A stretch of 64,000 bases of DNA, from contig JAHDLC010000007.1 of the NCBI GenBank assembly GCA_018436595.1, positions 62,001 to 126,000 on the forward strand. Reading direction: 5' to 3'. Below the pieces are notes generated by a model. The model ran no database searches, was not told where the DNA came from, and worked only from the letters and a program-made list of their open reading frames with translations. Shown piece after piece: positions 1 through 64,000 of this stretch. A program made the translations under genes and the position numbers. Source of the stretch: Synergistaceae bacterium. Lineage in GTDB: Bacteria > Synergistota > Synergistia > Synergistales > Aminobacteriaceae. Within the stretch, counting starts at the first letter, position 1; each line of letters begins with the position of its first letter.

Positions 1-596
1 CCGAGATGCTGGAAAGCGTGAAAGAGGATATTATCCGCAGGTTTGCGGTCGACAGGGTGATGAAGGACGTGAAGGTCACTCCTGAAGATATCGCCGGGTA
101 CTATGAAAAGAACAGGGAGCATTTTGCCGTTCCCGAGAGCGTGAGAGCCTCCCACATTCTGGTGAGCGGCGACCAGGAGATGCAGAAGGTCATGGAAGAC
201 CTGAAAGCGGGAATGTCCTTCGAGGATGCGGCGAAGAAGCATTCCACCTGCGCGTCGAAGGAGCAGGGAGGCGACCTCGGATATTTCTCCAAAGGGGATA
301 TGGTGAAGGAATTCAATGATGCCGTATTCGCCATGAAGGTCGGAGAGGTCACGGCAGAACCGGTGAAAACCAAGTTCGGCCTTCACCTGATCAAGCTTGT
401 CGAGAAGAAGGAAGCCTCGGTCCGGCCTCTGGACGAGGTGAAGGAAGAGCTCAGGGAAGCCCTTGAAAACGACAAAAAGGCAAAGGTCTACCAGGACGAG
501 CTTTCCAGGCTGAGAGAGAAGTACAAGGTTGAGATCGTCGGAGAGAAAAAGGAAGAAAAGAAAGAGGAAGAAAAAGCGGGAGAAGCCGGAAAGTAG
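1..596 (+). CDS. PpiC-type peptidyl-prolyl isomerase (5' partial)
   Basis: This is the C-terminal part of a parvulin-type peptidyl-prolyl cis-trans isomerase of the SurA/PrsA kind, which helps exported proteins fold outside the cytoplasm. The reading frame is open to the window edge, so the ATG at position 6 is probably internal and the signal peptide lies upstream. The parvulin core is clear: SHILV, then FEDAAKKHSTC, GGDLGYFSKGDMVKEF and KTKFGLHLIKL. After the core come a helical tail (REALENDKKAKVYQDELSRLREKY) and a very Lys/Glu-rich end. A strong terminator follows at 619-663. The family assignment is firm; the exact subfamily is not, because the N-terminus is missing. Confidence 0.9.
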   Translation, partial: EMLESVKEDIIRRFAVDRVMKDVKVTPEDIAGYYEKNREHFAVPESVRASHILVSGDQEMQKVMEDLKAGMSFEDAAKKHSTCASKEQGGDLGYFSKGDMVKEFNDAVFAMKVGEVTAEPVKTKFGLHLIKLVEKKEASVRPLDEVKEELREALENDKKAKVYQDELSRLREKYKVEIVGEKKEEKKEEEKAGEAGK

Positions 597-618
597 GTAT
601 TGCTCCGGCTGAGGTAAA

Positions 619-663
619 GAGAAAGGGGGAGGGCCCGGTCCCGGGCCTTCCCCCTTTCTCTTT
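619..663. terminator. Bidirectional intrinsic terminator
   Basis: Two 20-base arms (619-638 and 641-660) pair with a single G-T wobble and a two-base loop, followed by TTT. The hairpin sits between the converging ppiC-type gene and the diguanylate cyclase gene, so it probably ends both transcripts. Confidence 0.85.
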
Positions 664-668
664 CGGTC

Positions 669-1895
669 TCAGGGCAGCCTGTCCCGGAAAGCGAACCTGT
701 TTTTGCCCTGGTCCTTGGCGGTGTACATTGCGACATCAGCGTGTTTCATAAGGTCCTGGACCGTGGTTCCGTCATCGGGGAACAGGCTGATTCCGATGCT
801 GGCGGTCACGGAAATCTCCTTCCCCTGGAGGAGCGCTTTTTTCGCCACCCTCCGGAGGATCCGTTCCGCGAGGCCGGCCACGGACTCCCGGGAAGGCGGG
901 GACGGTACGACGATGGTGAATTCATCCCCTCCCATGCGGGCCACCGTATCGCCTTCCCTTACCTCCAGCGTCAGCCTCCGGGCGATTTTCTGCAGCAGCC
1001 GGTCCCCCACGTCGTGGCCGAGGGTGTCATTGACGCCCTTGAATCCGTCCAGGTCCATGAAAAGCACGGCCACGGGCTCATTTCTGTCGAGGGTCTCCTG
1101 GAGGCGGGTGGAGAAGAGATCCCTGTTCGCGAGCCCGGTCAGGGCGTCGTGGTACGCCCTGTACCTCACTTCGGCTTCCATGCGCCGCCGTTCCTCTATC
1201 TCCTTCCGCAGCTCCTCGTTTGCCGTTTCCAGTTCCCTGGTCCGGATCTCGACTTCCCGTTCGAGGTTATCCCGGTAGATGGAGAGTTCCTCTTTCGATA
1301 TTTCGAGATGGTGCACTTTTTCCTGGAGGTTCATGTTCAGTTCGTCGATCCTTGCCCTGAGAAGAAGATTGTCCGCCAGCCCCGCTGCAGTGGTGAGGAC
1401 GATGGATAGAAAGTCCGGGAAGGATGGCTCGTAGTTTGTGTCCTCGGCGTTGTTTCCGAGTACGGCGAGAAACAGCCCGAGGATCTTCGAAGGGGACGAC
1501 AGCGAATGGAGGAAAAGTTTTCCCTGTCCATCGGACCGGGAGACAAGAATGGGTCTTTTTCTTCTGAGAGTCCAGGCCACCGTCCGGTCCTCGATAAGGG
1601 GAACAAGCTCCCGCTCCAGGATTTTCTCTTCCCCCGGAGGATCGGAGAAAGCGGGGTAGAGCGCTCCGTCCTCTTCTCCCGCCAGAAAAAAGGCCAGCGG
1701 ACCGAACCGTTCCATGGACCGCAGTTTTGATGCCGTCTCCCGGAAGATTTCCTGGAGGGAATCGAGTCCCGTGAGCGACGCCGTGAAAGCGTTGAGGTCA
1801 AGGGCCGTTTCAAAGGCGCGGAGTGCCGCCTGCCTTTCCAGTGAAAGAAAGGACACCCGTTCTTCAAGAAGCATAATCGTCCGGTCTTTATCCAT
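669..1895 (-). CDS. Diguanylate cyclase with GAF-like sensor and GGDEF domain
   Basis: The protein (408 aa) should make cyclic di-GMP from two GTP. Residues about 1-190 look like a GAF-type sensor. Residues about 190-240 form a coiled coil (REVEIRTRELETANEELRKEIEERRR) that would couple sensing to dimerisation. The GGDEF domain fills the C-terminus. The active-site motif GGDEF is intact at residues 322-326, and the inhibitory RxxD site (REGD, residues 313-316) lies the canonical five residues before it, so product inhibition is expected. There are no membrane segments, so it acts in the cytosol. The gene is monocistronic and converges on the PpiC gene. The signal sensed by the GAF-like region cannot be told from sequence. 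Confidence 0.92.
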   Translation of the reverse strand: MDKDRTIMLLEERVSFLSLERQAALRAFETALDLNAFTASLTGLDSLQEIFRETASKLRSMERFGPLAFFLAGEEDGALYPAFSDPPGEEKILERELVPLIEDRTVAWTLRRKRPILVSRSDGQGKLFLHSLSSPSKILGLFLAVLGNNAEDTNYEPSFPDFLSIVLTTAAGLADNLLLRARIDELNMNLQEKVHHLEISKEELSIYRDNLEREVEIRTRELETANEELRKEIEERRRMEAEVRYRAYHDALTGLANRDLFSTRLQETLDRNEPVAVLFMDLDGFKGVNDTLGHDVGDRLLQKIARRLTLEVREGDTVARMGGDEFTIVVPSPPSRESVAGLAERILRRVAKKALLQGKEISVTASIGISLFPDDGTTVQDLMKHADVAMYTAKDQGKNRFAFRDRLP

Positions 1896-2081
1896 TGTGC
1901 ATCATCACACCTCTCGGGGGTGAGTGTCTGTCGCAGGTTGAAAAAAACGGTTCCATTATACGATGGCGCAATCCTTTCCGTACCGGAACCCTTTTTCTTT
2001 TTTCGCTCTATGGTAGGATAATATGGATGTTTTGCAAGGAGGTTTTTCGATGAAGACAACATTTTGTTCCGGACGGATTTC

Positions 2082-2600
2082 ATGGATCCGGTAGGGCTCA
2101 TTCTCATTTTCTGCGCCAGGATAGTGGATGTGAGCTGCGGCACGGTCAGGATCCTGTTTCTTGTCAGGGGGAAGAGAGCCCTCGCTGCCGCCATCGGTTT
2201 CGTGGAAGTGATGGTGTACCTGACGGCCCTTGGGCATATCATGGGGGGCGGAAGGGAAATGAATCTTCTCCAGATGGTGGTCTACTGCGCGGGGTTCTCG
2301 TCGGGCAATTTTATCGGGTCCCTTCTGGAGGAACGTCTCCTGAATGCCTACGTGCTCCTTGAACTGATCATGGACAGGAATCCGGAGACGCAGGAAATGA
2401 TAGACAACATCCGGCAGGACGGCTATGGGGCCACGGTGCTGTACGGCCGGGGCAGGAGCGGCGTGAGGACGATCATCAAGATAATCTGCAGGCGGAGCGA
2501 CATCCCCGTCATAACGGCTCACACGAAAAACAGGGGTTTCATCTGCATTACCGATGTCAAGGGATGTACGGGCGGATATTTTCGGCTGCAGCGGAAGTGA
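2082..2600 (+). CDS. UPF0316 / DUF2179 family membrane protein
   Basis: This is a small integral membrane protein of the UPF0316 family (DUF5698 plus DUF2179), whose function is not established. The first ~100 residues hold hydrophobic helices with family features (ARIVDVSCGTVRILFLVRGKR, then GFVEVMVYL). The last ~70 residues are the soluble DUF2179-like part. I place the start at ATG 2082 (MDPVGLI) because relatives begin here; a TTG at 2064 is an in-frame alternative. The strongest Shine-Dalgarno (AAGGAGG, 2036-2042) is instead spaced for an out-of-frame ATG at 2050 that makes only 14 codons. The gene leads a plus-strand run that continues into the PAS/GGDEF gene 38 bases later. Confidence 0.8.
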   Translation: MDPVGLILIFCARIVDVSCGTVRILFLVRGKRALAAAIGFVEVMVYLTALGHIMGGGREMNLLQMVVYCAGFSSGNFIGSLLEERLLNAYVLLELIMDRNPETQEMIDNIRQDGYGATVLYGRGRSGVRTIIKIICRRSDIPVITAHTKNRGFICITDVKGCTGGYFRLQRK

Positions 2601-2638
2601 TTTCATGGAGCATTTTTGGAAGGAAGGGGTAAACCCCG

Positions 2639-4408
2639 ATGAGCGAGAGTTTCGATAAGCCCCTCGGCAATGAAGGAACCGATTCAGTCAATTTTATGAT
2701 CCAGAAGACAATCAGGCTGGAGAAAGAAGCCGCACGGTGGAAACGGGAGGAGACTGCTCTCCGGGATATGGAGCGCCGGTACCTCGCTCTTTCGGAAAAC
2801 CCGGTTTTCCTTCTGGCGATTCTCTCGGGGGGAAGGGTGACGTACCTCAACGGGAGGGCAGAAGCGTTCTTCGGCTTCCCTCTCCGGGAGCGGCCAAGAT
2901 TTCTCCTGACGGACTACGTGGCGCCGGGGTATTGCGTCGAGGTTGAAAAATTGCTGGAGCAGGCCGGCGGGGATGAACTCTGGGAAAGACGGTTTTCCTT
3001 TCCTGTGCTGACGGAGGGTGGGGCGGAACGGTGGCTCGACATGGCCGTCACTCCGGTAGAGTACCGGGGAGAACCCTCCATGCTCGCCGTGGGGTATGAA
3101 ATCCCGGCGCCGTCGGAGAATGAGCCGGTGGCGGAAACGAAAATCCCGGCCGGATTCTCCTGTTCCGCCGATAATCTCCTGGCGGCCGTTACCGACAGGG
3201 ACTGTATCCTCCAGTTCATGACCGAGGGCTTCAGGAGAGAGGCGGCTCCCATGTGGAACGCTCCTCCCGAAACGGGGCTGTCCATGCTGGAACTTCTTCC
3301 CGAAGGAGACAGGGGACTTCCCTTCCGGCTCGCCGTGGAAAAAGCGCTCTCCGGAGAAGGGGCCGAGATAGGCCAGGAGGCGGGGGACAGGTTTTTTTCC
3401 ATCTCCTTCGCACCGGTTTTTTCTCCCGACGGACAGGTATCGGGCGTTTCCCTGGTGCTGTGCGAGAAGACGGGGCAGCGGGCCGCGGAGCGGAAAGTCC
3501 GGGCCGAGGAGGAAAAATTCCGCAGGCTGTTCTCCCTGGTGTCCGACCTTGGCATTATCGTAACCAGGGACGAAGGGCGGATCATCGAATGCAACCGGGC
3601 TTTTCATGAAAAAGTTTTTCCTTCCGGCGAAAGGGCTGAAGGAAAAACCCTTGAGGAATTGGGACTTCTCCCTTACGGGGCACTGAAAAACACCCTGTAT
3701 TCAGGAATCGGGGAAAAGGGTTCCGTCCGGGAGTTGAAGCAGTCCATCACGCTTCCATCCGGCGAAGACCTGCCCGTCCTTCTTTCCGCTATTCCCCTCG
3801 AGCGCGGGGGCAGGCAGGTCCTTCTCCTGTCCCTTCGGGAGACGGTCGTTCCGGCAGTCCAGGCTCCGTCGGCCGAAGCCGCCCCGGATCCGTCCGGGGA
3901 GAAGGCTCCTCAGGAGAGGAGCAGGGGTATCGACGAGCTCCTCGGTATACCCGACAGGGAGGGGTTCGGCAGGCTTTTGTCCACCGAGATGGAGAGGGCC
4001 GGCAGATACCGGGGAAGCCTTTCCGTCATCCTGATGGATATCGACGGTTTCAGGGAACTGATGGAGCAGGCGGGGGAAGATGGGGGAAAAAAGTTCCTCA
4101 GGGACTTCTTCACTGCTGTCAAAAGCCGAATCCGCCCGACTGATTTCCTCGCCCGTCTCGGCGGCGGAGAATTCGCCGTCCTGACGCCTATGAGCGGCTA
4201 CCTTGCCCACCAGATGGCTGACAAGATTCGGGACATGGTCTGTCATTCCCATTTCTTCCCGGGGCGCGGGGTCTTCTGCAGCTTCGGAGTGTGTGAATAC
4301 CGCAGGGAAATGTCCAATGACGAATTTTTGAAACGGGCGGGAATCGCCCTGAGGGAAGCGAAGAGGGCGGGAGGCAACCGGGCCGTTCTCGCACCGCCCA
4401 TCCCCTGA
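2639..4408 (+). CDS. PAS-domain protein with degenerate GGDEF (GGGEF) domain
   Basis: This 589-aa cytosolic signalling protein has a short coiled coil, two or three PAS-like regions (about residues 40-150, 180-290 and 295-400), a linker rich in Ala and Pro, and a C-terminal GGDEF fold (about 430-589; ILMDIDGFRELMEQAG is the helix-strand before the active loop). The signature reads GGGEF at residues 508-512. The third position, normally Asp or Glu and needed for metal binding and catalysis, is Gly, so cyclase activity is unlikely. The inhibitory-site motif RxxD (RPTD, 499-502) is kept at the right spacing, so the domain could still bind c-di-GMP as a receptor. The start ATG follows GGAAGGGG by eight bases. 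The deoxynucleoside kinase gene follows directly. Confidence 0.85.
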   Translation: MSESFDKPLGNEGTDSVNFMIQKTIRLEKEAARWKREETALRDMERRYLALSENPVFLLAILSGGRVTYLNGRAEAFFGFPLRERPRFLLTDYVAPGYCVEVEKLLEQAGGDELWERRFSFPVLTEGGAERWLDMAVTPVEYRGEPSMLAVGYEIPAPSENEPVAETKIPAGFSCSADNLLAAVTDRDCILQFMTEGFRREAAPMWNAPPETGLSMLELLPEGDRGLPFRLAVEKALSGEGAEIGQEAGDRFFSISFAPVFSPDGQVSGVSLVLCEKTGQRAAERKVRAEEEKFRRLFSLVSDLGIIVTRDEGRIIECNRAFHEKVFPSGERAEGKTLEELGLLPYGALKNTLYSGIGEKGSVRELKQSITLPSGEDLPVLLSAIPLERGGRQVLLLSLRETVVPAVQAPSAEAAPDPSGEKAPQERSRGIDELLGIPDREGFGRLLSTEMERAGRYRGSLSVILMDIDGFRELMEQAGEDGGKKFLRDFFTAVKSRIRPTDFLARLGGGEFAVLTPMSGYLAHQMADKIRDMVCHSHFFPGRGVFCSFGVCEYRREMSNDEFLKRAGIALREAKRAGGNRAVLAPPIP

Positions 4409-4409
4409 G

Positions 4410-5087
4410 GTGAGCGATATGGGACGGGTTCAGGTCATTGTCGAAGGAATGACGGCAAGCGGGAAGTCCACCGTGGTGAAGCTGCTGTCCGAGCGTCTCG
4501 GCCTGCAGGTTATGCCCGAGGAATTCCGGGACCAGTACGATCTTCTCCGGAGATTCCACCACGAGCGGCGGTGGGCGTTTCCCATGCAGCTGAATTTCCT
4601 GGTCACAAGGTTTGCCCAGTATCTCTGCGCCTCCGAGTCCGAGAACTACATTCTTGACAGGAGCGTCTTCGGCGACAAAATATACGCTTCGCTGTACTAC
4701 CGGCTGGGATACTTCCGGGACAGCCAGTTCGGCACGTATCTCATGCTCTATGATTCACTGCTGAAGCACCTTGCCATGCCCCGGCTCATGATTGTGCTGT
4801 CCTGTCCCTTCGAAGAGATCATGCGCCGGATACGGGCCAGGGGCCGGGAGGACGAACTTGCCGCAGGGGAACCCTACTGGAAGTCCCTCTACGATGCCTA
4901 TTCTTCCTTCCGGGAGTTCGTCCGCTCCGAGACGGGGCTGTCCAACGGCGGGCTTATGACCCTGGATCTCTCCGACCCGGCGTTTATCCATACTCCCTCG
5001 AGAGTCGAGAGCTTTGTGGCTGAAGTGAAAGAACGGCTGGGACCGGAAGGTCCGCCGCCCGGAAAGAAACGAAATGCAGAGGAGTGA
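4410..5087 (+). CDS. Deoxynucleoside kinase
   Basis: This 225-aa protein belongs to the deoxynucleoside kinase family (dGK/dAK/dCK type), which phosphorylates salvaged deoxynucleosides with ATP. The P-loop is GMTASGKST near residue 13. The family DRS motif appears as ILDRSVFGDKIYA. A LID-like stretch of Arg residues (IMRRIRARGREDE) follows the strand LMIVLSC. The GTG start lies one base after the PAS gene's stop; an ATG at 4419 is equally possible. The gene sits in a tight run with the genes on either side, suggesting co-transcription. Which deoxynucleoside it prefers cannot be read from sequence. Confidence 0.88.
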   Translation: MSDMGRVQVIVEGMTASGKSTVVKLLSERLGLQVMPEEFRDQYDLLRRFHHERRWAFPMQLNFLVTRFAQYLCASESENYILDRSVFGDKIYASLYYRLGYFRDSQFGTYLMLYDSLLKHLAMPRLMIVLSCPFEEIMRRIRARGREDELAAGEPYWKSLYDAYSSFREFVRSETGLSNGGLMTLDLSDPAFIHTPSRVESFVAEVKERLGPEGPPPGKKRNAEE

Positions 5088-5096
5088 GGATCGGCC

Positions 5097-5450
5097 GTGG
5101 CACTGAAAATCTGCGAGCATTGCACGAAGGCCTATCTTGACGGGGGAGAGCAAGAGAAGACGCCTCTCTGCCCTGAATGCGCGGAGTACCTGGAAGAGCT
5201 TTACAGGCAGGCATGGACCTGGCTTCGGGATCACTCTTCCGCCGACGGCAGGCTCAGGAAGGTAACCTCCGCCCGGCTTGCAGAGGAACTCGGCGTGGAT
5301 GTGAGAAGCATTGAAGTCTTGGTGAAGATGGACCGCATCCAGACATCAGCCTCTTCGGCAAAAAAGGTATCCGGAAAAGATCTGGAGACACTGAAAGCGC
5401 TGAAGCGGGGCCTGTCCGGCAGCGGCAGGCAGCGGAGAGAGCGCCGCTAG
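5097..5450 (+). CDS. YvyF-like zinc-ribbon protein
   Basis: This 117-aa protein resembles the flagellar-operon protein YvyF of Bacillota. An N-terminal zinc ribbon (CEHC near residue 6, CPEC near residue 26) is followed by a helix and a small winged or helix-turn-helix-like segment (TSARLAEELGVDVRSIEVLVKMDRIQ). The basic tail ends in RQRRERR. The start is GTG, nine bases after the kinase gene. YvyF proteins accompany flagellar regulators, but the only other flagellar-type gene here is flaG, 41 kb away, so the role is uncertain. It could be a nucleic-acid-binding adaptor. Confidence 0.6.
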   Translation: MALKICEHCTKAYLDGGEQEKTPLCPECAEYLEELYRQAWTWLRDHSSADGRLRKVTSARLAEELGVDVRSIEVLVKMDRIQTSASSAKKVSGKDLETLKALKRGLSGSGRQRRERR

Positions 5451-5518
5451 CGGCGGTGAAATCCGCATACGACCAGACGGGGAGGGAACAATCGCGCCCT
5501 TTGGGGTGCGGACTACTC

Positions 5519-6895
5519 ATGATATATGACGCCATTATCGTCGGATCCGGCCCTGCCGGAGTTTTCGCCGCCATGGAGCTTGTGCGGCACGGAAAAAAAG
5601 TCCTGATCGTGGACAAAGGACGGGTAATCCGGGAGCGGAAGTGCCCCATCGTTGAGGGGAAGAGCAAGACCTGCCTCAACTGCGAATCCTGCAGCATCGT
5701 GTCGGGCTGGGGCGGCGCCGGCGCTGCGTCGGACGGAAAGCTGACCCTGACCACGGGATTCGGCGGCAACCTCGAGGAAAACATCGGCGAGGAGGCTCTT
5801 CTCGACATGATCTCCTACGTGGACAAGACTTTTGTCGAATACGGCGCCGACAACAACTCCTACGAGCCGTCGGGGGCCGTGGTGAAGGACACCATACGAA
5901 AGGCCTCCAGCGTTGGGCTCAAGATCCTTCCCGCCCGCATCCGCCATATAGGCACCGACGCCTCCCGGGAAGTGCTCAACAACATGTACGAGGACCTGGT
6001 GCAGAAGTGCGACATCCTCATGAACACCTTCGTGGAGGATATCCTCGTCGAGAACGGGCGGGCCGTGGGCATCCTCCTCGCCGACGGGACCGAGCGCCGG
6101 GGAGAGTACGTCATCGCGGCCCCGGGCAGGGAAGGCGCGTCCTGGCTCGCCGGACTGGTGGAAAAGCTCAACATACCCATAGCCTCCATGCCCGTGGATA
6201 TCGGTGTCAGGGTGGAAGTGCCCGACAGCGTCTGCGAGGACCTGACCCAGCATTTTTACGAGGTGAAATGCCTCTACAACACCCCCACCTTCGACGACCG
6301 GTGCCGCACCTTCTGCATGAACCCGTCGGGTTTCGTGGTGTACGAGTACAACAAGTCCCACGACCTGGTGACGGTGAACGGCCACAGCCTGAAAAACGTG
6401 AAGTCCAGGAACACAAACTTCGCCATCCTCGTGACGAAGAACTTCACCCAGCCCTTCAACGATCCCATAGGCTACGCCACTCACGTGGCGAAGCTGGCGA
6501 ACATGCTCGCCGGGGGAGGCATCCTCCTCCAGCGGCTGGGAGACCTGCGGGACGGCAGGCGGTCCACCCAGTCGAGGATCGACAGAGGAATGATCACCCC
6601 CACGGCGAACGCCCAGCCGGGCGACCTGAGCCTTGTCCTCCCCCACCGGTATCTCACGGACATCGTGGAGTTCCTGGATGCCCTGAACATGATCATGCCG
6701 GGGGTCAACCAGAACGACACGCTGCTCTACGGCGTGGAGATCAAGCTGTATTCCCTGCGGCTGGAGCTTCGGAAGAACCTCCAGGTTCCCGTCATCGAGA
6801 GGCTGTTCATGGCGGGAGACGGTGCCGGGGTGAGCCGGGGAATCATCCAGGCCGCGGCCAGCGGCGTGGTGGCTGCCCGGGCTATTCTCGGCTGA
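5519..6895 (+). CDS. FAD-dependent oxidoreductase (COG2509-type)
   Basis: This protein of about 458 residues belongs to the uncharacterised FAD-dependent dehydrogenase group COG2509. The N-terminal Rossmann motif is IYDAIIVGSGPAGVFAA, followed by an FAD-contact segment ending VLIVDKG. A Cys-rich stretch (CPIVEGKSKTCLNCESCSIV) and a Gly/Ala-rich loop (GWGGAGAASDG) come next. The C-terminal FAD signature is LFMAGDGAGVSRGI. I chose ATG 5519 because the dinucleotide-binding motif starts right after it; a GTG at 5456 would add 21 unlike residues. The Cys cluster could hold a metal or serve as a redox disulfide, but this is inference. The substrate is unknown. Confidence 0.82.
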   Translation: MIYDAIIVGSGPAGVFAAMELVRHGKKVLIVDKGRVIRERKCPIVEGKSKTCLNCESCSIVSGWGGAGAASDGKLTLTTGFGGNLEENIGEEALLDMISYVDKTFVEYGADNNSYEPSGAVVKDTIRKASSVGLKILPARIRHIGTDASREVLNNMYEDLVQKCDILMNTFVEDILVENGRAVGILLADGTERRGEYVIAAPGREGASWLAGLVEKLNIPIASMPVDIGVRVEVPDSVCEDLTQHFYEVKCLYNTPTFDDRCRTFCMNPSGFVVYEYNKSHDLVTVNGHSLKNVKSRNTNFAILVTKNFTQPFNDPIGYATHVAKLANMLAGGGILLQRLGDLRDGRRSTQSRIDRGMITPTANAQPGDLSLVLPHRYLTDIVEFLDALNMIMPGVNQNDTLLYGVEIKLYSLRLELRKNLQVPVIERLFMAGDGAGVSRGIIQAAASGVVAARAILG

Positions 6896-6915
6896 CGGGG
6901 TGGAGATGACGGAAG

Positions 6916-7410
6916 ATGAAGAAAGGTCTGTGTGCGGCGGCACTGCTCTTCGTGCTGCTGTTTGCGGGGCGGCTGTGCGGCGCCCCGACGGTGGAAAGGC
7001 TCACAAAGGCCCTTCCCCGGTTCGAAGGCTGGAAGATGGAGACACCCTTTTCCATGCCCGAGGACGGTTTCGTCACAGTGGGTGCCGATTATTACCAGGG
7101 AGACCGGTTTTTTCAGTTCATGGTGATTTCCGGCCCTGAAGCTCCGTCCGCCGGTCCCCTTCCGGAAGAGCTGGAGCAGGACAGGGCGGCGGGCAGGGCC
7201 GAAACGGAGGAGGCGGTGTTTTCCTTCCTGACCCTTGGAGGATTCCCCGCCGTGAAGGTGGAACTGAAGGACGAAAGCGGCGCTACGATCTGGGTCGACC
7301 TGGACGGGAAGGGATGGCTTCTTCTCGGGGGAGACGGAATGACGGGAGCTGAAATCGAAAAGCTCCTCGGAAAGGTGAACCTGAAGGGGTTCGCCGGATT
7401 GGTGCGGTAA
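6916..7410 (+). CDS. Secreted hypothetical protein
   Basis: I do not recognise this 164-aa protein. It starts with a typical signal peptide (Lys-Lys, hydrophobic LCAAALLFVLLFAG, cleavage near LCGA-PT). The mature part has alternating strands (FFQFMVISG, VFSFLTLGGFPAVKVEL, TIWVDLDGKGWLLLGG) that suggest a small beta-rich exported domain. It lies between the FAD enzyme gene and truD, with only two bases before truD, so the three are probably co-transcribed. No catalytic motif is visible. Confidence 0.7.
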   Translation: MKKGLCAAALLFVLLFAGRLCGAPTVERLTKALPRFEGWKMETPFSMPEDGFVTVGADYYQGDRFFQFMVISGPEAPSAGPLPEELEQDRAAGRAETEEAVFSFLTLGGFPAVKVELKDESGATIWVDLDGKGWLLLGGDGMTGAEIEKLLGKVNLKGFAGLVR

Positions 7411-7412
7411 AT

Positions 7413-8591
7413 ATGCGCATAAAAACAAAGACAGATGATTTCTGTGTTGAGGAAGTGCTCCACTTCGCCCCTGCGAAAAAAGAACTGCCCTTCAGGCTGT
7501 TCCTGCTTGAAAAGGAGGGATGGAACACCTCCGATGCCATCCGGGAGGCGGCAGTCCGGAAAAAGGTACCCCTGGGCAATATCCGGTCTCTCGGCAGAAA
7601 AGACCGTCACGCCAGGACGGTGCAGTATCTCTCCGTCCCTGCGGAGTTCGACCTCGCCTGCGAGGGGGAGGGCTTTTCCGTCAGGAGCGCCGGGTACAGC
7701 CTGAAGCAGCTCGAACCTGCGGTACTGAAGGGAAACCGTTTTTCTCTCGTACTCCGTGACATGGACGGCCGTGAAGCGGAAAGGACGGAAATCCGCCTGG
7801 AGCGGATAGCCCGAAGGGGATTCGCCAATTATTTCGATGACCAGCGGTTCGGCAACGTGGGAAGCAAGGGTGAGTTCTTCGCCGAGATGCTGGTGAAGAG
7901 ACGGTTTGACGCCGCCCTGAGGAAATATTTCTCATTCTGCCACCCCGAGGCTCCGGGCTACCTGAAAAAACGGAAAGCTCTGCTCGCCGAGAAATGGGGA
8001 CAATGGGACGCGATGGAGCCTCTCTGCACGGAGCCGCTGCTGAAAAAGATGCTGTCTCTTCTGAAGAAAAAGGGACGGGACGGGGTGCTTGCCTGTCTCA
8101 GGCTCATTCCTGCCGAAGAGATGGGGATGTTCTTCTCGGCCTATACCAGTTTTCTCTGGAACGAAACCCTCTCCCGCTTTCTCCGGGGGGAGGACGGGGA
8201 GCTTTTCCCCGTGGAGCTCAGGACAGGCCCGGTATTCCAGTACGCGGAACTCCCCGGGGATCTCCTGCAGAGGCTCGAGGCAGAGCCCCTTCCTGTTGCC
8301 GGACCCGATATGCCGGCCCTTTCCCCTGATTTTGACGGCGTGTTCTCCCGGCTGCTTGCGGAACGGGGCGTCCGGCTGTCGAAATTCCGGCTGAAAGAGA
8401 TTTCCCAGGCTTATTTCGCTTCCTTCCCGAGGCAGTGCGCCGTCCTGCCGGAGGACATGGAATGGAAAAGGGAAGAGGACGGCCTCTTCCCCGGAAAAGT
8501 CGCTCTTCGGCTTCGGTTCTTCCTGCCGCGGGGGAGCTACGCAACCATGCTGCTGAAGTCGGCGGGGAAGGTTCAGGAGCCCCGGACGTAG
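7413..8591 (+). CDS. truD: tRNA pseudouridine synthase D
   Basis: TruD converts uridine 13 of certain tRNAs to pseudouridine. The family motif is clear as IRSLGRKDRHARTVQYLSV, with the catalytic Asp at residue 64. The segment RRGFANYFDDQRFG is the second family hallmark, and the TruD insertion follows it. The length of 392 aa is normal for the family. The start ATG comes two bases after the previous stop, with no strong Shine-Dalgarno, consistent with translational coupling. Its 3' end overlaps the converging DUF2993 gene by 19 bases. Confidence 0.93.
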   Translation: MRIKTKTDDFCVEEVLHFAPAKKELPFRLFLLEKEGWNTSDAIREAAVRKKVPLGNIRSLGRKDRHARTVQYLSVPAEFDLACEGEGFSVRSAGYSLKQLEPAVLKGNRFSLVLRDMDGREAERTEIRLERIARRGFANYFDDQRFGNVGSKGEFFAEMLVKRRFDAALRKYFSFCHPEAPGYLKKRKALLAEKWGQWDAMEPLCTEPLLKKMLSLLKKKGRDGVLACLRLIPAEEMGMFFSAYTSFLWNETLSRFLRGEDGELFPVELRTGPVFQYAELPGDLLQRLEAEPLPVAGPDMPALSPDFDGVFSRLLAERGVRLSKFRLKEISQAYFASFPRQCAVLPEDMEWKREEDGLFPGKVALRLRFFLPRGSYATMLLKSAGKVQEPRT

Positions 8592-9340
8592 CGGAGGAGG
8601 ATCCCTTCGAAGGGTTTCGGCGGGGTCCTGGTGGAGAGCCGGAGCTTCTGGTCGTCCACCGAGAGCACCGCCAGGGTCACCGGGAAGGGGAAGTCCCGAA
8701 TGTCCACCACGGGCTGAATGTCGCGTATGGCCTGCCTGACCGCGTCGGTCTGTTCGTCGTGGTTGATCTTCAGTTCCACGTTTTTCAGCCAGAGTTCCTT
8801 GCCATTGCGTATCTCGAGCCCCGTCTTCACCTCCGCCAGGAGAGTGAGCCCGGGGTTTTTCACGTGGTAGTATCCCCTGGCGCCGATGATTCCAGGCTTG
8901 AGGTCCACGGAAATTCTGTTCCAGTCGTTTCCGGCGTACCCGCTGAGGGCCGAGTTGATGTCCTTTTCGAGGATGACCGCCTCGAGATTGCTCCTGAGGA
9001 CGTTTTTGACCACGATGGGGTCCTTCGCCTTCGGGTCCCATTTCGACGGGGGATTCAGCTCGACGAAGGACGCTTCGAGAGCCAGCTTTTCCACCCGGAA
9101 TCCGCCGACGGTAGCTCCCTTCACGAGAAAGTGGATGTTGCGGACATTTCCCTGGTCGTCCGGTTCTTCGTCCATGCGGAGTTCGAGAACCTCGGGGTTC
9201 GTGAGGGAAACGAGAAGGGAAAGGAGCTTTTCTCCATTGGTCCCGGGGGTGAAGCTGCCCCGGAATTCTTTTTTCGGTGCAGCGGGGGAAGAAGTGCTCA
9301 GCAGCAGGATGCACAGCAGCGCGGGCAGTATTTTACGCAC
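8573..9340 (-). CDS. DUF2993 / LmeA-like secreted protein
   Basis: This 255-aa protein has a signal peptide (MRKILPALLCILLLSTSSPA) and then a DUF2993-type domain, a fold seen in LmeA-like phospholipid-binding proteins. The mature part has repeated beta-strand and helix stretches such as VRNIHFLVKGATVGGFRVEKL and LKNVELKINHDEQ. It probably acts in the periplasm or at a membrane surface and may bind lipid, which is inference from the family. It is downstream of ugd on the same strand across a 60-base gap with its own possible promoter, and its end overlaps truD. Confidence 0.7.
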   Translation of the reverse strand: MRKILPALLCILLLSTSSPAAPKKEFRGSFTPGTNGEKLLSLLVSLTNPEVLELRMDEEPDDQGNVRNIHFLVKGATVGGFRVEKLALEASFVELNPPSKWDPKAKDPIVVKNVLRSNLEAVILEKDINSALSGYAGNDWNRISVDLKPGIIGARGYYHVKNPGLTLLAEVKTGLEIRNGKELWLKNVELKINHDEQTDAVRQAIRDIQPVVDIRDFPFPVTLAVLSVDDQKLRLSTRTPPKPFEGILLRYVRGS

Positions 9341-9372
9341 GATAAGTCCCTCCTGTTGGTTGTGGTGTCAAA

Positions 9373-9381
9373 AGTATAGCA
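9373..9381 (-). promoter_or_regulatory. Possible extended -10 promoter for the DUF2993 gene
   Basis: The minus strand reads TGCTATACT here, an extended -10 element (TGN plus TATACT) about 32 bases before the DUF2993 start. No good -35 box is present, which extended -10 promoters tolerate. Confidence 0.4.
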
Positions 9382-9400
9382 CCGTCGGCGGAAGGGGGAG

Positions 9401-10720
9401 TCAGGCCGTTCCGCGCCCGATGGAATAGTAGATGAAACCCTGCCGCTTCATCTCCGCGGGGGAGTACTGGTTCCGGCCATCGAAGATCACCGGGGAAGCG
9501 AGGAGGGTCCGTATCTTTTTGAAATCCGGCTGCTTGTAGATGTCCCATTCCGTCACCAGGACCAGGGCGTCGGCGCCGTTGACCGCGTCGTACTGGTTGT
9601 TGACGTAAAGAACACCCTGAAGGTCTCCAAGGGCTTCCCTGGTTTCGTCCATGGCCTTCGGGTCATGGGCCTGCACCTTTGCCCCGGCGGCCGCCAGGTC
9701 GGCGATGAGGGCCTGGGCGGGGGCCTCCCGGACGTCCGACGTCTTGGGCTTGAAAGAGAGCCCCCAGATGCCGATGGTCTTGCCCTTAAGGCAGCCGAAG
9801 TGCCGGAGGAGCTTTCCGAAGAGGACGTGCTTCTGCCGTTCGTTGACGTCCTCCACGGCCTGAAGGATCTGCATTTCCAGCCCTTCCTTCCGGGCGAATT
9901 CCTTCAGGGCCCGGACGTCCTTCGGGAAGCATGATCCTCCGAAGCCGCACCCGGCGCTGAGGAAGGCGTACCCTATCCTGGCATCGGATCCCATGCCCAT
10001 CCTGACCTTCTCCACGTCGGCGCCGAGCCGCTCGCACACGGCGGAGACCTCGTTCATGAAGGATATCCTGGTGGCGAGCATGGCGTTGGCGGCGTACTTG
10101 GTCATTTCCGACGAACGGATGTCCATGAAAATGACCTTTTCAGGAGGAAGGAAGCTGTAGAGCTCCTTCATGATGTCGGCGGACCGTTCGCAGTCCACAC
10201 CCACCACCACCCTGTCCGGTTCCAGGAAGTCCCGCACTGCGGCGCCTTCCCTGAGGAATTCCGGGTTCGACGCCACGTCGAAGGGGATGTCCTCGCCCCG
10301 CTTCCCGAGCTCCGCGGCCACGGCCTGGCGGACGAAGTCGCAGGTGCTCACCGGGACCGTGGACTTGACCACCACGAGCTTGTACTCCTTCATGGAGCGG
10401 CCGATGGTCTCCGCCACGGATTTGACTGCGGAGAGATCGGCGCTCCCGTCCTCGAGGGAGGGAGTGCCCACGGTGATGAAGCACATGAGGGCGTCGTCCA
10501 GGGCGGATGGAAGATCAGTGGAGAAGGAGAGCCGCCCCGCCTCCAGGTTGTTCCGGATGATCTCCTCGAGGCCCGGTTCGTAAAAGGGAACGGTCCCCCT
10601 GGAGAGAGCCTCGATCTTTTTTGCGTTTGTGTCCACGCAGACCACGTCGTTTCCGAATTTCGCGAGGCAGACGCCGGTCACCAGGCCGACGTAGCCCGTA
10701 CCCACCACGGCGAGCTTCAT
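9401..10720 (-). CDS. ugd: UDP-glucose 6-dehydrogenase
   Basis: Ugd oxidises UDP-glucose to UDP-glucuronate with two NAD+, the first dedicated step to 4-amino-4-deoxy-L-arabinose (L-Ara4N). The N-terminal NAD motif is VVGTGYVGLVTG. The catalytic Cys lies in the conserved segment AGCGFGGSCFPKDVRAL. A C-terminal UDP-binding domain carries GLSFKPKTSDVREAPA. The start ATG (10718-10720) overlaps the arnD stop as ATGA, so the two are translationally coupled. It closes the arn operon, giving it its own supply of UDP-glucuronate. Confidence 0.94.
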   Translation of the reverse strand: MKLAVVGTGYVGLVTGVCLAKFGNDVVCVDTNAKKIEALSRGTVPFYEPGLEEIIRNNLEAGRLSFSTDLPSALDDALMCFITVGTPSLEDGSADLSAVKSVAETIGRSMKEYKLVVVKSTVPVSTCDFVRQAVAAELGKRGEDIPFDVASNPEFLREGAAVRDFLEPDRVVVGVDCERSADIMKELYSFLPPEKVIFMDIRSSEMTKYAANAMLATRISFMNEVSAVCERLGADVEKVRMGMGSDARIGYAFLSAGCGFGGSCFPKDVRALKEFARKEGLEMQILQAVEDVNERQKHVLFGKLLRHFGCLKGKTIGIWGLSFKPKTSDVREAPAQALIADLAAAGAKVQAHDPKAMDETREALGDLQGVLYVNNQYDAVNGADALVLVTEWDIYKQPDFKKIRTLLASPVIFDGRNQYSPAEMKRQGFIYYSIGRGTA

Positions 10721-11643
10721 TCTTTTCCCTCCTCCCGGGCGCACTTCTGGACGGTCACCGTTCCGGACCTTCCGGGAAGCTCTCCGGGAACCACGTCGCA
10801 CACGTGGATGAGGGGGTTCCGGACGGAGATCTCGAAGGCGACGTCGTGGAGCGTTCGGAACGTCACTCTCCTTTCCGCGCAGCGGTCGAGGATCTGCTCG
10901 AGTATGGGGCCCTGGGCCCGGCCCTCCATTTCGGCGTGGATGGTGTGGACGTTGAGCCCGGGCTGGAGCTGGTCGAGATAGAAGTCGACGATCCCGTCCC
11001 CTGGAATGTCTTCACGACCGTAGACTTCGTCCAGGGTCGGCAGGGTGGTGGGAATCTGCAGGGTTTTGAACGTTCTTCCTCCCATGCGGGGTCGGAAGGC
11101 GTAGCCCGATCCGCGGATGTCGCTGCAGTAGTCGAAGCCAAGTTCATCCTGGACCGCCAGACTTGCGGGGGTGACCTGCCACCCGGGGGCGGCGCAGCTT
11201 TTGGGCTTTTGGGAGGCGTAGAGCTCGAAGAGATCCATGGCCTTCAGGAAGTCCTCCCGGATCTGATCCCCGGTGAGGCAGGGAAGCCGGTCCTGCCACT
11301 TCACGTGGTCCCAGCAGTGGATGCCGCAGTCGTGCCCCTCTTCCACCGCCCGGATGAAGTTTCCCGGTTCGGGCTGGACGATGAGGGGCGCCGGAAGGAG
11401 CGTGCCGTAGAGAAGGGTGCGGAATCCGTAGGTGGACGGCGCCTTTGTCCGGAGCATCTTCTTGAGGAATCCTTTGCGGAAGATGCGCCGGATGGCCCTG
11501 CCCGAGTTGTCCGGGCCGAAGGAAAAGAAAAAGGACGCCTTGATCTTCCGGGTCCGGAAGATCTCGAGCAGCCTCGGGACTCCCTCCCGGTACCCTTTGA
11601 GAGTATCCACGTCCGTCTTGAGAACCAGAATGGTCTCCGTCAT
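10717..11643 (-). CDS. arnD: ArnD-like undecaprenyl-phosphate-formylaminoarabinose deformylase
   Basis: ArnD removes the formyl group from undecaprenyl phosphate-linked formyl-Ara4N at the inner membrane. This 308-aa protein has the NodB/polysaccharide deacetylase fold with ArnD-specific segments: LKTDVDTLKGYREGVPRLLE at the N-terminus, FFFSFGPDNSGRAIRR, GIHCWDHVKWQDR with metal-ligand His residues, CAAPGWQVTP, QIPTTLPTLDEVYGR and VHTIHAEMEG. It lies between arnA(decarboxylase), 12 bases away, and ugd (ATGA overlap). The motifs match ArnD rather than general chitooligosaccharide deacetylases. Confidence 0.92.
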   Translation of the reverse strand: MTETILVLKTDVDTLKGYREGVPRLLEIFRTRKIKASFFFSFGPDNSGRAIRRIFRKGFLKKMLRTKAPSTYGFRTLLYGTLLPAPLIVQPEPGNFIRAVEEGHDCGIHCWDHVKWQDRLPCLTGDQIREDFLKAMDLFELYASQKPKSCAAPGWQVTPASLAVQDELGFDYCSDIRGSGYAFRPRMGGRTFKTLQIPTTLPTLDEVYGREDIPGDGIVDFYLDQLQPGLNVHTIHAEMEGRAQGPILEQILDRCAERRVTFRTLHDVAFEISVRNPLIHVCDVVPGELPGRSGTVTVQKCAREEGKE

Positions 11644-11655
11644 TGAATATCCCTC

Positions 11656-12666
11656 CTACCCTTCGACGTAGCTGAGGATGGTTTTCTCCACGGCCTCCCG
11701 GAGGGGGATTTTCGGTGCCCAGCCCAGGGCCCTGCCTATGGCCTCGATGGAGGGAATCCTGTTCTGCATGTCGTCGTAGCCGTTCCCGTAGTACTGCTCC
11801 GCCGGCATGACGGTGACCTGCGCGTTTTCCGCGGCTTCACGGAAGGAGGGGATCTCCTTCATGATGTCGATGACAAGGTGGGCCAGTTCTTTTATGGATG
11901 CGTTGTTGCCCGGGTTGCCGATGTTGAAGATTTTTCCGCTGCCGGCCTCTTCATTGGCCAGAATGGCAAGGAGGGCGTCGATGCCGTCGGAGACGTAGGT
12001 GAAGCTCCGGTGCTGTTCGCCTCCGTTGACGAGGGTAATGGGACGGCCGGAGAGAATGTCGAAGACCATCTGGGTGATGGACCTGGCGGTCCTCTCCTCG
12101 GCGTCCCTGAAGGTGTCGAGCCTGGGGCCGATCCAGTTGAAGGGCCGGAAGAGGGTGTACCGGAGACCCCTTTCCTGGCCGTAGGCGGCTATGACCCTGT
12201 CCATCATTTGTTTGCCGCAGCTGTAGATCCAGCGCATCTTGCAGATGGGGCCCACGATGAGGGGGCTTTCGTCTTCCTTGAGGACGGTGTCGCTGCTCAT
12301 GCCGTAGACTTCGGAGGTGGAGGGGAAGATGACCCGCTTCCCGGCGTCGGCGCACATGCGGACGATCTTCAGGTTCTGTTCGAAATCGAGCTCGAAGGTC
12401 CAGAGGGGCTTGCTGAGGTAGTAGGCCGGCTTGGCGATTCCCGCGAGGGGGAGGACCGCGTCGCTTTCGGCTATGGCTTTCCGCATCCAGTCGTCGGCGG
12501 TGAAGATGTCCCCCTGGGTGAAGGAGAAGTTCGGGTGTCCTTCATGTTTTTCGAGGTTCATTCCTGAAAGGTCGAAGGCGTTCACCTTCCAGTCCGTTGT
12601 GTTCAGAACGCCTTCGATGAGGTGGGATCCGATGAAGCCGTTGGCCCCGAGAATCAGTATGTTCAC
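11656..12666 (-). CDS. arnA: ArnA-type UDP-glucuronate decarboxylase (stand-alone)
   Basis: This 336-aa protein matches the C-terminal half of E. coli ArnA, which oxidatively decarboxylates UDP-glucuronate to UDP-4-keto-arabinose. The NAD motif is LILGANGFIGSHL. The short-chain dehydrogenase Tyr/Lys pair is present (YSCGK). The ArnA-specific residues are also kept: Ser/Glu in STSEVYGM and the Arg in NRIPSIEAIG. The start is GTG 12666, eight bases after GGGAGG; longer readings upstream are non-coding. In E. coli the formyltransferase is fused to this enzyme, whereas here it is a separate upstream gene across a 143-base gap. Confidence 0.9.
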   Translation of the reverse strand: MNILILGANGFIGSHLIEGVLNTTDWKVNAFDLSGMNLEKHEGHPNFSFTQGDIFTADDWMRKAIAESDAVLPLAGIAKPAYYLSKPLWTFELDFEQNLKIVRMCADAGKRVIFPSTSEVYGMSSDTVLKEDESPLIVGPICKMRWIYSCGKQMMDRVIAAYGQERGLRYTLFRPFNWIGPRLDTFRDAEERTARSITQMVFDILSGRPITLVNGGEQHRSFTYVSDGIDALLAILANEEAGSGKIFNIGNPGNNASIKELAHLVIDIMKEIPSFREAAENAQVTVMPAEQYYGNGYDDMQNRIPSIEAIGRALGWAPKIPLREAVEKTILSYVEG

Positions 12667-12809
12667 TTTTGAAACCTCCCAACGCTGTTCTTTCGTTCCT
12701 TGAACGAAGGGCGCACTGCGCCCCGTGAAGTATATCACGTTCACCCGCCCGCAGGGACAGGGGGGCGGCACTTCCATAATCCAGGAGGGGCAGGACGGGG
12801 TCTCTCCGG
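12667..12809 (-). promoter_or_regulatory. Spacer between the two arnA genes with possible extended -10 element
   Basis: This 143-base gap lies between the formyltransferase and decarboxylase genes. The minus strand carries TGATATACT (12729-12737), an extended -10 form. Nearer the gene are two short hairpins in the would-be 5' leader: a palindromic GGGCGCACTGCGCCC (12709-12723) and a stem around TTCGTTC/GAACGAA (12692-12708). Together they suggest a separate internal promoter, but no -35 box is convincing. Confidence 0.4.
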
Positions 12810-13730
12810 CTATTCCAGCAGGGAGCCCTTGCCGATAGTTTTTCCGAGGGTCCCCCCGTCTTCTTCCGGTTCCCCCTCGACCTGTGCGCGGAGGATCCGG
12901 AGGCAGCCCGTTCCGGCCTTCACCCTCAGGGGTGAAGGTGAGAGGACCGTGCCCGGGGGCGAGCCGTCGACGGGGCACTCCTCCGGCAGGGCGTTCCAGA
13001 TGAAGAGCTTCTTCCCCTCCCGGAAGGCGAAGGCCCCCGGAAAGGGATGGGTCACGGCCCGGACGAGGTTGTAAATCTCCGTGGCGTCAAGGCTCCAGTC
13101 GATCTTCCCGTCGGCGGGGGTCCGCCGTCCGAAGAGGGTGGCTTCCTCCTCATTCTGGGGGATGCGGGCCGCCCTTCCGGCGGCGATGGCGTCAAGATTG
13201 CGGGCGATCAGGAGCCTGGCTGCCCCGGCGACTTTCTTTCCCACGTCGAAGGCGGTGTCCTCGAAGAGAATGGGAACCCGTTCCCGGTCGACCATGTCCC
13301 CGGCGTCGGCCCGCCTGACCATCCGGTGGAGGGTGGCCCCCGTCTCGTGCTCCCCCTTGAGGACGGCCCAGTTGATGCAGGCCCTTCCCCTGTACCTGGG
13401 AAGAAGGGAGCCGTGCATGTTGAAGGCCCCGAGGGGGGGGATCCGCAGGAACCGTTCCGGGATCATGGACCTGTAATAAAAGGAGAAGATCACATCGGGG
13501 CGGAGAGAGAGGAGAAGCTCGTATTCATCGTTCCCCAGGGAGACGGGAGTATGGACCGGAATTCCCGCCTCACGGCCCAGCTTCGCCACGGAGGGGAACC
13601 AGATCTCTTCGCCGGGGTCGTCCTCGTAGGTGAAGAGGGCCTCCACCGTCACGCCCCGGCGGAGCAGCTCCTCCAGGCATACGTACCCCACTTCGCTGTA
13701 GGCGAAGACTGCCGCCCGGAGATCAGTCAT
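12810..13730 (-). CDS. ArnA-type UDP-L-Ara4N formyltransferase (stand-alone)
   Basis: This 306-aa protein matches the N-terminal formyltransferase half of ArnA, which transfers a formyl group from N10-formyltetrahydrofolate to UDP-L-Ara4N. The catalytic triad of the family is present: Asn104 and His106 in AFNMHGSLLP and Asp142 in RADAGDMV. The loop PRYRGRACINWAV is typical of ArnA rather than of Met-tRNA formyltransferase. The C-terminal domain (ITE-like TPADGKIDWSLDATEIYNLVRA) is complete. Its start overlaps the arnC end by eight bases, so the two are coupled. Confidence 0.9.
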   Translation of the reverse strand: MTDLRAAVFAYSEVGYVCLEELLRRGVTVEALFTYEDDPGEEIWFPSVAKLGREAGIPVHTPVSLGNDEYELLLSLRPDVIFSFYYRSMIPERFLRIPPLGAFNMHGSLLPRYRGRACINWAVLKGEHETGATLHRMVRRADAGDMVDRERVPILFEDTAFDVGKKVAGAARLLIARNLDAIAAGRAARIPQNEEEATLFGRRTPADGKIDWSLDATEIYNLVRAVTHPFPGAFAFREGKKLFIWNALPEECPVDGSPPGTVLSPSPLRVKAGTGCLRILRAQVEGEPEEDGGTLGKTIGKGSLLE

Positions 13731-14661
13731 GGTCCCATTCCCGCCGGATGACGTACCGGGGCCGCTTGCGCACCTCGGAGTAGATCCGGCCGATGTATTC
13801 GCCTATGATTCCCACGCAGGACATAGTGATGCCCATAAGGAAGAAGTTGATGTTCAGCAGGGTGAATACCCCTTCCGCCTCGGGGCCCACGATGAGGCGG
13901 CGGAGGAGAAGGAAGAGGACGAAGAGGAAGCTCAGGACCGACACGGCCATGCCGATCATGGTCACCGCCTGGAGAGGAAAGAGGGAGAACCCCGTCATGA
14001 GGTCGAAATTGAGGCGGATGAGCCGGAAAAAACTGTACTTCGACGTGCCGTGCTCCCTCTCGTTGTGCCCCACGGGGATCTCCACGGGATTGACCGCGAA
14101 CTTCTGGGCCAGGGCGGGGATGAAGGTGGTGCTCTCGCAGCTCTGGTTGATGATGTTGACGATGTCCCGCCTGTACCCCCTGAGCATGCAGCCGTAATCG
14201 TTCAGACGGAGACCGGTGATCCTGTTGGTGATGGAATTGACGATCCTGGACGCCATCTTGCGGAATTTCGGGTCCTGCCTGTTCTGCCTGACCGTCCCCA
14301 CCACGTCGTGCCCCTCGTCGATCTTCGCCACGATCCGGGGGATTTCCTCCGGGGGGTTCTGAAGGTCGGCGTCGAGGGTGATGATGATATCCCCACGGGA
14401 GTGGTCGAATCCGGCCATGATGGCCATGTGCTGGCCGAAATTTCCGTTGAAGTCGATGATCCGGACGGTCTTCGGGTTCGCTTTGTAAAATTCGTAGAGC
14501 ATCTGGAGGGACCTGTCCCTGCTGCCGTCGTTCACGAAGATGATTTCATGGGGACGGTTCATTCCCTCAAGGGCCGCCCGAAGGCGGGGAAAAAGATGGG
14601 GAAGGCATTCTTCCTCGTTGTAGACCGGTATGACCACTGAAACGAGGCCTGGTTCTTGCAT
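13723..14661 (-). CDS. arnC: ArnC-like undecaprenyl-phosphate glycosyltransferase
   Basis: ArnC joins formyl-Ara4N from its UDP sugar to undecaprenyl phosphate on the cytoplasmic face of the inner membrane. The N-terminal GT2 domain has VSVVIPVYNEEECLPHL, FVNDGSRDRS and the metal-binding ITLDADLQNPPEE. Two transmembrane helices follow at about 225-280 (MIGMAVSVLSFLFVLFLLL and NINFFLMGITMSCVGIIGEY). The end IGRIYSEVRKRPRYVI is typical of the ArnC/DPM family. On sequence alone a related Und-P glycosyltransferase (GtrB-like) is possible, but the position between arnT and the arnA genes supports ArnC. Confidence 0.88.
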   Translation of the reverse strand: MQEPGLVSVVIPVYNEEECLPHLFPRLRAALEGMNRPHEIIFVNDGSRDRSLQMLYEFYKANPKTVRIIDFNGNFGQHMAIMAGFDHSRGDIIITLDADLQNPPEEIPRIVAKIDEGHDVVGTVRQNRQDPKFRKMASRIVNSITNRITGLRLNDYGCMLRGYRRDIVNIINQSCESTTFIPALAQKFAVNPVEIPVGHNEREHGTSKYSFFRLIRLNFDLMTGFSLFPLQAVTMIGMAVSVLSFLFVLFLLLRRLIVGPEAEGVFTLLNINFFLMGITMSCVGIIGEYIGRIYSEVRKRPRYVIRREWDHD

Positions 14662-14755
14662 GGCGGCACATCTCCTTTTCCGGGGACTGCATCCCCGCAG
14701 TACGGGATTGAATCGTCAGGCGGCAGGGCCGCCGAAATATCGGGTGACAGCCGTT

Positions 14756-16408
14756 TTACCGGCGGTTGACGAGGACGACCCTCTTCTCCGTTTTCAGGGC
14801 AACGGATGAGATGTGGGGGTCAAGCAGGGCCAGGATTTTTTCCATGTGCCCGTCATTGATGATCAGGATGACCCTCCTGTCTCCGTTCCAGAGTTCCTTG
14901 AGCTGCTCCTCTCCGATGAACCAGAAGGGGTCCTGTTCCTGTTTCGCCCCGAACTCGAGCTCCCCGAGGTAATTGACGAGGACAATGCGCTGCTTCAGGT
15001 AGAAGGGAAGTCCCTGGTCGTAGTTGCCGTACTGGGCGATCACGTCGCCGGGGCGGCGGAGTTCCGCCACCGCTCCGGCGAGCTCTCTTGCGGAGAGCAG
15101 GCCGTCATAAAGGGAAAACACCCTCTTGAATGAAAACATGACGAGGAAGGACAGCAGGCAGAGAGAAACCGCCAGGAGACGGAATCGCCTTTTCCGGAAG
15201 AAATACCATCCGGCCGTGGTGAAGGCTGAAAGGGCCGCCGCCACCGGAAGGGAATAAGGCAGAAGTTTCCCGGCGGAGATGCGGCTGTTGAAGAAGGGGT
15301 ACACCAGCAGGGCCAGGATGAAGGGAATGAGGAGAATGGAGTTCCAGAGAAGAAATCTTTTCATTCCCTTCCCGTTTTCTTCTGACACGGTGCGGTGGAG
15401 CAGCCTCCCCATGAGGACCGCGAGGGGCGGGAAGACGGGGATGATATAGGGGATGAGCTTGGAGCTCGACAGGGAGAAAAAGAGAAAGATAACGGCGAAC
15501 CAGAGAAACAGGAAAAGTTCTTCCCGCCGTTCTTTTCCGAAGGAACGGAGCGGCGAAGGGACTGCGGACCTCAGGGCTCCTGGCAGCAGGCCGGTCCAGG
15601 GGAAGAGTCCGAGCAGCAGGATGGGGATAAAGAACCAGGCGGGTTCGTAGCGCCCGTGCATCTTTGTCGCGTACCTGAGAAAATGTTCCTGGATAAAGAA
15701 AAAATAGAAGAAATCGCCGTTCACCAGGCAGACCGCGATGAACCAGGGCAGGGAAAGGACGGCGAAAAGAATGATGCCGGGAAGATAGAGGGCGGACCGG
15801 ACAATGTCCCACCGCCTGGTGAAGATCATGTACCAGAAAATGATCCCGCCGGGGAGGACGATGCCGATCAGGCCCTTGGTAAGGAGGGCGAGGGCCGCTC
15901 CCGCGTAGAAAAGCAGGTAGAACCGCCTGTTTTTTTCCAGCCCGAACCAGAACCCCGTCATGGAAACCGTGATGAAGAACGAGAGGGGCATGTCGGTGAT
16001 GTTGATCTGGGAAACGGCGAAATAAACGAGGCATGTGGCCAGGATGCCCGATGAATACAGGGCTGTTTCCCGGCCGAACATGGATCTGGCGAGGAAAAAC
16101 GTGGAGAGGATCCCTCCAAGAGCGAGGAGAGCGGGCCAGAACCGCCCGGAGAACTCGTTCTCTCCGAAAGCGGACTGGGCGGCGGCTGTCAGCCAGTAAT
16201 GAAGCACCGGCTTCTCGAAGTACTTGATGTAGTTGAGCTTCGGGGTGATGAAATCCCCTGTCTCGCGCATTTCCCTCGGGATTTCGGAGTAGCGTCCCTC
16301 GTCGGGCTCGAGGAGTCCGTGGCTTCCGAGGCCCCAGAAGTAAAGAGTGACGGACAGAAGAACGAGAAGCAGCAGTTTCAGGGCGGTGCCGGGGCGGGAG
16401 AAATTCAT
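14756..16408 (-). CDS. arnT: ArnT-like lipid A aminoarabinose transferase
   Basis: ArnT is a GT-C (GT83/PMT-related) membrane glycosyltransferase that moves L-Ara4N from undecaprenyl phosphate to lipid A phosphates in the periplasmic leaflet, lowering the negative charge that polymyxin-type peptides bind. The 550-aa protein has about a dozen hydrophobic helices. The first periplasmic loop holds GLLEPDEGRYSEIPREM, with the Asp-Glu pair characteristic of this fold, and KYFEKPVLHYWL follows. A soluble C-terminal part comes after residue 430. The start ATG follows GGAAGG by eight bases. It is first in the arn operon, 94 bases ahead of arnC. Confidence 0.88.
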   Translation of the reverse strand: MNFSRPGTALKLLLLVLLSVTLYFWGLGSHGLLEPDEGRYSEIPREMRETGDFITPKLNYIKYFEKPVLHYWLTAAAQSAFGENEFSGRFWPALLALGGILSTFFLARSMFGRETALYSSGILATCLVYFAVSQINITDMPLSFFITVSMTGFWFGLEKNRRFYLLFYAGAALALLTKGLIGIVLPGGIIFWYMIFTRRWDIVRSALYLPGIILFAVLSLPWFIAVCLVNGDFFYFFFIQEHFLRYATKMHGRYEPAWFFIPILLLGLFPWTGLLPGALRSAVPSPLRSFGKERREELFLFLWFAVIFLFFSLSSSKLIPYIIPVFPPLAVLMGRLLHRTVSEENGKGMKRFLLWNSILLIPFILALLVYPFFNSRISAGKLLPYSLPVAAALSAFTTAGWYFFRKRRFRLLAVSLCLLSFLVMFSFKRVFSLYDGLLSARELAGAVAELRRPGDVIAQYGNYDQGLPFYLKQRIVLVNYLGELEFGAKQEQDPFWFIGEEQLKELWNGDRRVILIINDGHMEKILALLDPHISSVALKTEKRVVLVNRR

Positions 16409-16524
16409 CGTACCATCCTTCCGGAAATTAGTTGAGACCGTGAATTTTACAATTTTACATGATACCCTTCCCGATGTGGAAGAATTCTGCAGGAACTCTT
16501 CCCGTTTTTGGAAGCATCATGGAG

Positions 16525-16530
16525 TATAAT
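16525..16530 (+). promoter_or_regulatory. Consensus -10 box upstream of the SMR gene
   Basis: A perfect TATAAT lies 32 bases before the likely start of the SMR-type gene. The -35 region is poor, so this is a candidate only. The whole arnT/SMR divergent spacer (16409-16561) is AT-rich and holds a repeated TTTTACA motif near 16445-16460. Confidence 0.4.
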
Positions 16531-16561
16531 CCTTCAATGCACCCGAAAGCGAGGTATGTCC

Positions 16562-16933
16562 ATGGACAGGCTCACATTTTTTCTCCTCGCCGGATCGGCG
16601 GTCTTCAACGCCTCGGCGAACACTCTCATGAAGCTGGCCTTCGGCCATCAGAAGGATCTGCTTGACAGCGGGGCGGTGAACGCGGTGCTCCGGATCGTCC
16701 TCAATCCCTGGGCCGTGGCCGGGGTGGGCTGTTTCGGCATCTCTTTCGTCTTTCTCAGCGCGGCGCTGACGAGGACCGATCTCTCCCTGGCCTATCCATT
16801 CATGGCAGGTCTGGTCTTCCTGCTGGTCCTGGCCGTTTCCGTGCTCTTTTTTTCGGAACAGGTCACCCTCTGGCGCCTTGCCGGCGTGGCGGCCATTCTG
16901 GCGGGAATCTGGATCATTTCGGTAAAAGGCTGA
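16562..16933 (+). CDS. SMR/EamA-type small membrane transporter, possible ArnE/ArnF role
   Basis: This 123-aa protein has four hydrophobic helices (FFLLAGSAVFNASANTLMKLAF, VAGVGCFGISFVFLSAAL, LAYPFMAGLVFLLVLAVSVLFF and LWRLAGVAAILAGIWIIS) and the small multidrug resistance fold. ArnE and ArnF are such proteins and flip undecaprenyl-phosphate-Ara4N across the inner membrane. The divergent position next to arnT suggests the same job here, possibly as a homodimer, but this is inference. I place the start at ATG 16562, seven bases after GAGG; ATG 16556 is too close to the ribosome site. A polyamine or drug exporter is the alternative. Confidence 0.7.
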   Translation: MDRLTFFLLAGSAVFNASANTLMKLAFGHQKDLLDSGAVNAVLRIVLNPWAVAGVGCFGISFVFLSAALTRTDLSLAYPFMAGLVFLLVLAVSVLFFSEQVTLWRLAGVAAILAGIWIISVKG

Positions 16934-17023
16934 CCCGGAGCAGGCTGAAGGCAGAGGTTCCCCCCGCATTATACGGGCAGTGAAAACGAGAATGCACCAA
17001 GGAGAAAGGAGAGAATTTAGCAG

Positions 17024-18220
17024 ATGAATGCAGAGTCGATCAGGCAAAGAGCTGAATTGCTGTCGGAAAAGCTCACGGAACTCCGGAGAAAATTCCATGC
17101 GAACCCCGAACTTCCCTGGCAGGAAAAAGAGACATCCCTCTTCGTGGAGGAATACCTCCGGAATCTGGGCCTCGAAAACATCCGCAGGGGCTTCGGCGGG
17201 ACGGAATGCGGCGTAGCTGCGGATCTGCGGGGAGCAAAGCCCGGACCGTGCGTTGCCCTGAGAGGCGACATGGACGCCCTTCCCCTTGAGGAGGAGAACG
17301 ACCTTCCCTACCGCTCTACCCGGCCCGGCGTCATGCACGCCTGCGGCCACGACGCCCATACCGCCATTCTGCTGGGCACGGCGGAGATTCTTTCCTCCAT
17401 GAAGGACGAACTCTCCGGCACGGTCCGATTTCTCTTCCAGCCGGCGGAGGAAGCGGGATACAACTCAGGCGCCCCCAGGATGATCGAGGAAGGAGCCCTG
17501 GACGGAGTTGACGCCGTGGGGGGACTGCACGTCTGGTCTCTTCTTCCGGCGGGGAAACTCGGCTGCCGGGTGGGGCCCGTCATGGCCTCCGCCGACATCT
17601 GGGATCTTAAGATCCAGGGAAAGGGCGGCCACGGCGCTATGCCACACAAGGCTGTAGACCCAACCGTGACCGCAGCTACGGTGATCTCGACTCTCCAGAC
17701 CGTGGTGAGCAGGGAGATGGATCCCCAGGATACGGTGGTGCTCAGCGTGGGCAAACTGGAAGCGGGAACGGCTGTCAACATCATCCCCGATACGGCGAGG
17801 GTGGCCGGAAATGTGCGGACCACCAGCCGGGACGTCCGGGACCGGATGGAAGGCATCATGAAGAGGGTAGCCGACGGCATCTGCGCTGCCATGAGATGTA
17901 CCGCCGAACTGACGTACACCCCTATTTACCCGGTCACGGTGAACGATCCGGAAGTGACGGCAGTGATGCGTTCCGCAGCCGCCGATATCCTGGGGGAGGA
18001 AAACATAGAGGAAGTGCCCGTGGCCATGGGATCGGAGGATTTCAGCTATTACGGCGAAAAAGTCCCGTCAGCCTACGTGTTCCTCGGCATCGCCGACGAC
18101 GCGAAAGGGACGGGCAACCAGCACCACAATCCAAAATTCAACGTGAACGACGACGTCCTTCCCTCAGGGGCTGCTCTCCTCGCGGCATTCGCCGTCAGGA
18201 TGACCGGACGATCAAGCTGA
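17024..18220 (+). CDS. M20 family amidohydrolase
   Basis: This 398-aa zinc hydrolase is of the IAA-amino acid hydrolase/aminoacylase group, which cleaves N-acyl amino acids or related amides in the cytosol. Metal-site motifs are visible: LRGDMDALPL, HACGHDAHTA and QPAEEAGYNSG. The dimerisation domain begins near IQGKGGHGAMPHKAVDP. The C-terminal metal His lies near NQHHNPKFNVND. The length is normal. It stands alone between the SMR gene and a strong terminator. Such enzymes are common in amino-acid-fermenting anaerobes; the substrate is not predictable. Confidence 0.9.
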   Translation: MNAESIRQRAELLSEKLTELRRKFHANPELPWQEKETSLFVEEYLRNLGLENIRRGFGGTECGVAADLRGAKPGPCVALRGDMDALPLEEENDLPYRSTRPGVMHACGHDAHTAILLGTAEILSSMKDELSGTVRFLFQPAEEAGYNSGAPRMIEEGALDGVDAVGGLHVWSLLPAGKLGCRVGPVMASADIWDLKIQGKGGHGAMPHKAVDPTVTAATVISTLQTVVSREMDPQDTVVLSVGKLEAGTAVNIIPDTARVAGNVRTTSRDVRDRMEGIMKRVADGICAAMRCTAELTYTPIYPVTVNDPEVTAVMRSAAADILGEENIEEVPVAMGSEDFSYYGEKVPSAYVFLGIADDAKGTGNQHHNPKFNVNDDVLPSGAALLAAFAVRMTGRSS

Positions 18221-18230
18221 AGGAGATGAA

Positions 18231-18276
18231 AAGACGGGGGCTCCCGGGGAATTCCCCGGGAGCCCCCGTCTTTTCG
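18231..18276. terminator. Bidirectional terminator formed by a perfect palindrome
   Basis: Positions 18231-18272 are a perfect 42-base palindrome (21-base arms, no spacer; any RNA hairpin would have a small loop at the central GGAATTCC), followed by TT on the plus strand. It lies between converging genes and should terminate in both directions. Confidence 0.85.
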
Positions 18277-18284
18277 CCGCTGTC

Positions 18285-18728
18285 TTACTCGACCTCGAAA
18301 TCGATAATCTGGTCAGGATCAGATCTGTCGTTGACAAATATTTCCACCCGGAACGCGCCCTTCGGCCATGGGTCCCCACCGTTGTTGAGGGTGCTGTAGA
18401 CGAAGATGTCGGAACCGTGATTTTCGGTGTTCAGTTCCACATCGGTAATATGCCGGTTATCCGTGGCGAAAAACCATGAAAAACGGATTTTCGTGTGGGG
18501 CGGAGCAGAGAGCAGCGTTCCCGCGGCATAAAACGCCGGCGACTCCTGGGTGTAGGCAATGAGCCTGTCAAGAGGTTTCCCGTCCTTCATCGCGGATGTC
18601 ATATGTCCGTCTACTACCCGAGCGTTTTCGGGAAGCGGCGCAGTACCGGTTTCCGCGGCCCATGCCGCGAATGGGAAGCAGCAGATCAGCGCCAGAAACG
18701 CCGTGAAAATCAGTTTCCGAACTCTCAT
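18285..18728 (-). CDS. Secreted hypothetical protein
   Basis: I do not recognise this 147-aa protein. It begins with a signal peptide (MRVRKLIFTAFLALICCFPFAAWA, cleavage near AWA-AE). The mature part is short and beta-rich, with IRFSWFFATDNRHITDVEL and FRVEIFVNDRSDP, which resembles an exported immunoglobulin-like or carbohydrate-binding sandwich, but I cannot name a family. It follows the lytic transglycosylase gene on the same strand after 108 bases that contain a hairpin at 18751-18781, so it may be a separate transcript. Confidence 0.65.
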   Translation of the reverse strand: MRVRKLIFTAFLALICCFPFAAWAAETGTAPLPENARVVDGHMTSAMKDGKPLDRLIAYTQESPAFYAAGTLLSAPPHTKIRFSWFFATDNRHITDVELNTENHGSDIFVYSTLNNGGDPWPKGAFRVEIFVNDRSDPDQIIDFEVE

Positions 18729-18836
18729 TTTTTCCTCCTCCTCAATTGAAGAATCCCTCCCGGGACTACCTGGAGGGATTCTATCACAGCATTGCGGCGA
18801 AAAAATAAAAAATGATCATGCACAGCCAGGCAACGG

Positions 18837-19547
18837 TCAAAAGGCGGCAACCACCCTGGCGTTCTTGACCTTCGCCAGGTTTCTGGAGATCCGGTTCCAG
18901 TACACGGTGGCGGATCCTCCGTAGTAGCGTCCCAGGGCCGCTTTTGTGTCGCCGTAAGCCTTGAGGTAGCGCGAGAGGAGGAGGCTCCCCGCCGCGATGC
19001 CCATTTCCGGGTCGAGCAGGTCTTCTTCCTTCATGATGCCGTTCGCCTGGAGGAGCCCGGCATGGACCCTCCACATGACCTGCATTACCCCCGCCGCCCC
19101 GGCGGGGCTCCTGGCTTCGGGCCGGAAATGGCTTTCCGTGTTGGCCACCGCAACGATAAGATCCAGGGGCACATTGTACTTCAGGGAGTATTTCCAGAAA
19201 GCGTTGGCCTGGACCAGGGCGGATTCCCGGTTCACGTCCCCGTTCTGGGACTGTATGAACCGGGAAAGGGAATCCGTATTTTCCGATACTGCGGCAAAGG
19301 CTGCGGTGGCCGCGTCATGAGCTGCCAGGGCTTTGCCGGCAGCGGAAACTGCCGAAGAAGCGAGACAGGAGACGAATCCGCTCACCAGGGTCTCTGTTTC
19401 GGCGTCACCGGTCCAACGGACCTGGGCGAGCCGCGTCCTTCCCGGGAGAAGGGAACTGCCGTGGGGTCCTTTCCCGACCGTCAGGAGAAAAACTGCGGCG
19501 GAAAGAACCAGAAGGGCGGCCATGCCTTTTTGAAACATCCGGTTCAT
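18837..19547 (-). CDS. SLT-domain lytic transglycosylase
   Basis: This 236-aa exported protein has an N-terminal signal or anchor (ALLVLSAAVFLLTVG) and a C-terminal SLT domain that cleaves peptidoglycan glycan strands. The catalytic Glu is residue 138 in VANTESHFRPEARSPAGAAGVMQVM. The later Gly/Tyr-rich helix LGRYYGGSATVYWNRI completes the fold. The first ~110 residues are Ala-rich and low complexity. The start ATG follows AGGGAGGG. A good minus-strand promoter lies at 19615-19642. A cell-wall remodelling role is likely; no secretion-system partner is nearby apart from the pseudopilin. Confidence 0.85.
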   Translation of the reverse strand: MNRMFQKGMAALLVLSAAVFLLTVGKGPHGSSLLPGRTRLAQVRWTGDAETETLVSGFVSCLASSAVSAAGKALAAHDAATAAFAAVSENTDSLSRFIQSQNGDVNRESALVQANAFWKYSLKYNVPLDLIVAVANTESHFRPEARSPAGAAGVMQVMWRVHAGLLQANGIMKEEDLLDPEMGIAAGSLLLSRYLKAYGDTKAALGRYYGGSATVYWNRISRNLAKVKNARVVAAF

Positions 19548-19614
19548 GGTACTCCCTCCCTTGTCAGGAGAAAAAAATACCTTCCGCGAAAAGGCGTTTG
19601 CGGAAAGGATTTTG

Positions 19615-19642
19615 ATTATAACCGAAAGAGAGGTTCTGGCAA
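19615..19642 (-). promoter_or_regulatory. Sigma-70-type promoter for the lytic transglycosylase gene
   Basis: The minus strand has TTGCCA (19637-19642), a 16-base spacer and a perfect TATAAT (19615-19620). It is the left half of the 364-base gap 19548-19911. The leader between promoter and start can fold a hairpin with arms CCTTCCGC/GCGGAAAGG (about 19581-19609). Confidence 0.65.
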
Positions 19643-19838
19643 ATTTTGTCCGTAAAAGTTAACCCCGACACCGGAAGAGTTCATATTGGAAAGAGCTATC
19701 TGAAAATTAGGGGGGGAATTGTGTACTGAAGGAGGAAAATCCCTGTCGATTTATCATTTCCGGCGAACTTCCTGAACTTGATTTATTAATGAATACAGTA
19801 AAATAAAACAACAAAAAAGATGATTGGTCCTTTTTGTA

Positions 19839-19867
19839 TTGTCAAATTCGGAGCGAATCTTTAGAAT
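19839..19867 (+). promoter_or_regulatory. Sigma-70-type promoter for the pseudopilin gene
   Basis: TTGTCA (19839-19844), a 17-base spacer and TAGAAT (19862-19867) lie 44 bases before the pseudopilin GTG start. The rest of the gap (19643-19838) is notably AT-rich and shows no gene. Confidence 0.6.
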
Positions 19868-19911
19868 AGGGAACCGAATGCTTCTTATCCCATCTTTCTG
19901 GAGGGGTCACC

Positions 19912-20367
19912 GTGGCAGGAAATGCACGAAAGAAAAAAGGGTTCAGCCTGGTGGAGCTGCTTATCGTCATCATCATCATCGGTATTCTTTCCTCCGTCAT
20001 GCTGCTGCTCATGGGCACAGCGGAGGACAAGGCGGAAGCGACCGCCATCCTCAGCGACATGCGGTCCATGAAATCGGCCATGGTCATTTTCAAGCTGGAG
20101 AAGGGGCGGTGGCCGGTTCGTACCTCCGACGACGCCGAAATCCAGCGGCTCTTCGGGGGCGCCTCCCTGGAAAATTTTGATCTCGTTTCCAGCGGGGACG
20201 AGTATGCCTTTGTCCTCTATGACCTGAATGGACAATCGGACGGCGTGAAGAAAAAGCTGGTCCTCATGGCTGATTCATCGGGCCTTCTTCTGGAAGGGAC
20301 CTCCAAGCCTCCAGCAACCCCCCTGTCTTACGCCGGAGGCGACAAGGTGGAGATGAAGGTCCACTGA
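19912..20367 (+). CDS. Type IV pilin-like protein / pseudopilin
   Basis: This 151-aa protein has a class III signal: a basic leader ending KKKG, then FSLVELLIVIIIIGIL with Glu at mature position 5. It should be cut and N-methylated by a prepilin peptidase and assembled into a pilus or a type II secretion pseudopilus. The C-terminal globular part includes MRSMKSAMVIFKLEKGRWP, typical of GspG/GspH-like proteins. The GTG start follows GGAGGGG. It is monocistronic, with its own promoter and a terminator just downstream; no other pilus or secretion gene is in the window. Confidence 0.85.
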   Translation: MAGNARKKKGFSLVELLIVIIIIGILSSVMLLLMGTAEDKAEATAILSDMRSMKSAMVIFKLEKGRWPVRTSDDAEIQRLFGGASLENFDLVSSGDEYAFVLYDLNGQSDGVKKKLVLMADSSGLLLEGTSKPPATPLSYAGGDKVEMKVH

Positions 20368-20450
20368 TTCCTGGGGCCTGTTTTGAATTCAGTTCGTCAG
20401 GGGGGAGAGGGACAGAGGTCTTTCTCCTCCTCATTTTTCGGTCTTGAGAT

Positions 20451-20507
20451 AAAATCCGGGCCGGTGCCATGGGAAGGAAGCCTCCCGACAGCACCGGCCC
20501 GGATTTT
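20451..20507. terminator. Bidirectional terminator
   Basis: Seventeen-base arms (20451-20467 and 20491-20507, AAAATCCGGG.../...CCCGGATTTT) pair perfectly around a 23-base loop. T-runs exist on both strands, so the hairpin serves the pseudopilin gene and the converging UPF0182 gene. Confidence 0.85.
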
Positions 20508-20524
20508 TTCGTTCCTGTTCCTGC

Positions 20525-23323
20525 TCAGTTTTGGGCCGAAATGTCCTGCATTTCCTTCAGCACCAGCTCCAGCCTTTTCATTTCTTTTCCGTACTTTTCC
20601 CAGTCGTCCTCCCGGAGGGCCTTCCTGGCGGCATCCCAGGCATCGGAAGCCTCCCGGGCAAGAGCGGCGAGGCCCGCGGGTTCGCCTTCAGGACGGGCCG
20701 GACGCATCGGAGTCTCCTCAACAGGACGGAAAGAGCTTCCCGCCTGTCCGTCTGAAGAACCGAGGAGCCGGAGAAGGGATTCCTCCAGCGTCTCTCCCCA
20801 GGCAACTTTGCCCCCGGTGGATGTGATGACCCGGCGGAGCTCGGGGAGTTCGCTGTTTTCGGCCCTGAGGTAGAGGGGCTGGACGTAGAGGATTCCGTCT
20901 CCTACGGGCACGACGGTCATGTTTCCCCGTATGACGGCGGATCCTCTCTGGCTCCACAGGGAGAGCTGGGCTGATATCTCGGAGTTCTGGTTGGTCAAGG
21001 CCTCCACCTGGGAAGGACCGTAGATGAGCTTCTGCTTGGGGAACTGGTACACGAGCAGCTCTCCGTAATTGTCGCCGTCGGAGCGCCCGGCCATCCACGC
21101 GATCATGTTGTCCCGGTTGACGGGCATGAAGGGTGTGATGAGGGCGAATTCCGATTTTTCCTCACCTGAAAGGCGCATGTTCACGTAATACGCCTCGAGG
21201 GTGGTCTTGCCGTCTCCGCTGCTGCTGCGGTCCCACACGTCTTCCTTGTTGTAAAAGGTGTTGGCGTTGGTCATATGGTATACCCGAAAAATCTCGCTCT
21301 GAATGTTGAAGAGATCCTGGGGATACCGGAGATGGCCTTTCAGGCCGGCGGGCATGTCGGACAGGGGACGGAAAAGTCCGGGGAATACGCCGCTCCATGC
21401 CTTCAGCACCGGATCGTCCGGGTCGGCGATATAGAATCTCATGGTGCCGTCATAGGCGTCTACCGTGGCCTTCACGCTGTTCCGGATGTAGTTGATGGTC
21501 TGTCCCCGGCCGAGGGAGACGGGCTGGGAGTACGGATACCCGTCGGCGGCGGTGTAGGCGTCCTGCATCCACACAAGGCGGCCGTCGAAGACCACCATGT
21601 AGGGGTCATGGTCGAAAAAGAGGAAGGGAGCCACCCGGGAGAGCCTCTCCCGGATGTTCCGGTGGTATTTCACCCGGCTGTTTTCCGTGAACACATCGGA
21701 GAAGAGAATCTTGAAGTCGGCGAATTTGATCGCGTAGAGAATCCGCCTGAAGAGGGATCCCATCGGAACGCCCCCCTTGCCTTCATAAGTGGTGCGGGCG
21801 TTTGATTCCCCCATGGGATAGTCGAATTCCTTTACCGTGGTGCCCACGAAGATGTAGGAGGTCGGTTTTTCACCGTAGTAAATCTCCGGTCTTCTGATGG
21901 TGAGGGGGACTTCGGTTTTCGGGGGGAGGTCCCTGACCCAGAGCCGGGGCATTCCCGAACCGGCGACCTCGTTCACCGGATTCATGACGATGCCGTAGCC
22001 GTGGGTAAACTCGAGCCTGGTGTTGATCCAGGTCGGGTTCTGAAGGCCGTTCAGGTCAAGCTCCCTGGGAGAGAGCATGACCTGGCGGTACTGGCCGCCG
22101 AAAGTGTACCTGTCGATGTCCACGCTGGAGAAGTTATAGTAGGTCCTTATCTCCTGGAGCTGCTTGTAGCTCCTGAGAAGAGGGCTGTGATCCCAGAGCC
22201 TGATGTTGTTGATGGTGTCCCTGTTCTGCTCCACGTTTTCCCAGGTGATGGAATCGTCAGGGGTGACCGTTCTCAGGGTGATGTTCTTCAGGCCGTAGGC
22301 CCTGAGGGTGGCTTCGATGTTGTACTCGATGAACTGTTTCTCCCGGTCGAATTCGTTGGGCTCAACGAAATATTTCTGGACAATGGCTGGGTAGACGCCC
22401 CCGAGCAGGATGCTGGAGACGACAACGAGCCCGGCGACTCCGAGGGAGAATTTCCAGGTCTTCCGGAGGAGGCTCACGAGAAGGGAGACGCCGAGGAGAG
22501 CCGCGAGAACGGCGAGGACGTTCAGGGCGAGAAGTTCGGCGTGGACATCGGTATATCCGGCTCCGAAAACCACTCCGGTGGGGGAGAAGAGGAGGTTGTA
22601 CCTGTCCAGCAGGTAGCCTGCGGACCAGAGGAACGCCCCGGCGGACGCGAGGAGGGCAAGATGGTTCCGCATCCTCGGCGGGACGGATAGGGACGCCAGA
22701 TCCCTGTTCCTGGGGAGGAGAAAGGCGGCGTATGCCCCGCCTGCCGTCACAAGGCACAGAAAGACAACGTTGAGAGCTTTTCCGTGGAGAAATCTCCAGA
22801 AGGGAAGGCCGAAAACGTAGAACCCGATGTCCCGGCCGAAAATGGGGTCAACCTCGCCGAAGGGAGTGCCGTGAAAGTACCGGAGAACCATGGTCCACTC
22901 CCCGGTCATGGCCGCTCCGTTGGTGACGCCGAGGAACAGCGCCGCCGCCGCAATGGCGAATCCTGCCGCCTTCGCTCCGAGAAGCCCCTCCTGTTCGGGG
23001 TAGAGAGCTCTCAGGTTCCTCCTGGCTGCGGAGAGATTCAGCCACAGGAGGACGGCGTAGATCAGAAACCCGGCCCCGAAAAGGGGTACTCGGGCAAAGA
23101 GCCGGGTCCAGAAAATGGTTCCGTATCCTTCGGTGTCGTACCAGAGATAATCCGTATAAAACTCCGCCAGGGCAGGAAACAGCACAAGGAGCAGAAGAGC
23201 GGCTCCTCCCGCCGCCAGGAGTCCCTTGTTTATACGGAACGGAAAAGAGGGGAACGGGCGCTTCGGGGAGGAATTCTCCCCGGGAAACCAATCGTCGTTC
23301 GGGAACCAGTCGTTTTTAGTCAT
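20525..23323 (-). CDS. UPF0182 family large membrane protein
   Basis: This 932-aa protein belongs to UPF0182, a conserved bacterial membrane family without a firm function. The N-terminus has repeated Trp-Phe-Pro motifs (DWFPNDDWFPG), followed by about seven hydrophobic helices up to residue ~300. A large extracytoplasmic region follows, with family segments such as FVEPNEFDREKQFIEYNI, SRVAPFLFFDHDPYMVV, DGYPYSQPV and NRDNMIAWMAGRSDGDNYGEL. The C-terminal tail is helical and acidic/basic. I chose ATG 23323 because the aromatic motif begins there. It is transcribed divergently from the GntR gene. Confidence 0.85.
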   Translation of the reverse strand: MTKNDWFPNDDWFPGENSSPKRPFPSFPFRINKGLLAAGGAALLLLVLFPALAEFYTDYLWYDTEGYGTIFWTRLFARVPLFGAGFLIYAVLLWLNLSAARRNLRALYPEQEGLLGAKAAGFAIAAAALFLGVTNGAAMTGEWTMVLRYFHGTPFGEVDPIFGRDIGFYVFGLPFWRFLHGKALNVVFLCLVTAGGAYAAFLLPRNRDLASLSVPPRMRNHLALLASAGAFLWSAGYLLDRYNLLFSPTGVVFGAGYTDVHAELLALNVLAVLAALLGVSLLVSLLRKTWKFSLGVAGLVVVSSILLGGVYPAIVQKYFVEPNEFDREKQFIEYNIEATLRAYGLKNITLRTVTPDDSITWENVEQNRDTINNIRLWDHSPLLRSYKQLQEIRTYYNFSSVDIDRYTFGGQYRQVMLSPRELDLNGLQNPTWINTRLEFTHGYGIVMNPVNEVAGSGMPRLWVRDLPPKTEVPLTIRRPEIYYGEKPTSYIFVGTTVKEFDYPMGESNARTTYEGKGGVPMGSLFRRILYAIKFADFKILFSDVFTENSRVKYHRNIRERLSRVAPFLFFDHDPYMVVFDGRLVWMQDAYTAADGYPYSQPVSLGRGQTINYIRNSVKATVDAYDGTMRFYIADPDDPVLKAWSGVFPGLFRPLSDMPAGLKGHLRYPQDLFNIQSEIFRVYHMTNANTFYNKEDVWDRSSSGDGKTTLEAYYVNMRLSGEEKSEFALITPFMPVNRDNMIAWMAGRSDGDNYGELLVYQFPKQKLIYGPSQVEALTNQNSEISAQLSLWSQRGSAVIRGNMTVVPVGDGILYVQPLYLRAENSELPELRRVITSTGGKVAWGETLEESLLRLLGSSDGQAGSSFRPVEETPMRPARPEGEPAGLAALAREASDAWDAARKALREDDWEKYGKEMKRLELVLKEMQDISAQN

Positions 23324-23390
23324 AATGATCCATTCTAAAGGACTTTGCCGGGATGTCAAAATGAAGACGATGGAGAAGTTTTGTGGATAC

Positions 23391-23418
23391 ATTATACGAA
23401 TTGTGGTTTCCTTGACAG
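23391..23418 (-). promoter_or_regulatory. Candidate promoter for the UPF0182 gene
   Basis: The minus strand has a perfect TATAAT (23391-23396) with CTGTCA 16 bases upstream (23413-23418). The same bases read TTGACA (23412-23417) on the plus strand and may be the -35 box for the GntR gene, with a poor TACCTA -10 at 23435-23440, so the divergent promoters would be back to back. Confidence 0.5.
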
Positions 23419-23449
23419 ACTCTCCGTGCGGTGGTACCTATATAACCGT

Positions 23450-23459
23450 CTGTCGACAG
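23450..23459. promoter_or_regulatory. Palindromic candidate GntR operator
   Basis: CTGTCGACAG is a perfect 10-base palindrome located 33 bases before the likely GntR start and just after its candidate promoter. FCR-type GntR proteins bind short palindromes near their own genes, so this may be the autoregulatory site. There is no second copy that I could recognise before dctP. Confidence 0.35.
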
Positions 23460-23491
23460 TAGACGATAGGACTTGCAGAGGAGGTCTCTCC

Positions 23492-24178
23492 ATAAACAGC
23501 ATAGCGAACCATCAGTCCCTTGCGAGGGAAGTGGCGGATTTTCTCCGCCGCGAACTTCTCGTTTCAGCCAAATACTCCCAGGGGACCTTTATCCGCGAAG
23601 AGGAGCTGGCCAGGGAGCTCAACATCAGCCGGGCCCCGGTGAGAGAGGCCCTGAAGGAGCTCGAGGGACAGGGACTCGTACGGTCCATCCCCAGGAAAGG
23701 GTCCATGGTTCTCGGCTTTTCCCCGGGGGACGTCGAGGAGCTTTACGACATCCGTTTTGCCCTTGAGACCCAGGTGTTCGAGGTACTGGTCAAGGACGGT
23801 CTTCTTTCCGGGGGAGATTATGAACGGATGCACAGCCTTTTTCGGGAGCTGCTCGCCGTGGCGTCGAGTTCCATGGAGAAAAACGAGAAAGTTCTTGCCT
23901 TCAGCAGGATCGACCTCGACTTCCATCTTTTTATCGCGGAACGTTCCGGGAGACCCTGGACCATAAGGATTCTCAGGGGCGTGTATTTTCAGCTTCACCA
24001 GGCAATGGTGCAGCACCTTGAAAGCGAGGAGGAGCTTGCCTATTCGGCCCGGGAACATTTGAAGATCATCCAGTCCCTGCAGGAAGGAGATCTCGATGCT
24101 TTGCGGGAGAGCAGGCACTACAGCTACTTCCACAGAAGGCTGATGAAGCGGGAAAAACTTGAAGTTTCGGGTTTGTGA
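23492..24178 (+). CDS. GntR family (FCR/FadR-type) transcriptional regulator
   Basis: The protein (about 228 aa) has an N-terminal winged helix (FIREEELARELNISRAPVREALKELEGQGLV, then IPRKGSMV) and an all-helical FCR/FCD effector domain (VEELYDIRFALE, DLDFHLFIAERSG, HLKIIQSLQEGD). Such proteins sense small organic acids. The Shine-Dalgarno AGAGGAGG (23477-23484) sits seven bases before ATA at 23492, giving INSIANHQSLAREVADF. No ATG, GTG or TTG lies near that spacing, and the next in-frame candidate (GTG 23531) would cut helix one. The gene precedes a TRAP operon, which it probably controls together with the two downstream lyase-type genes. Confidence 0.85.
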   Translation: MNSIANHQSLAREVADFLRRELLVSAKYSQGTFIREEELARELNISRAPVREALKELEGQGLVRSIPRKGSMVLGFSPGDVEELYDIRFALETQVFEVLVKDGLLSGGDYERMHSLFRELLAVASSSMEKNEKVLAFSRIDLDFHLFIAERSGRPWTIRILRGVYFQLHQAMVQHLESEEELAYSAREHLKIIQSLQEGDLDALRESRHYSYFHRRLMKREKLEVSGL

Positions 24179-24290
24179 GAAGAAAAGGGAGTGATGTCTC
24201 CGGGCGTTTCCATTATATTCGCAGTCAGTGCCGGCGCAGATTCCTGTTCTGTTTGTACCGATGCAACCCATATTGAGGAGGAGTGACACT

Positions 24291-25286
24291 ATGTTCAGAA
24301 AGACGTTCACAGCAGCAGCGGCAATGGTTCTTGCCCTCGGGCTCTTCTGCGGCTCCGCGTTCGCGAAGGCCGAAATCAAGCTTTCGAACCAGTTCCCCCC
24401 GTCCCATCATGTTTCCAAGGGCCTCATCGTGTTTGCGGAGAAAGTGGCCGAGCATTCCAAGGGCGAGCTTACGGTGAAGATTTTCGACTCCGCCCAGCTT
24501 TTCAAGGATACCGAGATCGTGGAAGCCCTCCAGGACGCCCTGATCGAAGTCGGCCTTGTCCCGGTGAACAAGTGGTCCGGCATGATTCCCGCCGCCGACG
24601 TCTTCGAGATGCCCTTCGTCTTCAAGGATCTTGAGTCTCCCAAGAAGTTCCTTGCGGCCGGCGCCGACAAGATTCTTGACGAAGAGTTCCAGAAGAAGGG
24701 CGTCAAGAACCTTTTCTGGGTTGACTACGGCTACATCCAGTTCTTCAACAACAAGCACCCCCTGAAGAGACCCGAGGACTTCAGCGGTCTGACCATGAGG
24801 ACGTTCAGCAGCGGCGACGCAGAGACCCTGAAGGCTCTCGGCGCGGCTCCCACCGTCATGAGCTCCTCCGAAATGTACATGGCCCTGCAGAGGGGCACCG
24901 TGGACGGAGCCACCACAGGCATGCCGGCGGCGGTTTCCCGGAAGGTCCACGAGGTCCAGAAATACATGACCATGGCGAACTACACCACCGCCCAGTTTGT
25001 CGTCCAGGGAAACCTCGACTGGTGGAACGGTCTCTCCGCCGAGCTCAAGGATGCCGTTCTCAAGGCCGGACTTGATGCCGAGGAATGGATCCGCGGAGCC
25101 ATCGCCGAGTCTGAGAGCGCGGCAGAAAAGGTTATCCGCGAAGCCGGTGTTGAAATCTACTCCCCCACGGCGGAAGAGCGGGAAGCCTTCGTGAAGGCCA
25201 CCGAGCCCGTGCGCAAGGCCTTCGCTGAAAAGACCGGAGAAGTCGGCCAGAAGCTCATCGATATGGCTATCTCAACCTCCAAATAG
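24291..25286 (+). CDS. dctP: TRAP transporter substrate-binding protein (DctP family)
   Basis: This 331-aa periplasmic protein captures an organic acid for the DctQM membrane complex. The signal peptide is MFRKTFTAAAAMVLALGLFCGSAFA. DctP landmarks follow: LSNQFPPSHHVSKGL, FEMPFVFKDLESPKKF, a hinge-region Arg in LTMRTFSSGDAETLKALGAAP, and the helix MYMALQRGTVDGATTGMPA. The conserved Arg normally binds a substrate carboxylate. The ATG start follows GAGGAGGAG by seven bases. A terminator-like hairpin separates it from dctQ, which would let it be expressed above the membrane subunits. Confidence 0.93.
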   Translation: MFRKTFTAAAAMVLALGLFCGSAFAKAEIKLSNQFPPSHHVSKGLIVFAEKVAEHSKGELTVKIFDSAQLFKDTEIVEALQDALIEVGLVPVNKWSGMIPAADVFEMPFVFKDLESPKKFLAAGADKILDEEFQKKGVKNLFWVDYGYIQFFNNKHPLKRPEDFSGLTMRTFSSGDAETLKALGAAPTVMSSSEMYMALQRGTVDGATTGMPAAVSRKVHEVQKYMTMANYTTAQFVVQGNLDWWNGLSAELKDAVLKAGLDAEEWIRGAIAESESAAEKVIREAGVEIYSPTAEEREAFVKATEPVRKAFAEKTGEVGQKLIDMAISTSK

Positions 25287-25314
25287 ACCCTTCCGGGTAG
25301 AGGATATCCTGTGC

Positions 25315-25346
25315 GAAGCGGGAGGGGAGTCCCTTCCGCTTCTTTT
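25315..25346 (+). terminator. Intercistronic terminator-like hairpin after dctP
   Basis: Twelve-base arms (25315-25326 and 25331-25342) pair with one G-T wobble around a four-base loop and are followed by TTTT. It sits inside the operon, 29 bases before dctQ, and probably lowers dctQM expression relative to dctP or protects the dctP mRNA end. Confidence 0.75.
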
Positions 25347-25375
25347 CTCAAATACGAGCAAAGGGGCAGTCTTGC

Positions 25376-25891
25376 ATGTTCAAAATCATTCGCAGCACCG
25401 TGGAAAAGGGCAACCTGATTCTCGGGTACGTCAGCGGTCTCGGCATTCTCCTCATGGGGCTCATGCTCTTCTACGAGGTGGTGTGCCGCTATTTCTTCCG
25501 GTCACCCACCATCTGGGCCCAGGAAATGTCGATTTACCTTTTTATGTGGACCATGCTCGCCGGGGGAGCCTACACCCTCCAGCAGGGCAAGCACGTCCGG
25601 ATCGACCTTGTTATCGAGCATCTTTCCCTTCGCACCCAGCACTTCCTGGAGATGATCACCAGCGTGGCGGGAATGGTCTTCTGCGCGGTCATCACATGGC
25701 AGGCCTACGAGATGATCGCGGCCTCCATAGGCTATAACAAGGTTTCGGCGACCCTTCTCCGGGTGCCCATGTGGATTCCCCAGATGGCCCTCCTTCTCGG
25801 TTTCGCCCTTCTGACCCTCCAGTTCGCCATCATCATCATCGACCGTTTCCATTCCGTATTCGGAAACCATGAGGAGGGACAGTCATGCTGA
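25376..25891 (+). CDS. dctQ: TRAP transporter small membrane subunit (DctQ)
   Basis: This 171-aa protein has four hydrophobic helices and the DctQ landmarks FYEVVCRYFFRSPTIWAQEMSIYLFMWTML and GKHVRIDLVIEHLS. It forms the membrane complex with DctM and is essential for Na+-driven uptake. Its stop overlaps the dctM start by seven bases (ATG inside ...TCATGCTGA), so the two subunits are translationally coupled. Confidence 0.92.
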   Translation: MFKIIRSTVEKGNLILGYVSGLGILLMGLMLFYEVVCRYFFRSPTIWAQEMSIYLFMWTMLAGGAYTLQQGKHVRIDLVIEHLSLRTQHFLEMITSVAGMVFCAVITWQAYEMIAASIGYNKVSATLLRVPMWIPQMALLLGFALLTLQFAIIIIDRFHSVFGNHEEGQSC

Positions 25892-27165
25892 GCTTCTCCA
25901 TGGTAGTATTCCTGCTCATCGGCATTCTTTTCATGGGCCTTCCAGTGGCCTTTTCCCTGGGTGGGACTTCCCTCCTGCTCATCGCTCTCTTTGACCTCCC
26001 CATGAAAATCGTCGGGGCGACCATCTTCACCTCCCTGGACAGCTTCACCATCCTCTCCATCCCCCTCTTTGTCCTTATGAGCCAGATTCTCCTCGACGGG
26101 CGGATCGGAGACGACCTTTTCGACGTCATGAACGCCTGGGTGCGGCATCTTCCCGGAGGGCTCGCCATCGCCACCATCCTCGCCTGCGCCTTCTTCGCCG
26201 CCATAACCGGTTCAGGTGCCGCCACCGCCGCCACCATCGGCATGGTGGCCTACCCGGCCATGATCGAGCGCGGATATGACAAAAAATTCACCCTCGGCCT
26301 TCTCGCGGCGGGAGGAACCCTCGGTATTCTCATACCGCCCAGCATTCCCCTGATCCTCTACGGCTCCATCACGGAAGAATCCGTGGGAAAGCTCTTCATC
26401 GCCGGAGTTATTCCGGGACTGGTGCTCACTGCCTTTTTTATCGTCTATGCGGTAATCAAGAGCAAACGCGGCGGTTTTACTCCCATGGAAAAAACATCGT
26501 GGGGGGAGAGGATCCGGGTCACCAGGAAAAACTTCTGGGGCATTCTTTTGCCTTTCATCATCATCGGCGGCATTTACTCGGGAGCCTTTACGCCGACCGA
26601 AGCTGCGGCGGTGGGACTTGTGTACGGACTTTTCATCACCCTGGTGGTGTACAGGACGCTGAAGCTCAGTGACATTCCCGCCATCTGCCTGCGGTCCGTC
26701 ACCACCTCCTGCATGATCGCCATCATCATCGCCGGTGCCGTGCTCTTCGGGAGGGTCATGACCCTGCTGATGATTCCCCAGAAGCTCACGGAGCTCATCA
26801 TAAGCAACAACTTCTCGGTCCTCATGTTCATCATCGCCATGAACGTCCTGATGATGATCCTGGGATGCGTTCTTGAGACGGTGTCCATCGTGCTGCTCAC
26901 CATGCCCCTGGTCACTCCCATTCTCCATGCCCTCGGCATCGACCCGATCTGGTACGCCATTGTGGTGACGGTGAACATGACGCTGGCCCTCATAACCCCG
27001 CCGGTGGGAATGAACCTCTACGTCATCAACAGCCTCAGGAAGGACATCAGGATGGGCGATATCATCTCCGGAGTGTTCCCTTTCCTCCTGATCATGATTC
27101 TCTTCCTCATACTCGTCATCGCGTTCCCCGGGATGAGCACCTGGCTTCCCGCAGTCATGCACTGA
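25885..27165 (+). CDS. dctM: TRAP transporter large membrane subunit (DctM)
   Basis: This 426-aa permease has about twelve helices and the DctM hallmarks: the first helix MVVFLLIGILFMGLPVAFSLG, the discontinuous-helix segments CAFFAAITGSGAATAATIG and AAGGTLGILIPPSIPLILYGSITEESVGKLFIAGVIPG, GGIYSGAFTPTEAAAV, and LALITPPVGMNLYV. It carries the transport pathway and Na+ sites and works with DctQ and DctP. A strong terminator follows at 27195-27230. Confidence 0.93.
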   Translation: MLSFSMVVFLLIGILFMGLPVAFSLGGTSLLLIALFDLPMKIVGATIFTSLDSFTILSIPLFVLMSQILLDGRIGDDLFDVMNAWVRHLPGGLAIATILACAFFAAITGSGAATAATIGMVAYPAMIERGYDKKFTLGLLAAGGTLGILIPPSIPLILYGSITEESVGKLFIAGVIPGLVLTAFFIVYAVIKSKRGGFTPMEKTSWGERIRVTRKNFWGILLPFIIIGGIYSGAFTPTEAAAVGLVYGLFITLVVYRTLKLSDIPAICLRSVTTSCMIAIIIAGAVLFGRVMTLLMIPQKLTELIISNNFSVLMFIIAMNVLMMILGCVLETVSIVLLTMPLVTPILHALGIDPIWYAIVVTVNMTLALITPPVGMNLYVINSLRKDIRMGDIISGVFPFLLIMILFLILVIAFPGMSTWLPAVMH

Positions 27166-27194
27166 GGAGCCGGGCAGGCTTCGCTTTTTTCGTC

Positions 27195-27230
27195 CGCCGG
27201 CGGAGGGTTCCTTCCTCCGCCGGCGTTCTT
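27195..27230 (+). terminator. Terminator after dctM
   Basis: Perfect 12-base arms (27195-27206 and 27214-27225, CGCCGGCGGAGG and its complement) with a seven-base loop are followed by TTCTT. A TATAAT (27230-27235) directly after the hairpin is too close to the next start (16 bases) to serve well as its promoter, so read-through to the lyase gene is likely. Confidence 0.7.
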
Positions 27231-27250
27231 ATAATGAAAGGAGACGACCC

Positions 27251-28168
27251 ATGAAGACGTCGAAACAGCTGAGAAACCTCCTCCAACGGCCGGGTGCCGT
27301 CGTTGTTCCCGGAGTGTATGACTCGCTGAGCGCCCGGATCTGCGAGATGGCCGGTTTCGAAGCGGTGTTCCATTCGGGGTATGGTACGGCGGCCGCCAGG
27401 CTCGGACAGCCCGACATCGGGCTGCTGACCCTCACCGAAATGGCTGGCCAGGTAAAATCCATCACCAGGGCAGTTCGAATTCCCGTTCTGGGAGACTCAG
27501 ACAACGGCTTCGGCAACGCCGTGAACGCCGACAGGACTGTCCGGGAGTACATCTGGGCAGGAGCGGCGGGCCTCTTCATGGAGGACCAGGTGTCTCCAAA
27601 GCGCTGCGGCCACATGGAGGGGAAGCAGGTGATCTCACGGGATGAGATGATGGGCAAGCTTCGGGCAGCCATCGACGCCAGGAATGAACTTGATCCCGAC
27701 GTGGTGATAATGTACAGGACAGACGCCATTCACGTCACCGGTTTCGAGGATGCCCTCGACCGGGCGAAGGCGGCGGTGGACGCAGGTGTCGACATGGTCT
27801 TCGTGGAGGCCCTGGAGACCCGGGAGCAGATGGAGCGGGCCGTGAAGGAAATCGGTGTGCCCCTCATGCTGAACCTCATCGAGGGGGGAAAGACTCCTCT
27901 CGTCCCCGTGAAGGAAGCGGAGGCCCTGGGCTTCAAGATGATCGTCCCGGCCCTGTCGGCCCTGTTCGCCGCGGCCAGGGGCATGTACGAGGTAATGTCG
28001 GAGATCCGGAAAGAGGGCGTCTCCGAGGGGTATTCCGACAGGCTCTTCACCTTCAGGGAATTCGCCGAACTGGTCCGGCTGGACGAAATCCGGGAAATGG
28101 AGGAGAAGTACATTCCGCCGAGCGCTCTGGAGGAAAAATACCGGGGAAAGAAACGGATAGTCGAGTAA
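27251..28168 (+). CDS. Isocitrate lyase / PEP mutase superfamily lyase
   Basis: This 305-aa protein belongs to the ICL/PEPM superfamily, which cleaves or forms C-C or C-P bonds next to a 2-hydroxy or 2-oxo acid. Visible landmarks are GVYDSLSARICEMAGF, GDSDNGFGNA (metal-site Asp), FMEDQVSPKRCGHMEGKQV with the catalytic-type Cys, and LNLIEGGKTP. The KRCGH signature suggests a C-C lyase such as 2-methylisocitrate or 2,3-dimethylmalate lyase rather than a phosphonate mutase. It lies between a TRAP operon and an HpcH/HpaI aldolase gene, so it probably acts on the imported compound. Oxaloacetate decarboxylase is an alternative. Confidence 0.85.
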   Translation: MKTSKQLRNLLQRPGAVVVPGVYDSLSARICEMAGFEAVFHSGYGTAAARLGQPDIGLLTLTEMAGQVKSITRAVRIPVLGDSDNGFGNAVNADRTVREYIWAGAAGLFMEDQVSPKRCGHMEGKQVISRDEMMGKLRAAIDARNELDPDVVIMYRTDAIHVTGFEDALDRAKAAVDAGVDMVFVEALETREQMERAVKEIGVPLMLNLIEGGKTPLVPVKEAEALGFKMIVPALSALFAAARGMYEVMSEIRKEGVSEGYSDRLFTFREFAELVRLDEIREMEEKYIPPSALEEKYRGKKRIVE

Positions 28169-28197
28169 AACGGTCGCTGCTGAAGACATCCTCCCGC

Positions 28198-28242
28198 AAG
28201 CCCCGGCGGGCACCGATAACACTGCCGGCCGGGGCTTTCTTC
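28198..28242 (+). terminator. Terminator-like hairpin after the lyase gene
   Basis: Arms AAGCCCCGG (28198-28206) and CCGGGGCTT (28229-28237) enclose a 22-base loop that can pair further, followed by TCTTC. A TATAAT at 28276-28281 lies 40 bases before the aldolase start and may give it a separate promoter, although no -35 box is clear. Confidence 0.6.
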
Positions 28243-28321
28243 ATCTGACCCGGGTGTATCAGGCCGGAAGAAGTATATAATTGAAAAGCTCTGAGATTAT
28301 TACCCAACGGAGGGATACCAG

Positions 28322-29083
28322 GTGATAAACCAGCTGAAGCGGAAACTTGCCGGGGGTGGGGTCGCGCTCGGGACCTTCATCACCCTCAACTGCCCCGACC
28401 TCGTGGAAATAGCGGCCCTCGCGGGATTTGACTACTGCATCATCGACACGGAGCACGGCCCCGGAAATCCTGAGTCCATCCAGCACATGATCCGGGCCGC
28501 GGAACTCCGGGGCATGGCCCCCATCGTCCGGGTGACCGACACGGCCGCCACCACCATCCTCCGTACCCTTGACGTGGGGGCGGCGGGAATCCAGGTGCCC
28601 CAGGTGAACTCACCGGAAACGGCGGAGAACGTGGTGCGGTCCGCCAAGTATTTCCCCAAGGGCGACCGTGGGGCGTGCCTTACCAGGTCGTCCCGGTACG
28701 GATTCGTCCCCGGCGTGGCGGAGTACTTCGATGAGGCCAACCGGGAGACCCTGGTGATCGTCCACTGCGAAAACAGGCAGGGCCTTGAATGCCTCGACGG
28801 CATCGCGGCCGTGGACGGGGTGGATGTCATATTCGTCGGCCCCTACGACCTTTCCCAGTCCTTCGGCATTCCGGGGCAGATTTATCATCCCGTGATGGTC
28901 GACGCCGTGGCCAGGGCCCTTGCGGCGGCGAAGAGGGCGGGAAAGCCCGCGGGGATCTTCGTGGGATCGGTGGAGGAGGCGAAGGCACGGATCGAACAGG
29001 GCTTCACCTACATTGCCTACAGCACGGACAGCCTTGTCTTCGCGGAAGTCTGCAAAAACATTGTCGGCGGGATCAGGGGCTGA
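28322..29083 (+). CDS. HpcH/HpaI family aldolase
   Basis: This 253-aa class II aldolase cleaves a 4-hydroxy-2-oxo acid to pyruvate plus an aldehyde (relatives: HpaI, 2-keto-3-deoxy-L-rhamnonate aldolase RhmA, GarL). Landmarks are FDYCIIDTEHGPGNPESI with the metal-site Glu/His, RVTDTAATTILRTLDVGAAGIQVPQV, a metal-site Glu in VHCENRQGLECLD, and VDVIFVGPYDLSQSFG. The start is GTG, six bases after a GGAGG-type site. It ends the TRAP/lyase catabolic run. The exact substrate is unknown. Confidence 0.9.
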   Translation: MINQLKRKLAGGGVALGTFITLNCPDLVEIAALAGFDYCIIDTEHGPGNPESIQHMIRAAELRGMAPIVRVTDTAATTILRTLDVGAAGIQVPQVNSPETAENVVRSAKYFPKGDRGACLTRSSRYGFVPGVAEYFDEANRETLVIVHCENRQGLECLDGIAAVDGVDVIFVGPYDLSQSFGIPGQIYHPVMVDAVARALAAAKRAGKPAGIFVGSVEEAKARIEQGFTYIAYSTDSLVFAEVCKNIVGGIRG

Positions 29084-29095
29084 CGGATAAAAAGC

Positions 29096-29134
29096 AAAAA
29101 AGCCCGGTGCGGCAATTCCGCACCGGGCTTTTTT
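29096..29134. terminator. Bidirectional terminator
   Basis: The perfect stem AGCCCGGTGCGG (29101-29112) / 29118-29129, with a five-base loop, has an A-run before it and a T-run after it. It ends the aldolase transcript on one strand and the leu operon on the other. Confidence 0.9.
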
Positions 29135-29140
29135 GCGGCA

Positions 29141-30271
29141 CTAGATCCGTTCCAGTATGGCCTCTCCCACGGCGCGGGTTGTCCCCTGTCCGCCGAATTC
29201 CACGGGAAGGTCCCCGGGAGCCGCTTCCGCGAGGAATGCTGTGAGGCTGTCCTCCACCGCTTTCGCGGCTGTCCTTTCCCCGATATGCTCCAGCAGGAGG
29301 GCACCGGTGAGGATGGCGGCTATGGGGTTGGCCTTTCCCGTCCCGGCGATGTCCGGCGCCGACCCGTGGATGGGCTCGAACATGGACAATCCGTCGCCGA
29401 TGTCGGCCCCTGCAGCCACGCCGAGTCCTCCCGCCAGCCCGGCGAGGAGGTCGCTCACGATGTCGCCGAACATGTTGGGGGCCACCACCACGCCGTAGAG
29501 GTCAGGGGTGCGCACCAGGTGGTAGCACATGGCGTCCACGTTCACTATGCCGAGACCCATGCCGTGGCGGGCTGCCTCGTCTTTGGCAATGTCCTCCCAG
29601 AAGCCGTAGATCTGGGGGAGGGCGTTCGACTTCGACGCCAGGGTGATTTTGTCCTCGCCCCGGGCCTTCGCCGCCCGGCATCCGTAGGCTACCACCCTGC
29701 GGACGCCCGGCTCGGAGGCGACGCCGAGCTGGAAGGCCCCTTCCACGCCGCCGGAGAAGGTCCCCCTGAGTTTCCCCTCGAGGGAATAGAGTCCCCGTTT
29801 CGTGTCCAGGCTGAAGTCCGCCGTTCCCTTTTCCGTCCTGCTGCCGATGCCGATGTAGAAATCCTCCGTGTTCTCCCGGACAACGAGGGTATCCAGATCC
29901 TTTCCTCCTTTCGGTGCCACGGGGAGGGGAACCCGGGGATAGCTCTTCGCGGGCCGGAGGTTCACGTACTGGTCGAAGTGGAACCGGATGGTGAGGAGTA
30001 TTCCCCGTTCGAGGATTCCCGGCTTGACCCGGGGATCTCCCACCGCACCAAGGAGCAGGGCGTCCATGGACCCCATCTCCTCCACTGCGGAGGCAGGCAG
30101 GATTTCTCCTGTCTTCAGGTAATGGTCGGCGCCGAAGGGGTAGTCAGCCCAGGTCAGGGAGAATCCGTGCTTCCGGCCCGCCGCTTCGAGGATCCGGGAT
30201 GTTTCGCCGATGACCTCGGGCCCGATGCCGTCCCCCGGAATCCTGGCCACCACGTAGTTCTTCCCGGTCAT
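29141..30271 (-). CDS. leuB: 3-isopropylmalate dehydrogenase-like enzyme
   Basis: This 376-aa beta-decarboxylating dehydrogenase should oxidise 3-isopropylmalate to 2-oxoisocaproate with NAD+ in leucine synthesis. It begins VVARIPGDGIGPEVIGE. It has an Arg-rich substrate loop (NLRPAKSYP), VVRENTEDFYIGIG, catalytic-type Lys and Asp residues (SKSNALPQIYGFW, NVDAMCYHLV, NMFGDIVSDL) and the NAD loop EPIHGSAPDIAGTGKANP. The start ATG overlaps the leuD stop (ATGA). The substrate helix reads ILLTIRFHFDQYVNLRP, which differs from enterobacterial LeuB, so relatives acting on tartrate or malate-like substrates cannot be excluded, but the operon supports LeuB. Confidence 0.85.
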   Translation of the reverse strand: MTGKNYVVARIPGDGIGPEVIGETSRILEAAGRKHGFSLTWADYPFGADHYLKTGEILPASAVEEMGSMDALLLGAVGDPRVKPGILERGILLTIRFHFDQYVNLRPAKSYPRVPLPVAPKGGKDLDTLVVRENTEDFYIGIGSRTEKGTADFSLDTKRGLYSLEGKLRGTFSGGVEGAFQLGVASEPGVRRVVAYGCRAAKARGEDKITLASKSNALPQIYGFWEDIAKDEAARHGMGLGIVNVDAMCYHLVRTPDLYGVVVAPNMFGDIVSDLLAGLAGGLGVAAGADIGDGLSMFEPIHGSAPDIAGTGKANPIAAILTGALLLEHIGERTAAKAVEDSLTAFLAEAAPGDLPVEFGGQGTTRAVGEAILERI

Positions 30272-30783
30272 GCGCCCTTCCTCCGTTCTTCGAGCCGCCT
30301 GCGGGCGTAGGGGATGAGTCCGCCTGCGCTGATGAGCTCCTGGAGGAAGGGGGCAAAGGGGGCCACCCGGAAAGTCATTCCCTTCGTCCGGTTCTCGATG
30401 GTTCCGGCGATGGGGTCCACGGCTACTTCGTCCCCGGTCTCGATGGAAGCGGCGGCTTCGGGGCACTCGAAGATGGGAAGCCCCACGTTGATGGAGTTTC
30501 TGTAGAAAATCCGGGCGAAGGAGGCAGCGATGACGCAGCTGCACCCGGCGCCCTTTATGGCGAGAGGCGCGTGCTCACGGGAGGATCCGCAGCCGAAATT
30601 ATCCCCGGCGACAATCATGTCGCCTTTAGACATATTGCGGACAAAGTCCTTGTCAATGTCCTCCATGCAGTATTTCCCCAGAACCGTCTCGTCGCTGGAG
30701 ACGAGGTAGCGGGCGGGGATGATCACGTCAGTGTCGATATGATCGCCGTATTTCCACGCTTTCCCTGAAAAAGCCTTCGTCAT
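30268..30783 (-). CDS. leuD: 3-isopropylmalate dehydratase small subunit
   Basis: This 171-aa protein is the swivelling domain subunit that pairs with LeuC to isomerise 2- to 3-isopropylmalate. The hallmarks are [34 protein letters not shown] and [15 protein letters not shown]. The length and the segment [13 protein letters not shown] fit the archaeal/anaerobe (HacB-like) type rather than the ~200-aa enterobacterial form. It starts two bases after the leuC stop and overlaps leuB by four bases. Confidence 0.92.
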
Positions 30784-30785
30784 GA

Positions 30786-32055
30786 TTAATTTCCCTCCAG
30801 GTTCCTGAAGAATTCTTCAGGCATCACGTCTCTCGGATCGGTGAGCCTGCCGGTGACGGCACTCGCGGCCGCGGTGAGGGGGCTGGCGAGGATCAGCTCG
30901 CTCTTCGGGCTGCCCATGCGGCCCACGAAGTTGCGGTTGCTGGTGGACACGCACCGTTCTCCCGCGGCGAGAATGCCCATGTGTCCTCCCAGGCAGGGAC
31001 CGCATGTAGGAGTGCAGACGGCGGCTCCGGCCTCGGTGAAGATGCGGAGATAGCCCTTGTCCATGGCGGCGTTGTAGACTTCGTAGGAGGCGGGGATGAC
31101 GATGCAGCGCACGTTGGGGGCCACTTTTTTCCCCTCCATCAGCTTCGCGGCGGTTTCGATATCCCGGAAGCGGCCGTTGGTGCAGGCCCCTATGAACACC
31201 TGGTCGATCTCGGGAGACCCGCACTCCCGGACGGGTTTCACGTTGTCGGGGGAGTGGGGCATGGCCGCCACGGGGCCCATCCCGTCGAGGTCGAAGATCT
31301 CCCGGCGGGCATAGGGCGCGTCGCTGTCGGGGTACCGGGGAGTGAATTCCCGTGCCGCCCTCGACCGGGCGTACTCGAGGGTTTTCTCGTCGGGGACGAA
31401 GACTCCCGTTTTTGCGCCTGCTTCCACGGCCATGTTGGCGATGGTGAACCTGTCGTCCATGGGCAGGTTTTCAATTCCTTCGCCGCCGAACTCGAGAGCC
31501 ATGTACCTTGCTCCCTGGACGCTGATGCGCCCGATGAGGGAGAGGATCATATCCTTGCCGGTCACCCACCCGGGGCGCTTTCCCCGGAAATCGACCCGGA
31601 CGGTGGGAGGCACCTTGAGCCACGTTTCCCCGAGGGCCCAGACTGCAGCGAGGTCCGTGCTTCCCACACCGGTGGAGAGGGCGCCCAGGGCGCCGCCGGT
31701 GCACGTGTGGCTGTCCGCCCCAAGGACGATATCACCGGGGAGGATATAGCCCTTCTCGGGAAGGAAGGCGTGCTCGATGCCCACCCGACCCACTTCCCAG
31801 TAGAGCATTCCCTGTTCCCTGGCGAATTCTTTCCCTTTCTTTGTCTGTTCCGCCGAGGCGATGTCCTTGTTCGGAGTAAAATGATCGGGGAGGAGGGCGC
31901 ACCGCTCCCTGTCAAATACCCTGTCCGCTCCCATTTCCCGGAAGGATTCCGCGGCAGGGGCGCCGGTGATGTCGTTCGCGAAGGCGAAGTCTACCTTCAC
32001 CTGGCAGATTTCACCCTCCATGGCCTTCTGTGATGAATGGGCCGCTATGATTGCG

Positions 32056-32075
<20 letters not shown>
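30786..32075 (-). CDS. leuC: 3-isopropylmalate dehydratase large subunit
   Basis: This 429-aa aconitase-family protein binds the [4Fe-4S] cluster used for 2- to 3-isopropylmalate isomerisation. The cluster Cys motifs are visible in VLGADSHTCTGGALGA and TPTCGPCLGGHMG, and FIGACTNGRFRDIE carries the third part of the site. The length matches the short LeuC type that pairs with the ~170-aa LeuD. The start ATG 32075 lies inside the end of leuA (20-base overlap) with AAAGGAG seven to eight bases upstream, so translation is probably coupled. Longer upstream readings in this frame are not coding. Confidence 0.93.
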
Positions 32076-33609
<1,534 letters not shown>

Positions 33610-33646
33610 GTCCTTCTCTCCTTTCATCCTTCCCCGCTGCCGGGGA

Positions 33647-33685
33647 TAAAAAAAGAGCCGGAACCTCCTTGAGAGAGGTTCCGGC
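33647..33685 (-). terminator. Attenuator terminator of the leu operon
   Basis: On the minus strand perfect 11-base arms GCCGGAACCTC (33675-33685) and GAGGTTCCGGC (33657-33667) enclose a seven-base loop. TCTTTTTTTA follows at once. The hairpin lies between the leucine leader peptide stop and leuA, 22 bases after that stop, where a transcription attenuator would be. Confidence 0.88.
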
Positions 33686-33706
33686 CCGGGAATGCCCTTC
33701 CGCAGC

Positions 33707-33802
33707 TTACCAGGCTGCCGGCGTTCCAGGGGGGAACCGGCAACCGAGGAGGAGGCACAGGGAAGAAGAAACGGTACGAATGGGCTGTGCTGATCCTGTC
33801 AT
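33707..33802 (-). CDS. leuL: Leucine operon leader peptide
   Basis: This 31-codon ORF starts with ATG 33802, eight bases after AAAGGAGGG, and ends in TAA just before the attenuator hairpin. Its middle reads SSSLCLLLGC with codons CTG, TGC, CTC, CTC, CTC, so four of five consecutive codons are leucine. This is the arrangement of classical leu leaders, in which ribosome stalling on Leu codons at low charged tRNA-Leu blocks the terminator and allows leuACDB expression. The tail RFPPGTPAAW is encoded by a segment that can itself fold (GGTTCC/GGAAC, about 33722-33738), a possible pause or protector hairpin. Function is inferred from layout. Confidence 0.82.
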   Translation of the reverse strand: MTGSAQPIRTVSSSLCLLLGCRFPPGTPAAW

Positions 33803-33844
33803 GGCTGGTTCCCTCCTTTCCTCGGAGCTTGGTAAGATTCGACC

Positions 33845-33873
33845 ATTCTGGGGGAGGAGTCCTGAAATGTCAA
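33845..33873 (-). promoter_or_regulatory. Sigma-70-type promoter of the leu operon
   Basis: The minus strand has a perfect TTGACA (33868-33873), a 17-base spacer and CAGAAT (33845-33850). The predicted start near 33838 gives a leader of about 35 bases before the leader peptide ATG. The segment CTTACCA at the RNA 5' end (33830-33836) is complementary to TGGTAAG over the leader stop codon (33706-33712). Confidence 0.75.
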
Positions 33874-34035
33874 TACCAAAGCAAAAGAGAGATAAAAGGG
33901 GTTTTTTCAAAAAAAGCCCTGGAATTTGGCGGAATCCTTCTTTTCGGGAGTTTCAAAGAGAGGGGGTTTTACGGTAATATAAGGAGCCGGGAAAAAAGAA
34001 GTGCGGCACAGACAAGGAAAGCGGAGGTGGGCGAA

Positions 34036-34326
34036 GTGAAGTTCAAAGAAGACAGCCGGTACCGCCGGGCAAACCGGGAGGCCGTCATATCCCTCGGCAT
34101 GTACGTCCTGTTCTTTGCGTGGTGGTATTTTACCGCCTACGGACTTGGTTCCGGAGACCCCGCAGGGTATTCCTACGTTTTCGGGCTCCCCTCGTGGTTC
34201 TTTTACAGCTGCATCGTGGGGTACATCGGAATTTCACTGGTGGTCTGGGCGGTGGTCCGACTCTTCTTCTCGGAGGATTCCATCGAGGGGACCGACCCCG
34301 ATGGTACGGAGGGCAGCCAGGGATGA
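34036..34326 (+). CDS. YhdT/DUF997 family small membrane protein
   Basis: This 96-aa protein has two hydrophobic helices (VISLGMYVLFFAWWYFTAYGLG and WFFYSCIVGYIGISLVVWAVVRLFF) and the YhdT family layout. YhdT-like proteins are encoded just before PanF and are thought to be partners of the symporter, although their role is not settled. The start is GTG 34036, eight bases after GGAGG. The stop overlaps the panF start as ATGA. The ~230 bases before it face the leu promoter; I see no strong plus-strand promoter there. Confidence 0.8.
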   Translation: MKFKEDSRYRRANREAVISLGMYVLFFAWWYFTAYGLGSGDPAGYSYVFGLPSWFFYSCIVGYIGISLVVWAVVRLFFSEDSIEGTDPDGTEGSQG

Positions 34327-35801
34327 ACAACATGAACATGATTCTACCGCTGGCGATTTACCTCGTTCTCGTTTTTGCCGTTGCCGTGTGGGGAAAGCGT
34401 GCCGCGGCGAAAACTTCCGATGCCAAGGGCTTTCTCGAGGAGTACTTTCTCGGCGGACGGTCCATGGGGGGCTTTGTCCTTGCCATGGCGGTCATTACCA
34501 CCTACACCAGCGCCAGCAGTTTCGTCGGCGGGCCCGGAGTGGCCTACAAGCTCGGCCTGGGCTGGATCCTTCTCGCCATGATCCAGGTCCCCACGGCCTT
34601 CCTCACCCTGGGCGTCCTCGGCAAGAAGTTCGCTATCGTCTCCCGGAAGGTCAACGCGGTGACCATCACGGAATACCTGAGAGCCAGGTATAAAAACGAA
34701 CTCGTGGTGGTGATCGCCTCCCTCGCCATCCTGGTGTTCTTCATGGCTTCCATGCTGGCCCAGTTCATCGGCGGGGCGAGGCTCTTCCAGACGGTGACGG
34801 GCTACCCTTATCTTGTCGGGCTCATCATCTTCGGCATTACGGTGGTGATCTACACCACCGTGGGAGGGTTCCGGGCGGTGGTAATCACCGACACCATCCA
34901 GGGGTGCGTCATGATCTGCGCCTCCGTTGCCCTGCTGTGGGCGGTTGTGAGCGCCGGGGGAGGAATGGAGAAGATCATGGCCGTGCTCCGGGAAACGGAT
35001 CCGGCTCTTCTCACCCCGACCGGACCGGGGAACGCCATACCAAGGCCCTTCATCCTCTCTTTCTGGGTGCTGGTGGGCTTCGCCGTCCTCGGCCTGCCCC
35101 AGACCACCCAGAAATGCCTGGGGTTCCGTGACGCCCGCTCAATGAACAACGGCATGATCATCGGCACCTTCGTGGTGGGATTCCTCATGCTGACCATGCA
35201 CCTCGTGGGGGCCTTAGGCCGGGCCGTCCTGCCCGGGATTGAGGTGGGGGACCTGGCCGTGCCCACCATAACGGTGAAGCTGCTGTCCCCCTTCTGGGCG
35301 GGGGTTTTCATCGCCGGCCCCCTCGCGGCCATCATGTCCACCGTGGACTCCATGCTCATCATCTCTTCGGCGGCCATTGTGAAGGATCTCTACCATCACC
35401 ACGCGGTCAAAAAGAATCTTCCCGTGACACCGGAAAAACTGGGACGGATGAGTCTCATTGTCACGGCCGTGATCGGCGCCATTGTCTTTCTGGCGGCACT
35501 CCGCCCGCCGTCGCTGCTGGTGTGGATCAACCTCTTTGCCTTCGGCGGCCTGGAAGCGGTCTTCTTCTGGCCCACCGTGCTGGGACTCTACTGGAAGCGG
35601 GCCAATGCCGCGGGGGCTCTCCTCTCCATGACCGTGGGCTGCGGGACGTTTTTCTGGCTCATGATAGGAAAAATCCAGGTCGGGGGAACCCACCAGATCG
35701 TGCCCACAATAGTCGCAGCCCTGGCCGCCTTCATTCTCGGCTCCTATATCGGGAAAAAGCCTGACGAGGAAACTCTCGCCGCCTTCTGGGGAAGGGAATG
35801 A
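34323..35801 (+). CDS. panF: Sodium/pantothenate symporter (SSS family)
   Basis: This 492-aa Na+/solute symporter has about thirteen helices and imports pantothenate, the coenzyme A precursor. PanF-type landmarks are EEYFLGGRSMGGFVLAMAVI, TTYTSASSFVGGPGVAYKLGLGW, ARLFQTVTGYPYLVGL, LPQTTQKCLGFRDARSM and GPLAAIMSTVDSMLIISSAAIVKDLY. The start ATG overlaps the YhdT-like stop. The YhdT pairing supports PanF over proline (PutP) or other SSS transporters, but substrate specificity in this family is hard to call from sequence. Confidence 0.85.
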   Translation: MNNMNMILPLAIYLVLVFAVAVWGKRAAAKTSDAKGFLEEYFLGGRSMGGFVLAMAVITTYTSASSFVGGPGVAYKLGLGWILLAMIQVPTAFLTLGVLGKKFAIVSRKVNAVTITEYLRARYKNELVVVIASLAILVFFMASMLAQFIGGARLFQTVTGYPYLVGLIIFGITVVIYTTVGGFRAVVITDTIQGCVMICASVALLWAVVSAGGGMEKIMAVLRETDPALLTPTGPGNAIPRPFILSFWVLVGFAVLGLPQTTQKCLGFRDARSMNNGMIIGTFVVGFLMLTMHLVGALGRAVLPGIEVGDLAVPTITVKLLSPFWAGVFIAGPLAAIMSTVDSMLIISSAAIVKDLYHHHAVKKNLPVTPEKLGRMSLIVTAVIGAIVFLAALRPPSLLVWINLFAFGGLEAVFFWPTVLGLYWKRANAAGALLSMTVGCGTFFWLMIGKIQVGGTHQIVPTIVAALAAFILGSYIGKKPDEETLAAFWGRE

Positions 35802-35840
35802 GCCGCAGGGTGGCCTGAGGCAGACAGGAAGAAAGCACCC

Positions 35841-35870
35841 TTGACTCGGGTGTCACTTTGGGACTATCCT
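35841..35870 (+). promoter_or_regulatory. Candidate promoter for the baeRF gene
   Basis: TTGACT (35841-35846), an 18-base spacer and TATCCT (35865-35870) lie about 130 bases before the start of the baeRF gene, implying a leader of roughly 120 bases. Confidence 0.45.
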
Positions 35871-35999
35871 AATGCCGGGTTCTTTTCAGCGTTCCGGTGT
35901 GCGATTTTGTTGGAGAAAAGGCGTCCGAAACCCGTGAAGGGGGAACATTCCACGTTTCTGCCCCGTTCGGTAGAATGCGTTGAGGAGGTGGCTTTTTTC

Positions 36000-37151
36000 A
36001 TGGACAAAATTACCCGGGAGGAGCTCAAGGAACTTTCCGCTCATTCGAGGGAACTCTGCGTGTCCCTTTTCATGCCCGCATTTCGGGCCGGAAGGGAGAC
36101 GGAGCAGAACCCTATCCGCTTTAAAAACCTGCTCAAGGAGGCGGAGAACAGGCTTTCCGCCTCCGGGGCACGGCCCCCGGAGATCCAGGAACTGTTCAAG
36201 CCTGCCCGGAGCCTTGTGGACGATCCCCTGTTCTGGCAGCACCAGGGAGACGGCCTGGCGGTTTTTTTGTCTGCCGACTACTTCAAAAAGTTCAGGCTTC
36301 CCCTCACATTCCAGGAATCGGTCACTCTTGCCCGCCGCTTTCACTTCACACCCCTGCTTCCCTATTTCTCCGGAGAAGGGAGGTTCTACGTGCTTGCCCT
36401 GAGCAGGAATATGATCAGGCTGCTGGAGGGTTCCAGGCACTCCGTGGACGAGGTGGACGTGGAATCCCTGCTTCCGAGCCTCGGAGATGCCTTCCGTTTC
36501 GACCGTTTTGAAAAGCAGCTTCAGTTCCATACGGGAACGGCGGCGGGAAGGTCGGGGGGCAGGGCGGCCATGTTCCACGGCCACGACCCGAGTGATGAAG
36601 AGAAGGGGCGGCTGCTCCGGTGGTTCGGGAAAATAGACGGGGATCTCCCGGAAATACTTCGCGGGAGCAGATCCCCCCTGGTTCTGGCAGGAGTGGAATA
36701 CCTGCTCCACCTCTACAGGGAGGCCAATTCCTACCCCTTCCTGCTCGAGGAGGGTATACCGGGAAATCCCGACGAGCTTCGTCCCGAAGAGCTGCACGCC
36801 CGGGCTTTCCCCATTGCGGAAAAAGCCCTGTCCCGGGCGGCCGGCCAGGCTCTGGAGAAGTACGCCGGCCTTTCGGGCTCGGAGAGTGTTTCTTCAAACG
36901 TAGAAAAAATCCTTGAGGGTGCCCATCACGGGAGGGTGGACGTGCTTTTCGTGGACAGCGGAGCCCGTATGACGGGATGTTTCGACCCGGAAGAGAACAG
37001 GGTTCTGACCGGGGAATCGTGCCGGGGAGAAGAGGAGGACCTTCTCAATCTTGCGGCTGTCCAGACTCTTGTCCATGGAGGAACGGTCTATGGCGTCAGT
37101 TCGGGATCACTTCCGGGAGGCGAACCTCTGGGGGCTGTCTTCCGGTTCTGA
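36000..37151 (+). CDS. Bacterial archaeo-eukaryotic release factor (baeRF) family protein
   Basis: This 383-aa protein resembles the baeRF families, bacterial relatives of archaeal/eukaryotic peptide chain release factor 1 thought to act at stalled ribosomes or in stress; their activity is largely unproven. The pattern is recognisable: ITREELKELSAHSRELCVSLFMPAFRAG at the N-terminus, IRFKNLLKEAENRL, WQHQGDGLAVFLS, FHFTPLLPYFSGEGRFYVLALSRNMIRLLEGSRH, and a C-terminal eL30-like domain (GRVDVLFVDSG). The start ATG 36000 follows GAGGAGG by about twelve bases. It appears monocistronic. Confidence 0.78.
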   Translation: MDKITREELKELSAHSRELCVSLFMPAFRAGRETEQNPIRFKNLLKEAENRLSASGARPPEIQELFKPARSLVDDPLFWQHQGDGLAVFLSADYFKKFRLPLTFQESVTLARRFHFTPLLPYFSGEGRFYVLALSRNMIRLLEGSRHSVDEVDVESLLPSLGDAFRFDRFEKQLQFHTGTAAGRSGGRAAMFHGHDPSDEEKGRLLRWFGKIDGDLPEILRGSRSPLVLAGVEYLLHLYREANSYPFLLEEGIPGNPDELRPEELHARAFPIAEKALSRAAGQALEKYAGLSGSESVSSNVEKILEGAHHGRVDVLFVDSGARMTGCFDPEENRVLTGESCRGEEEDLLNLAAVQTLVHGGTVYGVSSGSLPGGEPLGAVFRF

Positions 37152-37162
37152 AGAGACAACCA

Positions 37163-37201
37163 GTCAAAGGGGTGCAGGGACTGTCCCTGCACCCCTTTGA
37201 C
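37163..37201. terminator. Perfect hairpin without T-run between converging genes
   Basis: Eighteen-base arms (37163-37180 and 37184-37201) pair perfectly around a CTG loop, but no T-run follows on either strand. It may be a Rho-assisted or mRNA 3'-end-protecting structure shared by the baeRF gene and the converging iron-sulfur gene. Confidence 0.6.
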
Positions 37202-37220
37202 GTTCAGGCGGCCCGGGGCT

Positions 37221-38075
37221 TTATCTTTGGCGTTTCGCGGGAATGCCTTTTTCGCAGGGCACTCCTGTCTGGCACTTCCCGCATCCGTACCGCGGGGAGT
37301 GCTTTTCTTTCATGAGGCCAAGGTACTCCGAGCAGAGCACGTGATCTTTGCCCTTTTCCGGGGAGATGGCGCCGGCGGGACACTTGGCGGCGCATTCCCC
37401 GCACAGCGTGCAGTTGCCGTACAGATCCTCCGGGACGACGTTGTCGGGAACCAGCGGGAAAGAAGTGATCACGCTGCCGAACCTCCCGGCGACACCCAGG
37501 GAAGTAATGAGCCCTTTGGAGAGGCCGAAGGTGCCGAGGCCGCAGACGAAGGCCACATGCCGCTCCGACCAGTTGCTGGTGAAGGTCACCGGTAAGGGCG
37601 TGCCGTTCTGGTCACGGAAGACCGTGTTCCTCCCGGTGCAGGAGGCGAACCGGGGGTCCACGGCGGGAGAGACGGCATCGCCACCCGCTTCCCGGAGATG
37701 TTCGACGAGAGCCCGGGAAAGGCGGTCGATGAATTCCTGGCCTTCTATCCTTCCATGGAGCCATTCCGGGGCGGGTTCCGGACCGGATTTCCCGTTGGCT
37801 TCACGGACCCGGGAGGTAAAGGGGAGGAAGAACGACACGACGGAACCGGCCCCGGGCAGCCATTCCCCGGGGAGAAGAAACTGGGGACCCACCGCCTCCC
37901 GGCTTTTCAGGAGAAGAAAGGACGGGTCGTTGGCGGCGGCAGTGCCGGCGAGAGGGGGATCAAACATCTCCATGCCCGAAAGGTCCCTCCGAAGAGCCTT
38001 CTCCCGAGGAACGCGGTTCCAGCCTGATGTTTTTCTGAAGGTCTCTATGAAATCCAGGATTTCCGTCGTTTCCAT
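37221..38075 (-). CDS. Epoxyqueuosine reductase-like (COG1600) 4Fe-4S protein
   Basis: This 284-aa cytosolic iron-sulfur protein is related to the QueG/COG1600 group. The C-terminal ferredoxin-like cluster motif is CTLCGECAAKCPAGAI, and a second Cys cluster (CSEY...CGKCQTGVPCEKGIP) follows. The middle has GTFGLSKGLITSLGVAGRFGSVIT, the COG1600 core. Length and N-terminus differ from true QueG (about 370 aa), so it is more likely an uncharacterised reductase of the same family than the queuosine enzyme. The start ATG follows AGGAGGG, and a promoter lies at 38118-38146. Confidence 0.78.
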   Translation of the reverse strand: METTEILDFIETFRKTSGWNRVPREKALRRDLSGMEMFDPPLAGTAAANDPSFLLLKSREAVGPQFLLPGEWLPGAGSVVSFFLPFTSRVREANGKSGPEPAPEWLHGRIEGQEFIDRLSRALVEHLREAGGDAVSPAVDPRFASCTGRNTVFRDQNGTPLPVTFTSNWSERHVAFVCGLGTFGLSKGLITSLGVAGRFGSVITSFPLVPDNVVPEDLYGNCTLCGECAAKCPAGAISPEKGKDHVLCSEYLGLMKEKHSPRYGCGKCQTGVPCEKGIPAKRQR

Positions 38076-38117
38076 GGCTTTCCCTCCTGTCCGCCCTTCG
38101 AGCAGGCGATGGTTCCC

Positions 38118-38146
38118 TTTATACCCTTCCGGCGCCGAACCCGCAA
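38118..38146 (-). promoter_or_regulatory. Promoter for the COG1600 gene
   Basis: The minus strand has TTGCGG (38141-38146), a 17-base spacer and TATAAA (38118-38123), 43 bases before the start. The rest of the 353-base gap 38076-38428 has a weak plus-strand promoter (TTGACG 38172-38177, TACTCT 38196-38201) and a doubtful small ORF. Confidence 0.5.
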
Positions 38147-38264
38147 CGGGGAGAGATCGGGTATCCTATCATTGACGGTATTCGCTGGATTGGAGTACTC
38201 TACACGCAGAACGCCTGCCGGAACGGCCGAGCGTTCACCGCTGCGGGGGGCGCTTTTCCCGGTC

Positions 38265-38366
38265 ATGCATGTGATGAAGCCGGAGACCCTGGAAAACTGG
38301 TATCTGCTCCACAAGACAGGGGAGGCCCGCTACTATTATGGTCTTGAGAATTCTTTGAAAGAATAA
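38265..38366 (+). CDS. Possible small protein upstream of phzF-like gene
   Basis: This possible 33-codon ORF has protein-like codon use at its end (KPETLENWYLLHKTGEARYYYGL) and lies after a weak promoter-like pair. No clear Shine-Dalgarno precedes ATG 38265 or the alternative ATG 38274. I do not recognise it, and it could be chance. Confidence 0.25.
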   Translation: MHVMKPETLENWYLLHKTGEARYYYGLENSLKE

Positions 38367-38428
38367 AAAGGCGTATTTCCTCTCCAGGCTTTCGGGAGGG
38401 GAGAGGCGCCGGTTTTCAGGAGGACGCC

Positions 38429-39229
38429 ATGGAGCTGGAAACCTATATCGTCAATGCTTTCGCGGATGCGCCGGGCAGGGGAAATCGGGCGGGGGTGGTC
38501 GTCTCGCCGGAGCACCCCCCGGAGGACGTTATGCAGATTGTGGCGGCAGACATCGGGGCCTCCGAGACCGCATTCGTGGCTCCCGACGAAACGTCGTGGA
38601 ACATCCGCTGGTTTTCCCCCGTGAAAGAAATGCCCCTCTGCGGGCATGCCACACTTGCCGCCTCCAGGGTACTCTTCGGGAAGGAACCCTGGAGCGACTG
38701 CCTTGTCTTCCGATATGCCGGCGGGACTCTTCCGGTGAGACGGCATGGCGATGATTCCATCGGTATGGATTTTCCCCTGGACGACTACCTGCCCTGCCCA
38801 CCGGATCCTGCCTTCGATGCTTTCTTCGGACCCCTTCATCTGAAGGACTGCATCTGCGGGTTGAGGACGAAAAAAGTCATCCTCGTAACCGGTGAAGCGA
38901 CGGACCTTTCGGCCATTTCCCCGGACTTCGCCAGTATGGCGGAGTACAGCGGGCTCTGCAGCAGCGGAATCGCCATCACAAAAGCGTCCGCCGTGTACGA
39001 CTTCGAGTCGAGGTATTTCAATCCATGGGCGGGAGTGAACGAGGATCCGGTCACCGGGTCGGTCCACACGGTTCTTGCCCGGTACTGGAGCGAGCAACTG
39101 AAAAAGAAGAGCCTGACGGCGTTCCAGAAATCATGGAGATCGGGGCAGCTTCTTCTGGAAGTCGGAGACGACGCCGTGGAAATCCGAGGCAAGGCACGTG
39201 TCGTCCTCCGGGGAACCTTTTTCTTCTAG
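38429..39229 (+). CDS. PhzF family isomerase/epimerase-like protein
   Basis: This 266-aa protein has the PhzF/diaminopimelate epimerase fold. The catalytic-type Glu is residue 46 in IGASETAFVA. CGHATLAASRVLF and GVNEDPVTGSVHTVL are the two family Gly-rich loops. PhzF itself isomerises a phenazine precursor, but no phenazine genes are here, and most family members have unknown substrates. The ATG follows AGGAGGA. The next operon has its own promoter, so the gene seems to stand alone. Confidence 0.88.
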   Translation: MELETYIVNAFADAPGRGNRAGVVVSPEHPPEDVMQIVAADIGASETAFVAPDETSWNIRWFSPVKEMPLCGHATLAASRVLFGKEPWSDCLVFRYAGGTLPVRRHGDDSIGMDFPLDDYLPCPPDPAFDAFFGPLHLKDCICGLRTKKVILVTGEATDLSAISPDFASMAEYSGLCSSGIAITKASAVYDFESRYFNPWAGVNEDPVTGSVHTVLARYWSEQLKKKSLTAFQKSWRSGQLLLEVGDDAVEIRGKARVVLRGTFFF

Positions 39230-39339
39230 GACTGGTGTCCGGCAGCCCGTATTCCGAGATTGGCTTTGTTATTTTTGGCGATGCAAAATAGCTCGAAGGA
39301 ATTAATATTCGCAAATTTGAATAGTAATTTAGTTTGCAT

Positions 39340-39368
39340 TTGACAGACATCGATGGTGCATGTAGACT
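39340..39368 (+). promoter_or_regulatory. Sigma-70-type promoter of the second TRAP operon
   Basis: A perfect TTGACA (39340-39345), a 17-base spacer and TAGACT (39363-39368) lie 64 bases before dctP. Just upstream, GCAAA (39311-39315) and TTTGC (39333-39337) form the ends of an AT-rich inverted repeat that could be an operator touching the -35 box. Confidence 0.7.
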
Positions 39369-39432
39369 GAGGACTCATACAAGGGAGGTCCTATTTCCCA
39401 CATTCCTGCTGCAAGAGAGGGAGGCGTTATCT

Positions 39433-40413
39433 GTGAGAAGAAGACTGTTGCTGGGAGCGCTCGTCCTGTTGTTTGCGTTCATGGCCGTTTCGGCGGCCTT
39501 TTCCGCGCCGAAGGTGATCAAGATCGGCCACACGGGGACCAAGGACCATCATTACCAGATGTACCTGGAGACATGGGCGGAAAAAGTTTCGGCAGCGACG
39601 GACAACCGCTATACATTCGAGATTTATCCTTCGGATCTCTACGGGAAGCCGAACCAGCTCATAGAAGGCGCCCAGCTCGGGACGACGGACATGGTCCTGG
39701 CCACGGGGTCGCTTCTCACGTCCTATAACCCCAAAATAGGGGTTCTCAGTCTTCCCTTTATCTTCAAGGATTCCCAGGAGGCCCACGACATTCTGAACGG
39801 GCCCGTGGGCAAGGAGTTCGAGGAAGGCCTGGCGAAGAGAAACCTCATCATCCTCGGCTGGTGGGAGAACGGCATGCGCCATCTCTTCCCCCCGAAACCG
39901 GTGAACCGTATCGAGGACCTCAAGGGGCTGAAGCTGAGGGTCATCAATTCCGCCGAGATGATCGATACCATCAACGCCTTCGGTGCCAGCGCGGTGCCCA
40001 TGGCGTTCAACGATGTCTACTCCGCATGGCAGCTTGGAACCATCGACGGCTGCGAGGGAACGACGACCCATATGCTCACGCAGAAATACTTCGAGCTGAC
40101 GAAGAGCTCTGCGCTCCTGTGGTACATGCACGTCTCCAATCCTCTCGTGGCCTCGAAGAGACTGTGGGATTCCATTCCCGATGCAGACAAGGCGGTTTTC
40201 CTCGACGAGGCGAAGAAGATGAGCGCTTTTTCCTTCGATTTCCAGAGGCAGATGGATGAAAAGGAGATCAAGCAGTGCGAAGAGCTCGGCGTCGTGTTTA
40301 CCCGCCCCGACAGGGAGCCGTTTGTGAAGGCAGTCGCTCCTGTGTATGAAAAATTCCGCCCGAAATACGGCGATATGATCGACAAAATCCAGGCCATCAC
40401 ACAGAAGAAATAG
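39433..40413 (+). CDS. dctP: TRAP transporter substrate-binding protein (DctP family), second system
   Basis: This 326-aa periplasmic binding protein starts at GTG 39433, eight bases after GAGGGAGG. The signal peptide is MRRRLLLGALVLLFAFMAVSAAFSA. DctP landmarks are IKIGHTGTKDHHYQMYLETWAEKV, LPFIFKDSQEAHDIL, the carboxylate-binding Arg in LKLRVINSAEMIDTINAFGASAVPM and YSAWQLGTIDGCEGT. The ligand pocket residues differ clearly from the first DctP in this window, so it should bind another acid. A hairpin separates it from dctQ. Confidence 0.93.
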   Translation: MRRRLLLGALVLLFAFMAVSAAFSAPKVIKIGHTGTKDHHYQMYLETWAEKVSAATDNRYTFEIYPSDLYGKPNQLIEGAQLGTTDMVLATGSLLTSYNPKIGVLSLPFIFKDSQEAHDILNGPVGKEFEEGLAKRNLIILGWWENGMRHLFPPKPVNRIEDLKGLKLRVINSAEMIDTINAFGASAVPMAFNDVYSAWQLGTIDGCEGTTTHMLTQKYFELTKSSALLWYMHVSNPLVASKRLWDSIPDADKAVFLDEAKKMSAFSFDFQRQMDEKEIKQCEELGVVFTRPDREPFVKAVAPVYEKFRPKYGDMIDKIQAITQKK

Positions 40414-40434
40414 CCTGGGAGAAACAGGGAGGAT

Positions 40435-40480
40435 CGGCGGTCCGGGAGCCCGGAAAAGGTTCCCTGACCGCCGCTCTTTT
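40435..40480 (+). terminator. Intercistronic terminator-like hairpin after the second dctP
   Basis: Arms CGGCGGTC (40435-40442) and GACCGCCG (40466-40473) enclose an inner GGGA/TCCC stem, followed by CTCTTTT. It lies between dctP and dctQ in the same place as the hairpin of the first TRAP operon. Confidence 0.72.
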
Positions 40481-40530
40481 CCTGAAAGGACGAGTGATTA
40501 TTCTATGTTCCGGGATCGGGAGGTCGTTGT

Positions 40531-41034
40531 ATGCTGAAACTGCTGAAATATGTCAACGATGGTATCACCAGGGTGATGAACTGGCTGATGGTCACCCTTA
40601 TGTCGCTCATGGTGGCGTTTATCTTCGCCCAGGTCATCTTCCGGTATGTCCTGGAAAAACCGCTTTCCTGGTCTGAGGAACTTTCCGGCTACCTCTTCTC
40701 CGGGGTGTTTTTCTTCGGTTCCGTTCTTCTTTACAGGGAGTCCCGCCATATCAATATGTCAATCGTGGTGGACTCAATGAAGAACGAATTCGCCAGGAAA
40801 CTTCTGGTGGTGGCTGCCCATCTCTTTTCATTTTTCTTCCTTGCGGTGATGGTCTGGTACTCCTATCCCATGGCCATGCAGATTCTCGAATTCGAAGTCG
40901 TGTCTCCTTCGATGGAATGGCTGAAGATCGGCTACGTGTTCCTGATAGTGCCGGCAGCGAGCTTTTTGTCCCTGGCCGTGCTGTTCGAAGTGATCCTTAA
41001 ATCCCTGGCTGACCTGAAGGAGAAACAGTCATGA
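40531..41034 (+). CDS. dctQ: TRAP transporter small membrane subunit (DctQ), second system
   Basis: This 167-aa protein has four helices and the DctQ pattern FAQVIFRYVLEKPLSWSEELSGYLFSGVFFFG and SRHINMSIVVDSM. It couples with DctM in Na+-dependent uptake. The stop overlaps the dctM start as ATGA. Confidence 0.92.
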   Translation: MLKLLKYVNDGITRVMNWLMVTLMSLMVAFIFAQVIFRYVLEKPLSWSEELSGYLFSGVFFFGSVLLYRESRHINMSIVVDSMKNEFARKLLVVAAHLFSFFFLAVMVWYSYPMAMQILEFEVVSPSMEWLKIGYVFLIVPAASFLSLAVLFEVILKSLADLKEKQS

Positions 41035-42305
41035 GTATCTACCTGCTGGTCTTTTTTATCTTTTTTCTCGTCATAGGCGTTCCCATCGCCGTCGCCCTCG
41101 GTCTGACATGCATCTTCTCAGTGCTGGTCACCGGTGCTTTCGGCGTGGAGGTTCTCATCCAGAAGACCTTCAATGCCGGGAATTCCTTCGCCCTCATGGC
41201 CATTCCCTTCTTCATCCTGGCGGGAAATATTATGGCGGCGGGGGGCGTCTCCAGGCGGCTGGTGAACCTTGCCGGTGCCCTTTTCGGAAGGATGAGCGGC
41301 GGGCTTGCCCTCGTGGCGACGCTGGCCTCAACATTTTTCGGCGCGGTATCAGGCTCCGCGCCCGCAACGACGGCCGCCATAGGCGGTGTCATGCTCGGTC
41401 CCATGGGGGAGAAGGGGTATGACAAAAACTTCGCGGGAGCCGTCGTCGCCGCTTCGGGAACCATAGGGCTCATCATTCCGCCCAGCCTCACCATGGTCCT
41501 GTACGGGGTGACGACAGGAGTATCCATCGGCGAAATGTTTATCGCCGGAGTTATTCCCGGAATCATCATCTGCATCGTGCTCATGGTGGTGGAATACTTC
41601 ATCTCGCTGAAGAGAGGATACAAGGGGGATGAAGCGGCTTCCTTCAAGACGGTTTCAAGGTATTTCCGGGAGTCGGTTTTTGCCCTCTTCATGCCGGTCA
41701 TCATCCTGGGGGGAATTTACGCCGGAATCTTCACGCCCACTGAATCGGCGGCAGTTGCCGTTGTCTATGGACTGATCGTCGGCATTTTCATCCATAAGGA
41801 ACTCTCGTGGAAGGACGTGTCGAAGCTCATCCTGAAATCGGCCAAATCCACCGCTCTCGTGATGTATCTCATGGTCACGGCGGAGATTTTAAGCTATGTC
41901 CTGGTGAGCGAGCAGATTCCCCAGACGATAGCGGCCTCCATCCTCAACATCTCCACCAATGCCATCGTGGTGCAGCTCATCATGGTGTTCATCCTGCTGG
42001 TGGTGGGAACCTTCCTCAACAATTCTGCGGCAATGGTGCTCCTTGCACCTATTTTTTACCCCATCATCATGAGCCTCGGGATCGACCCCCTGTTTTTCGG
42101 CATCATCATGGTGATCTCCCTGGCCATAGGCCACAATACCCCGCCGGTGGGGCTGTGTCTCTTCATCGCCTGCGACATAGGCAACCTCAAGCTGGAATCC
42201 CTGGTGAAGGAAATCGTTCCCCTGGTGGCAGCGCTCATCGCCACGGTGGTCACCCTCAACTTTTTCCCGGATGTCATTCTCTTCCTGCCCAGGTTGATGC
42301 GGTAA
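41031..42305 (+). CDS. dctM: TRAP transporter large membrane subunit (DctM), second system
   Basis: This 424-aa permease has the DctM hallmarks: FFLVIGVPIAVALG in the first helix, TFFGAVSGSAPATTAAIGGVM, ASGTIGLIIPPSLTMVLYGVTTGVSIGEMFIAGVIPG, GGIYAGIFTPTESAAVAV and IGHNTPPVGLCLFI. It begins inside the dctQ stop and ends the operon. The MalY-type gene converges on it, with a terminator between them. Confidence 0.93.
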   Translation: MSIYLLVFFIFFLVIGVPIAVALGLTCIFSVLVTGAFGVEVLIQKTFNAGNSFALMAIPFFILAGNIMAAGGVSRRLVNLAGALFGRMSGGLALVATLASTFFGAVSGSAPATTAAIGGVMLGPMGEKGYDKNFAGAVVAASGTIGLIIPPSLTMVLYGVTTGVSIGEMFIAGVIPGIIICIVLMVVEYFISLKRGYKGDEAASFKTVSRYFRESVFALFMPVIILGGIYAGIFTPTESAAVAVVYGLIVGIFIHKELSWKDVSKLILKSAKSTALVMYLMVTAEILSYVLVSEQIPQTIAASILNISTNAIVVQLIMVFILLVVGTFLNNSAAMVLLAPIFYPIIMSLGIDPLFFGIIMVISLAIGHNTPPVGLCLFIACDIGNLKLESLVKEIVPLVAALIATVVTLNFFPDVILFLPRLMR

Positions 42306-42313
42306 AGAAAAAA

Positions 42314-42346
42314 GAGCCCCGGTCCCCCATCGGGAAACCGGGGCTC
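42314..42346. terminator. Terminator between dctM and the MalY-type gene
   Basis: GAGCCCCGGT (42314-42323) and ACCGGGGCTC (42337-42346) pair around a 13-base loop. On the minus strand TCTTTTTT follows, so it terminates the aminotransferase gene well; on the plus strand the T-run is weak. Confidence 0.78.
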
Positions 42347-42356
42347 CGCTTCATTT

Positions 42357-43574
42357 TCAGGCCTGGAAAGACCGGATATCCCGGGCCGGGAAAGGCCCCG
42401 GGCTCCTGACGGCCCTTTCGATACCCTCCATGCCTTCTTTCAGCAGTGTCCTCGGCGCGGCGATGTTGATGCGGACGAAACCTGTTCCTCCGGTGCCGAA
42501 CCAGTGCCCGCCGTCCAGGGCGACCCTGCCCTTTTCCACGAGGAGGTTCTGCAGTTCCGGCCCTGACATGTTCAGGGAACGGCAGTCCAGGAGGGGGATG
42601 TAGGTTCCTTCCGGCCTGATGAGCCGGATTCCGGGGAGTCTTTCGGCGAGGAATTCTTCGATGAAGTCGAGGTTCCCTTCCAGGTAGGCGAGCAGTTCAT
42701 CCAGCCAGGCGTCACCCTTTGTGTAGGCCGCCTCCAGGGCGAGGGTTCCGAAGACGTTGCCTCCGTCGATGTGAAGGAAGTCAATGACGGACTGGTAATT
42801 GTCCCGCAGGCGTTTTGAGGGAATGATGACCGCTGCGGTGCTGAGTCCCGCGATGTTGAATGTCTTGCTCGGCGCCACGGTGGTGATGGAAAGATCCCGT
42901 ATGGCCTCCGAAACATCGGCAAGAGGCGTGTGGCGGACTCCCCGGAAAAGGATGTCGCAGTGGATTTCGTCGGAGATGACGATCACTCCCCGGGAGGCGC
43001 AGATGCGGGCGAACCTTTCCAGTTCCTCCCTGGTCCAGACCCTCCCGCAGGGATTGTGGGGCGAACACAGGAAGACGAGCTTCACCGATGAGTCATCCAG
43101 CTTTTTCTCCAGGTCGGCGAAGTCCATCTCGAAACGGCTGCCGGTAAAAATGAGGGGGTTTTCCACCACCCGGCGGCCACGCCCTGTGATGGTGGCGAAG
43201 AAGGGGTAATAGACCGGCGGCTGGACGAGCACCCCGTCTCCGGGCTGGGTGAAGGCGAGGATGGCTGCCGCCAGGGCGGGAACCACGCCGGGGGTGTGGC
43301 GGATCCACTCTGTGTCGGGTTTCCAGCCGTGTCTTCGCTCGAACCAGCCCGCAATGGCCTCCCGGTAGGGGGCGAAACGGCGGGTATAGCCGAAAATGCC
43401 GTGGTCCACCCGTTCCCGGAGAACCTCGATGACCTCCGGCGGGGCCTTGAAGTCCATGTCGGCAACCCACATGGGGAGAAGATCGCCGGAGCCGAAGATG
43501 GGCTCCATGCCGTCCCACTTTGCGCAGATGGTGCCGCGCCGTTCAATGACGGTGTCAAAATCGTAGCGGCTCAT
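42357..43574 (-). CDS. MalY/PatB family PLP aminotransferase (cystathionine beta-lyase type)
   Basis: This 405-aa PLP enzyme belongs to the MalY/PatB group, which often cleaves cystathionine or cysteine (C-S lyase) and can also transaminate. Landmarks are YDFDTVIERRGTICAKWD, LPMWVADMDF, FTQPGDGVLVQPPVYYPF, CSPHNPCGRVW, SDEIHCDILF and the PLP-binding Lys in VAPSKTFNIAGLSTA. The start is ATG 43574. A hydrogen sulfide- and pyruvate-forming role would fit the cysteine desulfidase gene elsewhere in the window, but this is inference. Confidence 0.88.
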   Translation of the reverse strand: MSRYDFDTVIERRGTICAKWDGMEPIFGSGDLLPMWVADMDFKAPPEVIEVLRERVDHGIFGYTRRFAPYREAIAGWFERRHGWKPDTEWIRHTPGVVPALAAAILAFTQPGDGVLVQPPVYYPFFATITGRGRRVVENPLIFTGSRFEMDFADLEKKLDDSSVKLVFLCSPHNPCGRVWTREELERFARICASRGVIVISDEIHCDILFRGVRHTPLADVSEAIRDLSITTVAPSKTFNIAGLSTAAVIIPSKRLRDNYQSVIDFLHIDGGNVFGTLALEAAYTKGDAWLDELLAYLEGNLDFIEEFLAERLPGIRLIRPEGTYIPLLDCRSLNMSGPELQNLLVEKGRVALDGGHWFGTGGTGFVRINIAAPRTLLKEGMEGIERAVRSPGPFPARDIRSFQA

Positions 43575-43640
43575 TTTTGTACCTCTCTTTCTCTCATTAT
43601 GCATATTTTGGACAGTGAGTTTTTAATATCATATCATTTT

Positions 43641-43655
43641 CTTCCAATTTGGAAG
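43641..43655. promoter_or_regulatory. Short palindrome in the malY/nrdJ divergent spacer
   Basis: CTTCCAATTTGGAAG is a perfect 7-1-7 palindrome lying between the MalY-type gene and nrdJ. It may be an operator of either gene. The surrounding bases (43620-43660) are AT-rich. Confidence 0.3.
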
Positions 43656-43668
43656 TTTTTCCTCCCTC

Positions 43669-43697
43669 TTGCCTCACCTCCCGGGAAGTGGTAGTCT
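43669..43697 (+). promoter_or_regulatory. Candidate promoter of nrdJ
   Basis: TTGCCT (43669-43674), a 17-base spacer and TAGTCT (43692-43697) would start transcription near 43704, just before the NrdR-like boxes. Confidence 0.5.
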
Positions 43698-43717
43698 GAT
43701 GTCCTGTTCATAACCAC

Positions 43718-43763
43718 ACACAAGATATTGTGTGTGAAATCATTCCCATGCTCCTAATAGTGT
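43718..43763 (+). promoter_or_regulatory. Tandem NrdR-like boxes
   Basis: The first box, ACACAAGATATTGTGT (43718-43733), lies within a longer inverted repeat (43715-43736) and closely matches the NrdR consensus ACACWATATATWGTGT. A degenerate second box with the same GTGT end (43748-43763) starts 30 bases later, about three helical turns. NrdR represses ribonucleotide reductase genes through such pairs. The second box overlaps the Shine-Dalgarno region of nrdJ. Confidence 0.75.
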
Positions 43764-43778
43764 GGAGGAGGATACTTC

Positions 43779-46355
43779 ATGGTTTTTTCGTACAAGGACA
43801 GGTTCCGTTCTTCTTTTCCGCCGCCCCCCGCAGCGGGAGGAGAAAGCGGTCTCTCCGAGAATGCGCTCTGGCTGCTGGACCAGCGGTATTTTGCCCGACG
43901 GTATGATCCGGAATCAGGCACAACCAGGAAAGAAACATCCTTCGGAGAATTTGCCCGGAGGGTAGCCAGGATCGTGGCAAGCGCAGAGACGGCCTATCTC
44001 GGCGGAAGCGGGTCTGATCTCGAATGGCTCCGCCGTCTTGAAAACAGCATCTACGATGACATCACGCACAGGAGGTTCCTTTTCAACTCGCCCTGCCTTT
44101 TCGGAGCAGGGGCGGGAATGACTGTGGATCCCGTGCTTTCGGGAAAGATTTACTGTCCCCCTGAAGAGATGGGCTTCGGGGACTACGACCTTCTCCGCCG
44201 CTCCAGGACGCGGAGCCAGCAGCTCTTCGCCTGTTTCGTCATCGATGTTCCCGACAGCATTGACGGTATCTTCGACGGAGTGAAGGATGCCGCCGTGATC
44301 AGCAAGTACGGCGGAGGCGTGGGGGGCAATTTCGGCCATCTCCGGGAGCGGGGCAGCGCCATCAACGGCGGCATCGGCGGACAGGCCAGCGGCCCCGTTT
44401 CCTTCATGGAGACCTGGAACACCATGGGTGCCGTGGTCGTCCAGGGAGGACGGCGGCGGGCAGCCCTCATGGGCATGCTCTTCGACGATCATCCCGATAT
44501 TTACGACTTCATCGACGCCAAGGTGGAGGAGGGCAAGCTTCCCTATTTCAACATCTCCGTGTGCGTTTCAGACAAGCTCATGGAGTCGGCGGAGCATGGA
44601 GGGGACTTCAGCCTGGTGTCCCGGAGCGACGGGAAGACGGTCAGGCGGGTGAAGGCGGAGGATCTCTGGAACAAGCTCTGCGAGAGCGCCTGGAAGCGGG
44701 GGGACCCCGGCATCTTCTTCATTGACAGGGCCAACGACGACAACCTGCTGAAGCTCGGGGACACATGGAGGATCGAATCCACCAATCCCTGCGGCGAACA
44801 GCCCCTTCCGAACTACACAAGCTGCAATCTCGGCTCGGTGAATGTGGAGGCCTTTGTCTCGACGGCCGCCGACGGAAGGAAAACCTTTGATTTCAGTGCC
44901 TTCGTGGACCAGGTCTTCCGCTCCATGTACTATCTCGACCTGGTGATCGATGCCTGCTCCTACCCCCTGGAGAGGATCGAGGAGAGAACGAAGAGGATAC
45001 GCCCCGTGGGCCTCGGGATCATGGGGCTGGCGGACGCGGCCATTCTGCTTGGAATGCGGTACGGTTCCCCGAGGTTCAGCGAATTCTGCAAATGCCTGGG
45101 CGACTCCATGGGGAGCGCGGCCCTCTGCGCCGCCGCCGGAATCGTGTCGGATATGGGCAAGGAGCCCTTCCCGGAGGCGGTTCTTGTGGAGGAGCTTTTT
45201 TCGAAATTTGCCGGGGAGCAGGGAGAGGAGCTTTTCCCCGAATCGTGGTACGGCAGGCTCGACCGGGATGGATACCGTTCCCTGCTGGAGAAGATGCGGT
45301 CTTCGGCCACAATCCCCTATACCCTGTCGAACGCTCTCGAAGGCTTTTTCACCGCCCAGGGGCTCGGGGACGAAGGAGCGCGGCTGGAAATGGCGGGCAG
45401 CGTTCTGCTTGCCTTCGCGAAGGGAAGGATCCGGAACAGCCGGAGGCTCTCCGTCGCACCCACGGGCTCCATTTCCATGCTTATCGACACCAGCGCCGGC
45501 ATCGAGCCGAACTTCGCCTGGAGCTGGACCCGGCGGATAGCCCGGGCTGACGGTGAGGGACAGGAGACGAGGGAGTTCTGCCATAAGCTTCTCTCTCCGT
45601 CCCAGGTTGACGAGCTGCATGAAAAGGGTGCCCTTTCCGACCCGGTCTTTGTGACGGCCTATGACATTCCTCCGGATGAGCACGTGGAGGTGACGGGCAT
45701 TTTTGCCCGGGTGGTGGACAGCGGCATCAGCAAGACGGTGAACCTTCCCTCCGGAGCCACTGTGGACGAGGTGAAGCAGATCTACCGCAGGTGCTACGCC
45801 ATGGGAGCCAAGGGCATCACCATCTACCGGGACGGTTCCCGGTCCTTCCAGCCCATCGAGACGGCGAAGAAGCCCGAGGAGCAGGTGCCCCACACAAGCC
45901 GGGTGAAGGAGCGCCCGGGACTCGTGGTGTTCGGAAAGACCATCAAGGAGCAGACGCCCTGGGGCAGCATCTACGTGACCCTGAATTTCGACGGTACCGA
46001 GCCTTTCGAAGTCTTCGCCACCATCGGAAAGAGCGGTTCCGAGCTGAAGGCCATGACGGAGGCCCTTTCAAGGGCCATCTCCATAGGCCTCCGGAGCGGA
46101 GGAAAGCTCGAGGATTTCATTGCTACCCTGAAAGGGCTCTCAGGCAAGGAGTACTGGCTGTTCGAATTCGACGACAAGCACGTGGCCCGCTCAATTCCGG
46201 ACGCCATCGCCGTCCTGCTTGAAAAACTGATAGGGAAGGACGGCGACGTTCACGGAGCCGAAGGCGGCGTTGCCTGCCCGGAATGCGGGGCTCCCATGGA
46301 AATGATCTCAGGCTGCGAATACTGCTTCAGCTGCGGCTATTCCCCCTGCAAGTAG
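43779..46355 (+). CDS. nrdJ: Adenosylcobalamin-dependent (class II) ribonucleoside-diphosphate reductase
   Basis: This 858-aa enzyme reduces ribonucleotides to deoxyribonucleotides with a B12-derived radical and needs no oxygen. Landmarks are RFLFNSPCLFGAG, LFACFVIDVPDSIDGIF, SKYGGGVGGNFGHLRERGS, NPCGEQPLPNYTSCNLGSVN with the active-site Cys, and APTGSISMLIDTSAGIEPNFAWSW. The C-terminus carries a TSCPD-type domain and a zinc-ribbon-like Cys tail (CPECGAPMEMISGCEYCFSCGY) that probably passes on reducing equivalents. The ATG follows GGAGGAGG. Tandem NrdR-like boxes precede it. It is the only reductase gene in the window. Confidence 0.95.
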   Translation: MVFSYKDRFRSSFPPPPAAGGESGLSENALWLLDQRYFARRYDPESGTTRKETSFGEFARRVARIVASAETAYLGGSGSDLEWLRRLENSIYDDITHRRFLFNSPCLFGAGAGMTVDPVLSGKIYCPPEEMGFGDYDLLRRSRTRSQQLFACFVIDVPDSIDGIFDGVKDAAVISKYGGGVGGNFGHLRERGSAINGGIGGQASGPVSFMETWNTMGAVVVQGGRRRAALMGMLFDDHPDIYDFIDAKVEEGKLPYFNISVCVSDKLMESAEHGGDFSLVSRSDGKTVRRVKAEDLWNKLCESAWKRGDPGIFFIDRANDDNLLKLGDTWRIESTNPCGEQPLPNYTSCNLGSVNVEAFVSTAADGRKTFDFSAFVDQVFRSMYYLDLVIDACSYPLERIEERTKRIRPVGLGIMGLADAAILLGMRYGSPRFSEFCKCLGDSMGSAALCAAAGIVSDMGKEPFPEAVLVEELFSKFAGEQGEELFPESWYGRLDRDGYRSLLEKMRSSATIPYTLSNALEGFFTAQGLGDEGARLEMAGSVLLAFAKGRIRNSRRLSVAPTGSISMLIDTSAGIEPNFAWSWTRRIARADGEGQETREFCHKLLSPSQVDELHEKGALSDPVFVTAYDIPPDEHVEVTGIFARVVDSGISKTVNLPSGATVDEVKQIYRRCYAMGAKGITIYRDGSRSFQPIETAKKPEEQVPHTSRVKERPGLVVFGKTIKEQTPWGSIYVTLNFDGTEPFEVFATIGKSGSELKAMTEALSRAISIGLRSGGKLEDFIATLKGLSGKEYWLFEFDDKHVARSIPDAIAVLLEKLIGKDGDVHGAEGGVACPECGAPMEMISGCEYCFSCGYSPCK

Positions 46356-46366
46356 GGCGCAAAAAA

Positions 46367-46392
46367 GGGGCGGGGATTGTTCTCCCCGCCCC
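46367..46392. terminator. Bidirectional terminator
   Basis: GGGGCGGGGA (46367-46376) and TCCCCGCCCC (46383-46392) form a perfect stem with a six-base loop. A T-run follows on the minus strand (AAAAAA before the stem), so it ends the small minus-strand gene and probably nrdJ too. Confidence 0.82.
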
Positions 46393-46407
46393 TGCTTTCT
46401 CTCTGCT

Positions 46408-46608
46408 TCAGCCTTCCAGGTTGAGCTTCGTTCCCAGCCCCAGATCTGCAAGCTCCCTGTTTCTTGTCTCCCGGGCCTGAAGGTTTTCTTCAGCCCGTTC
46501 CTCTTCGCGCCTGCCGGAGATCTTCCGTTCGTCCCGCACCTGCTGGGGTGCCTGGACCTCCCTGCCCTGCGGAAAGAGGACCCGGTACTCCTCCCTGGTT
46601 ATCTTCAT
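46408..46608 (-). CDS. Small charged hypothetical protein downstream of flaG
   Basis: I do not recognise this 66-aa protein. It is rich in Arg, Glu and Gln (RDERKISGRREEERAEENLQARETRNREL), probably helical, with a hydrophobic start (ITREEYRVLFPQG). A ribosome site AAAGGAG lies about 13 bases before ATG 46608, and a terminator follows the stop, so it appears to be a real last gene of the flaG transcript. A flagellum-associated role is only suggested by position. Confidence 0.6.
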   Translation of the reverse strand: MKITREEYRVLFPQGREVQAPQQVRDERKISGRREEERAEENLQARETRNRELADLGLGTKLNLEG

Positions 46609-46648
46609 CGGACGCTCATCGCTCCTTTCTCCCGTGGGATCATCCCGA

Positions 46649-47017
46649 TTAAACGACCATATCGAAGAGGAAGCCGAGAATCTCGTTTCTTCTGGCTATG
46701 AGCCGCACTATTTCATCGGAAGGTATTTTGCGGATGATCTTTTCCTCGTCGTTGCTCTCCCTGACGATGACCTGCACGATGTCGGCGTCTTCCTGGACGG
46801 TGAACTGGAGGTACCGGCTGTGCATGGCGGCCTTGACCTGGAAGTTGTCGAGAACGCGCTCCAGAGTCCTGTCGCCCCGGAGGGCGCTCAGGCGGACCCG
46901 GCCGTCGGAGAAAGTACTCTGCTCGGTGTATCTCCGCTCAGGATAGCGGGGATCGAGATAGGCTCTTCGCGACCTGTCGGTTCCGTCAATGGGCAGGACA
47001 GAAAAGGCTGAAACCAT
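46649..47017 (-). CDS. flaG: FlaG family protein
   Basis: This 122-aa protein carries a FlaG domain at its C-terminus: YLQFTVQEDADIVQVIVRE, then KIIRKIPSDEIVRLIARRNEILGFLFD. FlaG proteins affect flagellar filament length and are usually near fliD or flagellin genes. Here none of those are present. The first ~60 residues are polar with many Arg and Tyr residues and do not resemble known FlaG N-termini. I start at ATG 47017, eight bases after GGAGG; an ATG 18 bases upstream overlaps that site. The small gene at 46408 follows on the same strand. Confidence 0.75.
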   Translation of the reverse strand: MVSAFSVLPIDGTDRSRRAYLDPRYPERRYTEQSTFSDGRVRLSALRGDRTLERVLDNFQVKAAMHSRYLQFTVQEDADIVQVIVRESNDEEKIIRKIPSDEIVRLIARRNEILGFLFDMVV

Positions 47018-47175
47018 GCCATCCACCTCCGTCATCCTATTCCGGTTAAAAATATACTGCCCGGATAAGAATATGTCAAACGATTCCGTTTTCTCGTTTT
47101 TCCCCCTGTTTTAAAAAAAACGGTCCCCTTCCGGGAAAGGGGGAGAGGGGAATCCTCCGCCAGAAAAATTGATTA

Positions 47176-47203
47176 TTGACAGGAGTGGAGGATAGCGTAT
47201 AAT
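47176..47203 (+). promoter_or_regulatory. Sigma-70-type promoter of metK
   Basis: A perfect TTGACA (47176-47181), a 16-base spacer and a perfect TATAAT (47198-47203) lie about 40 bases before the SAM-I aptamer. It is the strongest promoter-like pair in the window. Confidence 0.85.
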
Positions 47204-47243
47204 CCTTTTGTTAGTTTTGTGTCTTCAACTTTGACAACTGAGA

Positions 47244-47344
47244 CTCTTATCAAGAGAGGTGGAGGGACTGGCCCGATGAAGCCCGGCAACCTGCCTGAAA
47301 AGGTATGGTGCCAATACCAGCAGCCGCAGGCTGAGTGATAAGAG
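47244..47344 (+). ncRNA. SAM-I (S-box) riboswitch
   Basis: The aptamer closes with P1 CTCTTATCA (47244-47252) / TGATAAGAG (47336-47344). The consensus core is present: AGAGAGGTGGAGGGACTGGCCCGATGAAGCC in the 5' half, the pseudoknot region GCAACC, and GGTGCCAATACC in the 3' half. It lies between a strong promoter and an intrinsic terminator ahead of metK. When S-adenosylmethionine is bound, P1 forms and the terminator should fold, shutting off metK. Confidence 0.95.
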
Positions 47345-47364
47345 AGTGCGTTTGATGACCCTTC

Positions 47365-47391
47365 AAAGGCCCTCTTGTGAGGGCCTTTTTT
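47365..47391 (+). terminator. Riboswitch expression-platform terminator
   Basis: AAAGGCCCTC (47365-47374) and GAGGGCCTTT (47379-47388) form a perfect stem with a TTGT loop and a T-run, 20 bases after the SAM-I aptamer. Confidence 0.9.
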
Positions 47392-47418
47392 TATTTTTCA
47401 CACAAGGAGGAAAAAAAA

Positions 47419-48624
47419 TTGACAAATGAGCGGTACCTCTTCTCTTCCGAATCAGTGACAGAAGGTCACCCCGACAAGGTGGCGGACCAGATTTCAGACG
47501 GTGTCCTCGACGCCATCCTGAAGGACGACCCCATGGGCCGGGTGGCCTGCGAAGTGTTGTGCACCACCGGAATGGTCATGGTGGCGGGGGAGATAACGAC
47601 CCAGACCTACGTGGACATCCCGAAGATTGCCAGGGATATCGTGAAGGAGATAGGCTACACCAGGGCGAAATACGGTTTTGACGGTGATACCTGCGCCGTG
47701 ATCACCGCCATTGACGAGCAGTCCGAAGATATCAGGAGGGGGGTGGACACGGCTCTCGAGATCCGGGAACATCTCGTGTCCGAGGAAGAGATCGCCAGGA
47801 TCGGCGCGGGAGACCAGGGAATGATGACCGGGTTTGCCTGCAATGAAACCCAGGAGTATCTTCCCATGCCCATAGCCCTTGCCCACCGCCTCGCCCGCAG
47901 ACTGGCCGAGGTCAGGAAGAACGGGACGATCCCCTATCTCCGCCCCGACGGAAAAACCCAGGTGACCCTGGAGTACGTTGACGGCAAAGCTGTTCACGCG
48001 GATACCATCGTCGTCTCCGCCCAGCACCATCCGGAAGCGACGAACGAGGAGATCCGGGCGGATATCGTGGAGCACGTGATCAGCCCTATCGTTCCGAAAG
48101 AACTGATGAACGGCAGGACCAGGATCCTGGTGAACCCCTCGGGGCGCTTCGAAAAGGGAGGCCCCATGGCGGACACGGGGCTCACCGGCAGGAAAATCAT
48201 TGTCGATACCTACGGAAGCTGGGTCGCCCACGGGGGCGGCGCTTTCTCCGGCAAGGACCCCACCAAGGTGGACCGTTCGGGTGCCTACATGGCCCGCTAC
48301 GTGGCCAAGAACGTGGTTGCTGCGGGACTGGCCGACCAGTGCCTTGTACAGGTGGCTTACGCCATAGGTGTGGCGGAGCCGGTTTCCGTCATGGTGGACA
48401 CCTGGGGAACCGGCAAGGGGATTACCGATGAAGAAATCACGACCCTCGTCAGGAAACATTTCGATTTTCGCCCCGCAGCCATCATCCGTGACCTCGAACT
48501 GAGAAAACCCCAGTACAGAAGGCTGGCAGCCTATGGCCACATGGGCCGGATCGACCTGGATCCCCTTCCCGCGTGGGAAAGGACGGACAAGGCGGAGATT
48601 CTTTCCGCTGCGAAAAAGAAGTGA
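47419..48624 (+). CDS. metK: S-adenosylmethionine synthetase
   Basis: MetK makes S-adenosylmethionine from methionine and ATP. The protein (401 aa) has [20 protein letters not shown], the ATP loop [12 protein letters not shown], and [23 protein letters not shown]. The start is TTG 47419, eight bases after AAGGAGG; the riboswitch terminator ends just before. The SAM-I riboswitch gives feedback control. A perfect terminator follows the gene. Confidence 0.96.
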
Positions 48625-48640
48625 CGGAAAACATGAGCGT

Positions 48641-48666
48641 AAGGGGCCCTGAGGGGCCCCTTTTTA
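48641..48666 (+). terminator. Terminator after metK
   Basis: AAGGGGCCC (48641-48649) and GGGCCCCTT (48654-48662) form a perfect stem with a TGAG loop followed by TTTATTT. Confidence 0.9.
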
Positions 48667-48729
48667 TTTGAAAAGAACCGTGTGGTATGATTGAAAAATC
48701 CGGTACACAATGGTGCCCCGAAGGGAGCG

Positions 48730-49167
48730 ATGCGGATGGAAACGAGGGGAACCCTGCTGGAAATCCGCTTCAGCACTATTGAACAGTTTGCCCCGTACAG
48801 GGAGCGGATCCTTTCCGTTTTTCGAAATCTCGGCGAACGGGAGGGCATGCTTTTCTTCGTCGCACTCAACGAAGCGGTGAACAATGCCCTGATCCATGGA
48901 GGCACGGGGAGGGAGGGACGGGCTGTGGAGCTTTCCGTCCGGGATGAAGGTCCCAGGATCTGTGCCGCCATCCGAAACTGCGGCGGCTGTTTTTCCCACG
49001 ACATGAAGCCTGACCCGGAGGTTTTTGACAATGTCTTTCGGGAATCCGGAAGGGGAGTGCAGATTATTCTTCACATCGCCGACGAATGCAGCATCGGGGA
49101 ATCCGGCCGGCTGGTCAGCCTGTGCATGCACAAGCCCGGGGCGGCAGCCGGCGGTCAGGGAGAGTGA
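48730..49167 (+). CDS. RsbW-type anti-sigma / HATPase protein
   Basis: This 145-aa protein is a stand-alone GHKL ATPase of the RsbW/SpoIIAB kind, usually a serine kinase that binds a sigma factor or an anti-anti-sigma factor. The N box is NEAVNNALIHGG and the ATP-lid region is ESGRGVQIILHIADE. ATG 48730 follows GGGAG closely; ATG 48736 is an alternative. It lies seven bases before a PAS-SpoIIE phosphatase gene, so the two form the kinase/phosphatase pair of a partner-switching pathway. No STAS-domain protein or sigma factor is in the window. Confidence 0.82.
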   Translation: MRMETRGTLLEIRFSTIEQFAPYRERILSVFRNLGEREGMLFFVALNEAVNNALIHGGTGREGRAVELSVRDEGPRICAAIRNCGGCFSHDMKPDPEVFDNVFRESGRGVQIILHIADECSIGESGRLVSLCMHKPGAAAGGQGE

Positions 49168-49174
49168 ACCGGTC

Positions 49175-50233
49175 ATGAAAGAGTGCGGAGGAGCTCCGCT
49201 GTCCATGGAGATGGCCGGTTTCAGGTTTGACGGTATGAACCTCCTTGATATGTTCTGTGAGGCTCTTGTCATTTGGGAAGCTTCCACGGGAGCGGTTCTG
49301 TATACTAATGAATCGGCGAGGGCCCTGTACGGTTATTCCTGCGGAGAGGCTTCCGCCCTGTCCATAGACGACATTTTTCCCGACTGGGAAGGGGGGCTCC
49401 GGAAAGGTTCCTTTTCGATCCGGACGGCCACCCACAGGAAGAAGGACGGCATGTTCTTTCCGGTCCAGCTCACCTGCAGGTCCCTCCCGGGAAATGCAGG
49501 GGATGTGATGATGATGGTTGCCTCGGATGTCTCGCCGGAAAACCTCATCCACGACAGCGTCTCCCTCGCGGCATCGATCCAGAGGGGATTTCTGCCCGGG
49601 GACCTTGAAGGTGACGGACGGATCGAGGTCAGGGGCATTTACCGTCCCATGCATCTCATCAGCGGCGATATGTTCGGCTATCAATGGGACGAACGGCAGG
49701 GAATCCTCAGCGGGTATCTCTTCGATGTCATGGGGCACGGCGTTCCCGCCGCCCTCCGGACATCGGCCATCATGGTCCTCTTCCACCAGGCCTTCGAGGA
49801 TGACGCCCGAGCGGGGGCTTCTCTTGAAGAAAAACTGGCCTGGGTGAACTCCATGGCGGAGGGTGGCATTCTCTCCGATTCTTTTGCTGCGGCGGTCTGC
49901 TTCCGGCTGAACGTTCCCGAAAAAAAGCTGGACTACTGCGCCGCCGGAATCAACGGTTTCCTGTACGGCAGCGGAGCCGGACTGAAAAAGATCATTACTC
50001 CCGGATCGCTGCTGGGGATTTCCGGGACTGCCCTTTTCGGTTCGGGCAGCCTCCCCGTGGAACCTGGCGAGTACTTTCTTTTCCTGAGCGACGGATTCCT
50101 TGACCAGCAGAGTGTGCGGGAAAACGAGCATCTTTCCTTTTCCGGGGCCTACGACCGCCTGTTCCAGGTCGGCTACACGGGGGCGGCCCGGGACGACCAG
50201 TCAGCACTCTGCGTGCTGTTCAGAGACAGCTAA
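49175..50233 (+). CDS. PAS domain plus SpoIIE-type (PP2C) serine phosphatase
   Basis: This 352-aa cytosolic protein has an N-terminal PAS domain (about 15-125; EALVIWEASTGAVLYTNESARALYG) and a C-terminal SpoIIE/RsbU-type PP2C domain (about 130-352). Metal-site regions are visible as LISGDMFGYQWD, YLFDVMGHGVPAALRTSAI and FLSDGFLD near the end. It should dephosphorylate an anti-anti-sigma partner when its PAS domain senses a signal. The ATG is seven bases after the RsbW-type stop. The end overlaps the converging histidine kinase gene by four bases. Confidence 0.88.
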   Translation: MKECGGAPLSMEMAGFRFDGMNLLDMFCEALVIWEASTGAVLYTNESARALYGYSCGEASALSIDDIFPDWEGGLRKGSFSIRTATHRKKDGMFFPVQLTCRSLPGNAGDVMMMVASDVSPENLIHDSVSLAASIQRGFLPGDLEGDGRIEVRGIYRPMHLISGDMFGYQWDERQGILSGYLFDVMGHGVPAALRTSAIMVLFHQAFEDDARAGASLEEKLAWVNSMAEGGILSDSFAAAVCFRLNVPEKKLDYCAAGINGFLYGSGAGLKKIITPGSLLGISGTALFGSGSLPVEPGEYFLFLSDGFLDQQSVRENEHLSFSGAYDRLFQVGYTGAARDDQSALCVLFRDS

Positions 50234-51480
50234 GCAAGGTTTCTGGAGATGACGGAGCGGAGCACCTCGGCCTCGACCGGCTTGGCGATGTAGTCATCCA
50301 TTCCCGCGTCGAGGCACATCCGCCGGTCTCCCTCCATGGCGTAGGCCGTCATGGCAATGATGACGGATCTGAGGCCCCGGACGGCCTCTTTCGCCCTGGC
50401 CAGCCGCGTGCATTCGAGGCCGTCCATGTCCGGCATCTGGACATCCATGAAGACAAGGTCGTACTGTTTTTCATCCATGAGCTGCAGCGCCTCGGAGCCG
50501 CTTTCCGCCAGGAACACATCCCAGCCGGGACCGCCCATTTTCCTGAGAATGGTCCTGGCGAGACTCCGGTTGAACCTGTTGTCATCCACCACCAGGATGG
50601 AAATCTTCTCCGGGAGGGGGGCTCCGTCAGCAGGAAGTTCCTTTCCGGAATCTCCGTCTTTTTTCCTGAATGTCTCCCCGGGAGGAATCTTTCCGAGGGA
50701 AGCCCGGAAATGAATGACCCGGTCGCCGGAGCCGGACAACTCCGTCCAAAGCATTCCGCCCATGGCTTCAGCTATCCCGCGGGCAATGAGAAGCCCCATG
50801 CCGGCCCCCTGGAAGGATGCGGAAAAATCCTTCCGTTCCATGTTCGAATAGTCCGTGTCCCGCCTTTTCTCCGTCCCGGCCCCTCCGCCGGGATGGCCGG
50901 CGGTGATGTGAAGGATTACTGCCGATTCTTTTTCCTCCCCGGAGAATACCCTGACCGAAATTGTTCCTTTGGGTGTAAAGGCGATGGCGTTGGTCACCAT
51001 GTTCCTGAGGATCTGTCCCAGCCGCGCGCTGTCCCCCAGGAGCAACTCCGGAACGGCGGGGTCAACGTGCAGTTCCAGGGAAAGCCGCCGTTCCTGGACC
51101 GAAACGGCCAGGGGCCGAACCGTCCTGGAACAGGTTGACCGGACGGGAAAGAGATCGCTCTGCAGCGTGAGCCTTCCCGTTTCAATGAGGGAAAGGTCGA
51201 GCAGTTCCTCAACGAGGCGGTGCAGATCCCTCGCCGATGTGGAGAGCATTTCGACGAATTTTTGCTGCTCCAGGTCCAGCCTGGTCCCCTGGAAGAGGTT
51301 TGCCACGCCGATGATGGAGTTGAGAGGTGTGCGTATTTCGTGGCTGAGGTTGGCGATGAAGGCGCTCTTGTTCCTGCTGCTCTCTTCGGCCCTGCGGAGG
51401 GCCTCCTCGAGTTCCGTGATCCGCCGGGCCTGATCTTCCTGCGAAGTTCCCTCCCGTGCCTGTCCTGAAATGGACGTCAT
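50230..51480 (-). CDS. Hybrid histidine kinase with altered ATP-binding box
   Basis: This 416-aa soluble protein has a short coiled coil, HisKA (SHEIRTPLNSIIGVANLF), a HATPase domain and a C-terminal receiver. The N box (RNMVTNAIAF) and a G2-like segment (GAGMGLLIARGIAEAMGG) are present. The G1 position, normally DxGxG, reads HITAGHPGGGAG and lacks the Asp that contacts adenine, so kinase activity is doubtful. The receiver looks functional: VVDDN, phospho-acceptor Asp in VFMDVQMPDMDG, Thr in MTAYAM and Lys in AKPVE. There is no transmembrane or sensor domain. It converges on the SpoIIE gene with a four-base overlap. Confidence 0.85.
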   Translation of the reverse strand: MTSISGQAREGTSQEDQARRITELEEALRRAEESSRNKSAFIANLSHEIRTPLNSIIGVANLFQGTRLDLEQQKFVEMLSTSARDLHRLVEELLDLSLIETGRLTLQSDLFPVRSTCSRTVRPLAVSVQERRLSLELHVDPAVPELLLGDSARLGQILRNMVTNAIAFTPKGTISVRVFSGEEKESAVILHITAGHPGGGAGTEKRRDTDYSNMERKDFSASFQGAGMGLLIARGIAEAMGGMLWTELSGSGDRVIHFRASLGKIPPGETFRKKDGDSGKELPADGAPLPEKISILVVDDNRFNRSLARTILRKMGGPGWDVFLAESGSEALQLMDEKQYDLVFMDVQMPDMDGLECTRLARAKEAVRGLRSVIIAMTAYAMEGDRRMCLDAGMDDYIAKPVEAEVLRSVISRNLA

Positions 51481-51546
51481 GTCCCGACCTCCCGTCTGCA
51501 GTGTTCCGGGGCTGCGCTGTCCGGATTATAGGGGCTCCGGAGGAGA

Positions 51547-51575
51547 AAACAAAGGGGGGAAGAGGATGTCCCCCC
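51547..51575 (-). terminator. Terminator after the beta-propeller gene
   Basis: On the minus strand GGGGGGA (51569-51575) and TCCCCCC (51554-51560) form a stem with an eight-base loop followed by TTTGTTTT. It separates the PQQ-type gene from the histidine kinase gene on the same strand. Confidence 0.65.
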
Positions 51576-51601
51576 TCCCCCCGGTTCTCCGGAAAGGTTG
51601 T

Positions 51602-52654
51602 TTACTCGAAGGCGTAGACTTTTCCGTCGAAGCTTCCGAAGTAGAGCACTCCGTCCACAAAGAGGGGGTCCGACATGATCTCCCGGCCGGACTCGAACTT
51701 CCATGCCTCCCTGCCCGTCGCCGCATCCAGGGCGAAGAGGGTGCCGCCGTCGCTGCCGAAAAATACCATGCCCTCGTGATAGGCCGGATTGGAGTGGATC
51801 CCCCCCGGAACGGGAAACTCCCAGAGAAGCTTCCCCGAGGCGCCTTCCAGGGCCACCATCTTTCCGTTCACCGTCCCGAAGAAAATCCGGCCCCCGGCGA
51901 CCAGGGGCCTGGTGGTGATCGCTTCTCCGGCGCTGTATTTCCACTGGGGGATCACACCCTGTATTTTGACCGACTGCAGGGTTCCGTCCCAGCTTCCGAA
52001 GAGGACCAACCCGTCCGCCGCCGTCGGGGTGCTGATGGGGCCGCCGCTTCCGCCGCCCCACATCTTTTTCCCTGTCCCGGCATCAAGGGCGTGGAAGAGC
52101 CCTTCGTATGCCCCGACGAACAGGAGACTGCCGCTGAGGACCGGTGAAGAGCGAAGCTCACGGCCCGTGTCGAAGGTCCAGGCAAGGTTTCCCGACGGGG
52201 CGTCAAGGGCGTAGACCTTGCCGTCGGCGCTGTTGAAGTAGACCCGTCCGTTTCCCGCCGCCGGGGATGACCAGATGGCGCCGGGGGTGTACTTTTCCCG
52301 GGGGGTGAAATGCCAGACCTCCCGTCCCGTTGCCCCGTCGACGGCGAAGAGGGATCCGTCGGCTCCTCCCGTAAACAGTGTGGAGCCGAGAAGAGCGGGT
52401 GTCCCATTGATGGTGCCGCCCGCAGAAAAAGTCCATCGGAGCTCCCCTGTGGCCTTGTCGAGAGCGACAAGGCGCCCTTCGCTGTCACCGATGACGATTG
52501 TGCCGTTCACCGCGGCTGGGGATCCAGTGACGCTGTTTCCGGCGTCGTAGCTCCATTTCTGAACGCCCCGCCAGGCCGATGCCTCGAAGGGGGCCGATAG
52601 GGCAAGCAATGCGGCCGCCAGAAGGAACAGCGGAATTGATCGATGCAATTTCAT
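51602..52654 (-). CDS. PQQ-type beta-propeller repeat protein (exported)
   Basis: This 350-aa exported protein has a signal peptide (LFLLAAALLALSAPFEASA) and about seven propeller blades of the PQQ/BamB kind. The blades repeat a pattern such as VYALDAPSGNLAWTFDTG, LFALDAATGREAWKFESG and VVFGSxDG-like turns. No dehydrogenase or PQQ-binding residues are evident, so a scaffold role like BamB is possible. The start is the second ATG (52654), nine bases after GAGG. A promoter with a perfect TATAAT precedes it. Confidence 0.82.
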   Translation of the reverse strand: MKLHRSIPLFLLAAALLALSAPFEASAWRGVQKWSYDAGNSVTGSPAAVNGTIVIGDSEGRLVALDKATGELRWTFSAGGTINGTPALLGSTLFTGGADGSLFAVDGATGREVWHFTPREKYTPGAIWSSPAAGNGRVYFNSADGKVYALDAPSGNLAWTFDTGRELRSSPVLSGSLLFVGAYEGLFHALDAGTGKKMWGGGSGGPISTPTAADGLVLFGSWDGTLQSVKIQGVIPQWKYSAGEAITTRPLVAGGRIFFGTVNGKMVALEGASGKLLWEFPVPGGIHSNPAYHEGMVFFGSDGGTLFALDAATGREAWKFESGREIMSDPLFVDGVLYFGSFDGKVYAFE

Positions 52655-52701
52655 TTTCATCCACCTCTTTTCACTTGTTTTTCAGTTTTGCAGCCGGATT
52701 A

Positions 52702-52710
52702 ATTATACCA
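52702..52710 (-). promoter_or_regulatory. Extended -10 promoter for the beta-propeller gene
   Basis: The minus strand reads TGGTATAAT (52702-52710), an extended -10 with a perfect TATAAT, 47 bases before the start. A TTGAAA lies 14 bases upstream, too near for a normal -35. Confidence 0.55.
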
Positions 52711-52804
52711 TTCCGGGGTGTTTTCAACGGCCGGGAACCCCCGGCGATTGAAAAGGATGGCTGAGAGGGATAGAATGGCCCGGATAATAAAGGAGCGTGA
52801 CCTC

Positions 52805-53572
52805 ATGGACAATCACGGCATTTCTTCGGAATGGCTCGGGACCTATATCGAAGGTTTCCGGGGAAAAGACGGAACCCTCCACCCCCTTCTCGAGGTTAAA
52901 CGGGTTCACAGCATGAAGGTCAGGGACAACTGTGCCCTGATCGCCGACGGCCTGGGGTGGACAGGCTCCCGTCGGGACCTGGCCCTGACGGCGGCGGTTC
53001 TGCACGATGCCGGACGGTTTCTCCAGTTCGCCGACTACGGGACCTTCTTCGACGGTGCTTCGGTGGATCACGGGGACCTGGGACGCAGGGTGCTCGAAGA
53101 GGCGTTTCCCTGGGAGCGGCTTGAAGGAGAGGGAGTGAAAGAGACTATTCTGGAAGCGGTCCGGCTGCACAATAAAAAAGCCCTTCCCGCCGGTGTTCCG
53201 CCCCATCTGCGGCCCGTGGCGGAAATCGTCAGGGACAGCGACAAGATCGACGTTTTCCGCCTGGTCCGCCGCCACGTGGAGGAAAACAGGGTCAATGACC
53301 TCCTCCCCAGGCTGGACGTGAACGGAGGGTATTCCGGTGAACTTATCCGGGAGCTTGAGGAAGACGGGCAGGGGTCCTACCGGAATGTCCGCTCCCTGGC
53401 CGATTTCCTTCTCGTTCAGCTTTCCTGGGCCTTCGACCTCAACTTTGCGCCCTCATTCCGCATTCTGGACGGGGACGGTACCTTTGCATGGATTGCCGGC
53501 AGGCTTCCCTCCCACACGGCGGTGGATCCTTTCGTGGATTCCGTGTTCCGGCACGTGGAGGCCATGGCCTGA
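52805..53572 (+). CDS. HD-domain hydrolase
   Basis: This 255-aa protein has an HD phosphohydrolase domain, a metal fold used on nucleotides or cyclic nucleotides. The metal residues are visible: His35 (RVHSMKVRDN), HD at 67-68 (LHDAGRFLQF), a His in SVDHGDLGRRVL and the distal Asp in VRDSDKIDVFR. The start ATG 52805 follows AAAGGAG by nine bases; upstream in-frame ATGs lack ribosome sites. It stands between divergent and convergent neighbours, so its pathway is unknown. Confidence 0.8.
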   Translation: MDNHGISSEWLGTYIEGFRGKDGTLHPLLEVKRVHSMKVRDNCALIADGLGWTGSRRDLALTAAVLHDAGRFLQFADYGTFFDGASVDHGDLGRRVLEEAFPWERLEGEGVKETILEAVRLHNKKALPAGVPPHLRPVAEIVRDSDKIDVFRLVRRHVEENRVNDLLPRLDVNGGYSGELIRELEEDGQGSYRNVRSLADFLLVQLSWAFDLNFAPSFRILDGDGTFAWIAGRLPSHTAVDPFVDSVFRHVEAMA

Positions 53573-53628
53573 TCCTTTCCGGGAAGAAACAGGAGGCGCT
53601 TCCGTGGGGAGCGCCCCCTCCGCGCATT

Positions 53629-54927
53629 CTATGCGAAACGCCGGTTGATCACGTCGATGATGGCTTTGTCGAGGTTCCCCATGCCTTTTTCCGAAACTTC
53701 AACCAGGTTATTTACTGTCTGTTCGATGGTTTCGCCCACCACTCCCTGGGGGTCAGGAGAATGGCCGTTCATGACGAGGAGGGCGGCGTGGTAGGCCTCG
53801 AGGGCTCCCGTGCCCACTTTGAGGGCGCAGGTGTATTTCGCCCCGTCGCACACCATCCCGACGAGGTTTCCCAGGACGACGATCATGGCCTGGGCGGCCT
53901 TTTCCGGGTCCCCCGTCATGAGGTAGGTTATGCCCGCAGCGGCTCCGGCGCCGGCGGCAACGGTGCAGCCGCACGTGGGGGTGAGCCGCCCGGTCCTGCT
54001 TTTGATATAGCTTGTTGCAAGGTGGCTGAAGGCTACGGCCCTGGCGGTTTCCTCCCGGCTTTTTCCGTGGTGCTGCGCGCAGACGGCGACGGGGAGGATG
54101 GCCGTCACTCCGTGGTTGCCGCTCCCGGCGCTGCTCATGACGGCGAGGGGAGCGCCTGCCATGCGGGCGTCCGATGCGGCCGCGGCGTATGCCTTGATCC
54201 TGAGGCTGAGGTCCTCGGAGTTGAAGGCCGCTCCGCTGAGTTTTTTCAGGGTTTTGCCGATGTCGAGCCCCGTCGGGTGGGAGGTGTCGAATCCGTACTC
54301 CGCGATGGTCATGTTCATTTCCACGCCGCTCATGACATAATCCATGTCCTCACCGTCCATGGTTTCAACCAGGGAGACAAGGTCTGGAAAGGACATTCGG
54401 GCTATTTCATCTGAAACATTTACTTCGGGGCCGTTCGGCGCCGAGGACGGGGTTTTTTCGGCTGAGAAGGTGGTCTTTCCGTTGAGGGTTACTTCCGAAA
54501 TGCCTGTGTGGGAGCCTTCGATGCGGCAGACCGCCCTGTCTTCTCCGGAACGGACGGACGCTTCTACGTAGACTCCATGGCGGTCGAGGTCGGGGTTGAT
54601 TTGGACTGCGTTTTTCCCGAGCATGGCCTTTGCCGATGCGATATGGTCTTCCGTACAGTCCTTGAGCACCTCGAGGCCGTAGGCGGAGCGGCCGCAGAAG
54701 GCCGAAAGGGCCGCCGCCACGCTGTTTCCCCTCAGCCCCTCCGTCCCGGGAATGCCGACATCGACGCCGTTCTTGTAGATGCTGTCGCTGACGGTCACCG
54801 AAACGGCATCCACAGGTCCGCCGAGTTCTTCCTTTGCCCGGGCGACGGCCAGCGCCACCGCTCCGGGCTCGGTACATCCGAGCGCGGGTTTGACTTCAGT
54901 CCGAAGGAATTCCTTGATAGTGAACAC
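53629..54927 (-). CDS. cyuA: L-cysteine desulfidase (CyuA/YhaM, UPF0597 family)
   Basis: This 432-aa protein belongs to the L-cysteine desulfidase/UPF0597 family (formerly confused with L-serine dehydratase), which splits cysteine to pyruvate, ammonia and sulfide using an oxygen-sensitive [4Fe-4S] cluster. Cluster-type Cys motifs are GCTEPGAVALA near the N-terminus, TPTCGCTVAAGAGAAAG and CDGAKYTCALKVG. Gly-rich segments such as SSAGSGNHGVTAILP also fit. It is a single gene. Cysteine fermentation suits an amino-acid-degrading anaerobe. Confidence 0.88.
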   Translation of the reverse strand: MFTIKEFLRTEVKPALGCTEPGAVALAVARAKEELGGPVDAVSVTVSDSIYKNGVDVGIPGTEGLRGNSVAAALSAFCGRSAYGLEVLKDCTEDHIASAKAMLGKNAVQINPDLDRHGVYVEASVRSGEDRAVCRIEGSHTGISEVTLNGKTTFSAEKTPSSAPNGPEVNVSDEIARMSFPDLVSLVETMDGEDMDYVMSGVEMNMTIAEYGFDTSHPTGLDIGKTLKKLSGAAFNSEDLSLRIKAYAAAASDARMAGAPLAVMSSAGSGNHGVTAILPVAVCAQHHGKSREETARAVAFSHLATSYIKSRTGRLTPTCGCTVAAGAGAAAGITYLMTGDPEKAAQAMIVVLGNLVGMVCDGAKYTCALKVGTGALEAYHAALLVMNGHSPDPQGVVGETIEQTVNNLVEVSEKGMGNLDKAIIDVINRRFA

Positions 54928-55075
54928 CTTTTTCCCTCCAATGCGAATCGAGAGTTATCTGCCTTTCCGTCAATGGTATACTCCGCTTTTCTTTCAGTCA
55001 ATGAAGAGAAAAGGAGTAGGGATTGAGGCATTCGTGATAGTTGACCCCGTTTTTTTGACCTTCAGTATTTCTTCC

Positions 55076-55105
55076 TTGATTGAATGCTTGAATGTGGGAT
55101 AGAAT
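55076..55105 (+). promoter_or_regulatory. Candidate promoter of the nitronate monooxygenase-type gene
   Basis: TTGATT (55076-55081), an 18-base spacer and TAGAAT (55100-55105) lie 90 bases before the TTG start. The gap 54928-55195 otherwise holds no gene. Confidence 0.5.
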
Positions 55106-55195
55106 AGCACGGTACGGCGCACCGTCCGCACCGGTCCCTCCGGGATGGCAAGCCCCGGGAGCGCCGGCAGTTCATTTTGAAGAGGAGAGAGCCCT

Positions 55196-56269
55196 TTGAG
55201 TCAACTTCCGGTATTGAAGATAGGGAAACACCAGCCCCTGTATCCGCTGATCCAGGGAGGGATGGGGGTCGCCATTTCCGGGCCGAACCTTGCCGGGCAT
55301 GTTGCCCGATGCGGCGGAGTGGGAACTATCGCCAGCGTCGGACTGGCATGCAATTCCCCTCATTACAACGGCCGGAATTATTTCGAAGCCAATCAGCTCG
55401 CGGTGAAGGAAGGAATTCAGGAGGCAAGGAAAATAGCAGGGCCCGATGGCGTTGTCGCCGTCAATTGCATGGTGGCCCTCACGGATTACGACCGCCACGT
55501 GAAATCCGCATGCGAGGGCGGCGTTGATGTCATTATCTCCGGAGCGGGGCTTCCCCTCCGGCTGCCCGAATACGCGAAGGAATACCCCGACGCGGCCCTC
55601 GTGCCCATCGTCAGCACAGCGAAGGCTGCGAGCCTTATCACCAGGCGGTGGGAAAAGACCTACGGCAGGATCCCCGACGGCTTCGTCGTGGAAACGCCGA
55701 AGTATGCGGGAGGCCATCTTGGAGTGACCAAGATGGACCAGGTGGATGACGACGAATTCTCCCTGGAGAAAGTGGTTCCGGAACTTGTGGAGTACGTGGA
55801 GAAGGAAATGGGAAAGGATGTCCCCGTTATTGCCGCCGGGGGAATCTGGGACAGGAAAGACATGGAATGGGCTTTCGGGCTCGGCGCAAAGGGAGTGCAG
55901 ATGGGCACAAGGTTTGCCTGTACTTTCGAGGGAGATGCCTCGGAGCGGTTCAAGCAGGCCTTCATCGACGCCAGGGAAGAGGACGTGGTGATCATCCAGA
56001 GTCCTGCCGGCCTGCCCGGACGAGCCCTGCGGTCGCCCTTCATCGACCAGTATCTCAAGGGGCACGTGGAGAGCAAGCCCTGCATCGCGAACTGCCTTAC
56101 CCATTGCCGCTACAAGACTGAACGGGAAACCTTCTGCATCGCCCAGGCCCTTATCGACGCCTACAGGGGGAACTGGGAGGAAGGCCTTTTCTTCTGCGGC
56201 TCCAACGTCACAAAGGTGAAAAAGATGGAGCACGTGGAGGACATAATGAAGGAGCTTTTCCCGGGCTGA
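55196..56269 (+). CDS. Nitronate monooxygenase / 2-nitropropane dioxygenase-family flavoprotein
   Basis: This 357-aa FMN-dependent TIM-barrel protein is of the NMO/FabK-like superfamily. Landmarks are LYPLIQGGMGVAISGPNLAGHVARCGGVGTI, VDVIISGAGLP, VIAAGGIWDRKDMEWAFGLGAKGVQMGTRF (the FMN phosphate site) and a Cys-rich end (KPCIANCLTHC). The C-terminal Cys residues and tail resemble the anaerobe-type members whose substrate is unknown, rather than aerobic nitronate oxidases. The start is TTG 55196 after AGAGGAGAG. Confidence 0.85.
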   Translation: MSQLPVLKIGKHQPLYPLIQGGMGVAISGPNLAGHVARCGGVGTIASVGLACNSPHYNGRNYFEANQLAVKEGIQEARKIAGPDGVVAVNCMVALTDYDRHVKSACEGGVDVIISGAGLPLRLPEYAKEYPDAALVPIVSTAKAASLITRRWEKTYGRIPDGFVVETPKYAGGHLGVTKMDQVDDDEFSLEKVVPELVEYVEKEMGKDVPVIAAGGIWDRKDMEWAFGLGAKGVQMGTRFACTFEGDASERFKQAFIDAREEDVVIIQSPAGLPGRALRSPFIDQYLKGHVESKPCIANCLTHCRYKTERETFCIAQALIDAYRGNWEEGLFFCGSNVTKVKKMEHVEDIMKELFPG

Positions 56270-56346
56270 GGATTTTCTTGTTCAGGAGCGTACGCATGGG
56301 CGGGAGGACTCTCCCGCCTTCACTTTTATGAAGAGGAGGCAGCTGT

Positions 56347-58716
56347 ATGAAAAAAAACGATACGAGACCATTTCTGCTGAGTGCCGCACTCATAGTGACA
56401 TTCGCCTTTCTCGCTCTCGCGGCAACGCCGCCGGCGGTACATGCGGCCGATCCTGCACCCCAGGCGGCATCCGGGGCTCCTGCCGGTGAGGAAGCCAAAC
56501 CATCGTCGCCCGACGTCGTGCCGGGCGCTCCTGCGGAATGGAAGCCCCCCGAGACTGCGGAAAAGGTACAGGAGCGGATCGATGAACTGCAGAAGGAGAT
56601 GGATCTTCTCCAGAAGCAGCGGGAGGACCTACAGAAAGAAGAAGGGCTGGAGTCGGAAATGCACGGCAAGCTGATCGTCGCCCTCGGCGGTGTTCAGAAC
56701 GCCTATGCGCGGTACGCGACGGCCATCGACAATCTTTCCCGTGCGAAAAGCGAGGCCGCGGAGGCGGCAAAAACAGAAGGCGCTTCCCTCATCAAGGATC
56801 CTCCCCCCTACAACCTTTCGTTCTACGACGGAATACGCAACCAGCTCGAGGGAGTGGACCAGCGGCTCAAGTCAGTCCTTTCCTCCATCGAACTTGCGGA
56901 AGGTGCCCTGAAGACAGTGCCGGGGCAGATAGAAAACGCCGAGAAGAAGGTCAGGACCATCAAGGCTGACCTCGAATCCCCTGAATGGGTCGGGAACAGC
57001 GAAAAAGAGACGGAACTCAAGGAGGCGGAGGCCGAACTGGAGGTTGCGCGCCTGTCCATGGTCGTCAACAGGATGAACATGGATGCCCACCTGCTGCGCC
57101 GGAAGTATCTCGAGGCCCGGAAGGCCACCCTGGAAAAGGACGTCGGGCTTGTCGGCGAAAACCTCAAATTTGACGAGGAAGATCTCAAACAGAGGGTCGA
57201 AAGCCTCGGAAAAGAGATAACCGCCGTGCGGGAGTCCCTTGCAAAACTCCAGGCAGAGAGGGAAAAAATCAGGACGAATCTCGTCCGGAGCCAGGGACAG
57301 CTGAAGTCCGCGAAAGACGACCAGCAGAAGGCCCAGGCGACAGCCCTCGTTGCCGAACGGGACGCCGACCTCAAACGGGCCCAGGCCGCCATAGAAGAGA
57401 TGGAGCAGAAGGTAGTTCAGCTCGAGGAAGGAAGAAAGATCTGGCAGACCCGCTACAGGCTCGTCAACGGCGAGATCAAGAGCGATGAGCTCTGGGACAC
57501 CAGAAGCCAGGTTTCTTCGAGGCTGAAGGACCTGGAGAACATGTTCCAGGTGCACCAGAGAAACCTTGCCTCCCTCCAGGCCGACCTCCTCGCCGCCCAG
57601 AAGGTATTGTCGGAGAACGAAAAGGACAAGACCATAACCCAGAGGACCCAGAGGAGAATCACTTCCCTGGAGAAGACAATCCAGCACGTCAATTCGACGG
57701 TGGCCCACGCCTTCAGCCTGTTCAACAGCTATTCGCGACTGGAAGAGGAAATCAATTCCAGGATCGACGCCGTCAGAATAGCCGCCCAGGTGACCCGGTT
57801 CAGCAAGGAGCGCGTCATGGCCTTCCTGAACATGTCCCTGTGGTCCGGGGAAGGGTATAACGTCACTGTTTCGAAGCTGGTCATTTCGCTCTTTCTTTTC
57901 GGGGCGGCGTTCTTCCTGAGCGGCTGGCTGACCAGGCTTGTCGGGAGAACCGTCCTGAGGCGCTTCAAAATGGACCCCACAGCCCAGATAGCGACCCAGA
58001 AAATTCTCTTTTACATCTTCATGGTATCCTTCATCCTCTCCGCCCTGGACGTTGCCGGCATACCGCTTACAGCCTTCGCATTCCTCGGCGGTGCCCTGGC
58101 CATCGGCATCGGTTTCGGCGCACAGAATTTCTTCAACAACCTCATCAGCGGCTTCATCCTCATGTTTACGAAGCCCATCCGCATGAACGACACCATCGAG
58201 ATCGACGGCCTCTTTGCCTCGGTGGAGGAGATCGGCTCCCGGTCCACCCACGTGAAGACTTTCGATAACATAGATGTGCTGGTTCCGAACAGCTATTTCC
58301 TGAACAACAACATCATCAACTGGACCCACACCGACCAGAAAATCCGCCAGAGACTCAACGTGGGCGTGGCCTACGGTTCGGATGTCCGCAAAGTTGAAGA
58401 GCTTCTGTACAAAGCGGCTCATGATCACTCGAGGATTCTGAAAACGCCGGAACCTTTCGTCATTTTCAGGGATTTCGGCGCCAGTTCCCTTGATTTCACC
58501 CTCTTTTACTGGATCGACATGACGAAGGCCTCCACGCTGAAGGTCGGAAGCGACCTGAGATTCCGCATCGTCGCCCTTTTTGAAGAACACGGCATTGTCA
58601 TTGCCTTCCCGCAGCTTGATGTTCACCTTGATGCGGAGAGTCCCCTGCAGCTGACGATGATGCGGGGAAAAAACAGGAAGCCCGCGGAAGCCGAAAGAGA
58701 GCAGACGGAGGCGTAA
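56347..58716 (+). CDS. MscK-like mechanosensitive channel with periplasmic coiled coil
   Basis: This 789-aa channel opens on membrane tension to release solutes in osmotic downshock. It has a signal peptide (to about residue 35), a long periplasmic coiled-coil region (about 60-480; EKVQERIDELQKEMDLLQKQREDLQKEE), then two helices and the MscS core. The pore helix is GIGFGAQNFFNNLISGFILM (about residues 588-607), followed by KPIRMNDTIEIDG and LVPNSYFLNNNIINWTHTD of the cytosolic vestibule. It is shorter than E. coli MscK and has fewer helices before the core. The next gene starts three bases after its stop. Confidence 0.88.
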   Translation: MKKNDTRPFLLSAALIVTFAFLALAATPPAVHAADPAPQAASGAPAGEEAKPSSPDVVPGAPAEWKPPETAEKVQERIDELQKEMDLLQKQREDLQKEEGLESEMHGKLIVALGGVQNAYARYATAIDNLSRAKSEAAEAAKTEGASLIKDPPPYNLSFYDGIRNQLEGVDQRLKSVLSSIELAEGALKTVPGQIENAEKKVRTIKADLESPEWVGNSEKETELKEAEAELEVARLSMVVNRMNMDAHLLRRKYLEARKATLEKDVGLVGENLKFDEEDLKQRVESLGKEITAVRESLAKLQAEREKIRTNLVRSQGQLKSAKDDQQKAQATALVAERDADLKRAQAAIEEMEQKVVQLEEGRKIWQTRYRLVNGEIKSDELWDTRSQVSSRLKDLENMFQVHQRNLASLQADLLAAQKVLSENEKDKTITQRTQRRITSLEKTIQHVNSTVAHAFSLFNSYSRLEEEINSRIDAVRIAAQVTRFSKERVMAFLNMSLWSGEGYNVTVSKLVISLFLFGAAFFLSGWLTRLVGRTVLRRFKMDPTAQIATQKILFYIFMVSFILSALDVAGIPLTAFAFLGGALAIGIGFGAQNFFNNLISGFILMFTKPIRMNDTIEIDGLFASVEEIGSRSTHVKTFDNIDVLVPNSYFLNNNIINWTHTDQKIRQRLNVGVAYGSDVRKVEELLYKAAHDHSRILKTPEPFVIFRDFGASSLDFTLFYWIDMTKASTLKVGSDLRFRIVALFEEHGIVIAFPQLDVHLDAESPLQLTMMRGKNRKPAEAEREQTEA

Positions 58717-58719
58717 CCG

Positions 58720-60375
58720 ATGATTTCACTTTCACGCGGAGATTTGTACAGGACGCTCCTTGATTTGGCGGCCATTCCCAGCGTTTCCTTCTCCGGGGGG
58801 GAAAACGGGGCAGCTGATTACATTTATTCGCGCCTGGCCGAGCTTGACTATTTCCAGCGCAACCCCTCCTTTCTGAGAAAGCTGCCCGCGGAAGGGGATC
58901 CCCTCGGCAGATGTGCCGTGGCCGCCCTGGTGAAAACGTCACCGGAAATGAAACGAACGGTCATTCTGACGGGACATTTCGACGTGGTGGATGCCGAGGC
59001 TTACGGGCCGCTGAAGCATCTCGCCTTTTCCCCCGAAGAGCTCACCAGGCTGGTAGGGGAGCTGGAGATCCCGGACGAGGCCCGGGCCGACCTGGCAACG
59101 GGAGAATATCTGTTCGGCAGGGGCGTTTCCGACATGAAGTCCGGGATTGCCGTAGAGATGGGGCTCCTGGCGGAAATATCAAGAACGGGGGACTTCCCCG
59201 CCAACGTCCTCTTCCTGGCGGTTCCGGACGAGGAGAACACCTCGGCGGGGATGAGGGGGGCGATTCCCTGGCTCGTGAAGCTGAGGGAAGAGTGGGGGAT
59301 CGAATACTCCGCCGCCCTCAACGGAGAGCCTTCCGTAGGAGGACGGGAACGGCCTGCCGGAACGGTGTATGTCGGCACTATCGGCAAGATTATGCCCTTC
59401 TTTCTCTGCGTGGGGAAGGAGGCCCACGTGGGCGACTATTTCGAGGGTGTCAGCGCTTCTCTCCTGACGGCTTGCCTTGCCCTCGTCCTCGAAGGAGCCG
59501 CCTCCACGTCGGAGGAGCGGGAAGGAAAAAGCTTTCCGCCCATGGCCTGCCTCCGGTTCAGGGACCTGGTGAAGAACTACTCCGTCACCCTTCCCGAGCG
59601 TGCGGTGGCGTATTACAACCTGCTCACCGTGGAAAAAACACCCGCCGGGGTTCTCGGGGAGATGAAGTCGGCGGCAGGGGAGGCCCTGAAAAATGCTCTT
59701 GGCAGGATCAGCGAGCAGAGGGGTCTGATAGGGAGCAGGGGAGGATCTTCTCCGGCAGCGCTGCGTTTTAGCCCCCGGGTCATGGACTATGCCGAACTCC
59801 AGGCCAGGGCCAGGAACAGGAATCCCGATCTCGAGGAACTCACGGAGAGGTTCCTCCGCTCCCTTCCGCCTTCCCTCGACGAGCGGGAGCGGTGCGTGGA
59901 AACAGCCTCCTATCTGCTTGACCTGGCGGGAGAGAAAGGCCCGCTGATCGTGACGGGGTTTCTTCCTCCTTATTATCCACCGAGGCTGAACAGCGGGAAA
60001 ACCGGCGGAGAACACGCCGTTCTCCGGGCCGCTGCCCGCCTCCGGGAGGACGGGAAAGCCTTCGGCATGGACATTACCGTCGGGGACGTCTTTCATGGCA
60101 TCATGGACCTGAGCTACTTCGGCTTCCAGGGAGCTCCCGGCGATCTTGACGCCCTGAGGGACAATATGCCCCTCTGGGGAAAAGAATACCGGTTTCCCCT
60201 GGATGATCTGAAAAAAATCGATATTCCCGTGGCGAATTTCGGTCCCGTGGGCAAAGACGACCACAAGAACGGAGAAAGGATCCATCTCCCCTATTTCCTG
60301 GACATTTTTCCGGGGCTGTTCCGGAACTTCGCCCGCTACCTGGCCGAAGAAGCGGGAAAGGCCGCAGCGGATTGA
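58720..60375 (+). CDS. RocB-like M20 family peptidase
   Basis: This 551-aa protein belongs to the M20 peptidases closest to RocB of arginine utilisation clusters. Metal-site motifs are TGHFDVVDAE, FGRGVSDMKSGIAVEMG and VPDEENTSAGMRGAIPW. The segment LNGEPSVG and a long insert (about 250-400) are typical of RocB-type proteins. It begins three bases after the MscK-like stop and lies ahead of a branched-chain amino acid uptake operon, suggesting a role in peptide or amino acid use. True RocB function is itself unknown. Confidence 0.85.
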   Translation: MISLSRGDLYRTLLDLAAIPSVSFSGGENGAADYIYSRLAELDYFQRNPSFLRKLPAEGDPLGRCAVAALVKTSPEMKRTVILTGHFDVVDAEAYGPLKHLAFSPEELTRLVGELEIPDEARADLATGEYLFGRGVSDMKSGIAVEMGLLAEISRTGDFPANVLFLAVPDEENTSAGMRGAIPWLVKLREEWGIEYSAALNGEPSVGGRERPAGTVYVGTIGKIMPFFLCVGKEAHVGDYFEGVSASLLTACLALVLEGAASTSEEREGKSFPPMACLRFRDLVKNYSVTLPERAVAYYNLLTVEKTPAGVLGEMKSAAGEALKNALGRISEQRGLIGSRGGSSPAALRFSPRVMDYAELQARARNRNPDLEELTERFLRSLPPSLDERERCVETASYLLDLAGEKGPLIVTGFLPPYYPPRLNSGKTGGEHAVLRAAARLREDGKAFGMDITVGDVFHGIMDLSYFGFQGAPGDLDALRDNMPLWGKEYRFPLDDLKKIDIPVANFGPVGKDDHKNGERIHLPYFLDIFPGLFRNFARYLAEEAGKAAAD

Positions 60376-60382
60376 CAGCGGA

Positions 60383-60409
60383 GGGCACCGGCTGTTCCGG
60401 TGCCCTTTT
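60383..60409 (+). terminator. Terminator after the RocB-like gene
   Basis: GGGCACCGG (60383-60391) and CCGGTGCCC (60397-60405) form a perfect stem with a five-base loop followed by TTTT. Confidence 0.85.
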
Positions 60410-60456
60410 CACCGGCGGAAACGGAAAGGAGAAAGCGGGCGGAAAAAGGAAACAGT

Positions 60457-60485
60457 TTGTGGCCGGAACATGGTCGTAGTAAAAT
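60457..60485 (+). promoter_or_regulatory. Candidate promoter of the liv operon
   Basis: TTGTGG (60457-60462), a 17-base spacer and TAAAAT (60480-60485) lie 43 bases before the GTG start of the binding-protein gene. Confidence 0.55.
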
Positions 60486-60527
60486 AAGAACCGTTCAGGC
60501 AGCGAAAAACTCAGGAGGTGGTGGATT

Positions 60528-61901
60528 GTGAAACGGAATATGTTGATAGGTTTGGCTGTTCTCGTTGTGATTGCCGGGTATTTCATGATGCAGCAGAAAC
60601 CGGCGCCCGAAGCGCCGAAGGAAACTCCGAAGCAGGAGGCTCCCGCACCGAAACCCGCCGAGGCGCCCAAGGCGGAGGAAAAGCCCGCAGAAGCCCCGAA
60701 GCCGGCAGAGGCACCCAAGGCCGAGGAAAAGCCTGCTGACGCTCCGAAACCCGCCGAAGCTCCGAAACCGGAAGAAAAGCCTGCCGAACCGGCGAAGACT
60801 GAAGAACCCAAAGCGGATGCCGCTCCAGTAAAGGTCGGCTACCTTGCCGCTCTCACCGGCGACTGGGCCGCCTACGGCCAGACGGAAGAGAAGACTGCCC
60901 GCCTCGCGGTTGAGCAGATCAACGCCAAGGGCGGCGTGCTCGGCCGTCCCATTGAGCTTGTGGTCTATGATTTCCGCACCCGGGCCGAGGATGCCGTGAA
61001 CGCGGTGCGCCGGATGATCGAAGAGGACAAGGTCGTCGCCATCATCGGGGCCAACGGAAGCGGGATCAACATCGCCACGGCTCCCGTAGTGAACCGTCTC
61101 GGTGTATCCCAGGTCGGAACCGTGTCCACCAACCCCCTCGTGACTGTGGACGAGAAGGGAGCGGTCCGTCCGTACTCCTTCCGGATCTGCTTCACCGACC
61201 CGTACCAGGGCAAGCTCATCGCCTTCTTCGCCGCGAAAGAGCTGAAGAAGATGAATGCGGCGATCCTGTACGACGTGGGGAACGACTACTCCCAGGGACT
61301 TCGTGAGTTCTTCATGAAGAGCTACGGCGAATACGGCGGCAAGGTCGTGGCCGATCTCGGGTTCCGGGGCGGCCAGGACGTGGACTTCCGTGCCCAGCTG
61401 ACGGAGATCCGCGACAAGGCGGCCGATGTTCTCGTGCTTCCGAACATGGGCAAGGAAATGGCGCTGATCATGAAGCAGGCCCGGGAGCTTGGTCTGAACG
61501 AGATCGTGTTCGTGGGCGGCGACGGGTACGGCGAATTCATGTGGGAGATCGCGGGAGAGGCCATGGAGGGATCCTACTGGATCAACCACGTGGCGCCGGA
61601 AGACCCTGCCATGCAGCCCTTCTTCGCCCAGTACAAGGAGCGGTGGAACGACGAATGCAAGGAGTTCGTGAACGGAGTGCTTGGATACGACTCGGTGTAC
61701 TGGGTGGCTGACGCCATAGCCCGCGCCGGATCGGACGACCCGAAGGCGATCCGTGACGCCCTGGAGGCGACGAAGGACCTGAAGCTCCACCACGCGACGA
61801 TCACCATGGACCCGGCCACCCACAACCCCGTGGACAAGGACGGAGTTGTGCTCATCGCCAAGGGAGGCAAGGGGCAGTTCTTCACGAAGATCAAGCCGTA
61901 G
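60528..61901 (+). CDS. Liv-type ABC substrate-binding protein with Pro/Ala/Lys/Glu linker
   Basis: This 457-aa protein is a type I periplasmic binding protein of the LivJ/LivK family. The N-terminus has a hydrophobic helix (MLIGLAVLVVIAGYFMM) with no clear signal-peptidase or lipobox Cys site, so it may remain as a membrane anchor. Residues about 25-99 form a low-complexity linker built from repeats of APKPAEAPK and AEEKPA units. The binding domain begins near VKVGYLAALTGDWAAYGQ and includes INAKGGVLGRPIELVVYD, the Ser/Thr-type ligand loop IGANGSGINIATAPV and YDSVYWVADAIARAGSDDP. The start is GTG after AGGAGGTGG. The family takes up leucine, isoleucine and valine, or amides and urea, so the exact ligand is open. 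Confidence 0.88.
   Translation: MKRNMLIGLAVLVVIAGYFMMQQKPAPEAPKETPKQEAPAPKPAEAPKAEEKPAEAPKPAEAPKAEEKPADAPKPAEAPKPEEKPAEPAKTEEPKADAAPVKVGYLAALTGDWAAYGQTEEKTARLAVEQINAKGGVLGRPIELVVYDFRTRAEDAVNAVRRMIEEDKVVAIIGANGSGINIATAPVVNRLGVSQVGTVSTNPLVTVDEKGAVRPYSFRICFTDPYQGKLIAFFAAKELKKMNAAILYDVGNDYSQGLREFFMKSYGEYGGKVVADLGFRGGQDVDFRAQLTEIRDKAADVLVLPNMGKEMALIMKQARELGLNEIVFVGGDGYGEFMWEIAGEAMEGSYWINHVAPEDPAMQPFFAQYKERWNDECKEFVNGVLGYDSVYWVADAIARAGSDDPKAIRDALEATKDLKLHHATITMDPATHNPVDKDGVVLIAKGGKGQFFTKIKP
60600..60825 (+). repeat. In-frame repeat encoding a Pro/Ala/Lys/Glu linker
   Basis: About 225 bases within the binding-protein gene repeat units encoding APKPAEAP and KAEEKPAEAP with small changes (AEEKPAEAPK, AEEKPADAPK, PEEKPAEPAK). 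The DNA copies are not identical, so the repeat is old or selected at the protein level. It separates the anchor helix from the binding domain. Confidence 0.85.
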
Positions 61902-61965
61902 CGCACCTGACGGCGTATTCGGAAAATACAGTATACATTAAGATCCGGGTATGATATAGTTTAGC

Positions 61966-61997
61966 TGATGAGGGCGGACCTCCGTTCGCCCTCATCA
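61966..61997 (+). other. Intercistronic hairpin between the binding-protein gene and livH
   Basis: TGATGAGGGCG (61966-61976) and CGCCCTCATCA (61987-61997) form a perfect 11-base stem with a ten-base loop, 24 bases before the livH start. No T-run follows, so it looks more like an mRNA-stabilising element than a terminator. Confidence 0.65.
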
Positions 61998-62021
61998 ATA
62001 CGTGAAAGGGGTGATCCGTCT

Positions 62022-62903
62022 TTGGCGACGCTGATCCAGCAGGTTATCAACGGCCTTTCCCTGGGGTCGGTCTATGCACTCATCGCCGTCGGCTATTCTC
62101 TCGTGTATTCCATCCTTTTATTTTCCAATTTTGCTCACGGCGGTTTTCTCGTCATTGGAGGCTACATTTGCTACGGTACGCTTCGCACCTTCGGAACGGG
62201 CATCTGGATGTCCGGGGCTCTGGCCCTCGCCGGTGCAGGACTTGCCGCTGTTCTCACCGAACGCCTCGCTTACCGTCCCATCCGTGAACGGACCAATGTT
62301 ACCCTGTATCTCCTCATCGCCTCCATGGGCATGAGCATCGTCATCGAAAACATCTTCGTCATTGTGGCGGGAGGCCGTTTCCGGGCCCTTCCCCCGGTTA
62401 TCCCGACGGCTCCCGTGAACCTCATGGGGTTAGCCACCACCAGTGCCTTTGACCTTCTCTCCCTTGTTTCGGCAGTGGTTTTCCTCGGAGCTCTGCAGCT
62501 CTTCCTTTCAAAAACCAGGTGGGGACTGGCCATCCGGGCCGCCGCCTATGATCTCCGAACTGCCGGCCTCATGGGAGTGAACGTGAACCTGCTGATCTCC
62601 ATCGTCTTTTTCGTCGCCGGAGCCCTGGCGGCTGTCGGCGGCATCTTTCTTTCCGTGCGGTATACCCTCTATCCCCAGCTCGGCGCCATCACCATCAAGG
62701 CCTTCGTCGCCGCGGTGATCGGGGGCCTCGGATCCCTGCCCGGGGCCGTTGTGGGCAGCCTTATCCTCGGCCTTGCCGAGATGCTTACCGCCGGTTTCAT
62801 CTCGAGCCAGATGAGGGACCTGGTCGTTTTCTCCATGCTGGTGATCACCCTGCTCGTCAAGCCCACCGGGCTTTTCGGGAAGAGCGTCAGCGAGAAAGTG
62901 TAG
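62022..62903 (+). CDS. livH: Branched-chain amino acid ABC permease (LivH)
   Basis: This 293-aa inner-membrane permease has about eight helices. Landmarks are INGLSLGSVYALIAVGYSLVYSILLFSNFAHGGF at the start, LAYRPIRERTNVTLYLLIASMGMSI, and the coupling-type segment ALAAVGGIFLSVRYTLYPQLGAITIKAFVAAVIGGLGSLPGAVVGSLILG. The start is TTG 62022, with AAAGGGG about eight bases upstream. livM follows without a gap. It works with LivM and the LivF/LivG ATPases. Confidence 0.94.
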   Translation: MATLIQQVINGLSLGSVYALIAVGYSLVYSILLFSNFAHGGFLVIGGYICYGTLRTFGTGIWMSGALALAGAGLAAVLTERLAYRPIRERTNVTLYLLIASMGMSIVIENIFVIVAGGRFRALPPVIPTAPVNLMGLATTSAFDLLSLVSAVVFLGALQLFLSKTRWGLAIRAAAYDLRTAGLMGVNVNLLISIVFFVAGALAAVGGIFLSVRYTLYPQLGAITIKAFVAAVIGGLGSLPGAVVGSLILGLAEMLTAGFISSQMRDLVVFSMLVITLLVKPTGLFGKSVSEKV

Positions 62904-63767
62904 GTGGCGCCCACCATGTCCGGATATACTGAAGGAATTCTCATCCTCCTCTGCATCAACGCCATCGCCGCCATGGGCGTATCGCTTCTCACCGGCTTCA
63001 CGGGGATTTTTTCCCTCGGCCACGCTGCCTATATGGCTCTCGGCGCCTACACAACCGCCATCCTGACGGTTCAGCACGGCGTCCACTGGCTTCCGGCCAT
63101 ACTCCTCGGAGGGGTCGTCGCCGTCGCGGTCGCCTACTTTATCGGCGTTCCAACCCTGAAGCTCATGGGCGACTATTACGCCATCGCCTCCATCGGTCTC
63201 GGTGAAGCCATCCGTCTCATCCTGGAGAACTGGCAGTCCGTGACCCGGGGCGCCCGGGGATATCCCGGGATCGACCCCTACACCACCCTGCCGGTGGCCC
63301 TGGCCTTTTTCGTGGTACTGGCGGTCTTCATGTTCAATATTATCAACAGCCGCTTCGGCAGGGCATGCAAAGCCTGCCGGGACGACTACATCGCCTCGTC
63401 GCTGCTGGGGTTCCACACGGCACGGATACGGGTGCTCAGCCTCATGATCTCCGCATTCTACTGCGGAGTGTCCGGGGCGCTCCTCGGAGGATTCCTCTCC
63501 TTCATCCAGCCGGTCATGTTCGATATGCTCAAGTCCACCGAGCTCACCGCCGTGGTCGTCTTCGGGGGTCTGGGCTCCATGAGTGGCTCGCTCCTGGGAA
63601 CCGCGGTGATCACCCTGGTGACGGAACTCTTCCGTCCCATTTCCCAGTACCGCATGCTGATTTACGGAGCGGTCCTTGTCGTTATCATGGTCCTTCGCCC
63701 CGAGGGAATCATGGGCAACCGTGAATTCGTCTCGTGGGTGAAGGCGCCCTTCAGGAGGCGTGCCTGA
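62904..63767 (+). CDS. livM: Branched-chain amino acid ABC permease (LivM)
   Basis: This 287-aa permease pairs with LivH. Landmarks are LLTGFTGIFSLGHAAYMALGAYTTAIL, GDYYAIASIGLGEAIRLILENW, RGARGYPGIDPYT, FGRACKACRDDYIASSLLGFHTARIRVLSLMISAFYCGVSGALLG and GGLGSMSGSLLG. The GTG start directly follows the livH stop; ATG 62916 is an alternative. The stop shares one base with the livG start (TGATG), so the genes are coupled. Confidence 0.94.
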   Translation: MAPTMSGYTEGILILLCINAIAAMGVSLLTGFTGIFSLGHAAYMALGAYTTAILTVQHGVHWLPAILLGGVVAVAVAYFIGVPTLKLMGDYYAIASIGLGEAIRLILENWQSVTRGARGYPGIDPYTTLPVALAFFVVLAVFMFNIINSRFGRACKACRDDYIASSLLGFHTARIRVLSLMISAFYCGVSGALLGGFLSFIQPVMFDMLKSTELTAVVVFGGLGSMSGSLLGTAVITLVTELFRPISQYRMLIYGAVLVVIMVLRPEGIMGNREFVSWVKAPFRRRA

Positions 63768-64000
63768 TGAGCGCATTCTTCGAACTTTCCGGCGTAACGA
63801 AGAATTTCGGCGGCGTGCAGGCCGTGAGCAACATGACCTTCTCCCTGGAGAAGGGAGAGCTGGCAGGCCTCATGGGACCGAACGGAGCGGGAAAGACCAC
63901 GGTGTTCAACCTGGTCACGGGAGTGTACGACCCCGATGAGGGAAGCATCCTTTTCAAGGGGGATAATCTTGTCCCGCTGAAAACCTACCAGGTTACGGCG
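63767..64000 (+). CDS. livG: Branched-chain amino acid ABC ATPase (LivG), 3' partial
   Basis: Only the first 78 codons lie in the window. The translation starts MSAFFELSGVTKNFGGVQAV and holds the Walker A motif GPNGAGKTT with the following FNLVTGVYDPDEGSILFKG, the LivG pattern. ATG 63767 overlaps the livM stop by one base. The gene runs off the window edge; livF is expected next. Confidence 0.92.
   Translation, partial: MSAFFELSGVTKNFGGVQAVSNMTFSLEKGELAGLMGPNGAGKTTVFNLVTGVYDPDEGSILFKGDNLVPLKTYQVTA

Follow-up and report, generated by a model that had tools for sequence, protein, structure and literature searches.

A candidate dispersed partner switch inherited with a RetS-like degenerate hybrid kinase in Synergistaceae

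Introduction

How might an RsbW-like protein, a SpoIIE-type phosphatase and a hybrid histidine kinase with a broken ATP-binding box work together when no STAS protein is encoded beside them? We address this question for three neighbouring genes, W, E and H, which form a conserved signalling unit in the window, a stretch of 64,000 nucleotides from contig JAHDLC010000007.1 of a Synergistaceae bacterium (Table 1). A preliminary description of this DNA had cast H as a phosphatase-biased or receiver-output protein in cross-talk with the partner switch, an interpretation that our analysis supports in part. On balance we lean towards a dispersed partner switch in which W and E would work with an orphan STAS protein, and which H, as a RetS-like pseudo-hybrid kinase, would tune.

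Results

The three genes are inherited as a block

W and E are separated by 7 bases, whereas E and H converge, their 3' ends overlapping by 4 bases (50230-50233); coordinates and profile matches thus bear out the coupled and convergent arrangement described earlier. The flanking hairpins resemble terminators, sites of a kind found 16 times in the region where 4.1 were expected. A sigma-factor gene had been reported missing nearby, and Pfam found none among the 18 window proteins that the scan covered, so the statement holds for that part of the window.

Table 1 Features of the W-E-H locus
Feature	Position	Strand	Evidence
W, RsbW/SpoIIAB-like GHKL protein, 145 aa	48730..49167 (ATG at 48736 also possible as start)	+	HATPase_c_2 49.3 bits; model matches SpoIIAB 1th8, E 1.1e-6
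E, PAS-SpoIIE (PP2C-type) phosphatase, 352 aa	49175..50233	+	SpoIIE 67.5 bits; PAS_9 24.5 bits (Pfam cut-off 27)
H, HisKA-HATPase_c-receiver protein with degenerate ATP lobe, 416 aa	50230..51480	-	HisKA 65.6, HATPase_c 48.4, Response_reg 92.1 bits
W Asn83 codon at G1 Asp position (RNCGGCF)	48976..48978	+	Asn or Ser in 8/8 cassette members
H receiver phospho-acceptor Asp346 codon	50443..50445	-	Invariant 9/9
H His196 codon at G1 Asp position (HPGGG for DTGIG)	50893..50895	-	His in 8/9
H phospho-acceptor His47 codon (SHEIRTP)	51340..51342	-	His in 8/9, Tyr in G004
Terminator-like hairpin 3' of metK, 5' of W-E	48641..48662	+	9 pairs, T tail; consensus match only
Terminator-like hairpin after BamB-like gene, upstream of H	51554..51582	-	13 pairs; consensus match only

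Failure of the three genes to co-occur in relatives had been named beforehand as grounds for rejecting a connection between them. Co-occurrence proved strong: of 185 genomes from the phylum, 8 carry E, and each of these also has W and a tail-to-tail H. The order is constant while the size of the overlap or gap varies, and W and E are fused into a single W-PAS-E protein in three of these genomes, remaining separate genes in five. In three relatives (G003, G009 and G007), metK abuts the next gene and W, E and H are all absent. Being complete in eight genomes and jointly missing from three empty sites, the trio is inherited as a block, and the proposed cross-talk of H with the partner switch would draw its support from this pattern. 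H could also be co-inherited with W and E for an unrelated reason, which counts against our preferred reading, and the co-occurrence counts are not independent because E orthologues are confined to 3 of 62 genera. The idea that G004 and G059 had lost W and E was dropped: metK was found in neither assembly, and the locus probably went unassembled in both.

E has the features of a PP2C-type SpoIIE phosphatase. The metal-binding residues Asp165, Asp184, Asp306, Asp340 and Asp341 are invariant in all seven aligned members (seven of the eight, with G060 left out), and PAS_9 matches six of these seven, the window copy included. Against NCBIfam, E yielded only a far-below-cut-off match (SiaA).

W has lost the G1 aspartate and kept the N-box

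SpoIIAB and RsbW carry an Asp at the G1 position where W has Asn83. Homologues of W in G046, G175 and G176 have Cys there, and the W tree (20 rows, 8 of 17 inner branches open; contig-30 protein omitted, N-terminal extensions of G039, G056 and G011 trimmed) makes two separate losses of the Asp likely. All 14 aligned W proteins, a set without G107, keep Glu48 and Asn52 of the N-box and the GRG of the G2 box. In this fold the N-box Glu is the catalytic base and the Asn the Mg ligand. The role of the Asn is also given in a study of SypE (PMC3610818). W thus has the fold, the HATPase_c_2 match and the N-box of the RsbW/SpoIIAB family and, since the G1 Asp is missing, we file it as a divergent relative whose kinase activity is unproven. 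W matched no NCBIfam family, and its sequence alone reached a best E of 0.12 against the PDB (phmmer). A literature search for G1-box mutants gave nothing relevant among the papers listed.

W may retain residual kinase activity, or it may be a pseudokinase whose role is limited to binding or sequestering STAS, like the mycobacterial RsbW1 or RsbW3, which have no kinase activity; another GHKL protein would then phosphorylate STAS and E would reverse this step. We regard the pseudokinase explanation as a serious contender, although not the probable one. The uniform replacement of the G1 Asp fits it, as does the presence of UsfX-RsfB and SigF-anti-sigma complexes among the structure matches of the W model; Mycobacterium smegmatis has kinase-less RsbW homologues alongside a separate kinase, RsbW2, according to one report (PMC7693655). 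The invariant N-box and G2 residues argue the other way. Furthermore, no canonical RsbW was found in G002, G011 and G020, where the only other above-cut-off GHKL genes shorter than 200 aa are of a 145- to 152-aa kind beside an Fe-S protein gene, so these genomes offer no obvious alternative STAS kinase. The doubt over W activity counts against our preferred reading all the same.

H resembles a conserved pseudokinase

The preliminary description held that the G1 box of H lacks its Asp and that the His box and receiver are intact. Both statements hold for the window copy: HPGGG aligns to the DTGIG of other kinases, placing His at the Asp position, and SHEIRTP and the receiver residues DD...VFMD...AKP are in place. 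The G1 Asp is lost in all nine H orthologues and the N-box Asn in five of nine (the window copy retains it), so that the family does not carry the pairing of G1 Asp and N-box Asn through which an active hybrid kinase holds ATP. In contrast, all nine retain the receiver Asp along with Glu and Thr in HExxT. Substitution of the phospho-acceptor His itself in one orthologue goes beyond what had been described.

Within the genome, 25 of 26 HATPase_c loci have the G1 Asp (23 by the pattern DxGxG and two, SDNAG and LDNGVAF, by eye), H being the exception. Across the 27 GHKL loci found with two Pfam profiles, the residue is absent solely from the neighbours W and H, a shared loss that the preliminary description had not mentioned. 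A separate scan of the genome's contigs gave only 4 loci. Pfam detected no sensor domain in H, and NCBIfam returned only far-below-cut-off matches (BarA and others). Confidence in the H model is low over residues 199-224, which form the ATP lid. The best PDB matches of this model are ShkA and then GacS and RetS, and its DHp-CA region matches the RetS structures 6dk7 and 7n0e. With a degenerate HATPase domain and a retained HExxT motif and receiver Asp, H looks like a conserved, RetS-like pseudokinase that would lack kinase activity, which fits the earlier suggestion of a phosphatase-biased or receiver-output protein.

A RetS-like protein need not act on W or E. H might instead be a brake on other hybrid kinases, of which the genome has several, and merely be lodged at the same site. 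RetS itself is described as acting on GacS and not on a partner switch (PMC5992135), and the hairpins would allow H to be its own terminator-bounded unit. Nevertheless, the trio is complete and tail to tail wherever E occurs and wholly absent from the empty sites. In outgroups, moreover, receivers are joined to the switch, as REC-SpoIIE in G039 and as STAS-REC-[GAF-SpoIIE-HATPase-STAS] in G107. We therefore consider this independent role for H possible but doubtful.

An orphan STAS protein is a likely partner of W and E

The absence of a local STAS gene was confirmed, the genome's two STAS matches being on contigs 20 and 32. The search for a STAS partner of the RsbW homologue that had been advised thus yielded a candidate, whose binding to W is a prediction: the contig-32 protein is an orphan encoded directly 3' of an MCP gene. 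That a partner for W can be proposed at all is an addition to the preliminary description. The orphan (P0004) matches TIGR00377 above cut-off, and the phospho-Ser position, DS[SAT]G, is kept in 15 of 15 aligned STAS loci (the G060 contig-32 copy and the G004 and G059 copies were left out). An orthologue is present in 7 of the 8 E-carrying genomes and is missing from all three with empty sites. Outside the family, seven genomes have a homologue at E <= 2e-14, and in every one it adjoins a W homologue or is separated from it by a single gene. The orphan is thus likely to be the partner of W and E, a pairing we infer from distribution and gene order. Two observations count against it or fit it poorly: within the family the orphan gene shows no linkage to the trio, and in G026 (94% complete) the trio is present and the orphan absent from the assembly, making this genome one misfit in eight.

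The STAS protein on contig 20 is an improbable substitute. In its favour, the window's genome encodes it, its kind adjoins canonical RsbW in G001, G026, G034 and G060, and it is the sole STAS type found in G026. However, it has its own canonical RsbW alongside and a SpoIIE gene 3 kb on, and none of its kind turned up in G002, G011 and G020, each of which has a single STAS match, of the orphan type. We also rejected the 145-aa GHKL gene on contig 30 and the SpoIIE gene on contig 32 as parts of the switch. Both adjoin Fe-S/hydrogenase-like genes; we draw the hydrogenase link from the sequences themselves and not from a profile match.

H is under purifying selection

Across whole genes and domains of G000, G001 and G002, dN/dS was 0.09-0.27. 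For H in these three genomes it was 0.13-0.21 over the whole gene, 0.01-0.03 in the DHp helices and 0.11-0.18 in the CA lobe. Among these close relatives CA lobe identity was 0.81-0.86, against 0.83-0.95 in control kinases, which counts against our preferred reading; domain identity set H apart from controls only for the distant pair G000-G034, where the G034 control kinase is assumed to be an orthologue. Near-control conservation and purifying selection suggest that the CA lobe keeps some role. Although the G1 Asp, in five of nine orthologues the N-box Asn and, in G004, even the phospho-acceptor are gone, it is very improbable that H is a functionless, decaying gene, since the receiver Asp residues persist in all nine orthologues, the frame is open in all nine (the G004 copy ends with its contig) and dN/dS largely rules out a pseudogene.

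Discussion

We lean towards the dispersed switch because it accounts for block inheritance, empty sites, W-PAS-E fusions and the distribution of the orphan STAS together with outgroup adjacency. It likewise draws on the conserved STAS Ser, the W N-box, the motifs lost and retained by H, dN/dS, the outgroup receivers and the precedent of RetS. Every interaction in this scheme, including any action of H on W or E, is a prediction. W would bind, and probably phosphorylate, the Ser of STAS, and E, signalled via its PAS domain, would dephosphorylate it; the state of STAS would then set an output possibly tied to chemoreceptors or motility. H, presumably unable to autophosphorylate, would have its receiver phosphorylated by other hybrid kinases or, alternatively, strip phosphate from them by HExxT, and would thereby report their activity to the switch. 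A more specific version is speculative: with the G1 Asp gone from both GHKL modules, W would phosphorylate or merely read STAS through a rebuilt nucleotide pocket, and a dead H would be a receiver in trans, converting phosphate from other kinases into a switch based on Ser phosphorylation, the STAS of which would be expressed together with a chemoreceptor.

Known systems share parts of this arrangement. RetS has a degenerate HATPase domain, an HExxT phosphatase and a receiver serving as phosphate sink (PMC5992135). H differs in having one receiver and no Pfam-found sensor domain and in being inherited with a partner switch; the usual G1 change, to His, is documented here for H alone. SypE of Vibrio fischeri joins an RsbW-like kinase, a REC domain and a PP2C domain and has the lone STAS protein SypA as its target (PMC3610818). 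The W-PAS-E fusions likewise have an N-terminal kinase domain and a C-terminal PP2C domain in one chain, but with PAS in place of REC, the receiver on a separate H and no G1 Asp in W; in most trio genomes the genes are separate. HsbR/HsbA of P. aeruginosa and CrsR/CrsA resemble the trio in that PP2C and GHKL domains control a STAS protein and answer to a receiver that hybrid kinases feed (PMC6482189). The receiver of HsbR is in cis and fed through HptB, whereas in the trio it lies on H (HPt domains were covered by Pfam scans only). In the RsfS/RsfR and RsfB system of M. smegmatis, adjacent histidine kinase and PP2C genes control a STAS antagonist (PMC10950880). The kinase there, RsfS, is active and membrane-associated, and it is RsfR that bears the receiver, whereas H has a degenerate ATP lobe and bears the receiver itself. 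H would thus supply in trans a receiver that HsbR, SypE or RsfR has fused to the phosphatase.

If our preferred reading is true, RetS-like pseudokinases and SpoIIE/RsbW partner switches, usually studied apart, would be joined in one inherited unit. The eight trio genomes and three empty sites would offer a natural test set for how a dead kinase steers a pathway. The 'missing' STAS partner would be traceable through outgroup gene order, and a partner switch would be placed beside chemoreceptor genes in this phylum.

Inheritance of the three-gene block

The window is contig 13, positions 62001-126000, of a 3.2-Mb Synergistaceae assembly in 50 contigs (G000). It carries a trio of an RsbW-like gene (W), a PAS-SpoIIE phosphatase gene (E) and a hybrid kinase-like gene (H). 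Terminator-like hairpins, called by consensus match only, follow metK and the BamB-like gene, so the W-E unit and the H unit may each be self-contained.

Features of the trio locus, the orphan STAS locus and neighbouring or related genes
Feature	Position	Strand	Description
metK	ends 48624		flanks the trio on the W side
W	48730-49167	+	RsbW/SpoIIAB-like GHKL protein, between metK and BamB-like gene
E	49175-50233	+	PAS-SpoIIE phosphatase; starts 7 bases downstream of W
H	50230-51480	-	HisKA-HATPase-receiver protein, strand opposite E; final 4 bases overlap E
BamB-like gene	51602-52660	-	beta-propeller; flanks the trio on the H side
FlaG-like gene	46649-47035		alone between ribonucleotide-reductase-like gene and metK
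Two GGDEF proteins	669-1895, 2639-4408		~45 kb from the trio; one with PAS domains
Orphan STAS and preceding MCP gene (723 aa)	contig 32, L034:6169-9843		STAS directly after MCP, facing an HD_5-domain gene
Diverged second STAS copy, G060	L121:7317-9973		directly after an MCP gene
Diverged second STAS copy, G034	L122:6396-6842
145-aa GHKL gene	contig 30, L036:5023-6348		beside Fe-S/hydrogenase-like genes; also in G001, G002, G011, G020, G026
Separate SpoIIE gene	contig 32, L035:5185-8087		beside Fe-S/hydrogenase-like genes

Searching 185 genomes of the phylum with E returned matches at 1e-15 or better in ten. Eight hold clear orthologues (1.7e-113 or better: G000, G001, G002, G011, G020, G026, G034 and G060); the other two (G039, G056) match distantly, near 1e-33, and the G039 protein is a REC-SpoIIE. 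The preliminary description had made co-occurrence in relatives a touchstone, and the trio proved complete in all eight orthologue-bearing genomes, with H tail to tail with E. The four-base overlap of H with convergent E that it reported is borne out in the window and recurs in G001 and G002; in G020 it extends to 13 bases, and in G011, G026, G034 and G060 the two genes lie 3-26 bases apart. W and PAS-SpoIIE form a single open frame in three of the eight (G011, G020, G026). A BamB-like gene adjoins every trio (partial in G026) and metK adjoins seven; metK of G002 is interrupted by an assembly N run, and the G026 contig begins within W.

H orthologues number nine among 81 family genomes, at 50-100% identity with the next-best match at 41% or less: the eight trio genomes plus G004, whose copy lies at the edge of a contig. 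We then sought the metK position in 14 further family members and matched it in 11. Three are empty sites lacking W, E and H, with the convergent BamB-like gene directly after metK at spacings of 68 (G003, same genus), 148 (G009) and 54 bases (G007). No BamB-like gene was seen downstream of metK in the other eight, within ~0.9 to 7 kb of fetched sequence (G012 and G017 being short contigs). Across the eight filled and three empty sites, a partial trio was never found.

Degenerate ATP-site motifs in H and W

By motif, H is a conserved pseudokinase. The absence of Asp from its G1 box, noticed earlier in the window (HPGGG versus DTGIG in related kinases), extends to all nine orthologues, eight of which carry His. 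The N-box Asn is replaced by Thr or Cys in five (G034, G060, G011, G026, G020) and retained in the window copy. All nine keep the Glu and Thr of the HExxT motif and the acidic pair and phospho-Asp of the receiver. In G004, Tyr replaces the phospho-acceptor His (L115:1-1164), a reading from one MAG that could be a sequencing error.

Purifying selection makes a pseudogene very unlikely: among G000, G001 and G002, dN/dS is 0.13-0.21 for the whole gene, 0.01-0.03 for the phospho-acceptor (DHp) domain and 0.11-0.18 for the ATP-binding (CA) lobe. Mean identity over 36 pairs is 0.79 for DHp, 0.68 for the receiver and 0.49 for CA. Comparison with hybrid kinases from the same genomes gives a mixed picture. 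In the distant pair G000-G034, H shows 0.45 (CA) and 0.83 (DHp) against 0.54 and 0.63 in the control; among G000, G001 and G002, CA is about equally kept (0.81-0.86 against 0.83-0.95 in three control sets). The closest structural match to the predicted model of H (mean pLDDT 76.6, ATP lid poor) is ShkA, followed by GacS and RetS; DivL, which has Tyr in place of His, ranks 26th.

The preliminary description missed the same change in W, whose G1 reads RNCGGCF (SpoIIAB, RDEGVGI; RsbW, ADEGDSF). The Asp position holds Asn in two and Ser in six of the eight cassette copies; outgroup W proteins retain Asp in G039, G056, G128 and G107 and have Cys in G046, G175 and G176. Among the 26 HATPase_c loci of G000, H is the sole exception to Asp retention (25 retain it). 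Adding W, the one HATPase_c_2 match outside that list, gives 27 GHKL loci, and the only two lacking the Asp are the neighbours W and H. Unlike H, W keeps N-box Glu48 and Asn52 and the G2 Gly-Arg-Gly (14/14 aligned sequences), and its model adopts the SpoIIAB/RsbW fold (mean pLDDT 84; 1th8 match, E 1.1e-6); W therefore probably retains some ATP-dependent chemistry.

A candidate STAS partner

No STAS gene is local to the trio, as first described: the two STAS matches of G000 lie on contigs 20 and 32. The contig-20 STAS adjoins a canonical RsbW, with a SpoIIE gene 3 kb on. The contig-32 protein (P0004, 102 aa), an orphan on a contig without any HATPase_c_2 match, scores above the TIGR00377 (anti-sigma factor antagonist) cut-off. 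Its close orthologues (63-88% identity) occur in nine of the 185 genomes: seven of the eight with E (all except G026), plus G004 and G059, whose assemblies yielded neither an E match nor a metK match. None was found in the three empty-site genomes. In G002, G011 and G020 the orphan type is the only STAS match, and no canonical RsbW was matched. The MCP-STAS pair also occurs in G001, G002 and G060 (contig 20).

Gene order outside the family is the strongest link between the orphan STAS and W. In all seven outgroup genomes with an orphan-STAS homologue (E <= 2e-14), a W homologue adjoins it or lies one gene apart: W-MCP-STAS in G039, G056 and G128, W-STAS in G046, G175 and G176, and STAS-REC followed by a GAF-SpoIIE-HATPase-STAS fusion in G107. 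This last array (L120:4685-7388) is operon-like; its fusion unites a complete partner switch in a single chain, beside a gene for a lone receiver. G176 has a PAS-SpoIIE gene, and G175 an E-like one, about 4 kb away from the W-STAS pair. All 15 aligned STAS proteins carry the phosphorylatable Ser (DS[SAT]G).

Discussion

We propose that W and E would control whether the orphan STAS is phosphorylated, with the PAS domain of E as input. H, by motif unable to autophosphorylate, would act like RetS, which is reported to combine a degenerate HATPase, HExxT phosphatase activity and a receiver sink (PMC5992135); H shares the degenerate HATPase, the HExxT motif and a receiver. In HsbR (PMC6482189), SypE (PMC3610818) and RsfR (PMC10950880) the phosphatase itself carries the receiver, whereas H may supply one in trans, a possibility raised by those proteins together with the outgroup REC-SpoIIE and STAS-REC operon. 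Because an MCP gene recurs beside the STAS, gene order further hints that the switch is connected with chemosensing, either as an input or within a common regulon, and this part of the proposal is the least secure.

Every part of this system is of a known kind, including RsbW homologues without kinase function (PMC7693655). Their combination, in which a partner switch and a pseudo-hybrid kinase are passed on as one block, may be new: no precedent appeared among the open-licence papers listed, at the level of titles and abstract openings.
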